Of a DNA stretch of 34,513 nucleotides, positions 1-34,513 are shown in pieces. The translations under genes were made by a program, and so were the position numbers. Source of the DNA: Oscillospiraceae bacterium (lineage in GTDB: Bacteria; Bacillota; Clostridia; Oscillospirales; Acutalibacteraceae); NCBI GenBank assembly GCA_029012165.1, contig JAQXLO010000075.1, positions 1 to 34,513 of the forward strand. The letters are read 5' to 3'. Positions within the stretch are counted from its first letter, which is position 1. Each line of letters opens with the position of its first letter. The notes under the pieces were generated by a model, which made no database searches, was not told where the DNA came from, and worked only from the letters and a program-made list of their open reading frames with translations.

Positions 1-1
1 G

Positions 2-739
2 CAGCTGGTGGCGGCGGGCTACAAGGAGATCACGCTTCTCGGGCAGAACGTCAACTCCTACAGTGGCAGTGTCAACTTCGCCGGACTTCTGCGGCAGATC
101 AACGCCATTCCCGGCGATTTTCTTGTCCGCTTCATGACGTCCCATCCCAAGGACTGCACCCGGGAGCTGATCGACACCATTGCCCAGTGTGAAAAGGTGG
201 AGCGGCATCTGCATCTTCCGTTCCAGAGCGGCAACGACCGTATTCTGCACGAAATGAACCGCCGCTACGATCGAGAGAAATACCTCTCGCTTGTCCGCTA
301 CGCCAAGGAGCGTATCCCCGACATTCAGTTTACCAGCGACGTCATCGTCGGCTTCCCCGGGGAGACGGCAGAGGAGTTTGAGGACACCCTGTCCTTGGCG
401 CAGGAAGTGGGCTTTTCCTCCCTGTTTTTGTTCATCTTCTCTCCCCGTGAGGGCACAAAGGCGGCGCAGATGCCGGACGAAACACCCCGTGCGGAAAAGG
501 TTCTCCGTTTTCAGGCGCTGGAAAAATTGCAGGCGGAAAACTCTGCCCGCATCGCCGAATCCATGATCGGGCAGACGTTCCGTGTACTGGTCGAGAGCGA
601 GAACGGCGGCTTGCTGACCGGCAAGACCTCCACCGCCATGACGGCGGAATTCCCCGGAACAGCGGACAAAATCGGCACATTTGTCAACGTGCGCATCACC
701 CGGCGCACCGGCTGGACGATTCAAGGAGAGATACAATGA
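2..739 (+). CDS. miaB: tRNA-2-methylthio-N6-dimethylallyladenosine synthase MiaB, C-terminal part (5' end outside window)
   Basis: Radical-SAM methylthiotransferase sequence (LLGQNVNSY..., RFMTSHPKD, HLPFQSGNDRILHEMNRRY, TDVIVGFPGET-like) followed by a TRAM-like domain; frame open at the window edge. Confidence 0.93.
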   Translation, partial: QLVAAGYKEITLLGQNVNSYSGSVNFAGLLRQINAIPGDFLVRFMTSHPKDCTRELIDTIAQCEKVERHLHLPFQSGNDRILHEMNRRYDREKYLSLVRYAKERIPDIQFTSDVIVGFPGETAEEFEDTLSLAQEVGFSSLFLFIFSPREGTKAAQMPDETPRAEKVLRFQALEKLQAENSARIAESMIGQTFRVLVESENGGLLTGKTSTAMTAEFPGTADKIGTFVNVRITRRTGWTIQGEIQ

Positions 740-1545
740 GACAGTTGGGCATCAGCATTACCTGCGGCGATACGCCGTGGCACGAGCAGATGGACCGGAT
801 TGCGCAAGCCGGCTTTGACTGTACTTTTTTTGACTGGAACAAGGACGGCGATACGGACAAATGGGCGCAATACGCCCGCAGAAAAGGGCTTGCGGTGGAT
901 TCCCTGCACGCACCCTTCGATCACATCAATTCCTTTTGGGAGGATACGGCACAGGGAGAGGCGTACTATGCGCTGATGCTGCGCATTATCGACGACTGCG
1001 ACCGGGCAGATATCCGCAAGCTGGTCATGCATACCACCGTCGGCAACCATCCCCCCGCAACGTGCGAGATCGGATTTGTTCGGTACCGAAATATGTGCGA
1101 ATATGCGGCGAAAAAGGGCGTACACATCTGCTTTGAAAATCTGGAGCCGTTTCCGCATCTGCATGAGATCATGCGTGCCGTGGACGATCCCTTTCACGGT
1201 TTTTGCTGGGACTGCGGACACAACCTTTGCTACACGCCCCATGTGGACATGATGGCGCTGTACGGCGATCGGCTGATGTGCCTGCACCTGCACGACAATT
1301 ACGGCGTGACGCAGCCGGGCAACATCGACTACCGGGACGATCTGCATATGCTGCCCTTTGACGGCGTGCTGGACTGGAGCTGGGTCGCCGAAAAGATTGC
1401 CCGCAGCGGCTATGAGGGACCGCTCACGTTTGAGTATTCCTCCCGCACCGTCCGCCGCCACGGGGATCGCCCCTATGGAGAATTTTTGCAAACCGCCATG
1501 GAAAGAGCCGTTAAGCTTCGCGACATGGTCGAAAATATCAAATAA
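736..1545 (+). CDS. Sugar phosphate isomerase/epimerase (xylose isomerase-like TIM barrel)
   Basis: TIM-barrel AP-endonuclease-2-type motifs (LHAPFDHIN, CFENLEP, CWDCGHN, LHLHDNYG); ATGA overlap with miaB. Confidence 0.8.
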   Translation: MRQLGISITCGDTPWHEQMDRIAQAGFDCTFFDWNKDGDTDKWAQYARRKGLAVDSLHAPFDHINSFWEDTAQGEAYYALMLRIIDDCDRADIRKLVMHTTVGNHPPATCEIGFVRYRNMCEYAAKKGVHICFENLEPFPHLHEIMRAVDDPFHGFCWDCGHNLCYTPHVDMMALYGDRLMCLHLHDNYGVTQPGNIDYRDDLHMLPFDGVLDWSWVAEKIARSGYEGPLTFEYSSRTVRRHGDRPYGEFLQTAMERAVKLRDMVENIK

Positions 1546-1565
1546 TTTTTAAGGAGACAAAACAC

Positions 1566-1973
1566 ATGGATCTGATTCAAATGACAAGAGAACTGGGCGC
1601 CGCCATCCAGCAGGATGCACGCTACCTCAAGTTTATGCAGGCGCACGAAGCCAACGAAAAGGACAATGCACTCAATGAGCTGATCGGCAAAATTCAGCTT
1701 GTCCACATGAACTATAACCACGAGGCGGCCAAGGAGGACAAGGACGAGGAAAAGCTGAAAGCCTACGACGCCGAGTTCAACACGCTGTACAACGAAGTGA
1801 TGTGCAATCCCAATATGCGCCGCTACGAAAAGGCACGGGATGAAGTGGACGAGCTGATGAAGGAGATCACCGGCATCCTGACGCTGTGCGTGCGGGGCGA
1901 GGATCCCATGACCTGCGACCCCAACGCCGGTTCCTGCGGCGGGGACTGCGGTTCCTGCGGCGGCTGTCACTGA
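1566..1973 (+). CDS. YlbF/YmcA family protein with Cys-rich C-terminal tail
   Basis: YlbF-like helical protein; tail ends CDPNAGSCGGDCGSCGGCH; RBS aaggag upstream. Confidence 0.75.
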   Translation: MDLIQMTRELGAAIQQDARYLKFMQAHEANEKDNALNELIGKIQLVHMNYNHEAAKEDKDEEKLKAYDAEFNTLYNEVMCNPNMRRYEKARDEVDELMKEITGILTLCVRGEDPMTCDPNAGSCGGDCGSCGGCH

Positions 1974-2032
1974 GCTGCCGAACGCCTTGCAGGCGTATGT
2001 ATTGAAAGACAAGAACAGGAAGTGTATGACGT

Positions 2033-4645
2033 ATGGCGGAACTGACACCCATGATGCGCCAGTATTTCGAGATCAAGCAGGAATACAGCGACACCATCCT
2101 GATGTTCCGATTGGGCGACTTTTACGAGATGTTCTTTGAGGATGCGAAGATTGCATCCCGGGAACTGGAGCTGGTTTTGACCGGTCGGGACTGCGGGCAG
2201 GAGGAGCGTGCGCCCATGTGCGGCGTGCCGTTTCACAGCGTGGATTCCTACATCGCCCGTTTGGTGCAGCACGGCCACAAGGTCGCCATCTGCGAGCAGA
2301 CCGAGGATCCGTCTCTGGCGAAGGGATTGGTGCGCCGTGAGGTCATTCGGGTCATCACGCCCGGCACGGTCATCGAAAGCAGTATGCTCGACGAGTCCCG
2401 CAACAACTTCCTCGGCTGTATTGTGCAGGGGGAACAGGGTGTGGGCGTCTGCTTTACGGATGTGTCCACCGGTGCGGTGCATTTGGCGCAGCTGTGCGGC
2501 AAAAATGTTGAGGCAAAGGTCATCAACGAGCTGTGCCGCTTTTCGCCGACGGAGGTTTTGCTCTGCCCCCGTGCACGCACGATGGCGGAAGTGGTGGCGT
2601 TTGTTCGGGACCGAATCAATGCCTCTGTAGAAACGCCGGATGCGTCCGAATTTGCGCCGTCCGTCTGCGCCGAGGAGGTGTACCGGCACTTTGGCGTTTC
2701 GTCTGCGGCGGAATTGGGGATCGAGGGGGACGAGGCGCTGTGCGCTTTGGGCGAATCCCTTCGGTACCTGAAGGAAGTGCAGAAGTCGGAGCTTCAAAAT
2801 ATCCGCACCGTCGATTTTTACAGCGACGCACGGTTTATGAAAATTGACGCATCCTCCAGACGAAATCTGGAGTTGACGGAAACCATGCGCACCCGGGAAA
2901 AACGGGGCACCCTGCTTTGGGTGCTGGACAAGACCCGTACCCCCATGGGCAAGCGGCTGATCCGCAGCTGGCTCGAACAGCCGCTGGTCAGCATTCCCCG
3001 CATCACCAAGCGGCAAGGCGCAGTGGGGGAACTGTGCCGGGAGAATATCCTGCGCAGGGAACTGCGTGAAGCGCTGACGGACATCGGCGACATGGAGCGT
3101 GTGATGGCACGGGTCGTCTACGGTACCGCCAATGCCAAGGAGCTCAAAGCCCTTGAGCAGATGACCCGCAAGCTGCCTGCACTGAAAGAGTCGCTGGCAG
3201 GGTGCCAATCGTCCATGCTGTGCGACATCTACACGCAGATGGACGCCCTGACGGATGTGACGGAATGGATCGCCGAGTCCATTGTGGAGGATCCGCCCTT
3301 TTCCGTCCGGGAGGGCGGCATGATCTGCGACGGTTTCAACGAGGAGCTGGACGGCCTGCGTGCCATTGTCCACGACAACAAGGGATTCATTGCGTCCATC
3401 CAGCAGACCGAGCAGGAAAAAACCGGCATCAAGAAACTGAAGATCGGCTATAACCGGGTGTTCGGCTACTACATCGAGGTGTCCAATTCCTTCAAGGAGC
3501 TGGTGCCCGATACCTATATCCGCAAGCAGACCCTGGCCAACTGTGAGCGCTACATCACCGAGGAGCTGAAAGCGCTGGAAGCCAAGGTGCTCAGTGCGCA
3601 GGAGCGCATCACCGGTCTGGAATATGAGATCTTTTCCGCCGTGCGCAACCGCATCGCCGAACAGCTTGCCCGCATCCAGAAAACGGCGTCGGCTGTGGCG
3701 GTGCTGGACACGCTCTGTTCCCTTGCGCAGGTGGCGCAGGATAATAACTATGTCTGCCCCGAAATCACGAACGACCGCACGCTGGTGATTCGGGAGGGAC
3801 GTCACCCCGTGGTGGAGAAGATGCTGGGCAGTACGCCCTTTGTTCCCAACGATACCTTGCTCAACTGCGGCGACGACCGCTGTGCCATCATCACGGGACC
3901 CAATATGGCGGGTAAATCCACCTATATGCGTCAGGTTGCACTGATTACGCTGATGGCGCAGACGGGCAGCTTTGTGCCCGCCGCATCGGCGACCGTCGGT
4001 ATCTGCGACAGCATCTTTACCCGTGTGGGGGCATCGGACGATCTGGCGTCGGGACAGTCCACCTTTATGGTGGAGATGAGCGAGGTGGCGTCCATTCTCA
4101 AAAATGCCACGGCGGACAGCCTGATCATTTTCGATGAAATCGGCAGAGGTACCTCCACCTTTGACGGCATGAGCATTGCCAGAGCGGTACTGGAATATGC
4201 CGCCGACTCCAAAAAGTTAGGTGCCAAAACATTATTTGCGACCCACTACCATGAGCTGACCGAGCTGGAGGAAACCGTGCCCGGTGTGCGCAATTACAAT
4301 ATTGCCGTCAAAAAGCGGGGCGACGATATCACCTTCCTGCGGCGAATCGTGCGTGGTGGTGCGGATGGCAGCTACGGCATCGAGGTGGCGAAGCTTGCCG
4401 GCGTGCCCAATCCGGTCGTACAGCGTGCGAAGGAAATCTTGAAAGAATTGGAAGAAAAGGGATATACCATCCCCGTACCGACAAATACTTCGGTGCCGAA
4501 GGAACCACAGGCGCAGATGACCTTCGGCGGCGGAGAAGAGAGCGAGATCGTCGGCAGACTGCGGGCGTTGGACGTGAACACCCTGACGCCCATCGAGGCG
4601 CTGACGGAACTGTTCACGTTGTCGGCGCAGGCAAAAAACATATAA
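2033..4645 (+). CDS. mutS: DNA mismatch repair protein MutS
   Basis: MRQYFEIKQEYSDTILMFRLGDFYEMF start, Walker A GPNMAGKSTYMRQ, IFDEIGRGTSTFDG, ATHYHEL. Confidence 0.98.
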   Translation: MAELTPMMRQYFEIKQEYSDTILMFRLGDFYEMFFEDAKIASRELELVLTGRDCGQEERAPMCGVPFHSVDSYIARLVQHGHKVAICEQTEDPSLAKGLVRREVIRVITPGTVIESSMLDESRNNFLGCIVQGEQGVGVCFTDVSTGAVHLAQLCGKNVEAKVINELCRFSPTEVLLCPRARTMAEVVAFVRDRINASVETPDASEFAPSVCAEEVYRHFGVSSAAELGIEGDEALCALGESLRYLKEVQKSELQNIRTVDFYSDARFMKIDASSRRNLELTETMRTREKRGTLLWVLDKTRTPMGKRLIRSWLEQPLVSIPRITKRQGAVGELCRENILRRELREALTDIGDMERVMARVVYGTANAKELKALEQMTRKLPALKESLAGCQSSMLCDIYTQMDALTDVTEWIAESIVEDPPFSVREGGMICDGFNEELDGLRAIVHDNKGFIASIQQTEQEKTGIKKLKIGYNRVFGYYIEVSNSFKELVPDTYIRKQTLANCERYITEELKALEAKVLSAQERITGLEYEIFSAVRNRIAEQLARIQKTASAVAVLDTLCSLAQVAQDNNYVCPEITNDRTLVIREGRHPVVEKMLGSTPFVPNDTLLNCGDDRCAIITGPNMAGKSTYMRQVALITLMAQTGSFVPAASATVGICDSIFTRVGASDDLASGQSTFMVEMSEVASILKNATADSLIIFDEIGRGTSTFDGMSIARAVLEYAADSKKLGAKTLFATHYHELTELEETVPGVRNYNIAVKKRGDDITFLRRIVRGGADGSYGIEVAKLAGVPNPVVQRAKEILKELEEKGYTIPVPTNTSVPKEPQAQMTFGGGEESEIVGRLRALDVNTLTPIEALTELFTLSAQAKNI

Positions 4646-4673
4646 GACAGTAAAAAGGAAAGCAGGTGATTTT

Positions 4674-6596
4674 GTGCCCAAGATCCTACGATTGCCCAAA
4701 TCGCTGGCGGATCTCATTGCCGCCGGTGAGGTGGTGGAGCGTCCCGCCTCCGTGGTCAAGGAACTGCTGGAAAACAGCATAGACGCCGGGGCAAGCAAGA
4801 TCACGGTCGAGATCAACCACGGCGGTGTGCGGTACATTCGGGTGACCGATGACGGCTGCGGCATTGCACGGGAGGACATTCGCAACGCCTTCGTCAGCCA
4901 TGCGACCAGCAAGATCACATCCCGGGACGATCTGAGCGCCATTGCGACCTTGGGTTTCCGTGGCGAAGCGCTGGCTTCGGCGGCGGCGGTGGCTCGGGTA
5001 GAGATCCTGACCCGCACGGCACAGGAAACGGTCGGCACACGGTACTGCATCGAGGGCGGGGAGGAAATTCTGCTCGACGACGCAGGCTGTCCCCAAGGAA
5101 CGACACTCATCGTGCGTGATTTGTTTTATAATACACCTGCCCGTATGAAATTTCTCAAAAAAGACGTGACGGAAGCGAATGCGGTGGCTGGCGTTGTGGA
5201 CAGGATCGCCCTGTCGCACCCGCAGGTGAGCATCCGTTTTATCCGGGAGGAGAAGGAAACGCTCTGCACCCCCGGAGACGGGAAGCTGGACAGTGCCATT
5301 TATGCCGTGTTCGGCAGGGATTTTCTGTCGGGGCTGATCCCGGTGGACTACACCTGCGACGGAATCCGGGTAAACGGCTACACCTCCAAACCCATTGCCG
5401 CCCGCCAAAGCCGCAGTATGCAGTTCTTTTTCCTCAACGGGCGGTACATCAAAACGGGTACAGGCGCCGCCGCCCTGTCGGAGGGCTACAAGCACGCTGT
5501 GATGACGGGGAAATTTCCCGCCTGCGTTTTAAAAATTACGGTACCGAACAATATGGTGGACGTCAACGTGCATCCTGCCAAGATCGAGGTGCGGTTCGCC
5601 AACGAAAAGCCCATCTTTAACGCCATATACTACGGGGTAAAAAATGCGTTGGAGGGCGACCATTCCAAAGCACACCCTGCGCTGCGGCAAAATTCCGCCT
5701 CCGCCATTCGGAATTTCTACAGCATGGTGGGCGAGGAAAAGCCGAAGCAGGTCGCATTCCGGGAATTGCCGAAAAAGCAGGCGGATTTCTTTGTCCACGC
5801 AAAAGCACCGGGTTCTCCTACACCGGAAAATCCTTCGATACCGAAAGAACTGCCGAAGCAGGAACTGCGATTTGCTTCTCCCGTGGAGAAACCCGCCAAT
5901 AAAGAGGACTATTCTTTCTTGGCGGAGAAGAAAACGCAGACGCCGAGCGTGCAGGAAACGGTTGCTTCGCCGCCGGAAACAACGGTGCCGAACATTTCGG
6001 AAACGGAAGAATCCGCTTCTCCCGAAATACCCGAATTTCGGGTGATCGGTGAAGCGTTCAATACCTATATATTCGTGGAAACAGACAACAAAATCTGGAT
6101 CATCGACAAGCACGCCGCCCATGAGCGCATCCTGTATGAGCAGCTCAAAGCCGGCGGGGAGGGCAAAGCGTCCCAGCTTTTGCTTGCCCCCGTGACGGTC
6201 ACGCTGCGCAAGGAGGAGTATTCCGCCGTTTTGGAGAATGCGTCGTTGCTGGCGGACAGCGGCTTTGCCGTTGCGGACTTCGGCACCGGCACGGTGGCGG
6301 TGACGGAGTGCCCGATCCTCTTGGATGCTGCCGATGCCGCCGCCGCCATTGAGGAGTTTGCCGCTTATCTGTGCAAAGCAAAACAAGAGCTAATATCCGA
6401 AAAGATGGACTGGATCTACCACAACACCGCCTGCCGTGCCGCCATCAAAGCCGGGGATTTCACCTCGGATTATGAGCGGCAGAAGTTCGCGGAAAAGCTG
6501 CTGTCTATGCCGGACATCCGCTCCTGCCCCCACGGCAGACCTGTGATGATCGAGATGACCCGCAGAGAAATGGAGAAAAGCTTTGGACGTGTGTGA
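4674..6596 (+). CDS. mutL: DNA mismatch repair endonuclease MutL
   Basis: GHKL motifs (AAGEVVERPASVVKELLENSIDAGA, DDGCGI, TLGFRGEAL); GTG start; C-terminal dimerisation domain. Confidence 0.97.
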   Translation: MPKILRLPKSLADLIAAGEVVERPASVVKELLENSIDAGASKITVEINHGGVRYIRVTDDGCGIAREDIRNAFVSHATSKITSRDDLSAIATLGFRGEALASAAAVARVEILTRTAQETVGTRYCIEGGEEILLDDAGCPQGTTLIVRDLFYNTPARMKFLKKDVTEANAVAGVVDRIALSHPQVSIRFIREEKETLCTPGDGKLDSAIYAVFGRDFLSGLIPVDYTCDGIRVNGYTSKPIAARQSRSMQFFFLNGRYIKTGTGAAALSEGYKHAVMTGKFPACVLKITVPNNMVDVNVHPAKIEVRFANEKPIFNAIYYGVKNALEGDHSKAHPALRQNSASAIRNFYSMVGEEKPKQVAFRELPKKQADFFVHAKAPGSPTPENPSIPKELPKQELRFASPVEKPANKEDYSFLAEKKTQTPSVQETVASPPETTVPNISETEESASPEIPEFRVIGEAFNTYIFVETDNKIWIIDKHAAHERILYEQLKAGGEGKASQLLLAPVTVTLRKEEYSAVLENASLLADSGFAVADFGTGTVAVTECPILLDAADAAAAIEEFAAYLCKAKQELISEKMDWIYHNTACRAAIKAGDFTSDYERQKFAEKLLSMPDIRSCPHGRPVMIEMTRREMEKSFGRV

Positions 6597-7524
6597 ACAG
6601 ATTCCCGTGCTGGCGGTAACCGGTCCGACTGCCTCCGGCAAGACCGCCCTTGCGGTGCGGCTGGCGCAGGCGATGGACGGGGAAGTGGTTTCTGCGGATT
6701 CCATGCAGATCTATACGGGCCTGCGGATTTCCACGGCAAAGCCGACTGCCGAGGAAATGCAGGGGGTACCGCACCATTTGCTGGATTTTTTGCCGCCCGA
6801 TACGCCATTCAGCGTGGCGGACTACTGCGATAGGGCGAAGGCGTGTATTGCCGCCATTCATGCGCACGGCAAACTGCCCATTCTCTGCGGCGGGACAGGC
6901 TTGTATATCCGGTCCCTTTTGGACAATATCGACTTTTCCGGCAGCGGTGCCGACCCGGATTTCCGCAAACAGATGCAGACCCTTGCCGATACACAGGGTA
7001 CCGAAGCAGTTTGGCGCCTTTTGTGGGAGGCGGATCCGGAGGGTGCCGAAACATTGCACCCCAACAACCTCGGCAGAGTGATCCGTGCGCTGGAATTGCA
7101 CAGGGAAACGGGGCAGACCATGGCGCAGCAGCGCCGCAATTCCCGCAAAAATCCGACACCGTACAACAGCTGCCTGCTCTGCCTGGATTTTCGGGACAGG
7201 CAAAAGCTGTATGACCGCATCGATCGGCGTGTGGATATCATGATGCAAAACGGGCTTTTGGACGAGGCACGAGACTTTTATGAAAAATATTCCGGTACCG
7301 AAGGAACGGCACGGCAGGCCATTGGCTGCAAGGAATTCATTCCCTATTTCGCAGGGGAGCGCACCTTGGATGAGGCTGTGGCGTGCGTCAAGCAGGAGAC
7401 ACGCCGCTATGCCAAGCGCCAGCTGACGTGGTTTCGCCGGATGGACAATATGCATTTTATTTATGTGGACGACACGGCGGATGTTTTTGCATCCGCCATG
7501 GCGATCGCAGACGGGTGGAGGTGA
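6583..7524 (+). CDS. miaA: tRNA dimethylallyltransferase MiaA
   Basis: VTGPTASGKTALAVRLAQ, SADSMQIYTGL, CGGTGLYI; TTG start overlapping the mutL end. Confidence 0.96.
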   Translation: MDVCEQIPVLAVTGPTASGKTALAVRLAQAMDGEVVSADSMQIYTGLRISTAKPTAEEMQGVPHHLLDFLPPDTPFSVADYCDRAKACIAAIHAHGKLPILCGGTGLYIRSLLDNIDFSGSGADPDFRKQMQTLADTQGTEAVWRLLWEADPEGAETLHPNNLGRVIRALELHRETGQTMAQQRRNSRKNPTPYNSCLLCLDFRDRQKLYDRIDRRVDIMMQNGLLDEARDFYEKYSGTEGTARQAIGCKEFIPYFAGERTLDEAVACVKQETRRYAKRQLTWFRRMDNMHFIYVDDTADVFASAMAIADGWR

Positions 7525-7529
7525 ACGCC

Positions 7530-8834
7530 TTGAAAGGACAAAAGAAACGTCCCGTGAAAGCACGGACGGAATGGCGTGTGCGGCGGATCATGATTATCGC
7601 ACTGATCGCCGTGCTGGTCTGCGGCGGCATCTATGAAATCTACGCACTCAACCAGAATCCCATCCGTGTAGAGCCTGCGCTGGAGGAGACCGTGACCGAA
7701 AAGGTCGGGGCGAGCGCATTCATTTTCCGGGACGAGCAGTGCATCCACGCCGATCTGTCCGCATATTCCGTCCCCTTTGTGCAGGACGGCGACCGTGTGT
7801 CCGGCAACGGTGTGATCGCCGCAAATTTTTCGGATGCCGGCTCCGCCATGCGGTACGCACAGCTTCTGGAACTGCGGGAAGAATACGACCGCCTTTCTGC
7901 GCTGGCCACCGGCACGGAGTATTCTTCCGTGCGTGTCAGTGCGCTCATGGATGGTGCGTCGGACGGGCTGTGCGCTCTTTTGCAGCAGACGGATACGGGC
8001 AATATCGCCGAGGCTGAGGCGGCGGAGAATACCTTTTTGGAAAAGGAGACGGCGCTGGAGATCGCCGTGGATGAGGACGTGAACATTTCGGCGAAGCTCA
8101 GCGAGCTGTCCAAGGATATCCGGGCGCAGGAAGCGTCCGTGGGCAGCTACCAAACGGTCACGACCGGGCTGGACAGCAGCGGCTATTTCTTCAGCAAGAC
8201 CGACGGCTATGAGGACGTGATCCCCTATGCCGATGCCGGGTCGCTGACGGTTTCCACGCTGGAAGCGGCGCTGCAGACATTGCCCGTTTCCTCCACGGGC
8301 GGCAAGATCGTCAAGAGCTTTTCGTGGTATATTGCGGCGGTGGTCGATTCCCAGACGGCGGAAAAGCTGTCGCATATCAGAGGCAGTTTGCGCATCAACT
8401 TTCCCCAGGCCGGGCTTGGCGAGGTTCCCGTGACGGTCTACGCCATGCGTGCCGACGCTTCGGGAAAGTGTGCGGTGGTGTTCCGCTGTATTGAAAACAG
8501 CAGTGCGCTTTTGCAGCTGCGCAAGGAGGATATCGAGATTATTTTCGGCAAGACGACGGGCTACCGTGTGCCGCTCAGTGCGGTGCGCATCGTGACGAAG
8601 GAGACCGGCGAGGGCGACGATAAAACGCAGGAGCAGCTGCGGGGCGTGTATGTCCTGCGCGGCAACGTGGTGTCGTTCCGCAGGATCAACCCCGTCTATG
8701 CGGGCGAGGACTACATTCTGTCCGCCCCGTATTACAAGGAGGACGGCAGCAACGACAGCAGCTATCTCGGCTTGTACGAGGAGATCATTACGGAAGGGAA
8801 GGATTTGTATGCAGGAGCAGTCGTTTATCGCTGA
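7530..8834 (+). CDS. HlyD-family-like membrane protein (single N-terminal TM); TTG start at 7530 or GTG at 7521
   Basis: N-terminal KKRPVKARTEWRVRRIMIIALIAVLVCGGIYEIYAL, then extracytoplasmic domain; shorter than the listed ORF (7383), which overlaps miaA. Confidence 0.65.
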   Translation: MKGQKKRPVKARTEWRVRRIMIIALIAVLVCGGIYEIYALNQNPIRVEPALEETVTEKVGASAFIFRDEQCIHADLSAYSVPFVQDGDRVSGNGVIAANFSDAGSAMRYAQLLELREEYDRLSALATGTEYSSVRVSALMDGASDGLCALLQQTDTGNIAEAEAAENTFLEKETALEIAVDEDVNISAKLSELSKDIRAQEASVGSYQTVTTGLDSSGYFFSKTDGYEDVIPYADAGSLTVSTLEAALQTLPVSSTGGKIVKSFSWYIAAVVDSQTAEKLSHIRGSLRINFPQAGLGEVPVTVYAMRADASGKCAVVFRCIENSSALLQLRKEDIEIIFGKTTGYRVPLSAVRIVTKETGEGDDKTQEQLRGVYVLRGNVVSFRRINPVYAGEDYILSAPYYKEDGSNDSSYLGLYEEIITEGKDLYAGAVVYR

Positions 8835-9534
8835 GGGAAAAAAACGCGTGGAGGAAGCGTGGAAAGCTGTCTGCCACGATGTGCAGGAAGCGGCACTCAA
8901 AAGCGGTCGTGACCCGTCGGAGGTCTCCCTCATGGCGGTGACGAAAACGGTGGAGCCGGTGTATATCAACCACGCCATTTCCCTGGGCGCAGCGCTGATC
9001 GGCGAAAACAAGGTGCAGGAATTTCTTGGCAAAAAGCCGGAGCTGCAAGGCGCCTATACCGCCCATCTGATCGGGCATTTGCAGACCAACAAGGTGCGCC
9101 AGATCGTCGGGGAGGTGGCCATGATCCAGTCCGTGGACAGCGTGAAGCTGGCACGGGAGATCGGCCGATGCAGTGAAAAAAAGGGCATCGTGAGCGATAT
9201 TTTGCTGGAAGTGAACATCGGCAGGGACCCGGATAAGTTCGGCATTTTGCCCGAGGCGGCGGAGGAAACAGCGTGTGAAATCGCCGAAATTCCGGGCGTA
9301 CACATCTGCGGAATGATGACGGTACCGCCTTTTGATGCGGATTTGGAAAAAACACGCCGATTTTTTTCAAATATGCATCAACTGTTTATTGACATTGGGT
9401 CGAAAAACATACATAATATAAATATGTGTACCCTTTCGATGGGGATGTCCGGGGATTTCCGGGAAGCCATCGCAGAGGGAGCGACGCTTGTGCGTGTGGG
9501 ATCGGCGATCTTCGGCGCACGCAACTACCGCTGA
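8809..9534 (+). CDS. YggS family PLP-homeostasis protein
   Basis: LMAVTKTVEP, GENKVQEFLGKKPEL, HLIGHLQTNKVRQI, LSMGMSGDFREAIAEGATLVRVGSAIFGAR; ATG at 8809 overlaps the upstream CDS. Confidence 0.95.
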   Translation: MQEQSFIAEGKKRVEEAWKAVCHDVQEAALKSGRDPSEVSLMAVTKTVEPVYINHAISLGAALIGENKVQEFLGKKPELQGAYTAHLIGHLQTNKVRQIVGEVAMIQSVDSVKLAREIGRCSEKKGIVSDILLEVNIGRDPDKFGILPEAAEETACEIAEIPGVHICGMMTVPPFDADLEKTRRFFSNMHQLFIDIGSKNIHNINMCTLSMGMSGDFREAIAEGATLVRVGSAIFGARNYR

Positions 9535-9593
9535 CCGGGGCACGATTCCCCTGTCACAGAAACATCACAAACGATTTTCAGGAGGATAAACTT

Positions 9594-10097
9594 ATGGGAC
9601 TTATTGACAAACTCAGAAACATCACCAACATCCCGGACGAGAACTACTACGACGGGGACGACGCCATGGCGGACGGCTACGACTACGAGGGCTACGACGA
9701 TGCCGCCGAGCAGGAGGACGACATCTATGCCGCCCAGGAGACCCATGCCCAGAGACGGGTTCGTTACGACGCTCCCGAGCGGGACAATACGGCAGGTGCA
9801 CGGGTGGTGGACATCAACTCCAACAGCCGCAATCAGGTTGTTTTCAAGAAGCTGGACAAGTTTGAGTCTGTCGTAGAGGTTGCGGACGAGCTGAACAAGA
9901 AAAAGATCGTCATCCTCAATCTGGAGACCTGCCCCAATGACATCACCAGACGGGTACTGGATTTCCTCAGCGGCGTGGCCTACGCCAACTCCGGCTCCAT
10001 CCAGCGTGTCGCAGGTCGAGCGTACATCATCACCCCCAACAACGTCCCGATCAACGGCGAGCTGTTGGATGAGATCGAGGGCGGCGCAAAGCAGTAA
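9594..10097 (+). CDS. sepF: Cell division protein SepF
   Basis: VFKKLDKFESVVEVADELNKKKIVILNLETCPNDITRRVLDFLSGVAYANSGSIQRVAGRAYIITPNNV; RBS aggagg. Confidence 0.93.
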   Translation: MGLIDKLRNITNIPDENYYDGDDAMADGYDYEGYDDAAEQEDDIYAAQETHAQRRVRYDAPERDNTAGARVVDINSNSRNQVVFKKLDKFESVVEVADELNKKKIVILNLETCPNDITRRVLDFLSGVAYANSGSIQRVAGRAYIITPNNVPINGELLDEIEGGAKQ

Positions 10098-10130
10098 GCA
10101 TTTCATGTGGGAAGGGAAGGAGAGCCAATC

Positions 10131-11699
10131 ATGCTGACACCCGATAAAATCAAAGAATACAGATTCCAGCCTGCCGGTCAGGGCGTATACAGAGCGGATG
10201 ATGTGGATCGCTTTTTTTCGTCGGTCAGTGCGGACTATGAAACGGTCTACACCGAGCACGGCAAGCTGATCGACCGTGTGCGGATGCTGGTGGAAAAGAT
10301 CAAGAGTCTGGAAGCGCAGATCCAAACATACGAGGAGCAGGAGAACCTGATCAAAAAGACGCTGATCGTCGCCCAGAAGAAGGCGGACGAGATCGAGTCC
10401 TCGGCCAAAACACGCAGCGAGAGCCGCACGGCGGCGGCGGACAAGGAAGCCGCAGAAAAAGTGGCGGCCGCCGAAAAGCACGCCAAGGAGCTGCTGAGCG
10501 CCGCAGAGGAACGCTCCAAGCGGATCATGGCGGAGGTGGAGCAGAAATCCAGAGATATTCTGTCCGGCGCCGGCGCCACTGCGGAAAAGACCATCGGCAC
10601 CGCCAAGGGCAGAGCAACGCTGATGCTCACGGAATCCAAGCAGAGAGCGGAAAAGATCATCGCCGATGCCAAAGCGCAGGCCGATGCGGTATTGGGACCG
10701 CTGCAGGCAGAGGTCGCCAAGGAGAAAAAGGCGCTTGAGGAAGTGCGTGCCGAAAGCAAGGCGTTCAAGAAAAAGATCACCGAGTCCTACTATCAGCAGA
10801 TCGGCATGACGTCGGAGCTGCTGGGCTTTGTGGAGACGGAGGAGCCGCAGACGGCGCCTGTCGCCGAGGCAGTGCCTGCCGCACCGGTGCAGGTGCAGAC
10901 CGAGCAGCCTGCCGACACTCTGCCGCAGGAGGATCTGGCGTTTTTGGACGCAGTGGATACATATGTGCCCGCAGAGGATGACCTGTTTACGGCGATTCTG
11001 GAGGAGACCGTGACCGCCGAGGAGCCGGCGGCAGAGGAACCGGCGCCTGTGCAAGCAGCGGCACAAGAGCCTGCCGCAGAAGTTTCCGTGGCGGAAGAAC
11101 CGGTTGTGGAAGAAGCGGTTGTGGAAGAACCAGCGCAGGAGCCGCAGGAAGAGGAGCATTTTTCCTTTGTGGGCGGCTTTGACTCTCTGGGCTTCGAGGA
11201 GGAAGTGACCGAGGACGAGCAGGAGATCCCCGAGGAGCCGCTGATGAATTTTGACGACATCTTCAACAGCGCCATCGCCGAAACACCGGAGCAGCCCAAG
11301 GAAACTCCCAAAACGGAGACGGACAAGCCCTTCGGTCAGCTGAACGAAAAATACCGCTCCGTTTCTCAGGCACAGGAAGAGGAGCAGGAGGACGAAATGA
11401 CCTTCGGCAGCATTTTCCGCAAGCCTGCGCCGGAGCCTGTACAGGAGCCGACCCGCAGGATCACCCTGCCGCAGGAAGCGCCGCAGGACGAGGCGGACGA
11501 GGCGGACGAGGAAGAGGTCGAAATCGAACAAAAGAAACCCGAAAAGAAGAGGCGCAGACTCTCCTTGTTCAGCAAGTATGAGGACGAGGACGAGGATGAC
11601 GACGAGGACGACGATTACGAGGATGAAGATGACTACGACGAAGACGACGAGGACGACGATGAGGAGTCCGGCGGCTTCAAGGGCTTCTTCCGTAAATAA
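10131..11699 (+). CDS. DivIVA domain-containing protein with long acidic C-terminal tail
   Basis: N-term MLTPDKIKEYRFQPAGQGVYRADDVDRFFSSV and coiled coil; downstream of sepF; RBS ggaagggaaggag. Confidence 0.82.
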   Translation: MLTPDKIKEYRFQPAGQGVYRADDVDRFFSSVSADYETVYTEHGKLIDRVRMLVEKIKSLEAQIQTYEEQENLIKKTLIVAQKKADEIESSAKTRSESRTAAADKEAAEKVAAAEKHAKELLSAAEERSKRIMAEVEQKSRDILSGAGATAEKTIGTAKGRATLMLTESKQRAEKIIADAKAQADAVLGPLQAEVAKEKKALEEVRAESKAFKKKITESYYQQIGMTSELLGFVETEEPQTAPVAEAVPAAPVQVQTEQPADTLPQEDLAFLDAVDTYVPAEDDLFTAILEETVTAEEPAAEEPAPVQAAAQEPAAEVSVAEEPVVEEAVVEEPAQEPQEEEHFSFVGGFDSLGFEEEVTEDEQEIPEEPLMNFDDIFNSAIAETPEQPKETPKTETDKPFGQLNEKYRSVSQAQEEEQEDEMTFGSIFRKPAPEPVQEPTRRITLPQEAPQDEADEADEEEVEIEQKKPEKKRRRLSLFSKYEDEDEDDDEDDDYEDEDDYDEDDEDDDEESGGFKGFFRK

Positions 11700-11728
11700 A
11701 AGCGAAGGAAAAAACAAAGGAGAATCGA

Positions 11729-12205
11729 ATGCGCAGAGTTTGGTCGATGGCTGCCATCGTGTTGGCGACGGCTCTGGATCAGGGCTTGAAGGTGCTGGCT
11801 GAGCACACCCTCGGCGGCGGAAAGGTACTCTCGCTGGAGCCGATCGTTGCCCTGCGCTACGTGCGCAACAGCGGCGCAGCGTTCAGTCTGTTCAGCGCCC
11901 ACACGGAATTGCTGTCCATCGGGACGGGCATCCTGCTTGCGGCAGGCGTGGCTGTGCTGATGAGCAAAAAGATCAAGAGCGGACTTTTGTATACGGCGCT
12001 TACCATGATCGTCGCCGGAGGACTCGGCAACCTGATCGACCGTGTGCGTCTGGGCTATGTGATCGACTACATCGACCCGCTGTTTGTCAAGTTTGCCGTG
12101 TTCAACTTTGCGGACTGCCTGATCACCGTGGGTGCGGCACTGCTGATTTTGTGGCTGATCCTCGACACCGTGCGGGAAAAGAAGGAAAAGAAGGAGCGCA
12201 CATGA
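11729..12205 (+). CDS. lspA: Lipoprotein signal peptidase (signal peptidase II)
   Basis: Conserved LspA pattern: YVRNSGAAFSLF, GGLGNLIDRVRLGYVIDYID, FNFADCLITVGA. Confidence 0.95.
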   Translation: MRRVWSMAAIVLATALDQGLKVLAEHTLGGGKVLSLEPIVALRYVRNSGAAFSLFSAHTELLSIGTGILLAAGVAVLMSKKIKSGLLYTALTMIVAGGLGNLIDRVRLGYVIDYIDPLFVKFAVFNFADCLITVGAALLILWLILDTVREKKEKKERT

Positions 12206-13131
12206 GAGTCTTTACCGTACCGCCCGAAGGGGCGGGACAGCGGCTGGACAAGACGCTGGCGCTGCTGGAGCCGGAATGGTCCCGTTCCTTTATCCAAAAA
12301 CTGCTGGAGGACGGCAGGGTAGAGATCGGCGGCAAAACGGCATCCAAAAACAGCAAGCCTGCCGCCGGCGCAGAGGTGACGGTGGACGAGCCGCCTTTGC
12401 GGACGATCGAAGCGGCGCCGCAGAATATCCCGCTGGATATCCGCTACGAGGACGAGGATCTGCTGGTGGTCAACAAGCCCCGGGGCATGGTGGTACATCC
12501 GGCGCCGGGCAGCCCGGACGGCACGCTGGTCAACGCCCTGCTGTATCACTGCGGCGACAGTCTTTCCGGCATCAACGGGGCGATCCGCCCCGGTATTGTG
12601 CACCGCATCGACAAGGACACCAGCGGTCTTTTGATCGTGGCGAAAAACGACAGCGCCCACCGTGCGCTTGCCGAGCAGATTCGGGAGCATTCCTTTCGCC
12701 GGGAATACCGTGCCGTACTGCACGGGCACTTCCGGGAACCCACCGGCACGATCCATGCGCCCATCGGACGCAGTGAAAAAGACCGCAAGAAAATGTGCGT
12801 GACCGACAAAAACGCCCGGGATGCGGTCACCCATTACGAAATTTTAGAGGACTGCGGTGCGTTTTCCTTTGCGAGACTGCGGCTGGAAACGGGCAGAACC
12901 CACCAGATCCGTGTCCATATGGCCTACATCGGACACCCCGTGGCAGGGGATCCCGTCTACGGTCCGAAAAACGGCGTGACGGAACTGCACGGACAGTGCC
13001 TGCATGCAGGACTGATCGGATTTTTGCATCCGACGGACGGGCGCTACATCGAGATCAGCGCCGAACTGCCGCCTTACTTTGAGACCTTTCTCGCAAAGAT
13101 ACGCAAAATATATGGGAGAGATGCAACATGA
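12202..13131 (+). CDS. RluA/RluD family pseudouridine synthase
   Basis: S4 domain plus VVNKPRGMVVHPAPG, IVHRIDKDTSGLLIVAKND, GRTHQIRVHM. Confidence 0.94.
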   Translation: MRVFTVPPEGAGQRLDKTLALLEPEWSRSFIQKLLEDGRVEIGGKTASKNSKPAAGAEVTVDEPPLRTIEAAPQNIPLDIRYEDEDLLVVNKPRGMVVHPAPGSPDGTLVNALLYHCGDSLSGINGAIRPGIVHRIDKDTSGLLIVAKNDSAHRALAEQIREHSFRREYRAVLHGHFREPTGTIHAPIGRSEKDRKKMCVTDKNARDAVTHYEILEDCGAFSFARLRLETGRTHQIRVHMAYIGHPVAGDPVYGPKNGVTELHGQCLHAGLIGFLHPTDGRYIEISAELPPYFETFLAKIRKIYGRDAT

Positions 13132-13607
13132 CGAAGGACAACAAGATCATTACGGCGATTATCGCAGTGATCGCATCGGCGGCGGTGTGCCTGCTGCTCT
13201 TTTTCGGCGTGCACTACCTGTTCGGCAATCCGGCCAAGGTCGTGTTTGCTCCCGACATGAAAACATTCACCGTCGTCGGCGGCGCCGACTACACCACGGG
13301 AGAGATCGCCGATTATCTGCGCAGCATGAAGTCGGAAAAGGCGTCATACAAGCGCATCACGGACAAGCTCTACTGCGCCGAGGCGGAGAACGTGTACGAA
13401 AACCTGAACACGCTCATGCAGTCTCTGGGCTACAAGTACATCGGCTGTGACGGCACGCTGATCAATATGCGCTGCTTCTACAGGGACGGCAAGGCGCTGT
13501 GGGTGCGTGTGGAGTACGACCTCAACGCCGTCTGGTGCCTGTGGAATTTCAGCGACGAGTTCGAGTATGACCTGGCCAAGGCCGGGTATAAAACAATGGA
13601 CTATTAA
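13128..13607 (+). CDS. Hypothetical membrane-anchored protein
   Basis: ATGA-type overlap with upstream gene; N-terminal TM (IITAIIAVIASAAVCLLLFFGVHYLF). Confidence 0.65.
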   Translation: MTKDNKIITAIIAVIASAAVCLLLFFGVHYLFGNPAKVVFAPDMKTFTVVGGADYTTGEIADYLRSMKSEKASYKRITDKLYCAEAENVYENLNTLMQSLGYKYIGCDGTLINMRCFYRDGKALWVRVEYDLNAVWCLWNFSDEFEYDLAKAGYKTMDY

Positions 13608-13650
13608 TGGACAATTAAGGCTATTCAATAAACCAATGGAGGTGGCTGTA

Positions 13651-14493
13651 TTGAACGCAGCAGAAAAAAAGGAATTGCAAATCACCGCCTGTAAGGTACG
13701 CATGGGCATCGTGGAAAGCGTATTTCAGGCAAAGTCCGGGCATCCGGGCGGGTCACTGTCCTCGGCGGACGTGATGACCTATCTTTACTTTAAAGTCATG
13801 CGTGTGGATGCGCAGAACCCCGATTGGGAGGGTCGTGATCGTTTTGTGCTGTCCAAGGGTCATGTTTCCCCCTGCCTGTACTCGGTGCTGGCGCAGAAGG
13901 GATTCTTCCCCGTGGAGGAGCTGAAAACCTTCCGCAAGGTCGAATCCAGACTGCAGGGGCATCCCAGTATGCACTGCACGCCCGGCGTGGACATGAGCTC
14001 CGGCTCCCTGGGACAGGGCATTTCCACGGCGGTGGGCATGGCGCTGGGTGCCAAGCTGCGCAAAGACGGCGTGCGTGTATACACGCTGCTGGGTGACGGT
14101 GAGATCGAGGAAGGACAGGTCTGGGAAGCGGCCATGTACGCCGCCGCCAAAAAGCTGGACAACCTGGTCGCCATCGTGGACAACAACAACCTCCAGATCG
14201 ACGGCACCGTCGAAGAGGTCAACTCCCCCTATCCCATCGGGGAAAAGTTTGCCGCTTTCGGCTGGAACGTGATCGAGATCGACGCCCATGATTTTGAGCA
14301 GATCGAAGCTGCCTTTGAAAAAGCGTCCACGGCGAACGGCAAGCCCACCGTGATCGTGGCCAAGAGCGTCAAGGGCAAGGGTGTCTCCTTCATGGAGAAC
14401 CAGGTCTCCTGGCACGGCAGCGCACCCAATGCCGAGCAGTATGCTGCGGCAATGGCAGAACTCAACGCCGCACTGGCAGAATTGGAGGGCTAA
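13651..14493 (+). CDS. Transketolase N-terminal subunit (TTG start preferred; ATG at 13636 possible)
   Basis: KSGHPGGSLSSADVMTYLYF, DRFVLSKGH, SLGQGISTAVGMALGAKL, LLGDGEIEEGQVWEAAM, VDNNNLQIDG; ggaggtg RBS before the TTG. Confidence 0.94.
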   Translation: MNAAEKKELQITACKVRMGIVESVFQAKSGHPGGSLSSADVMTYLYFKVMRVDAQNPDWEGRDRFVLSKGHVSPCLYSVLAQKGFFPVEELKTFRKVESRLQGHPSMHCTPGVDMSSGSLGQGISTAVGMALGAKLRKDGVRVYTLLGDGEIEEGQVWEAAMYAAAKKLDNLVAIVDNNNLQIDGTVEEVNSPYPIGEKFAAFGWNVIEIDAHDFEQIEAAFEKASTANGKPTVIVAKSVKGKGVSFMENQVSWHGSAPNAEQYAAAMAELNAALAELEG

Positions 14494-14495
14494 TC

Positions 14496-15443
14496 ATGGC
14501 AGATATTGTAAAAATCGCAACCCGTGACAGTTACGGAAAAGCGCTTGTGGAAATGGGCGCTGTGAACGATAAATTGATCGTTCTGGATGCCGACCTTGCC
14601 GCCGCCACCAAAACGGCAGGCTTCAAAAAGGCGTATCCCGACCGCTTCTTCGATACCGGTATTGCCGAGAGCAACATGATGTGCGTTGCGGCAGGTCTGT
14701 CCACCATGGGCTACACCGTGTTCGCCAGCACCTTTGCCATGTTTGCCGCAGGACGTGCCTTTGAGCAGGTGCGCAACACCATCGGCTACCCCCACCTGAA
14801 CGTTAAGATCGGCGCCACCCATGCGGGCATCTCCGTCGGCGAGGACGGCGCAAGCCACCAGTGCTGTGAGGACATCGCCCTGATGCGCACCATCCCCGGT
14901 ATGACCATCATCAATCCCGCCGACGACGTGGAAGCCCGTCAGGCCGTGTACGCCGCCGCCGCTATGGAAGGTCCCGTATATATGCGCTTCGGCAGATTGG
15001 CTGTCCCCGTGATCTTCGACGACAGCTACAAGTTCGAGATCGGCAAGGGCGTACAGCTGGTGGACGGCAAGGACGTCACCATCATCGCCACCGGTCTCAT
15101 GGTCGCACAGGCGCTGCAGGCCGCAGAGCTTCTCAAGGCAGAGGGCATCTCCGCCGCCGTGGTCAACATGGCGACCATCAAGCCCATCGACCGGGACATC
15201 ATCATCCGTGCCGCCAAGGAGACCGGCTGTATCGTTACCGCAGAGGAGCACAACATCATCGGCGGTCTGGGCGGCGCAGTGGCAGAGGTCGTCAGCGAGA
15301 GCGTGCCCGTGCCGGTTCTGCGTCTGGGCGTGGAGGACACCTTCGGTCGTTCCGGCCCCGCAGCGGAACTGCTGCACGTATTCGGTCTGGACGCCGCACA
15401 CATTGCCGAAAAGGCAAAGGCGGCTGTTGCACTGAAGAAATAA
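14496..15443 (+). CDS. Transketolase C-terminal subunit
   Basis: DADLAAATKT, RFFDTGIAESNMMCVAAGLS, THAGISVGEDGASHQ, VTAEEHNIIGGLGGAVAE. Confidence 0.95.
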   Translation: MADIVKIATRDSYGKALVEMGAVNDKLIVLDADLAAATKTAGFKKAYPDRFFDTGIAESNMMCVAAGLSTMGYTVFASTFAMFAAGRAFEQVRNTIGYPHLNVKIGATHAGISVGEDGASHQCCEDIALMRTIPGMTIINPADDVEARQAVYAAAAMEGPVYMRFGRLAVPVIFDDSYKFEIGKGVQLVDGKDVTIIATGLMVAQALQAAELLKAEGISAAVVNMATIKPIDRDIIIRAAKETGCIVTAEEHNIIGGLGGAVAEVVSESVPVPVLRLGVEDTFGRSGPAAELLHVFGLDAAHIAEKAKAAVALKK

Positions 15444-15457
15444 GCTGCAACATCGGT

Positions 15458-15671
15458 GGGGTTGTCGCATTTCGCGTAGAACAAAAAGAAAAGAAAAACA
15501 GATCCTTTCCTCGAACAAAATATTATGGAAAAGTTTCTGCTCATTTTTTAATAGAGAAATTACACAAGGAATTGTAGTTGTTTCTTTTTTCGCCGTTTTT
15601 TCGCCCTCGACGTATCCGTATACGCCTATCGGGCGAAGAAAACGGCGTCTTCATCGAAATGCGACAGCCCC
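15458..15671. mobile_element. MITE-like element with 17-bp terminal inverted repeats and internal hairpin
   Basis: 15458-15474 ggggttgtcgcatttcg and 15655-15671 cgaaatgcgacagcccc are inverted repeats with one mismatch; internal stem cgccgttttttcgccc / gggcgaagaaaacggcg (15591-15647); no ORF. Confidence 0.7.
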
Positions 15672-15745
15672 TTTTGCCGATTTTATACGGGCATTGCCGC
15701 ACCCTTTGCGGCGGCATGATCCGAAAACATTTTCTGGAGAAGAGC

Positions 15746-16075
15746 ATGGCTGAGAGTAAGAGCGACATCCTGTTTGGCAAGTCCGTGTTCGGCGGCTTTG
15801 ACCGAAAGGACGTCATAGAGTATATTGACACCCTGCAGCGCCGGTCGCAGGCAAAACTGCGTGCGGAGCTGGAGAGTGCGGAAAATCGGATCGCACAGCT
15901 GACGGCGGCGCTGGAGACGGCGAATGCGGAAAACGCACGCTTGCAGGAGGAAGTTTTGCAGCTGCAGGCGGAGCTGAAAGTGACGCAGACGGAGAATGCG
16001 CTGTTCCGTGAAAACGGATCATCCCCGAAATCCATCGGGGATGTGGATGCCATGGTGCATCGGAATCTGGGCTGA
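15746..16075 (+). CDS. Short DivIVA-domain coiled-coil protein
   Basis: FGKSVFGGFDRKDVIEYIDTLQ resembles the DivIVA N-terminal motif; coiled coil follows. Confidence 0.6.
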   Translation: MAESKSDILFGKSVFGGFDRKDVIEYIDTLQRRSQAKLRAELESAENRIAQLTAALETANAENARLQEEVLQLQAELKVTQTENALFRENGSSPKSIGDVDAMVHRNLG

Positions 16076-16100
16076 TTTTCGGAATTTGAGGATAATTTTA

Positions 16101-16631
16101 ATGGCAGAGCATAGAATTAAAGTTGAGGAAATCCGGGCAAAAGCGCCCGATTTGCACGCCGGCGACCGTGTGTATCTTTCGGGAACGGTCTACACCGCCC
16201 GGGATGCGGCGCATAAACGTCTGACCGCCCTGCTCGACGAGGGCGAGGAACTGCCCCTGCCGCTGGAGGGCGCCTGCATCTACTATGCCGGACCCACGCC
16301 TGCGGAGCCGGGCGCAGTGATCGGCAGCTGCGGTCCCACCACATCCGGCAGGATGGATCGCTTTGCCCCGAGGCTTCTGGATCTCGGACTGGCGGCGATG
16401 ATCGGCAAGGGACAGCGCAGTGCGCAGGTGGTGGACGCCATTGTCCGCAACAAGGCGGTGTACCTGTGTGCCGTGGGCGGCGCAGGCGCATTGGCGGCGC
16501 AGTGCATCCGTACCTGCGAGGAGATCGCCTTTCACGACCTCGGCTGTGAGAGCATCAAGCGGCTCACGGTGCAGGACTTTCCGCTGATCGTGGCCATCGA
16601 CGCCGCCGGGAATAATCTGTTCGAGAGGTAA
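16101..16631 (+). CDS. Class I fumarate hydratase / tartrate dehydratase beta subunit
   Basis: GDRVYLSGTVYTARDAAHKRL, IYYAGPTPAEPG, GSCGPTTSGRMD, MIGKGQRS. Confidence 0.9.
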   Translation: MAEHRIKVEEIRAKAPDLHAGDRVYLSGTVYTARDAAHKRLTALLDEGEELPLPLEGACIYYAGPTPAEPGAVIGSCGPTTSGRMDRFAPRLLDLGLAAMIGKGQRSAQVVDAIVRNKAVYLCAVGGAGALAAQCIRTCEEIAFHDLGCESIKRLTVQDFPLIVAIDAAGNNLFER

Positions 16632-16635
16632 ACGT

Positions 16636-17676
16636 ATGCCCCTGTCGGAATTTCTGACGCAAGTTTTGCAGAACCCCGCCCTGCTGATCACATCCCTGCT
16701 GACGCTGGGGGTGATCTTTGTCAACGGCTGGACGGACGCACCCAACGCCATCGCCACTTGCGTGTCCACACGGTGTATGCCGGTGCGTGCGGCGGTGCTG
16801 ATGGCGGCGGTGTTCAACCTGCTGGGCGTTTTGATTATGACCTCCGTCAGTGCCGAGGTGGCGCAGACGATCTACAACATCGCCGACTTCGGCGGGGATT
16901 CGCACCGGGCGCTGATCGCCCTGTGCGCCGCCATGACGGCCATCGTGCTGTGGGCAACGGCGGCGTGGTATTTCGGCATTCCCACCAGCGAGAGCCATGC
17001 GCTGATCGCCGGCGTTTCCGGTGCGGCCATCGCCCTGAACGGCGGCTTCGGCGGCATCAACGGTTCGGAGTGGATCAAGGTCATTTACGGTTTGGGACTG
17101 TCCACCGTGCTGGGCTTTGTGTCCGGCTTCGTGATCGTCAAAACGGTTGCCCTGCTGTTTCGCAATGTTCGCAGGAGCAGGACGCAGGGCTTTTTCCGCG
17201 GGGCGCAGATCTTCGGCGGCGCCGCCATGGCGTTTATGCACGGTGCGCAGGACGGGCAGAAATTTATCGGCATCTTCCTTTTGGGAATCTCCCTGACGGG
17301 TGTCGGAACGGAAAGCTTTTCCGTCCCGCTGTGGCTGATGCTTTTGTGTGCCGCAGTTATGGGTGTGGGCACCTCCGTCGGCGGGTATAAGATCATCAAG
17401 TCCGTGGGCATGGATATGGTAAAGTTGGAAAAGTACGAGGGCTTTTCCGCCGATCTGGCAGGGGCGTTTTGCCTGCTGCTGTCCACCGTGACGGGGCTTC
17501 CCGTCAGCACGACCCATACCAAGACCACCGCCATCATGGGCGTGGGTGCGGCAAAGCGCATTCGGGGGGTCAACTGGAGCGTGGTCAAGGATATGATGCT
17601 CGCATGGGTGCTGACGTTCCCGGGGTGCGGGCTGGTCGGATATCTGGTTGCACGGCTGTTTATCTATATTTTTTAA
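16636..17676 (+). CDS. PiT family inorganic phosphate transporter
   Basis: NGWTDAPNAIATCVSTR, IPTSESHALIAGVSGAA, AAMAFMHGAQDGQKFIGI, GLPVSTTHTKTTAIMGVGAAK. Confidence 0.93.
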   Translation: MPLSEFLTQVLQNPALLITSLLTLGVIFVNGWTDAPNAIATCVSTRCMPVRAAVLMAAVFNLLGVLIMTSVSAEVAQTIYNIADFGGDSHRALIALCAAMTAIVLWATAAWYFGIPTSESHALIAGVSGAAIALNGGFGGINGSEWIKVIYGLGLSTVLGFVSGFVIVKTVALLFRNVRRSRTQGFFRGAQIFGGAAMAFMHGAQDGQKFIGIFLLGISLTGVGTESFSVPLWLMLLCAAVMGVGTSVGGYKIIKSVGMDMVKLEKYEGFSADLAGAFCLLLSTVTGLPVSTTHTKTTAIMGVGAAKRIRGVNWSVVKDMMLAWVLTFPGCGLVGYLVARLFIYIF

Positions 17677-17680
17677 CGCA

Positions 17681-17906
17681 TTCTTCACGGAAAATTGTGG
17701 GATTTGTGCCGATCACCGGGGAAGCCCCGGCGAGGGTTCCCCACGCCAAAACAGTCCACCGGACTGTTTTGGCTCCCCTCCTGCGCTTTTGGTGTTGTTA
17801 GGATTTCGCCGACTGCGGTCGGCGACCAAAGGCGCCGCCTTTGGAATCTGCAAGCCTTTAAAAAGGCGTGAGCGAAACTTTTCATCCCCAAACTTTCCGT
17901 GATGAA
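17681..17906. repeat. Hairpin-rich repeat family, copy 1 (inverted TTC-TCACGGAAA-type ends)
   Basis: Ends ttcttcacggaaaattgtggg / ccccaaactttccgtgatgaa are inverted; interior stems ccaaaacagtcc-acc-ggactgttttgg, gccgac-tgcg-gtcggc, ccaaaggcg...cctttgg; matches 33709-34131 in reverse orientation. Confidence 0.85.
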
Positions 17907-17911
17907 GCAAT

Positions 17912-17946
17912 AAAGAGCAGGACAGCCGCACCGTCCTGCTCTTTTT
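17912..17946. terminator. Bidirectional-looking intrinsic terminator, shared with the small-ORF copy B locus
   Basis: gagcaggac agccgcacc gtcctgctc ttttt; near-identical hairpin at 26571-26604. Confidence 0.8.
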
Positions 17947-17963
17947 GCTTTGACTGTGTAAAC

Positions 17964-18086
17964 GCTTTTCACGAAAAATGGATACGCTTCCCTGATGCTT
18001 GAATTTCCCGCCTTTGGAATTCGCAAGCCCTTTAGCATGGCTTGAACGCAACTTGGAGTCCCACAAAAAACGTGACGCAGCTTAAT
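17964..18086. repeat. Degenerate copy of the hairpin repeat, inserted between the small-ORF A stop codon and its terminator
   Basis: Minus strand TCACGTTTTTTGTGGGAC...TTCAAGCC...GGGCTTGCGAATTCCAAAGGCGG matches the left part of 33742-33813; absent from copy B, where the stop codon runs directly into GTTTACACA. Confidence 0.65.
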
Positions 18087-18182
18087 TTATGCGACTTTTT
18101 CCTGTTCGCTGCCGAGAAAGGCCATGACAAGACCTGCGCCGCAGAGTACCGGAACCGTAAGAACACCAATCAGTAACATCAT
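18087..18182 (-). CDS. 31-aa single-TM peptide, copy A: MMLLIGVLTVPVLCGAGLVMAFLGSEQEKVA
   Basis: Complete ATG-to-TAA small ORF with RBS agagggg; paralogous to 26456-26551 in the same frame with conservative or synonymous changes; below the ORF-track length cutoff. Confidence 0.75.
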   Translation of the reverse strand: MMLLIGVLTVPVLCGAGLVMAFLGSEQEKVA

Positions 18183-18228
18183 TTGTATAACCCCTCTTTG
18201 CTTCAAATTTGTTTTGGTTTATGTTTCT

Positions 18229-18284
18229 ATTATAACGAAACAAATATTAAGAAACAATCGGGGAAATCCTTAAATAATCCTTAA
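18229..18284 (-). promoter_or_regulatory. Promoter and tandem-repeat operator for small ORF A
   Basis: Minus strand: TTAAGGA-N4-TTAAGGA (18284-18267), TTGTTT (18257-18252), N17, TATAAT (18234-18229); nearly identical to the copy B upstream region. Confidence 0.8.
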
Positions 18285-18341
18285 GACTGCACTGCGAATT
18301 GTGCGTTGCTGCCTGCATGTCACCATACTCCGCAGCAGCAA

Positions 18342-18382
18342 ATCCCCTGCGTCCAGCGATCGCTGTACACAGGGGAGCTTTC
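18342..18382 (-). terminator. Stem-loop downstream of the MFS gene, possible terminator
   Basis: Minus strand CCCCTGTGTACAGC-GATC-GCTGGACGCAGGGG; weak T-tract. Confidence 0.5.
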
Positions 18383-18395
18383 CTATATCGTTGGT

Positions 18396-19958
18396 TTATT
18401 TGCCGACTTGCATCTGCGCTTCGGCAGCACGGGCAACGGCATCTGCGTCCCCACTGCCGACCTCCTTGGAGACGGCGGCACGGCGTGCCAAAAGTTCGGC
18501 GTACATTCTGTCCCGTTTTTCGCCGTTCAGGTCGTAGAACAGAATGGGGATAATGCCCAGAGACGACGTGACGACCGGCACGATGGTAAACATGGCGAAC
18601 AGACCGAACTTAGTTTCGTCGGACTGTGCGGTGCCGCGGACGTAGGCGGTCAAATCGTAGCCGATGAACTTCTTGATCTGGGTGGAGATCAGGGAGCTGG
18701 CAAGGGCGGTCAGCTTTTTGGCAAGACCCTTTGCCACGGAGGTCATCGCCTCACTGCGGTAGCCGTTTTTCCATTCGCAGTAGTCCATGCACTCGTTGTA
18801 CATTTCGGAGGGAATAACCTTGCGCACGCCGTAGAAGAACATGAAGATCGTCTCCCACAGACACAGCGCAATGCCCATGGGCAGCCAGCGCTTGTACAGA
18901 CCGTTTTTCTTGCCGCCGATACAGCCCACCAGGAACACGGGAATCTTGAGGATGCTGCCGATGTAGGTGGCGATGATGTACAAAAGACGACTGGAGAAAT
19001 GGCGGCGAAGCCAAGGTACCATCATGTAGCTGAAGGGATGGACGATGGCACCGGGAATGCCAACAAAGAACTTCAGCGAGGCGAAGTTGAGCACGTCGAT
19101 GAGGTAGTCGTTTTCACTGCCGCTGACCGTGAATCCGTTGAGCATCTCGGACAGGGTGATGAGCAGCACGGGCTTGTTGTTGAGAATGGACTTGATGCCC
19201 TGCATAATGCTGGGTTTTTCAATGGACTGCATGACCCGTTCCTTGCACACATAGAAGAACCAGAAGGCACCGATACCGGCGATCACAACGGTAAAGCAGC
19301 CGAAGCTCATATAAAGCCCACGCATATCAATCTTGAGGATCTTGTTGTTGATCAGATCCTGCAAAACGGTAAAGATCTGCTCGGGCAGCTTTTCGCCCAA
19401 AAAGCCGGAGAAGAAATTGGCGGCGGTGATCAGCCGTGTTCGATCCACAGGATGCGGCGTGATGGTCGCCTGAATGCCGGTCTGGGCGATGCCCTGGAAG
19501 GTGCCCACGCCCTCTCGGATGATCGCCAGCGCCAGATAGACAGCGAACTTGGCCACGGAGGACGGCCCTGCGTTGGGGAACAGCAGCGGCAGCAGCCAAT
19601 AGATGACGGATAAAATCGTGCCGGGGATCGCAAGGATCATCAGGTACGGCTTAAATTTGCCCCAGCGGGTGCGGGTTTTGTCCACGATGGCGCCGATGAA
19701 AATATCGTTAACGATATCCCACACGCCGTTGATGGCAGATGCCAGCGTCTGCAAGTCCAGACTGACCTGCAAAATACTGGTGACAAAACGGGTAGAGTAG
19801 TTGTTGATGTTGAAGCTTTGAGACATATCATAGACAACATACGCCACCGTTTCCTTGGTGCCGACATAGCGCCGGTTCTGGTGGGTGTAGCCCTGCTGCT
19901 CCTGCTCAAGCTTTTCGTTTGCGGCGTCCACTGCGGCATGATCCTTGTTGGACATCAA
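18396..19958 (-). CDS. MFS transporter, glycoside-pentoside-hexuronide:cation symporter-like
   Basis: Multi-TM; VNDIFIGAIVDKTRTRWGKFKPYLMILAIPGTILSVIYW is typical of the GPH family. Confidence 0.82.
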   Translation of the reverse strand: MMSNKDHAAVDAANEKLEQEQQGYTHQNRRYVGTKETVAYVVYDMSQSFNINNYSTRFVTSILQVSLDLQTLASAINGVWDIVNDIFIGAIVDKTRTRWGKFKPYLMILAIPGTILSVIYWLLPLLFPNAGPSSVAKFAVYLALAIIREGVGTFQGIAQTGIQATITPHPVDRTRLITAANFFSGFLGEKLPEQIFTVLQDLINNKILKIDMRGLYMSFGCFTVVIAGIGAFWFFYVCKERVMQSIEKPSIMQGIKSILNNKPVLLITLSEMLNGFTVSGSENDYLIDVLNFASLKFFVGIPGAIVHPFSYMMVPWLRRHFSSRLLYIIATYIGSILKIPVFLVGCIGGKKNGLYKRWLPMGIALCLWETIFMFFYGVRKVIPSEMYNECMDYCEWKNGYRSEAMTSVAKGLAKKLTALASSLISTQIKKFIGYDLTAYVRGTAQSDETKFGLFAMFTIVPVVTSSLGIIPILFYDLNGEKRDRMYAELLARRAAVSKEVGSGDADAVARAAEAQMQVGK

Positions 19959-20019
19959 TCCACCTCCGATTCAGAATATATTCAGTATAGCATGAATACG
20001 TCGTTCTCGCACGTTGTTT

Positions 20020-20778
20020 TTAGAAACTGACCTCGGCGGTGATGGCATAGTGGTCGGAGGGATGCTGTCCGTCGATCTTGCCGCGCACAATGCGGTAGGA
20101 CTGCACCTGAACGGCGTCCTTTTTGACGAAGATGAAATCAATGGGGCTGTTGCCTGCCGTGGCTTCCGGCTCGAAGCCGTGGTATGTATTGCCGCTGTCG
20201 CTGTCTGCGGCGACAAATTTGGCGTCCGCCATAAAGCCGTCGGTCATGATCTTGTAGCAGGTACTGCCCTCGTCCGTGTTGAAGTCACCGGTGCAGAACA
20301 CGGGAATATCCCCGAAAGAGCGCAGCTTCTCCACCACCAGCCGGATGCCTTCGTCCCGTGCCTGCTCGCTGACATGATCCAGATGGGTGTTGACGGCGGC
20401 AAAAACGGTGCCGTCTGTCTTGTCTTTCAAAAGGGCATGGGAACACACCCGCATACACGCCGCATTCCAGCCCTTCGACGGAACATCGGGCGTTTCCGAC
20501 AGCCAGAAGGTGCCGCTGTCCAGCAGGTCAAAGCGATCCTTGCGGTAGAACACGGGGGAGTATTCCCCTTCCTCCTTGCCGTCCTCTCTGCCCACGCCGA
20601 CAAAGGCGTATTCGGGCATCCCGGCGCACAAATAATCCATCCATTCCTTGTGGCTTTCCTGGGTGCCGAGGATGTCGGGCATCTGCTCACGAATGCGCTG
20701 CAAAACGAGGGGCAGCCGCAGCTCCAGATCGTGTCCCTCTTTCCCGTAGCAAAGAACATTGTAGCTCATAATTTTCAT
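20020..20778 (-). CDS. Endonuclease/exonuclease/phosphatase family protein
   Basis: MKIMSYNVLCYG, LGTQESHKEWMDYL, VNTHLDHVSEQAR, CTGDFNTDEGS, SDHYAI. Confidence 0.9.
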   Translation of the reverse strand: MKIMSYNVLCYGKEGHDLELRLPLVLQRIREQMPDILGTQESHKEWMDYLCAGMPEYAFVGVGREDGKEEGEYSPVFYRKDRFDLLDSGTFWLSETPDVPSKGWNAACMRVCSHALLKDKTDGTVFAAVNTHLDHVSEQARDEGIRLVVEKLRSFGDIPVFCTGDFNTDEGSTCYKIMTDGFMADAKFVAADSDSGNTYHGFEPEATAGNSPIDFIFVKKDAVQVQSYRIVRGKIDGQHPSDHYAITAEVSF

Positions 20779-20841
20779 TTTTGACGTCTCCTATCTGTTT
20801 TCAAAAATATGTTTTCGCAGGTAAAAAAATGTAAAAATAAC

Positions 20842-20918
20842 TTATCCACAGGCAGAAAATGTATATAAATTAAGGGTTGTCCGGGATGTTATGCACATTT
20901 TCCACCGAGTTATCCACA
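20842..20918 (+). promoter_or_regulatory. Cluster of three same-orientation DnaA boxes
   Basis: TTATCCACA at 20842-20850, TTATGCACA at 20889-20897, TTATCCACA at 20910-20918, in an AT-rich intergenic region. Confidence 0.65.
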
Positions 20919-21017
20919 GGATATGTGTGAATTTGGCAGTCGCACCGCCGGCGTATAAACCGCAAAAACTGCGGCTAAACTATCGGTGAAGATTGATCGG
21001 AAGAGAGGAACAAACCC

Positions 21018-21278
21018 ATGATCAAGGGAGTCAACCGACAGGTGGTGGAGATCACACAGACGGACTGCGAATACTTTGAACGCATCCTTTTTCTGGTAAA
21101 GCCGGAGTTCGCAACGGTCAGCGAGGGAAAGTTGCGGGAAAGAGCGAGCATGATGAGCTGCGCAGGAAAGCCGCCTGCCACACGCATCAACCGCCGCTGG
21201 CAGCGCATCGCCGCAATGGTCGGTTCCGCACTGGCCGGTGCGCTGATCTGCGGGATCCTGATGCAGTTTATCCCCTGA
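21018..21278 (+). CDS. Small hypothetical protein with C-terminal TM
   Basis: RBS gagaggaac; MIKGVNRQVVEITQTDCEYFERILFLVKPEF...; C-terminal hydrophobic segment. Confidence 0.65.
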   Translation: MIKGVNRQVVEITQTDCEYFERILFLVKPEFATVSEGKLRERASMMSCAGKPPATRINRRWQRIAAMVGSALAGALICGILMQFIP

Positions 21279-21292
21279 AGCCCGAACGCTGT

Positions 21293-21934
21293 TCACAGAT
21301 TGGCTGTGTCGCAGACGCTTTGCATACAGCACTTGTCACACTGGGGACGGCGGGCGATACATACGGCTCTGCCGTGCAGGACGCACCGATGGCAGAAATC
21401 GTTGCTTTCCTCGGGGGGAAGCAGTTCCCGAAGCGCCAGCTCGACCTTGTACGGATCCTTGGTGGATACCAGCCCCAGCAGATTGGTGATGCGAATCAGG
21501 TGCGTGTCTGCCACCACGGCCGACGGCATATGGTACACGTCGCCGCAGATGAGGTTGGCGGTCTTTCGCCCGACCCCCGGCAAAGAGGTCAGCGCCTCGA
21601 TGGTGTCGGGCACCCTGCCGTCGAACTCGGCAATGATTTTTTGCGCCATGCCCACCAGATCCCGTGCCTTGCCGCGGTAGAAGCCGCAGGAATGGATCAG
21701 TGTTTCCACTTCGTCGATGGGCGCCTGCGCCATTGTTTCCGCCGTGCCGAATTTGGCAAACAGCGCCGGCGTGACGAGGTTGACCCGTGCGTCGGTGCAC
21801 TGGGCGGACAGACGGGTCGCCACCAAAAGCTGAAACGGATCCTGCGCCTGCAGGGAGCAAATGGCGTCGGGGTATTCCTTTTTCAGCGCCTGCACGGCAA
21901 AGTATGCCTTTTCTTTTTTATCCATTGTGTTCAC
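21293..21934 (-). CDS. nth: Endonuclease III
   Basis: HhH LPGVGRKTANLICGDVYHMPSAVVADTH; C-terminal CX6CX2CX5C iron-sulfur motif CIARRPQCDKCCMQSVC. Confidence 0.95.
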   Translation of the reverse strand: MNTMDKKEKAYFAVQALKKEYPDAICSLQAQDPFQLLVATRLSAQCTDARVNLVTPALFAKFGTAETMAQAPIDEVETLIHSCGFYRGKARDLVGMAQKIIAEFDGRVPDTIEALTSLPGVGRKTANLICGDVYHMPSAVVADTHLIRITNLLGLVSTKDPYKVELALRELLPPEESNDFCHRCVLHGRAVCIARRPQCDKCCMQSVCDTANL

Positions 21935-22010
21935 CTGTTTCGATCAAGGAATACAGTTCCTCAAAATAGTGCGAAAAATCCGGCGCCGGCACACGACCGG
22001 CAAGCATTGC

Positions 22011-22922
22011 TTATGTGATCTCGGCAATGATTTGGCTGAGATATTGCGGATCAGCCTGTGCATCCTCTACGGGCAGACCGCACGCTTCAAACACCATTTT
22101 GTTTTTAATTGGCATTTTTCTCTGCGCACCCATTTTCTGCCATTCATACTCCACGTCGATGTGTCCGATGTCCAGCGCCTGATACCCCTTTTGATGCAGA
22201 TCACGGGCAAGCGCCGTGGCACACGGACCCAGCGCCAGCAAAAACAGTACATCCTTGTCCATGGTGCAGGCGGTTTGCAGCAGGTCGTCATAGCGGGAAA
22301 AGGCTTCCCGGGCAGGACCGAGAATGCGCCGCACGGATTTGGCGTTGGCAAACAGGTCGTTGCCCACGCCCATACGGCTCTTTTCCCCCTCGATGAACAC
22401 GATGTCCCTGCCGTCCCAAATCCGCTTGAACATCTCAAATACGGCGGCGCTTTGGGCGTGATCCTTCAGGGCGATGTACTGGCGGGTGATGGAGGCGTTG
22501 TAGTACTGCTTGCCCTTGCGCAGATATTTGTACCAAATCCGCCGGAACCGGGCAAGGTGCTTCGTCCAATAGCGACTATCATTTTCCGTGTAGCGGCTTC
22601 GGTCTCCAAAGATGTCCGCAAGGCAGATTAACAGTCCCTCCTCATCGCTCGAGAGCGTCTGGCGCAGCTTGCGCACGGCGAGAGGCGTGGCTTTTTGAAA
22701 GGATATGTCTTTACCCGCAACCAGCTTGATCTCCCCGTCACCGAACCGGGCGATGGAACAACGGGTGTCGATGATGGTCTGGATGGTTTCCTCCACACCG
22801 GCAACCTTAGGGGGTTTGGTCAGGCTGCGATAGAAAAAATCAAAAAAACGCCACCAGGCATCCGCAAGCCTTTTGCGAAGATCGTACAAAAAATTCCACA
22901 GAATGAGGAGTATTTTTTTCAC
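22011..22922 (-). CDS. GT-D fold (DUF1792-like) glycosyltransferase; GTG start preferred
   Basis: SIARFGDGEIKLVAGKDISFQ, WTKHLARFRRIWYKYL, FIEGEKSRMGVGNDLFANAKSVRRILGPA, LALGPCATALARDLHQKGYQALDIGHIDVEYEW; RBS agaaaggggg before GTG. Confidence 0.8.
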   Translation of the reverse strand: MKKILLILWNFLYDLRKRLADAWWRFFDFFYRSLTKPPKVAGVEETIQTIIDTRCSIARFGDGEIKLVAGKDISFQKATPLAVRKLRQTLSSDEEGLLICLADIFGDRSRYTENDSRYWTKHLARFRRIWYKYLRKGKQYYNASITRQYIALKDHAQSAAVFEMFKRIWDGRDIVFIEGEKSRMGVGNDLFANAKSVRRILGPAREAFSRYDDLLQTACTMDKDVLFLLALGPCATALARDLHQKGYQALDIGHIDVEYEWQKMGAQRKMPIKNKMVFEACGLPVEDAQADPQYLSQIIAEIT

Positions 22923-23046
22923 TGTGTCCGCCCCCTTTCTGCTTACTTTACCATACTTCGGTCCAAAATTCAACCGTTCGCCCCATGCGGCACAAAACAT
23001 TTTTGAAAAATCAAGACTTTTGGGCTAATTTTCCAAAATAATGCTA

Positions 23047-23078
23047 TTGACAAAAAAGTTCGGCTCTGATATTATAAT
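23047..23078 (+). promoter_or_regulatory. Sigma-A-type promoter for the surface-protein gene
   Basis: TTGACA (23047-23052), N17, TATTAT (23070-23075), overlapping TATAAT at 23073-23078. Confidence 0.6.
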
Positions 23079-23117
23079 GATGATTATTTGTGTAATTATC
23101 TTTCGAGAGGTGTAATT

Positions 23118-23582
23118 ATGAAAAAGATCGTAACCTTCATCCTTGCTTTAGCGATCGTATTCTGCGGCGTTGCCGCTGTCAACGTGTCCGTGGCCGCCAA
23201 GGACAGCCCCAGCGCACCCACGATCACCAGACCCACCGGCGAAACCGATCCCACTACGGTTCCGTCTTCCCCCCATGTAACGGGAACCAATCCGACCGGC
23301 ACTTCGCCCTCCGGCAGCACCCCCGGCGGCAGTACCCCCGGCGGCAGCACGACCGGTCCCGACGGCAGCAAACCCACGTCGCCCTCTGTCACCGCTGCGA
23401 CGACCAAGCCGATCACCACGCCGGACGGCTCCACCGTCACCGGCACCGTAAAGCCTGACGACAAGCCCACTGCACCCGAAACCGGTGACACCAGCGCAGA
23501 GGTTTTCGTGTTCGCAGGCGCCGCATTGGCTTGCACGGCTGCGGCGATCCTTCTGCGGAAAAACAAGGCAGACGAACAGTAA
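23118..23582 (+). CDS. Ser/Thr/Gly/Pro-rich cell-wall-anchored protein with PETGD sorting signal
   Basis: Signal peptide MKKIVTFILALAIVFCGVAAVNVSVAA; low-complexity S/T/G/P stalk; APETGDTS + TM + RKNKADEQ; sortase gene follows. Confidence 0.82.
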   Translation: MKKIVTFILALAIVFCGVAAVNVSVAAKDSPSAPTITRPTGETDPTTVPSSPHVTGTNPTGTSPSGSTPGGSTPGGSTTGPDGSKPTSPSVTAATTKPITTPDGSTVTGTVKPDDKPTAPETGDTSAEVFVFAGAALACTAAAILLRKNKADEQ

Positions 23583-23611
23583 CCGTTGCATACAGCATCC
23601 TGATGCGCACG

Positions 23612-23655
23612 AACCTGCAGCCGCATTTTATATGCCGAGGCAGGTTCTTTTTTTC
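23612..23655 (+). terminator. Intrinsic terminator between surface protein and sortase genes
   Basis: gaacctgc ... gcaggttc followed by T7. Confidence 0.8.
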
Positions 23656-23672
23656 TCTGAAGGAGGGGTTTC

Positions 23673-24440
23673 ATGCGCTCTGAAAAAAAAGGCGGCTTCC
23701 AAAAGCGCTGGCTGTGGATTTTGCTTCTTCTGCTGCTTTTAAGCGGCGCTGTCTTTTTCGGTGTGCGGCTGTACCGTGACTATCTGGCACGCCGGGAGTA
23801 TACGCACATCTCCGAGGACTACACGGTGGAGACCACCGCCGATGACCGTGTGGAAAATCCCATTGATTTCGCCGCACTGCAAACACGCAATTCGGAAATT
23901 TACGCCTGGCTGATCGTGCCGAACACAGACATTGAGCTGCCGATCCTCCAAAGCAGGGCGGACGACCTGTACTATCTGAACAGGGACATCGACGGCAAAT
24001 ATTCCCGCTTAGGCTCCCTGTTCACCCAGTCCAAAAACAGTCTCGACTTTTACGACCCGGTCACGGTGATCTACGGGCACAACTACTACTCCGGCGGGAT
24101 GTTCACCAATCTGCACTATTTTGAGGATGAAACCTTTTTTAAAGAAAACGAATACTTCTATATCTACACGCCGGATCGCAAGCTGACCTATTCCATCGTT
24201 TCGGCGTACAAGTACGATGACCGCCATATTTTAAATTCCTTTGATTTCAGCAACCCTGATGTTATACGGGAATATTTTGACTATGTTCTCGATCCGCTTT
24301 CCATGCTGCGCAATGTTCGTGAAGGTGCACGGCTGGAGATTACGGACAAGCTGGTCGTTCTGAGTACCTGCCTGACGGGCGGCTACAAGGGACGGTATCT
24401 TGTAAATGGAGTATTGATAAACGATGAGCCAACCAAATGA
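23673..24440 (+). CDS. Class B sortase
   Basis: N-terminal TM; NSEIYAWLIVPNTDIELPILQ, YGHNYYSGGMFTNLHYF, VVLSTCLTGGYKGRYLVNGVLI (catalytic Cys context). Confidence 0.88.
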   Translation: MRSEKKGGFQKRWLWILLLLLLLSGAVFFGVRLYRDYLARREYTHISEDYTVETTADDRVENPIDFAALQTRNSEIYAWLIVPNTDIELPILQSRADDLYYLNRDIDGKYSRLGSLFTQSKNSLDFYDPVTVIYGHNYYSGGMFTNLHYFEDETFFKENEYFYIYTPDRKLTYSIVSAYKYDDRHILNSFDFSNPDVIREYFDYVLDPLSMLRNVREGARLEITDKLVVLSTCLTGGYKGRYLVNGVLINDEPTK

Positions 24441-25734
24441 ATACGAACACACCCATAGCGGGGAACATTCCCACAGCGAACACCACAGCAGTGGGCACAG
24501 CAGTTCTCACCGTTCCTCGGGGGAACACAGCAGCTCCCATCGCTCCTCGGGAGAGCACAGCAGTTCCCATCATTCTTCGGGGGAACACAGCAGTTCCCAC
24601 CGTTCCCGCCACACCGCTTCGGAGGAAAAGCGGGACGCCCTGATCCGCAAGTATCAGGTGATTGAGCAGGGGGACCCGACAGAAAAGCCGACGCACCGTC
24701 ACCACTATCACCGCCACCGCAGCAGGAGAAGCCGGTGGAAGCGTGTGCTGATCGCTGCGGCGTGTATTCCCCTTGCCCTGATCGTCGTTGCCGCTTCCGC
24801 TTTTGCGGTTTTGCATACGCTCGGCCGCAGACAGATCCAAAACGAGGGCACCGGCGTGCAGACCAACCCCTATGCCGTCACCTATGACGAGGGCAAGACG
24901 GTCGTCTATAACGACATCACCTATGCCCTCAACGAGAATATCGTAACCGTGGCTGCCATGGGCGTGGATCGTGAAAGCTTCGGTCTGCAGAACGACAAGA
25001 TTGGTACGGCCGGTCAGGCGGATATGATCCTGATCGTGGCGATGGATCTGAAAAGCGGTAATCTTACCGGCATTTTGATTCCCCGTGACGCCATGGTGGA
25101 CGTGGATCAGTACACCGTGGACGGCGCCTATGTGGGCGTGGATCGGATGCAGGTCTGCTTGTCCTATGCCTACGGCGACGGCAGGGAGACCAGCTGTCAG
25201 AATGTTTTGACCAGTGTCCAGCGTATACTGTACGGGATCCCCGTGCATCTGTACGGCGTGATGGATCTGGACGGCATCCATGCCCTGAACGACGCCATCG
25301 GCGGTGTGACCGTGACTGCGCTGGAAACCTTTGATGAGTTCGTGGAAGGGGAGCCGGTCACCTTGCTGGGCGCACAGGCGGAAAGCTATGTCCGCAGCCG
25401 TAACACCGCCGAGCTGAACTCCGACGCCTTGCGCCGGGAACGTCAGATCCAGTATTTGCAGGCGTTTGTGAAAAAGGGCATCCGTGCCGCCATTGACGAT
25501 ATCGGCATCGTCAGCCGGCTTTACAATGCCGCCACGGAGTACGGCTTCACCAACGTCAGCCTGTCCAAAGCCACCTATCTTGCCACCACACTGCTCACCA
25601 AGGGCGTGTCCTTTGACAACTTCCTTTCCTTGCAGGGCGAATTGCAGGATGCGGATCCGTACCCGGAATACATTCTGGATGAACAGGCGGTTTTCGAGAC
25701 GGTACTGCAAGTTTTTTATACGCCTGTCGGGTAA
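24424..25734 (+). CDS. LytR-CpsA-Psr (LCP) family protein with His/Ser-rich N-terminus
   Basis: TM, then ADMILIVAMDLKSGNLTGILIPRDAMVDVD, INDAIGGV-like LNDAIGGVTV, LGAQAESYVRSRN...RRERQIQYLQAF. Confidence 0.88.
   Translation: MSQPNEYEHTHSGEHSHSEHHSSGHSSSHRSSGEHSSSHRSSGEHSSSHHSSGEHSSSHRSRHTASEEKRDALIRKYQVIEQGDPTEKPTHRHHYHRHRSRRSRWKRVLIAAACIPLALIVVAASAFAVLHTLGRRQIQNEGTGVQTNPYAVTYDEGKTVVYNDITYALNENIVTVAAMGVDRESFGLQNDKIGTAGQADMILIVAMDLKSGNLTGILIPRDAMVDVDQYTVDGAYVGVDRMQVCLSYAYGDGRETSCQNVLTSVQRILYGIPVHLYGVMDLDGIHALNDAIGGVTVTALETFDEFVEGEPVTLLGAQAESYVRSRNTAELNSDALRRERQIQYLQAFVKKGIRAAIDDIGIVSRLYNAATEYGFTNVSLSKATYLATTLLTKGVSFDNFLSLQGELQDADPYPEYILDEQAVFETVLQVFYTPVG
24496..24609 (+). repeat. ~30-bp tandem coding repeat (about 4 units) encoding HSSSHRSSGE
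   Basis: Units cacagcagttctcaccgttcctcgggggaa / cacagcagctcccatcgctcctcgggagag / cacagcagttcccatcattcttcgggggaa / cacagcagttcccaccgttcc. Confidence 0.9.
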
Positions 25735-25763
25735 AACGGACGGCGGAATTCGGAGGACTGCAA

Positions 25764-26351
25764 ATGCAATCGGATTTTATGTTTTTTCTCAACAGCGTGC
25801 TTTTCGGCGTGGGACTTGCCATGGACGCCTTTTCCGTTTCCATGGCCAACGGACTGAACGAGCCGCAGATGAAAAAGAGCCGTATGTGTCTGATCGCAGG
25901 GGTGTTCTGCGGGTTTCAGATCCTGATGCCCCTGGTCGGCTGGATCTGCGTGCATACGGTGGCGAATGTGTTTGCCTCCTTCCAGAAGTTTATTCCGTGG
26001 ATCGCGCTGGCGCTGCTGCTGTATATCGGCGGAAAAATGCTCCTGGAGGGACTGCGAAAAAAGCAGGAGAACGGGGAAAAGGCGGCGGTCGGCTTCGGCG
26101 CACTGCTGGTGCAGGGCGTGGCAACCTCCATTGACGCCCTGTCTGTGGGCTTCACGATCAGCGAGTATACATGGCAGGCGGCGCTGATCGAGGCGCTGAT
26201 TATCGGTGCGGTGACATTCGTCCTCTGCCTTGCGGGGCTTTGGATCGGCAGGCGCTTCGGCACCAAGCTGGCGGGAAAAGCGTCCATCCTCGGCGGCGTG
26301 ATTTTGATCGCCATCGGTTTGGAAATATGCATTACCGGCCTTTTGAAGTGA
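25764..26351 (+). CDS. mntP: Manganese efflux pump MntP
   Basis: GVGLAMDAFSVSMANGL, GWICVHTVANVF, GVATSIDALSVGFTISEY. Confidence 0.93.
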   Translation: MQSDFMFFLNSVLFGVGLAMDAFSVSMANGLNEPQMKKSRMCLIAGVFCGFQILMPLVGWICVHTVANVFASFQKFIPWIALALLLYIGGKMLLEGLRKKQENGEKAAVGFGALLVQGVATSIDALSVGFTISEYTWQAALIEALIIGAVTFVLCLAGLWIGRRFGTKLAGKASILGGVILIAIGLEICITGLLK

Positions 26352-26353
26352 CC

Positions 26354-26409
26354 TTAAGGAATTTTTAAGGATTTCCCCGATTGTTTCTTAATATTTGTTT
26401 CGTTATAAT
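26354..26409 (+). promoter_or_regulatory. Tandem-repeat operator and sigma-A promoter for small ORF B
   Basis: TTAAGGA (26354-26360), N4, TTAAGGA (26365-26371); TTGTTT (26381-26386), N17, TATAAT (26404-26409). Confidence 0.8.
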
Positions 26410-26455
26410 AAAGACATAAACCAAAACAAATTTGAAACGAAGAGGGGTTATACAA

Positions 26456-26551
26456 ATGACATTACTGATTGGTGTACTTGCGGTTCCGGCACTCTGCGGC
26501 GCAGGCCTTGTTATGGCCTTTCTCGGCAGTGAACAGGAAAAAATTGCATAA
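26456..26551 (+). CDS. 31-aa single-TM peptide, copy B: MTLLIGVLAVPALCGAGLVMAFLGSEQEKIA
   Basis: Small ORF with RBS agagggg, own promoter and terminator; paralogue of 18087-18182. Confidence 0.78.
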   Translation: MTLLIGVLAVPALCGAGLVMAFLGSEQEKIA

Positions 26552-26570
26552 GTTTACACACTAAAGTAAA

Positions 26571-26604
26571 AGAGCAGGACGGCGCAGGCTGTCCTGCTCT
26601 TTTT
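26571..26604 (+). terminator. Intrinsic terminator of small ORF B
   Basis: agagcaggac ggcgcaggct gtcctgctct tttt. Confidence 0.85.
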
Positions 26605-26720
26605 GGAAAGCGCTCCCGTGCAAATTCTCTGACAAAGGGCGAAGCCCGCCGACAGTTGCGGATCTGTCGGCAGGCTTCTGCATGCAGTTTATGGAGAGAA
26701 AGAAAGACGATGGCAATATT

Positions 26721-26758
26721 AAGGCAACACCGCACGATCAGGGTGTGCGAATTGCTTT
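26721..26758. repeat. Short imperfect palindrome resembling the fused ends of the 33849-34010 MITE
   Basis: aaggcaacaccgcacgatc ... gtgtgcgaattgcttt compared with gggcaataccgcacaattg / caattgtgcggtattgccc. Confidence 0.4.
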
Positions 26759-27050
26759 AAACAGCGTGGACAAGCTGGTAGCGGATGCCTTGATCGTTTA
26801 AAAGGTCAAGCCATGCACCCAGACCGAAATTGTTTTCGCACGCCAGCTGCAAAAGCTTTGCGGCATAGGAGACGGACAGATCCGGGCAGACACAGGATTC
26901 CGCCTTGGTGCCGAGGGAGGATTCTTCCCGAACGTACAGAGCGACGCCGCGTGGCAAGGGGTCAGCGTAGTAGGAGAGCGTGCTTGCTTTTTGCAAGCCT
27001 TCGATCTCGGAAAACTGACGCCTGAATAGGGCATACGCCTCGCACTTCAT
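26757..27050 (-). CDS. Small hypothetical protein (possibly DUF6514-like)
   Basis: MKCEAYALFRRQFSEIEG...YYADPLPRGVALYVREESS...; ATG at 27050 preceded by aggatcc RBS-like sequence. Confidence 0.5.
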   Translation of the reverse strand: MKCEAYALFRRQFSEIEGLQKASTLSYYADPLPRGVALYVREESSLGTKAESCVCPDLSVSYAAKLLQLACENNFGLGAWLDLLNDQGIRYQLVHAV

Positions 27051-27075
27051 AGTAAGGATCCTTTCTGTGTCCGTA

Positions 27076-27104
27076 TTGACAAAGGGGGCGGGGCATTGTA
27101 TAAT
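27076..27104 (+). promoter_or_regulatory. Perfect-consensus sigma-A promoter
   Basis: TTGACA (27076-27081), N17, TATAAT (27099-27104). Confidence 0.75.
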
Positions 27105-27364
27105 ATATGATATTATTTTGCAATGCCGCACTGTAATAGAAAGAGAATGGACACAAATCTCTTGTAAAATTTTATTACAGACGCAGTATACAGCAAAATC
27201 GGCACGTTGTCAGGTGCCGAAAGAGCACTTTTTTTCAAGGAATTTGGTGTAAATTTTTGCGTCTGCCGATTCGGGAAAAAGGGACAAAACCACAAATAGT
27301 TTGCCATGTTTTATACAATATGTGTGAAATAAGTACACGGAACAGCAGAAAGGGAGGAACAGTC

Positions 27365-27961
27365 ATGAGCTTATCCGACGGAAAAGACGATCGTCTGCAG
27401 CGCTTTGCCAAAATTTGGTGGAAATCCCGCACCGACGCCAAAAAGTCGCAGGAGTACATGGCGTTAAATTTGGGTGTGTCCAAACGAACCGTGCAAAACT
27501 GGGAGCGGGGTACGTCCTCGCCGGATTTCTTCCAAAGTGCCGAGTGGTTTCGCCTGTTGGGACAGAACCCGATCCACTACTATCTGGAATTTTTGTATCC
27601 GAGCCTGTTCGAGAATTTGTCCCCAGCGCAGGATGATGCAGCGATTTCGGAAAAGGTACTGTTTTTAGTCGAGAATATGACGCCGGTAGAAAAGCGGCAG
27701 CTTTTGTATCTGATGGCCGGAAACCACGGCAGCTCATGGTATTCCCTGCTGCAAATGTTCACCGCCCATTGCCACACCTCCATGAAGTCCCGTGTGGCGG
27801 CGGCAAGGGTCATTGCGGAAAATTACGAGATGGAGGCAAAGTCCGGGGACTTGGTGTGCCCCGAAAATGTACAGCCGGACATGGATGTGCTGAACTTTGC
27901 CATTTCTCAGGGCAAGCAGGCGGCGCAGGATCGCAAAATGGGCTACACGACGCAAAAATAA
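27365..27961 (+). CDS. XRE-family HTH transcriptional regulator
   Basis: KSQEYMALNLGVSKRTVQNWERGTSSPDF helix-turn-helix; RBS gaaagggaggaac. Confidence 0.8.
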   Translation: MSLSDGKDDRLQRFAKIWWKSRTDAKKSQEYMALNLGVSKRTVQNWERGTSSPDFFQSAEWFRLLGQNPIHYYLEFLYPSLFENLSPAQDDAAISEKVLFLVENMTPVEKRQLLYLMAGNHGSSWYSLLQMFTAHCHTSMKSRVAAARVIAENYEMEAKSGDLVCPENVQPDMDVLNFAISQGKQAAQDRKMGYTTQK

Positions 27962-27985
27962 AGGACAGCAACAGCGGCAAGAAGG

Positions 27986-30250
27986 CTATTCCACCACGAT
28001 GGCAAGCACGGTGGAATCGTCTTCTTTATTTTTCTGCAAATTTTTGCGGGAGCTGCGCAGGATGGATTCCGCCAGCGTCTGCGCACTGCCGCCGTCAAAG
28101 CGTTTCAGGGCGTCCACGATGGGGTCGTCCCGCAAAGCACAGGTGCCATCGGAGACCATGACGATGACGTCGCCCTTGCGCAGGGTGCGTTTTTCGTGTT
28201 CAAAACGGGCGCCCGGCAGGATGCCGATGGGCATACAGGGGGTTTCCACGCAGTCCATTTTTTTGCCCCGCAGCAGATAGGATGCCGCCGCACCGGCTTT
28301 ATAAAAGTGGGTTTCGCCGTTGTACAGATCGACGCAGACCACGTCCAGTGTGGAGACGGATTCCGTATCCTCCCGCATCAGCAAAGCGGAATTGACGGTG
28401 CGCAGGGCGCACGCAAAGCTTAAGTCCGCCCGCAGCAGGGAGGCGAAAATTTCCGCCGTAGCCTGTGCGTCCGCTGCGGCAGAGGCGCCGGTGCCCATGC
28501 CGTCACACAGGATAAAATACTGCTTGCCGTCCCGGGCAAAGGTGAGGAAAAAGTCGCCGCAGGTGTGACCGTCGGCGGCGTGCTGTGCGGTGCCGGTGCG
28601 CAGGCGAAGCTGTTCGACCTGGGCAAAGCTCCAGCGAAATTCCTCACCTGCGGCGGATATGGTCGGCAGGGCGAAGCTGCAGCCGCAGGCACGTCCCAAT
28701 TCGGCGCTCAGAGCGGATTTGTTGATGTCGGCAGCCATGGCTTCGGTGGTCACATACAGGGTGTACCGTCCGTTTTGGGAGAAGCAGGCGGCGTTGTGTA
28801 CCTTCACGCCGAAACTGCGGAACACCTGTGCCGCTGCGGCGCTCTCCCGCTGCAAAAGCTGGCGTGTGTCCGCAAAGCGGGCGGCGGCATCCGTCAGCAG
28901 GTCGGAGGCGGCGGTGAAGGGGTCGGTGCCTGTCCGCTCAGCGCAGCGGCCATAGGGAGACTGGGCGTTTTCCTCATACGCCTGAATACACGAGGCGCAG
29001 AGCATATTGCGGCGGGTGCATTTTTCCGCAAGGTTCCCCGGCAGTTCCTCGGGGGAAAGATACTGCTTGCTGTGCAGCAGAGAGAAGCACTCCGCCATAG
29101 CGGTGCGGGTCTCCCGCTCCTGTGTGTCCCAGCAGGACTTGCGGTTGGCGCAGTCCATGCAGGAAAGCTCCTGTACACGCCGTGTCATGAAGGCGGTGCC
29201 GGGCACTTTGCCCTGCCGCAGCTGCTGTTCGGTCAGGTAGGGCGTGATCTCCGAGAGTGCCCGGGCGGCCGTTTGCAGCTGATTGCTGACCCGGACGAGA
29301 TTTTTATCCGTCGGCGCAGAAGCGGCGCTGAACAGCTTGCGCAGGCGCAGAAGTGCTTTTTGGGGCACAAGGCAAAAGACGGCGCCGGCAAAAGCGGTCT
29401 CCGCAAAAACGGCGACGGCGTCGGTGTCCTGTGTCAGCACAGGGTAGAGACCGGCGATGCACGTCAGCACCAGCGGCAGCAGCCAGCGCTTCCTGCGTGC
29501 GAACAAACCTCCCAGCAGTCCCCCCAGCGCATAACAGCAGGCCAGTCCCGGTGTTTTGCAGGCGATCTCCAGTGCGGTGCCGCACAAAATGCCTGCCGCA
29601 CCGCCGCCGGTTTCGGCGAACAGCTCCGCCGACAGAAGAATCAGCCAAACGGCGAGGATGCGGGAGGGCACGAAGATGAAAATGTGCACCGAGGAGAAGG
29701 AGAGCAGCAGGGCACAGATGCCCGCCATCAGGGACAGCGCCTCGGCACTGTCCAGTGCGGCAGGGCGGTGCAGAACCTTCCACAGCGCCAGCGCACGGAC
29801 ATAGAAGTATGCCACGCCGCCGGCCAGCAGACCATCGCACAGGAACATCAGCACACTGCCCGGATAAAAGCCGTTGGCCAAGGTGATGGTGACGCCGCTG
29901 GCGGCACAGCACAGGAACGACACTGCCATGGCAGATAGAGGCGTTTCCTGCGTCTGGGTGATGGAGCGCAGGGAGAAGCTGATCATGCCGCAGGCGAGCA
30001 CCGCCGCCGCCCCCATCAGTCCCGTCAGCGGATCCTCTGAAAATAACAGGGATCCGGCGATGGAGCCTGCGCACGCCGTCAGCAGACAGCTTTTCGGTGC
30101 CGCCGCCGTAAAAGCCACCGCCAAGGAGGGCAGTCCCTCAAAGAGTCTTGTCCGTGCCAGAAGCAGACCCGTCAGCAGTGTGAGCACCTGCTTTGCCGCA
30201 AACCGCAGACCATAGGGGATCCTTTCCCGAATATGCGCTGCTTTTTCCAA
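27986..30250 (-). CDS. spoIIE: Stage II sporulation protein E (SpoIIE), PP2C-type phosphatase; TTG start at 30250 preferred
   Basis: Multi-TM N-terminus; ILCDGMGTGASAAADAQ, RTVNSALLMREDTESVSTLDVVCVDLYNGETHFYKAGAAASYLL, VMVSDG; RBS ggagagg upstream of TTG. Confidence 0.93.
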   Translation of the reverse strand: MEKAAHIRERIPYGLRFAAKQVLTLLTGLLLARTRLFEGLPSLAVAFTAAAPKSCLLTACAGSIAGSLLFSEDPLTGLMGAAAVLACGMISFSLRSITQTQETPLSAMAVSFLCCAASGVTITLANGFYPGSVLMFLCDGLLAGGVAYFYVRALALWKVLHRPAALDSAEALSLMAGICALLLSFSSVHIFIFVPSRILAVWLILLSAELFAETGGGAAGILCGTALEIACKTPGLACCYALGGLLGGLFARRKRWLLPLVLTCIAGLYPVLTQDTDAVAVFAETAFAGAVFCLVPQKALLRLRKLFSAASAPTDKNLVRVSNQLQTAARALSEITPYLTEQQLRQGKVPGTAFMTRRVQELSCMDCANRKSCWDTQERETRTAMAECFSLLHSKQYLSPEELPGNLAEKCTRRNMLCASCIQAYEENAQSPYGRCAERTGTDPFTAASDLLTDAAARFADTRQLLQRESAAAAQVFRSFGVKVHNAACFSQNGRYTLYVTTEAMAADINKSALSAELGRACGCSFALPTISAAGEEFRWSFAQVEQLRLRTGTAQHAADGHTCGDFFLTFARDGKQYFILCDGMGTGASAAADAQATAEIFASLLRADLSFACALRTVNSALLMREDTESVSTLDVVCVDLYNGETHFYKAGAAASYLLRGKKMDCVETPCMPIGILPGARFEHEKRTLRKGDVIVMVSDGTCALRDDPIVDALKRFDGGSAQTLAESILRSSRKNLQKNKEDDSTVLAIVVE

Positions 30251-30285
30251 AACAAACACCCTCTCCGAAATTGGGATTTTTTGCC

Positions 30286-30333
30286 ATTATATCACTTGGA
30301 ATTGGGAATTTCTGTCAAAACAGACGTGTCAAA
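30286..30333 (-). promoter_or_regulatory. Spo0A/sigma-A-type spoIIE promoter with 21-bp spacer
   Basis: Minus strand TTGACA (30318-30313), 21 bp, TATAAT (30291-30286); two TTTGACA near-0A-box motifs (30319-30313, 30333-30327). Confidence 0.65.
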
Positions 30334-30446
30334 GACAGGAAAAATAAAAATATTTTCGGGTTTTTTAATTTTTTTCTGTCATTTTTTGCGCAAGTGTGAT
30401 ACAATAAACTGTAATTTTGTGTCTACAGCGGAAGGGAAAGAATGAC

Positions 30447-31217
30447 ATGGATGAAGCAAACACCGCCAAAACAGATCTCATCATCGGCAGAAATGCGGTG
30501 CTGGAAGCTTTGCAGAGCGGACGTGCCATCGACAGCGTGATGGTGGCACGGGGAGAGCGCACCGGCTCCATCGGCAAGATCATTCGCCTGTGCCGGGACA
30601 AGGGAATCGTGGTCAAGGAAGTGGACGAGAAAAAGCTTTCCTATTCCTGCGGACACGCCAACCATCAGGGTGTGGCGGCCTTGGCGGCGGCACACGACTA
30701 TGCCGAGGTCGAGGACATTTTCGCCCTGGCACAGTCCCGCAGTGAACCGCCATTCATAATCGTATGCGACGAGCTGGAGGATCCCCATAATCTGGGCGCC
30801 ATCCTGCGCAGTGCCGAAGCGGCAGGCGCCCATGGGGTCATCATCCCCAAGCGCCGCTCCGCCTCGTTGAGCTTTGCGGTGGCAAAGGCGTCCGCCGGCG
30901 CCATTGAGTATGTGCCCGTGGCACGGGTCGCCAACATTCCCGCTTTGCTGGAGGATCTGAAAAAACGGGGCGTTTGGATCTATGCCGCAGACATGGGCGG
31001 CACACTCTGGTGCGACACGGACTTCGGCGGTGCGGTGGCGCTGGTCATCGGCTCCGAGGGGCGGGGCATCGGGCGGCTGGTCAAGGAGCGGTGCGATTTC
31101 ACGGTGTCTCTGCCCATGGCGGGCAAGATCAACTCCCTGAACGCATCGGTGGCGGCTGGGATTCTGATGTTTGAAGTGGCAAAACAAAGACGCAAGAACG
31201 GAGGGGACGGAATTTGA
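30447..31217 (+). CDS. TrmH/RlmB family rRNA 2'-O-ribose methyltransferase
   Basis: LIIGRNAVLEALQSGRAIDSVMVARG, CDELEDPHNLGAILRSAEAAGAHGVIIPKRRS, LVIGSEGRGIGRLVKERCD, SLNASVAAGILMFE. Confidence 0.94.
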   Translation: MDEANTAKTDLIIGRNAVLEALQSGRAIDSVMVARGERTGSIGKIIRLCRDKGIVVKEVDEKKLSYSCGHANHQGVAALAAAHDYAEVEDIFALAQSRSEPPFIIVCDELEDPHNLGAILRSAEAAGAHGVIIPKRRSASLSFAVAKASAGAIEYVPVARVANIPALLEDLKKRGVWIYAADMGGTLWCDTDFGGAVALVIGSEGRGIGRLVKERCDFTVSLPMAGKINSLNASVAAGILMFEVAKQRRKNGGDGI

Positions 31218-33640
31218 GCGAGAAGTGGAGCAATGGATCTCTGGATGCGCTGATGTCCGAACTGGACCGCATGGTAAAAGAGCGAGGCGACGCCGAAAAG
31301 GCGAGACCCTCCTTTGAATATGCGCAGGATACCCTGCGGGAGGCGGACGCCGTTTTGGGGCTGGATTCCGATCCGCTGGCGGATCTGTCCGTGTGGGAGC
31401 AATCGCCTGCGCCGACAGCCAAAAAGGAAGAGGACGTGATTGTCCGCGAGACACGCTACGGGCAGGAAAAGTTTGAAACGCCGGAGCCGGAGGATCTCTA
31501 CTCCCACACGTTGCTGGCGGACGAGGGGCAGCTGCCGTCGTTCATGCCGGAGATCCGGGTGGAGCGCAGAGAAGAACCGCAGGCGGAAAATCAGGAGGAC
31601 ACGGCGCAGAAGCCGGACGGAAAGACGAAGGTGTTCGGCGCCCCTGTACCCCAGACGAAGCAGAGCGTGCAGACGCCAAAACAGGACGGTCTGGACGGAC
31701 AGATGGCTTTCCCCGGGTACGAGGAAGAAGCGCCGGCGGAGAAAATCGACGAAAAGCAGGCGGAGCAGGAGCTGCAGGAACGCCGCTCCCATACCATCCG
31801 GGATTTTAAACTGCTGGAAATTGCGGAAAAGTACGAGCAGGATCTGCCGCCTGCACAGGATATTTTCGACGAGCCGGAGCCCGGTGCGCCGAAAAAGACA
31901 GACGAGAGGGCGGCGTACAGCGGCCCCGACTATACACGTCTGGGCGAGCGCAAGGAGGTCGCCCGCCGTCTGGACAAGGAGCGCCGTGCGTCCCTTTTGC
32001 AGACGGGCATTTTGACGGCGCTGGAGATCGTGATGGTCGTTTTGTCCATCCTTGCGGGCAGAATGGAGGCGGGGAACCGGGCGGTGCTGTATGCGCTGTG
32101 TCTGGTGGCGCTGTCCGTTTCCGTGGCGTTCTCCCTAAACGAGATCGTGACGGGACTGCGGGAGCTGATCCGCTGGAGACCCTCCTGCAAATCGGCAGCG
32201 GCGCTGGTGAGTGCGGCGGCGCTGGCACAGGCGATGACGGCGTTTATCCTGCCCGGCTCCGAGGGCATCCCCTGCACGTTCTGTGCGGCGGCGGGACTGG
32301 CACTTTGGTTCGGCAAGACCGGCAAGCTGCTGGAGTCCTACAGCGTCATGGGCAATTTCAAGCTTTGCGCTTACACGGCGGCGGATCACCTGCACACGGT
32401 ACATCCCTTCCGAGAGAAAAAGGACAGCTTCGAGGTGGGCAAAAATCTCAAGATCGGCGATCCGAAAATCTGCTACAGCGACAAGACACGCTTCCCGTCG
32501 GACTTTCTGCGCAATTCCGATTACCGCACCGCTGCGGACAGGCTGTGCAAATATATGATTCCTGCGGCGCTGGGTGCGGCACTGATTGCGGCGCTGGCGG
32601 GTTGGATCCGTACCAAGACGGGACTGTCCGCCCTGACCGCCTTTACAGGCACGCTCTGCGTCAGTATGCCGGCAAGCGCAGCCTTTGCCGCTCTGCTTCC
32701 CATCGTGCTGACCATGTTCCACGTCAACCGCTGCGGCGGCATGGTCGTCTCTCCCGAGGCGGCGTCCATGGCGGCGTCCATGCAGGCGCTGGCGCTGGAT
32801 GTGCTTGATCTGTACAAGGGCAAGGAATGTGATTTGGGATTTGAAGATTACCACACCATCCGCAGGGACGAGATGCTCATGTATGCCGCAACCATGGCGT
32901 TCAGCGCAGGCAGTCCCATCAGCGGCGCTTTGCGGGAGACTTTCCCCGACGCCGAGTTCCTGCCCGAGGTCAAGTCCCTGATCTACGAGGAACGGCTTGG
33001 ACTTTCCGGCTATGTCCAGGGGCAGAGCGTTCTGCTGGGCAACCGCAATCTGCTGATTAACCACAGCGTCGAGGCGCCGCCCAAGAGTGTGGAGCTGCGG
33101 CACCTGAATGCAGGCAAGCGTGTGCTATTCTTGGCGGTGGGCAATAAGGTTGCCGCCATGTTTATCGTTTCCTACAAGCCGGACGCACGACTGAAAACAC
33201 CGCTGAAGGTGTTGGAAAACAACGGCGTACACGCCCTCATTTATGCGCCGGACAGTAACCTGCACGAGGATTACATCGCCGCCGGTTTCGGTCTGACCAA
33301 GGGCGAGGCGGTGCTGATGAGCCCTGCGGGCGGCACGATCCTGCGGGAACGCAGTGCGCAGGAGAGCGAGAATGCCCCTGCCGGACTGATGCACAACGGG
33401 ACGCCCGAGGCGATGCTGCGCACCGTGGCAGGCGCCCTGACGATCCACAACATCCAGCATATCGGCGCTTTTGCGGCAATCGTCAGCTGCGGCATCGGCT
33501 GGCTGATCTGCTTTATCCTGATGCTCATTCAGGGGATTGGCGCCGTCAGCTGGAGCTTTGCGTGTCTGTACACGCTGATCTGGACGGTCATCAGCGCCGT
33601 GCTCGGCATCCTCCAGATGGTCAAATCCACGGGAAAATAA
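31214..33640 (+). CDS. P-type-ATPase-like membrane protein lacking canonical catalytic motifs, with long disordered N-terminus
   Basis: GYVQGQSVLLGNRNLL and GKRVLFLAVGNKVAAMFIVSYKPDARLKTPLKVLENNGVHALIYAPDSN align by eye to P-ATPase N/P domains; DKTGT, TGES and GDGxND not found. Confidence 0.65.
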   Translation: MSEKWSNGSLDALMSELDRMVKERGDAEKARPSFEYAQDTLREADAVLGLDSDPLADLSVWEQSPAPTAKKEEDVIVRETRYGQEKFETPEPEDLYSHTLLADEGQLPSFMPEIRVERREEPQAENQEDTAQKPDGKTKVFGAPVPQTKQSVQTPKQDGLDGQMAFPGYEEEAPAEKIDEKQAEQELQERRSHTIRDFKLLEIAEKYEQDLPPAQDIFDEPEPGAPKKTDERAAYSGPDYTRLGERKEVARRLDKERRASLLQTGILTALEIVMVVLSILAGRMEAGNRAVLYALCLVALSVSVAFSLNEIVTGLRELIRWRPSCKSAAALVSAAALAQAMTAFILPGSEGIPCTFCAAAGLALWFGKTGKLLESYSVMGNFKLCAYTAADHLHTVHPFREKKDSFEVGKNLKIGDPKICYSDKTRFPSDFLRNSDYRTAADRLCKYMIPAALGAALIAALAGWIRTKTGLSALTAFTGTLCVSMPASAAFAALLPIVLTMFHVNRCGGMVVSPEAASMAASMQALALDVLDLYKGKECDLGFEDYHTIRRDEMLMYAATMAFSAGSPISGALRETFPDAEFLPEVKSLIYEERLGLSGYVQGQSVLLGNRNLLINHSVEAPPKSVELRHLNAGKRVLFLAVGNKVAAMFIVSYKPDARLKTPLKVLENNGVHALIYAPDSNLHEDYIAAGFGLTKGEAVLMSPAGGTILRERSAQESENAPAGLMHNGTPEAMLRTVAGALTIHNIQHIGAFAAIVSCGIGWLICFILMLIQGIGAVSWSFACLYTLIWTVISAVLGILQMVKSTGK

Positions 33641-33655
33641 AATAGAATCACCCCA

Positions 33656-33707
33656 GACGGGTCTGCGGCATTTCCTGCGGGAACGCCGACAGATCCGTTT
33701 TTTTGTG
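33656..33707 (+). terminator. Intrinsic terminator downstream of the P-ATPase-like gene
   Basis: gggtctgcggcatttcctgcgggaacgccgacagatcc stem-loop followed by gttttttt. Confidence 0.7.
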
Positions 33708-33708
33708 G

Positions 33709-34131
33709 TTCATCACGGAAAGTTTGGGGATAAAAGTATGGTTCTTCACGGATTTTTGTGGGATTAAAAGTTTCGCTCAAGCCTTTTTAAAGGCTTGCGA
33801 ATTCCAAAGGCGGCGCCTTTGGTCGCCGACCGCAGTCGGCGAAATTCTGGGCAATACCGCACAATTGCGGCACACGCCTTGCTTGAATCTTATTCCGTCA
33901 GCTTACACATAAATCCCTTGACTTGCGTTAGCAAGTCGGCGGCCTTTCTGTGCAACCTGACAAAAAATCTTACTTCGCAATCCGCACACCCCAATTGTGC
34001 GGTATTGCCCTGACAACAGAAAGCGCAGGAGGGGAGCCAAAACAGTCCGGTGGACTGTTTTGCGTGGGGAACCCTCGCCGGGGGGGGGCTCCCCGGTGCG
34101 AAGCACAAATCTCCCAACTTTCCGTGATGAG
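33709..34131. repeat. Hairpin-rich repeat family, copy 2, interrupted by a MITE
   Basis: ttcatcacggaaagtttggggat ... aactttccgtgatga ends; interior matches copy 1 on both sides of 33849-34010. Confidence 0.85.
33849..34010. mobile_element. 162-bp MITE with perfect 19-bp TIRs nested in repeat copy 2
   Basis: gggcaataccgcacaattg (33849-33867) and caattgtgcggtattgccc (33992-34010) are perfect inverted repeats; copy 1 provides the uninterrupted sequence. Confidence 0.85.
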
Positions 34132-34172
34132 AAAAAAACGGGAACGGCGTTCGCCGTCCCCGTAAAACTTTC

Positions 34173-34513
34173 TTATTCTTCTTCAGCAGCAGCTTTGGCT
34201 TCCTCGATGACCTTGTTGGCAACATCGGCGGGAGCGTCCTCATAGCGAGCGAACTCGATGGAGAACGAACCTCTGCCGGCAGTGACCGAACGCAGGATGG
34301 TGGAGAAGTTGCCCATTTCCGCCATGGGAACTTCGGCAATCAGCTCACGCATATTGTGCTCGCCCGTATGCTCGATGCCGAGAACACGGCCGCGACGTTT
34401 GGTGACGTCGCTCATGATGTCACCGAGGTTATCCTTGGGAAGCTGAACCTTCAAAGTGCCGAACGGCTCGAGGATGGTCGGCTTCGCTTCGGGAATCGCA
34501 TTCTTGAACGCAA
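34173..34513 (-). CDS. Elongation factor G-type GTPase, C-terminal part (5' end beyond window)
   Basis: EAKPTILEPFGTLKVQLPKDNLGDIMSDVTKRRGRVLGIE...ELIAEVPMAEMGNFSTILRSVTAGRGSFSIEFARYEDAP matches EF-G domains IV/V. Confidence 0.9.
   Translation of the reverse strand, partial: AFKNAIPEAKPTILEPFGTLKVQLPKDNLGDIMSDVTKRRGRVLGIEHTGEHNMRELIAEVPMAEMGNFSTILRSVTAGRGSFSIEFARYEDAPADVANKVIEEAKAAAEEE

Follow-up and report, generated by a model that had tools for sequence, protein, structure and literature searches.

Small membrane proteins that have been described as acting on the sensor kinases of two-component systems (TCSs) are mainly enterobacterial. MgrB, SafA, and UgtS are small membrane proteins that bind PhoQ (PMC10576120), and through MgrB the TCS by which it is induced comes under feedback (PMC7808668). 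Random hydrophobic peptides are likewise able to bind and activate the kinase PmrB (PMC7790251). PmrR, a membrane peptide that is driven by a PmrA box and encoded beside pmrAB, inhibits the enzyme LpxT (PMC8129183). In the VanR/VanS system, the response regulator also upregulates its own vanRS genes (PMC8541618). Here, we describe a peptide family from Clostridia that shares features with several of these systems.

The window, i.e., the whole stretch of 34,513 nucleotides that was analyzed, is contig C75 of an Oscillospiraceae genome (G000; 2.3 Mb, 81% complete, 275 contigs). The genomes used for comparison are mostly incomplete metagenome-assembled genomes (MAGs) of one genus, and the relatives with named records are mostly rumen or gut Ruminococcaceae/Clostridia MAGs. 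Two copies of a 31-aa peptide gene are found in the window, inverted relative to each other and ~8.3 kb apart. Copy A starts with ATG, reads MMLLIGVLTVPVLCGAGLVMAFLGSEQEKVA followed by a stop codon, and has AAAGAGGGG 8 nt 5' of its start codon. The features of the two copies are as follows:

18269..18285, minus strand: copy A operator CTTAAG-GATTA-TTTAAG, a YTTAAK-N5-YTTAAK direct repeat; the same box also precedes the response regulator gene, both in the source genome and in members of three further genera
18247..18257, minus strand: copy A -35 region with a third half-site, TTGTTTCTTAA, at equal spacing in most promoters of this type in the genus
18229..18234, minus strand: copy A -10 element TATAAT, 51 nt past the box start, from promoter comparison
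18191..18196, minus strand: copy A ribosome-binding site GAGGGG, from the sequence
18087..18182, minus strand: copy A gene for the 31-aa peptide with a single predicted transmembrane (TM) segment (maximal 19-residue hydropathy 2.36)
17912..17946, minus strand: copy A terminator-like hairpin AAAAAGAGCAGGACGG..GTCCTGCTCTTT; the same hairpin lies directly behind copy B
26353..26369, plus strand: copy B operator CTTAAG-GAATT-TTTAAG, from promoter comparison
26381..26391, plus strand: copy B -35 region with the third half-site TTGTTTCTTAA, from promoter comparison
26404..26409, plus strand: copy B -10 element TATAAT, from promoter comparison
26442..26447, plus strand: copy B ribosome-binding site GAGGGG, from the sequence
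26456..26551, plus strand: copy B gene for the 31-aa single-TM peptide (MTLLIGVLAVPALCGAGLVMAFLGSEQEKIA), from codon comparison and the conservation test
26568..26604, plus strand: copy B intrinsic terminator AAAAGAGCAGGACGG..GTCCTGCTCTTTTT, from the sequence

The initial annotation had counted eight differing codons between the copies, four of them silent (V7, G17, V19, and S25) and four changing a residue (M2T, T9A, V12A, and V30I), with zero indels, and this tally is exact; at the nucleotide level, 10 of the 93 coding positions differ. Over the 103 nt that precede the ORF, identity is 94% (six differences), and the similarity stops sharply at the CTTAAG box. A GC-rich terminator hairpin is also common to both copies, in copy A shifted by ~115 extra bp from the stop codon. 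Since the upstream part, the ORF, and the terminator hairpin are all shared, the repeated element is, as read from its sequence, a complete transcription unit comprising box, -35, -10, ribosome-binding site, ORF, and terminator. A degenerate pattern of the peptide's C terminus matched copies A and B only in the window and had 0 matches in 100 shuffles.

Several repeats were observed around these units. At window positions 17950-18086 and 17840-17870, ~115 bp are inserted between the copy A stop codon and terminator, and the short related repeats AAAGGGCTTGCGAATTCCAAAGGCGG / AAAGGCTTGCAGATTCCAAAGGCGG close by resemble small repeat elements. Furthermore, a AAGGCAACACCG(C/T)AC repeat is located behind copy B (26718-26750) and right at the stop codon of a third copy (L015, 106-130) and is possibly a dispersed repeat.

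This third copy, C (contig C114, positions 13-108), encodes a protein with 97% identity, and its upstream region is lost at the contig edge. Copy D, on contig C131, is a divergent paralogue (MVEALIACVLILPAFTGVGLAIYHMKKENVPKQARKKKGRKT) behind a promoter of the same type. It was found with a profile of eight family members at E=0.04, and at this position the independent profile match and the promoter match coincide. The copy D locus (L098, 4110-2890, minus strand) has its own box promoter and a secreted protein gene on its 3' side, and a second box promoter on C131 (about 2797) drives another secreted protein. A mobile element was considered as carrier of the copies and rejected: no transposase is apparent among the neighboring ORFs, and the sequence common to the units stops with the operator.

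A link to metal or phosphate transport had earlier been suggested from the neighbors of the two copies in the window. The PiT gene (16636-17676, plus strand) and copy A are convergently oriented, whereas mntP (25764-26351) terminates 1 nt ahead of the copy B box. The proposed link is nevertheless rejected because the neighborhoods of the copies are unrelated: promoter and terminator are part of the unit itself, copies C and D are found at unrelated sites, the copies of relatives adjoin a TCS, and the conserved upstream part corresponds to the putative operator of that TCS. Elsewhere in the window, the ORF at 23088-24440 encodes a surface-like protein that is rich in Pro and Thr and has a hydrophobic stretch at its C terminus, and the gene after it carries a sortase-like TLxTC-type motif.

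The search for homologues began with a weak match within the genus (44% identity, E 0.6), which was later seen to share the promoter. Homologues are present in three other genomes of the genus, namely G005 (MMTMFISGIVFVPALLGIGLAMFGGNAETKAA), G006 (MMTMLISGVIFAPALLGIGLAMFGTQKAKRA), and G009 (three copies), and the frame is retained in all three genomes. A profile search returned eight members in four species with E values of 1e-14 to 1e-17, all eight having been used to build the model. The family members are 29-42 aa long and have a core of roughly L-I-S-G-[VI]-[LI]-F-x-P-A-[LF]-L-G-x-G-L-A-M, which is followed by a polar tail that differs between species. The maximal 19-residue hydropathy is 2.2-2.5 in every member, predicting a single TM segment.

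The initial annotation regarded the pair as a maintained duplicated small-protein gene and no chance ORF, and cautioned that eight codon changes are too few for a formal test. Both views are borne out. Among six diverged members, the pairwise differences at codon positions 1/2/3 are 104/52/177, and in 15/15 diverged cross-pairs the translation is more conservative than with randomly placed changes (p 0.001-0.016; the pairs are non-independent). For the near-identical copies, the same test gave a weak signal (A-C, p=0.005; A-B, 0.02; B-C, 0.10). The codon pattern thus points to a real coding gene family, which we hold to be almost certain.

This bears on the idea that the units produce a regulatory RNA in which the ORF is incidental, comparable with the csRNAs of the CiaR regulon, which includes a number of similar small units with TTTAAG-N5-TTTAAG repeats. 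Although the operator type is identical and the small units are likewise multicopy, the frame and the protein sequence are conserved across species and the UTRs have diverged. Conservation is thus found beyond promoter and UTR, as the ORF is kept where the 5' UTR diverges. Moreover, a ribosome-binding site is present in the copies, and in G006 the ORF stands 3 nt ahead of the response regulator gene. A purely regulatory RNA is therefore the least probable of the alternatives weighed here; a dual-function RNA, both coding and regulatory, is possible. An Rfam scan of the window gave no match.

The core also invites comparison with membrane-active peptides. A P-x3-G hydrophobic core is the motif of Fst/Ldr type I toxins, and it is present in copies A, B, C, and D, in the G005 and G006 peptides, and in two of the three G009 peptides (G009a and G009b; absent from G009c). 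As the peptides are also short, hydrophobic, and multicopy, they might be type I toxins or secreted antimicrobial or PSM-like peptides. We consider this improbable, since a consensus scan showed no conserved antisense promoter (matches in 2/9 units, at differing places), Trp is absent, the tail charge is -3 to 0 in most members with +3 and +8 in two, and a promoter under response regulator control next to a TCS is unusual for a type I layout. Searches of Pfam, NCBIfam, and PHROGs, which yielded zero significant matches for any member scanned, speak against it as well.

Wider searches delimit the family further. GTDB contigs and IMG/VR viral contigs, queried with three copies from the source genome, gave zero matches, and a single-sequence family search returned the own genome only. 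Profile matches outside the genus lie mostly within long ORFs; those in G145, G238, and G292 were read individually and rejected, as they have neither this promoter nor a matching small gene. With narrow queries and profiles, the family was thus not found outside the genus, and it is a previously unnamed peptide family of an uncultured rumen Clostridia genus.

Copies A and B share the YTTAAK-N5-YTTAAK box with the peptide genes that adjoin the TCS in G005, G006, and G009 and with the response regulator gene of the source genome; no clear box stands before the third G009 copy. In the peptide promoters, the -10 element begins 51 nt from the start of the box (50 in the C131 copy), and the -35 region is usually TTGTTTCTTAA or a close variant. 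This composite promoter pattern has 28 matches in 11 genomes of the genus, compared with 1 for the reversed control. In G006, the box precedes the operon of peptide and response regulator. In a genome-wide pattern search across the family, the counts of most genomes are at about control level (judged by eye and unsummed). Among the exceptions, which were picked by eye for the third element, G034, G163, and G190, from three other genera, have the box directly before orthologues of the response regulator (..NILICDDEKDI..), so that the operator most likely belongs to this response regulator family. The shared operator, the frame-keeping homologues, and the adjacency to a TCS together suggest that the single-TM peptides form a multicopy family controlled by a response regulator, and it is very probably this regulator that governs the peptide units.

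Other targets of the promoter within the genus include further small single-TM peptides (38 and 40 aa in G004, 51 aa in G008, and 41 aa in G007) as well as a PEP-utilizer-like and a UbiA-like protein, both named by resemblance only. In G237, the operator is located before a small soluble protein of 86-87 aa and before secreted proteins. In three more distant MAGs (histidine kinase identity 43-44%), the gene behind the operator next to the TCS is that of a small soluble protein; because this protein is unrelated to the peptide, the peptide appears inessential to the circuit. In neighboring genera, the small protein driven by the operator belongs to an uncharacterized soluble family of 75-87 aa (..KLVYLGSGAL..SYGGASIYVSKVRDLVSDADCLVIAFDR..). 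The loci of this family and of a secreted family are:

L172, L173 6068 (plus strand), L176 3204 (minus strand), L207, and L209: soluble 75-87 aa family; three MAG loci adjoin the same TCS
Contig C261 of the source genome (L014) 9004-9537, minus strand, with L149 and L164: secreted family of ~180 aa (ASISSNKHTATGIIGGQTVYIKSNTGWNTE..), found in three genomes of the genus downstream of a promoter of this type

The TCS consists of an OmpR-type response regulator and a HisKA-type histidine kinase of ~660 aa, in which several TM segments are predicted. The gene order is peptide-regulator-kinase in G005 and in G006, with 3 nt from the peptide stop to the regulator start in the latter, and peptide-regulator-kinase-peptide in G009, where the peptide flanks the TCS on both sides. 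In the G009 species, a tandem array of three very short hydrophobic ORFs (MELIITAVIAAAAAVVVALIATR twice and MTLIVVTSILAAAAVTIAAIACR), ~117 bp apart and with ribosome-binding sites, lies upstream of the TCS region (L166, 16-320, plus strand). In the source genome, the TCS is located on contig C151, its kinase is 69% identical to that of G009, and no peptide copy is seen in cis up to the contig end, ~330 bp past the kinase gene. The four peptide-bearing genomes are exactly those with a kinase ~70% identical to that of G009, and four genomes with 45-48% kinases have no clear peptide homologue; this co-occurrence over eight genomes could be plain phylogeny. G004, of the 45-48% group, has a 38-aa peptide with P-x3-G behind the same promoter (L153), which could be a very divergent family member.

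VanR and VanS are among the best NCBIfam models for the two proteins (NF033117/NF033091), with scores that fall well short of the curated cut-offs: 244.6 for the regulator (cut-off 350) and 151.1 for the kinase (cut-off 400). Against the PmrA/BasR model, the regulator scores 129.5 (cut-off 330). Apart from the ATPase domain and an alpha/beta stretch at 50-160, the AlphaFold model of the kinase is weak (pLDDT 62.6), and a PDB fold search with it returned chiefly kinase cores.

A gene that adjoins a kinase with several predicted TM segments, and whose product combines a conserved core with a species-variable tail, might encode a pheromone of the TCS, i.e., an exported or cleaved peptide whose C-terminal tail is the signal. 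No processing or transport partner is seen alongside, however, nor is there a leader or GG motif in the peptide, and the kinase is HisKA/VanS-like, unlike an Agr-type kinase, which makes a pheromone very improbable.

The promoter putatively recognized by the response regulator and the adjacency to the TCS in relatives suggest that the peptide most likely tunes the sensor or acts for it. In the proposed mechanism, the stimulated kinase would lead to a phosphorylated response regulator that occupies both the CTTAAG-N5-YTTAAG repeat and the third half-site, switching on the individual peptide units through their strong sigma-A-type promoters as well as its own operon. The peptide would then insert in the membrane, as predicted from hydropathy only, and most likely bind the TM segments of the kinase, adjusting its activity in a feedback like that of MgrB, SafA, and UgtS on PhoQ. 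We infer the activation by the regulator, the membrane insertion, and the action on the kinase together with the sign of its effect, and it is the kinase step that sets the overall strength of the reading. With the PhoQ-binding proteins and the PmrB-activating random peptides as precedents, we tentatively propose that the peptide is a feedback regulator of a VanRS-like sensor kinase, at somewhat below an even chance.

The main rival is an effector role resembling that of PmrR, in which the TCS-induced TM peptide inhibits or activates a membrane protein other than the kinase (a transporter, or an enzyme acting on cell wall or lipids) or alters the membrane itself. Besides the precedent of PmrR, the dispersed extra copies resemble a dosage of output, each unit has a strong stand-alone promoter and a terminator, and the rest of the regulon consists of secreted and membrane proteins. 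The copies of the source genome, dispersed and with none seen linked to the TCS, count against kinase feedback and fit an effector equally. Action on the kinase is favored because of the operon coupling with the response regulator (G006), the position beside or around the TCS (G005 and G009), and the co-occurrence with one kinase clade, and we regard the effector role as unlikely, though serious.

If feedback on the kinase is correct, the family may represent an MgrB-like principle in Clostridia: a self-induced peptide would set a VanRS-like kinase, its copies would spread together with promoter and terminator over a number of sites on the chromosome, the strength of feedback would evolve by copy number, and the slot would be filled by unrelated TM peptides in sister species. 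This generalization is more doubtful than the feedback itself. Because the operator of the family is defined, its partner TCS is named, and its genes occur at several dispersed sites, the choice between feedback and effector role is directly testable. Furthermore, the promoter signature (YTTAAK-N5-YTTAAK, TTGTTTCTTAA, and TATAAT at 50-51 nt) locates more small proteins of the regulon.

Compared with the described systems, the peptide resembles MgrB, SafA, and UgtS in its size of at most 65 aa and its membrane location (PMC10576120), predicted in the present case. It differs in that no sequence relation was found, the hosts are Clostridia, the genes are multicopy and coupled to the response regulator in one species, and kinase binding is putative. 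VanR/VanS (PMC8541618) are closest among the NCBIfam models; the kinase described here is longer, with extra N-terminal TM segments, and both proteins stay well below the curated cut-offs. PmrR is likewise a tiny membrane peptide under a PmrA-box promoter, and its gene adjoins and overlaps pmrB (PMC8129183). The response regulator described here, by contrast, lies far below the cut-off of the PmrA model (129.5 vs 330). The PmrA box, YTTAAK-N5-YTTAAK, is matched by the box found here, and lipid A and LpxT are not generally expected in these hosts. Finally, the streptococcal CiaRH regulon combines an NTTAAG-N5-TTTAAG direct repeat with several small stand-alone units (PMC3091779, PMC8186281), as is the case here, where the repeat is present upstream of the promoter as CTTAAGGATTATTTAAG and CTTAAGGAATTTTTAAG. 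Whereas the csRNAs of that regulon are non-coding, the units described here encode a conserved peptide, and their promoter has the extra TTGTTTCTTAA element and a distance of 50-51 nt from the box start to the -10 element.

Follow-up and report, generated by a model that had tools for sequence, protein, structure and literature searches.

A short hydrophobic open reading frame just downstream of mntP in an Oscillospiraceae genome raises the questions of whether it encodes a protein, which regulator controls it and on which partner its product could act. The stretch of DNA that was analysed, here called the window, comprises 34,513 nt (contig JAQXLO010000075.1). A first-pass annotation had described the ORF as a 32-codon frame with its own ribosome binding site, sigma-A promoter and strong terminator, coding for a small single-TM protein of no recognised family, and had hinted at a tie to mntP. 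We refer to this ORF as copy B.

Results

Copy B and its transcription unit

All elements of the described transcription unit were found in the sequence (Table 1). The ribosome binding site AGAGGGG ends 8 nt before the ATG, and the terminator consists of a G+C-rich hairpin followed by a T run. One TM helix is predicted for the product, with a 19-residue KD maximum of 2.36 at residues 3-21. The reading as a small single-TM protein with a transcription unit of its own is supported. A scan of the whole window for ATG-initiated ORFs of 25-45 aa that have an SD-like site and contain a strongly hydrophobic stretch recovered no others than copies A and B. Further downstream, a perfect sigma-70 consensus (TTGACA-N17-TATAAT, 12/12) is present at 27076-27104 on the plus strand. 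It precedes by ∼260 nt an ORF whose N-terminus is helix-turn-helix-like (ATG at 27366) and falls in the region where a 124-aa minus-strand ORF (26757-27131) starts.

Table 1. Positions of the microprotein genes, their signals and the C-rich RNA (window coordinates unless a contig or locus is given)
Feature	Position	Strand	Basis
Microprotein copy B, MTLLIGVLAVPALCGAGLVMAFLGSEQEKIA, 31 aa	26456..26551	+	ORF sequence, homologues, coding statistics
RBS AGAGGGG of copy B	26441..26447	+	sequence; copy A identical
Copy B promoter TTGTTT-N17-TATAAT	26381..26409	+	sequence
Copy B operator CTTAAGGAATT-TTTAAGGATTT-N12-CTTAA, proposed response-regulator site	26353..26391	+	repeat search
Copy B terminator	26571..26604 (approximate)	+	G+C-rich hairpin with T run; homologous to copy A terminator
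Microprotein copy A, MMLLIGVLTVPVLCGAGLVMAFLGSEQEKVA	18087..18182	-	homology to B
Copy A promoter TTGTTT-N17-TATAAT	18229..18257	-	sequence, alignment with B
Copy A operator	18247..18285	-	CTTAA repeats, pattern search
Insertion of ∼120 nt in copy A, after the stop codon and before the terminator; B lacks it	17964..18083	-	local alignment
Copy A terminator region, homologous to that of B	17912..17963	-	47/53 identities
Copy C, third near-copy	C114:13-105		contig edge
Copy D, divergent member, MVEALIACVLILPAFTGVGLAIYHMKKENVPKQARKKKGRKT	C131:3915-4007
Copy E, divergent member, MTALLICSFVFVPTALGIGMAMVGEIRKNYEN...	C147:5804
C-rich RNA	L096:1557-1840 = G000:C146 from about 4313; also L073, L077, L079, L082, L097	+

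Five copies and the evidence for translation

The same genome, a fragmented draft of 2.31 Mb in 275 contigs that is 81% complete, holds five family members, A to E. Copies A and B are 87% identical as proteins, and a local alignment that starts at the first CTTAA and runs through the stop codon matches 185 of 202 nt (92% over promoter and ORF). Their 3' flanks seemed unrelated in a MAFFT alignment; the local alignment rejected this view, as the terminators align again beyond the insertion in A.

The first-pass annotation had suggested an analysis of synonymous and nonsynonymous changes, and had named an unconserved frame or frameshifting indels as refuting its proposal. Neither was found: the frame is kept in divergent homologues outside the genome. 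Among A, B and C, 11 sites vary (2/2/7 at codon positions one to three), pN/pS is 0.08-0.33, and a simulation puts the probability of so small a number of amino-acid changes, with no stop, at 0.024. Between species, synonymous sites are near saturation (pS mostly 0.5-0.9) and the protein is still recognisable. The stop codon of copy D overlaps the start of the following gene (ATGA) and in the congener G003 only 3 nt separate the peptide stop from the start of the response-regulator gene, both of which fit translation. By these computations the protein is under selection, and we are nearly certain that copy B is a real gene.

The neighbourhoods of the copies have little in common. Copy A is flanked by a phosphate transporter on one side and a GPH-type symporter on the other, copy C adjoins an unrelated gene and copy D lies upstream of a 329-aa protein without Pfam match. 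The gene before copy E has a C-terminal end that, judged by eye, we take to resemble D,D-carboxypeptidases. Since the neighbours differ at A, C, D and E, we reject a functional tie to mntP, whose position next to copy B is, on this comparison, incidental. As far as the sequences compared indicate, conservation lies in the operator and, in three congeners, in the position next to a two-component system.

A dispersed repeat, which starts with AAGGCAACACCG(CAC), occurs after copy B (26719-26733) and at L052 and L104; at copy C it starts exactly where the stop codon lies (L002 from about 105). It resembles a MITE-type element, one that seems to have separated copy C from its terminator.

A microprotein family of one genus

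A family profile, built from most of the members found, was searched against 11 congeneric genomes. It recovered 11 members in five of them (the own genome, G002, G003, G010 and G006) at E≤9e-11, scores that members reach partly by construction since the profile includes most of them, and the best non-member match had an E-value of 0.024. An earlier profile without copy E and the member on contig C3 of G002 found these two with E-values of 0.041 and 0.0038. A search with a single sequence returned mostly chance matches within long ORFs, and a clean separation of the family was reached with the profile alone. Profile searches of genome samples from the wider family (201 genomes) and from the order (298) detected no convincing member beyond the genus. 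A weak match in G037, which belongs to another family of the order, was discarded as unconvincing on inspection.

The members have roughly 29-51 aa, mostly 31-32, with the conserved core hhhxPAhhGhGhAM and a single hydrophobic helix in every member examined. Their tails, with charges from -3 to +8, are the least conserved part. That no family had been recognised agrees with the database searches, in which Pfam gave no match at or near cut-off for 10 members and NCBIfam none for the two scanned. A limited literature search with few terms found no description of the microprotein family or its regulon. The best reading of these comparisons is a family of multi-copy single-TM microproteins restricted to this genus.

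The CTTAA operator and its predicted regulon

Neither the homologues beyond the window nor the operator had been noticed by the first-pass annotation. At the promoter of copy B the operator reads CTTAAGGAATT TTTAAGGATTT CCCCGATTGTTT CTTAA. The general pattern, CTTAA-N6-YTTAA-N18-CTTAA, lies upstream of the -35 and overlaps it, with the third repeat at copy B directly after the -35. In the window the CTTAA-N6-YTTAA pair occurs at A and B only, with an expectation of 0.01. Across the genus, the repeat pair together with a -10 box was found at 29 sites, compared to 2 for the reversed pattern. Among the own-genome matches of the strict pattern, the three-repeat form is confined to A and B; among 101 genomes of the wider family it is confined to this genus and one other genome (G034), where it is the promoter of the orthologous response regulator (RR). 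A viral origin of the peptide unit found no support, as the operator had no match in viral contigs.

Genes 3' of the sites encode TM microproteins, a soluble ∼50-aa family, exported proteins, the RR and a noncoding RNA. The second, soluble family, MKQxLKxLAxRIxxxLDRxGEDFxM, is found under the same operator in G002, G004 and G010 (L035/L091, L037/L084, L039/L095); the one member scanned had no match in Pfam. Two members of the TM family, copy E and the one on C3 of G002, have no CTTAA repeats upstream. These two (G000:C147:5804, L143; G002:C3:149303, L141) share another upstream region, consisting of runs of TTTTTCAAAAA and then ACCTTTTCC, so some members of the family may be controlled by a different regulator.

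The two-component system

In G002, G003 and G010 the gene order is operator, peptide, RR and kinase (HK). In G002 and G010, peptide and RR are separated by a terminator-like hairpin. The own genome has an orthologous RR-HK pair on contig C151 (HK 67% identical), with CTTAAGAAATTCTTAA directly upstream of the RR; no peptide copy adjoins these genes. Among related two-component loci in other MAGs, a TTAA repeat pair precedes the RR in most cases, namely at L103, L105-L107 and L109-L111, and is absent at L104, L108 and L112. Three further congeners (G001, G005, G009) encode an orthologous kinase (44-45% identity) and no family member detectable by profile search. The peptide is therefore an optional component of the system.

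The RR is of the OmpR type, with a receiver domain (115.2 bits) and Trans_reg_C (95.3 bits) both above the Pfam cut-offs. The best curated models are VanR-type for the RR, at 231.3 bits below the cut-off of 350, and VanS for the kinase core of the HK, at 142 below the cut-off of 400. The HK of ∼655 aa comprises HisKA and HATPase_c, six predicted hydrophobic TM segments and an alpha/beta extracytoplasmic domain of 120-130 residues. The model of this domain is of fair confidence (mean pLDDT 80), but its best fold match, at E 0.066, is not significant, and a structure search with the full-length HK returned matches to the kinase core only.

We infer from the conserved association that the RR binds the CTTAA repeats. 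The family has few members and every regulatory statement stands on comparative sequence, by which the predicted regulon link is strong; the peptide is very probably under the control of the RR-HK system.

A C-rich RNA under the same operator

A noncoding RNA of ∼280 nt is preceded by the same operator and occurs as a single copy in six congeneric genomes, including the own one. It has C-rich loops (CUCCAC, UUACCCCUCC, AUCCCCCUUCG), a GAAAGGAGG box and a terminator, and had no match in Rfam. In at least four genomes it is followed by the gene for a protein beginning MLSMPEYLEQI, which by eye we take to resemble alpha-L-fucosidase. A csRNA-like regulatory function is possible for the RNA. Regulation of the peptide itself by this RNA found no support, as its duplex energies with the start regions of A and B are weaker than those with most of 17 background genes.

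Discussion

From the comparisons above we propose the following course of events. The RR, of VanR/PhoB type, would bind the CTTAA repeats, spaced by 11 bp, and would activate, rather than repress, most member promoters including that of copy B. When the system fires, the microproteins would be made and presumably inserted into the membrane, where they may feed back on the six-TM kinase by contacts with its TM helices, in the style of MgrB and PhoQ. A modulation of the kinase is suggested because the peptide has the operator of the RR and because it is encoded next to the RR and a multi-TM kinase in several species. We consider this role for the microprotein the likeliest of those compared and plausible, though it falls short of being probable.

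The main rival to a modulation of the kinase is an output effector, that is, the same family and regulon with a microprotein that binds to a different membrane complex or modifies the envelope during the stress sensed by the kinase, similar in kind to AcrZ, KdpF or MgtS. Five copies dispersed in one genome, the translational coupling of D to a different, unassigned protein and the members outside repeat-bearing promoters would all suit an effector, as would the exported proteins with the same operator and the three species that have a related two-component system without detectable peptide. However, no conserved neighbour offers itself as the target complex, and RR-HK is the sole adjacency that recurs across species. 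We hold an effector to be possible, if rather doubtful.

A membrane toxin or dormancy peptide, induced by stress in the manner of TisB or DinQ and transcriptionally controlled by the two-component system, is unlikely. The product is short, hydrophobic and encoded in several copies with a stress-type promoter and its own terminator, and the literature on TisB and DinQ offers precedents. However, no antisense promoter-like site was detected near the ORF by a search that could miss a weak promoter, and the A/B alignment reveals no conserved antisense partner beyond the transcript. The weak pairing of the regulon RNA with A and B and the lack of a family match also argue against a toxin, and co-transcription with the RR, as in G003, would be odd for one.

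Still less can be said for a secreted or processed signal, released from the hydrophobic segment by cleavage and detected outside the cell by the extracytoplasmic domain of the kinase. The size of this domain and a peptide gene beside the kinase in three species would allow it, but the N-terminus does not have the positive charge typical of signal peptides, and conservation is lowest in the tail, the part that would serve as the signal; we regard processing of this kind as very improbable. That there is no protein at all, the ORF being a regulatory leader or a chance frame on a conserved small RNA, is hardly credible: the frame is very short, the untranslated leaders of A and B are conserved too (6 of 103 nt differ) and the transcript folds more stably than shuffled sequences (z -4.4, terminator included), but changes concentrate at third codon positions, the protein outlasts near-saturated synonymous sites, copy D and the G003 member show coupling or close spacing, and the stand-alone copies lead no gene.

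Kinase-tuning small membrane proteins are best known from enterobacteria, while the candidates described here come from a Gram-positive gut lineage. As the family, its operator and a candidate partner kinase are all named, the predicted binding and feedback can be tested directly. The locus also illustrates that ORFs below annotation cut-offs can be assigned to a regulon by comparing promoters across species.

Several known systems resemble parts of this arrangement. KdpF, CydX, AcrZ and MgtS are tiny single-TM subunits or regulators of membrane complexes. The family shares their size and topology, but no conserved transporter or oxidase is found nearby, the neighbours vary by copy and Pfam gives no match. 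Like TisB and other type I toxins, its members are hydrophobic peptides of ∼30 aa under stress promoters; in contrast to them, no antisense RNA or family match was found, and a linkage to RR-HK genes exists. The RR and the kinase core score best with VanR and VanS, but every score stays far short of its curated cut-off and the six-TM sensor part is unlike that of VanS.

CiaR of streptococci recognises NTTAAG-N5-TTTAAG ∼10 nt before the -10 (PMC3091779). This core resembles CTTAA-N6-YTTAA and the core spacing fits; the CiaRH regulon, too, contains sRNAs with C-rich loops, the csRNAs. However, the pair here lies >30 nt upstream of the -10 and well before the -35, where a third repeat is found; VanR-type models give the RR its best scores, and the main regulon members are microproteins. 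In sum, the operator core and the C-rich sRNA recall the CiaRH-csRNA design without matching its promoter placement.

MgrB of E. coli is under the control of PhoP and acts as an inhibitor of the kinase PhoQ, with whose TM helices it makes contact (PMC2789325, PMC10576120). Here as well, a small membrane protein is predicted to stand under a response regulator, as suggested by the common operator at peptide and RR promoters, and a multi-TM kinase is the candidate target. In contrast to MgrB, which has 47 aa compared to 31 aa here and to which no sequence relation was detected with Pfam or NCBIfam, the family has several copies per genome, sometimes directly before RR-HK, and belongs to a Gram-positive lineage. 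Tentatively, and with considerable reserve, we propose an undescribed regulon of rumen and gut clostridia in which multi-copy TM microproteins and soluble 50-aa proteins would be the main outputs, joined by a C-rich csRNA-like sRNA, and the TM microproteins would feed back on the six-TM kinase, a possible Gram-positive counterpart of both PhoQ-MgrB and CiaR-csRNA.
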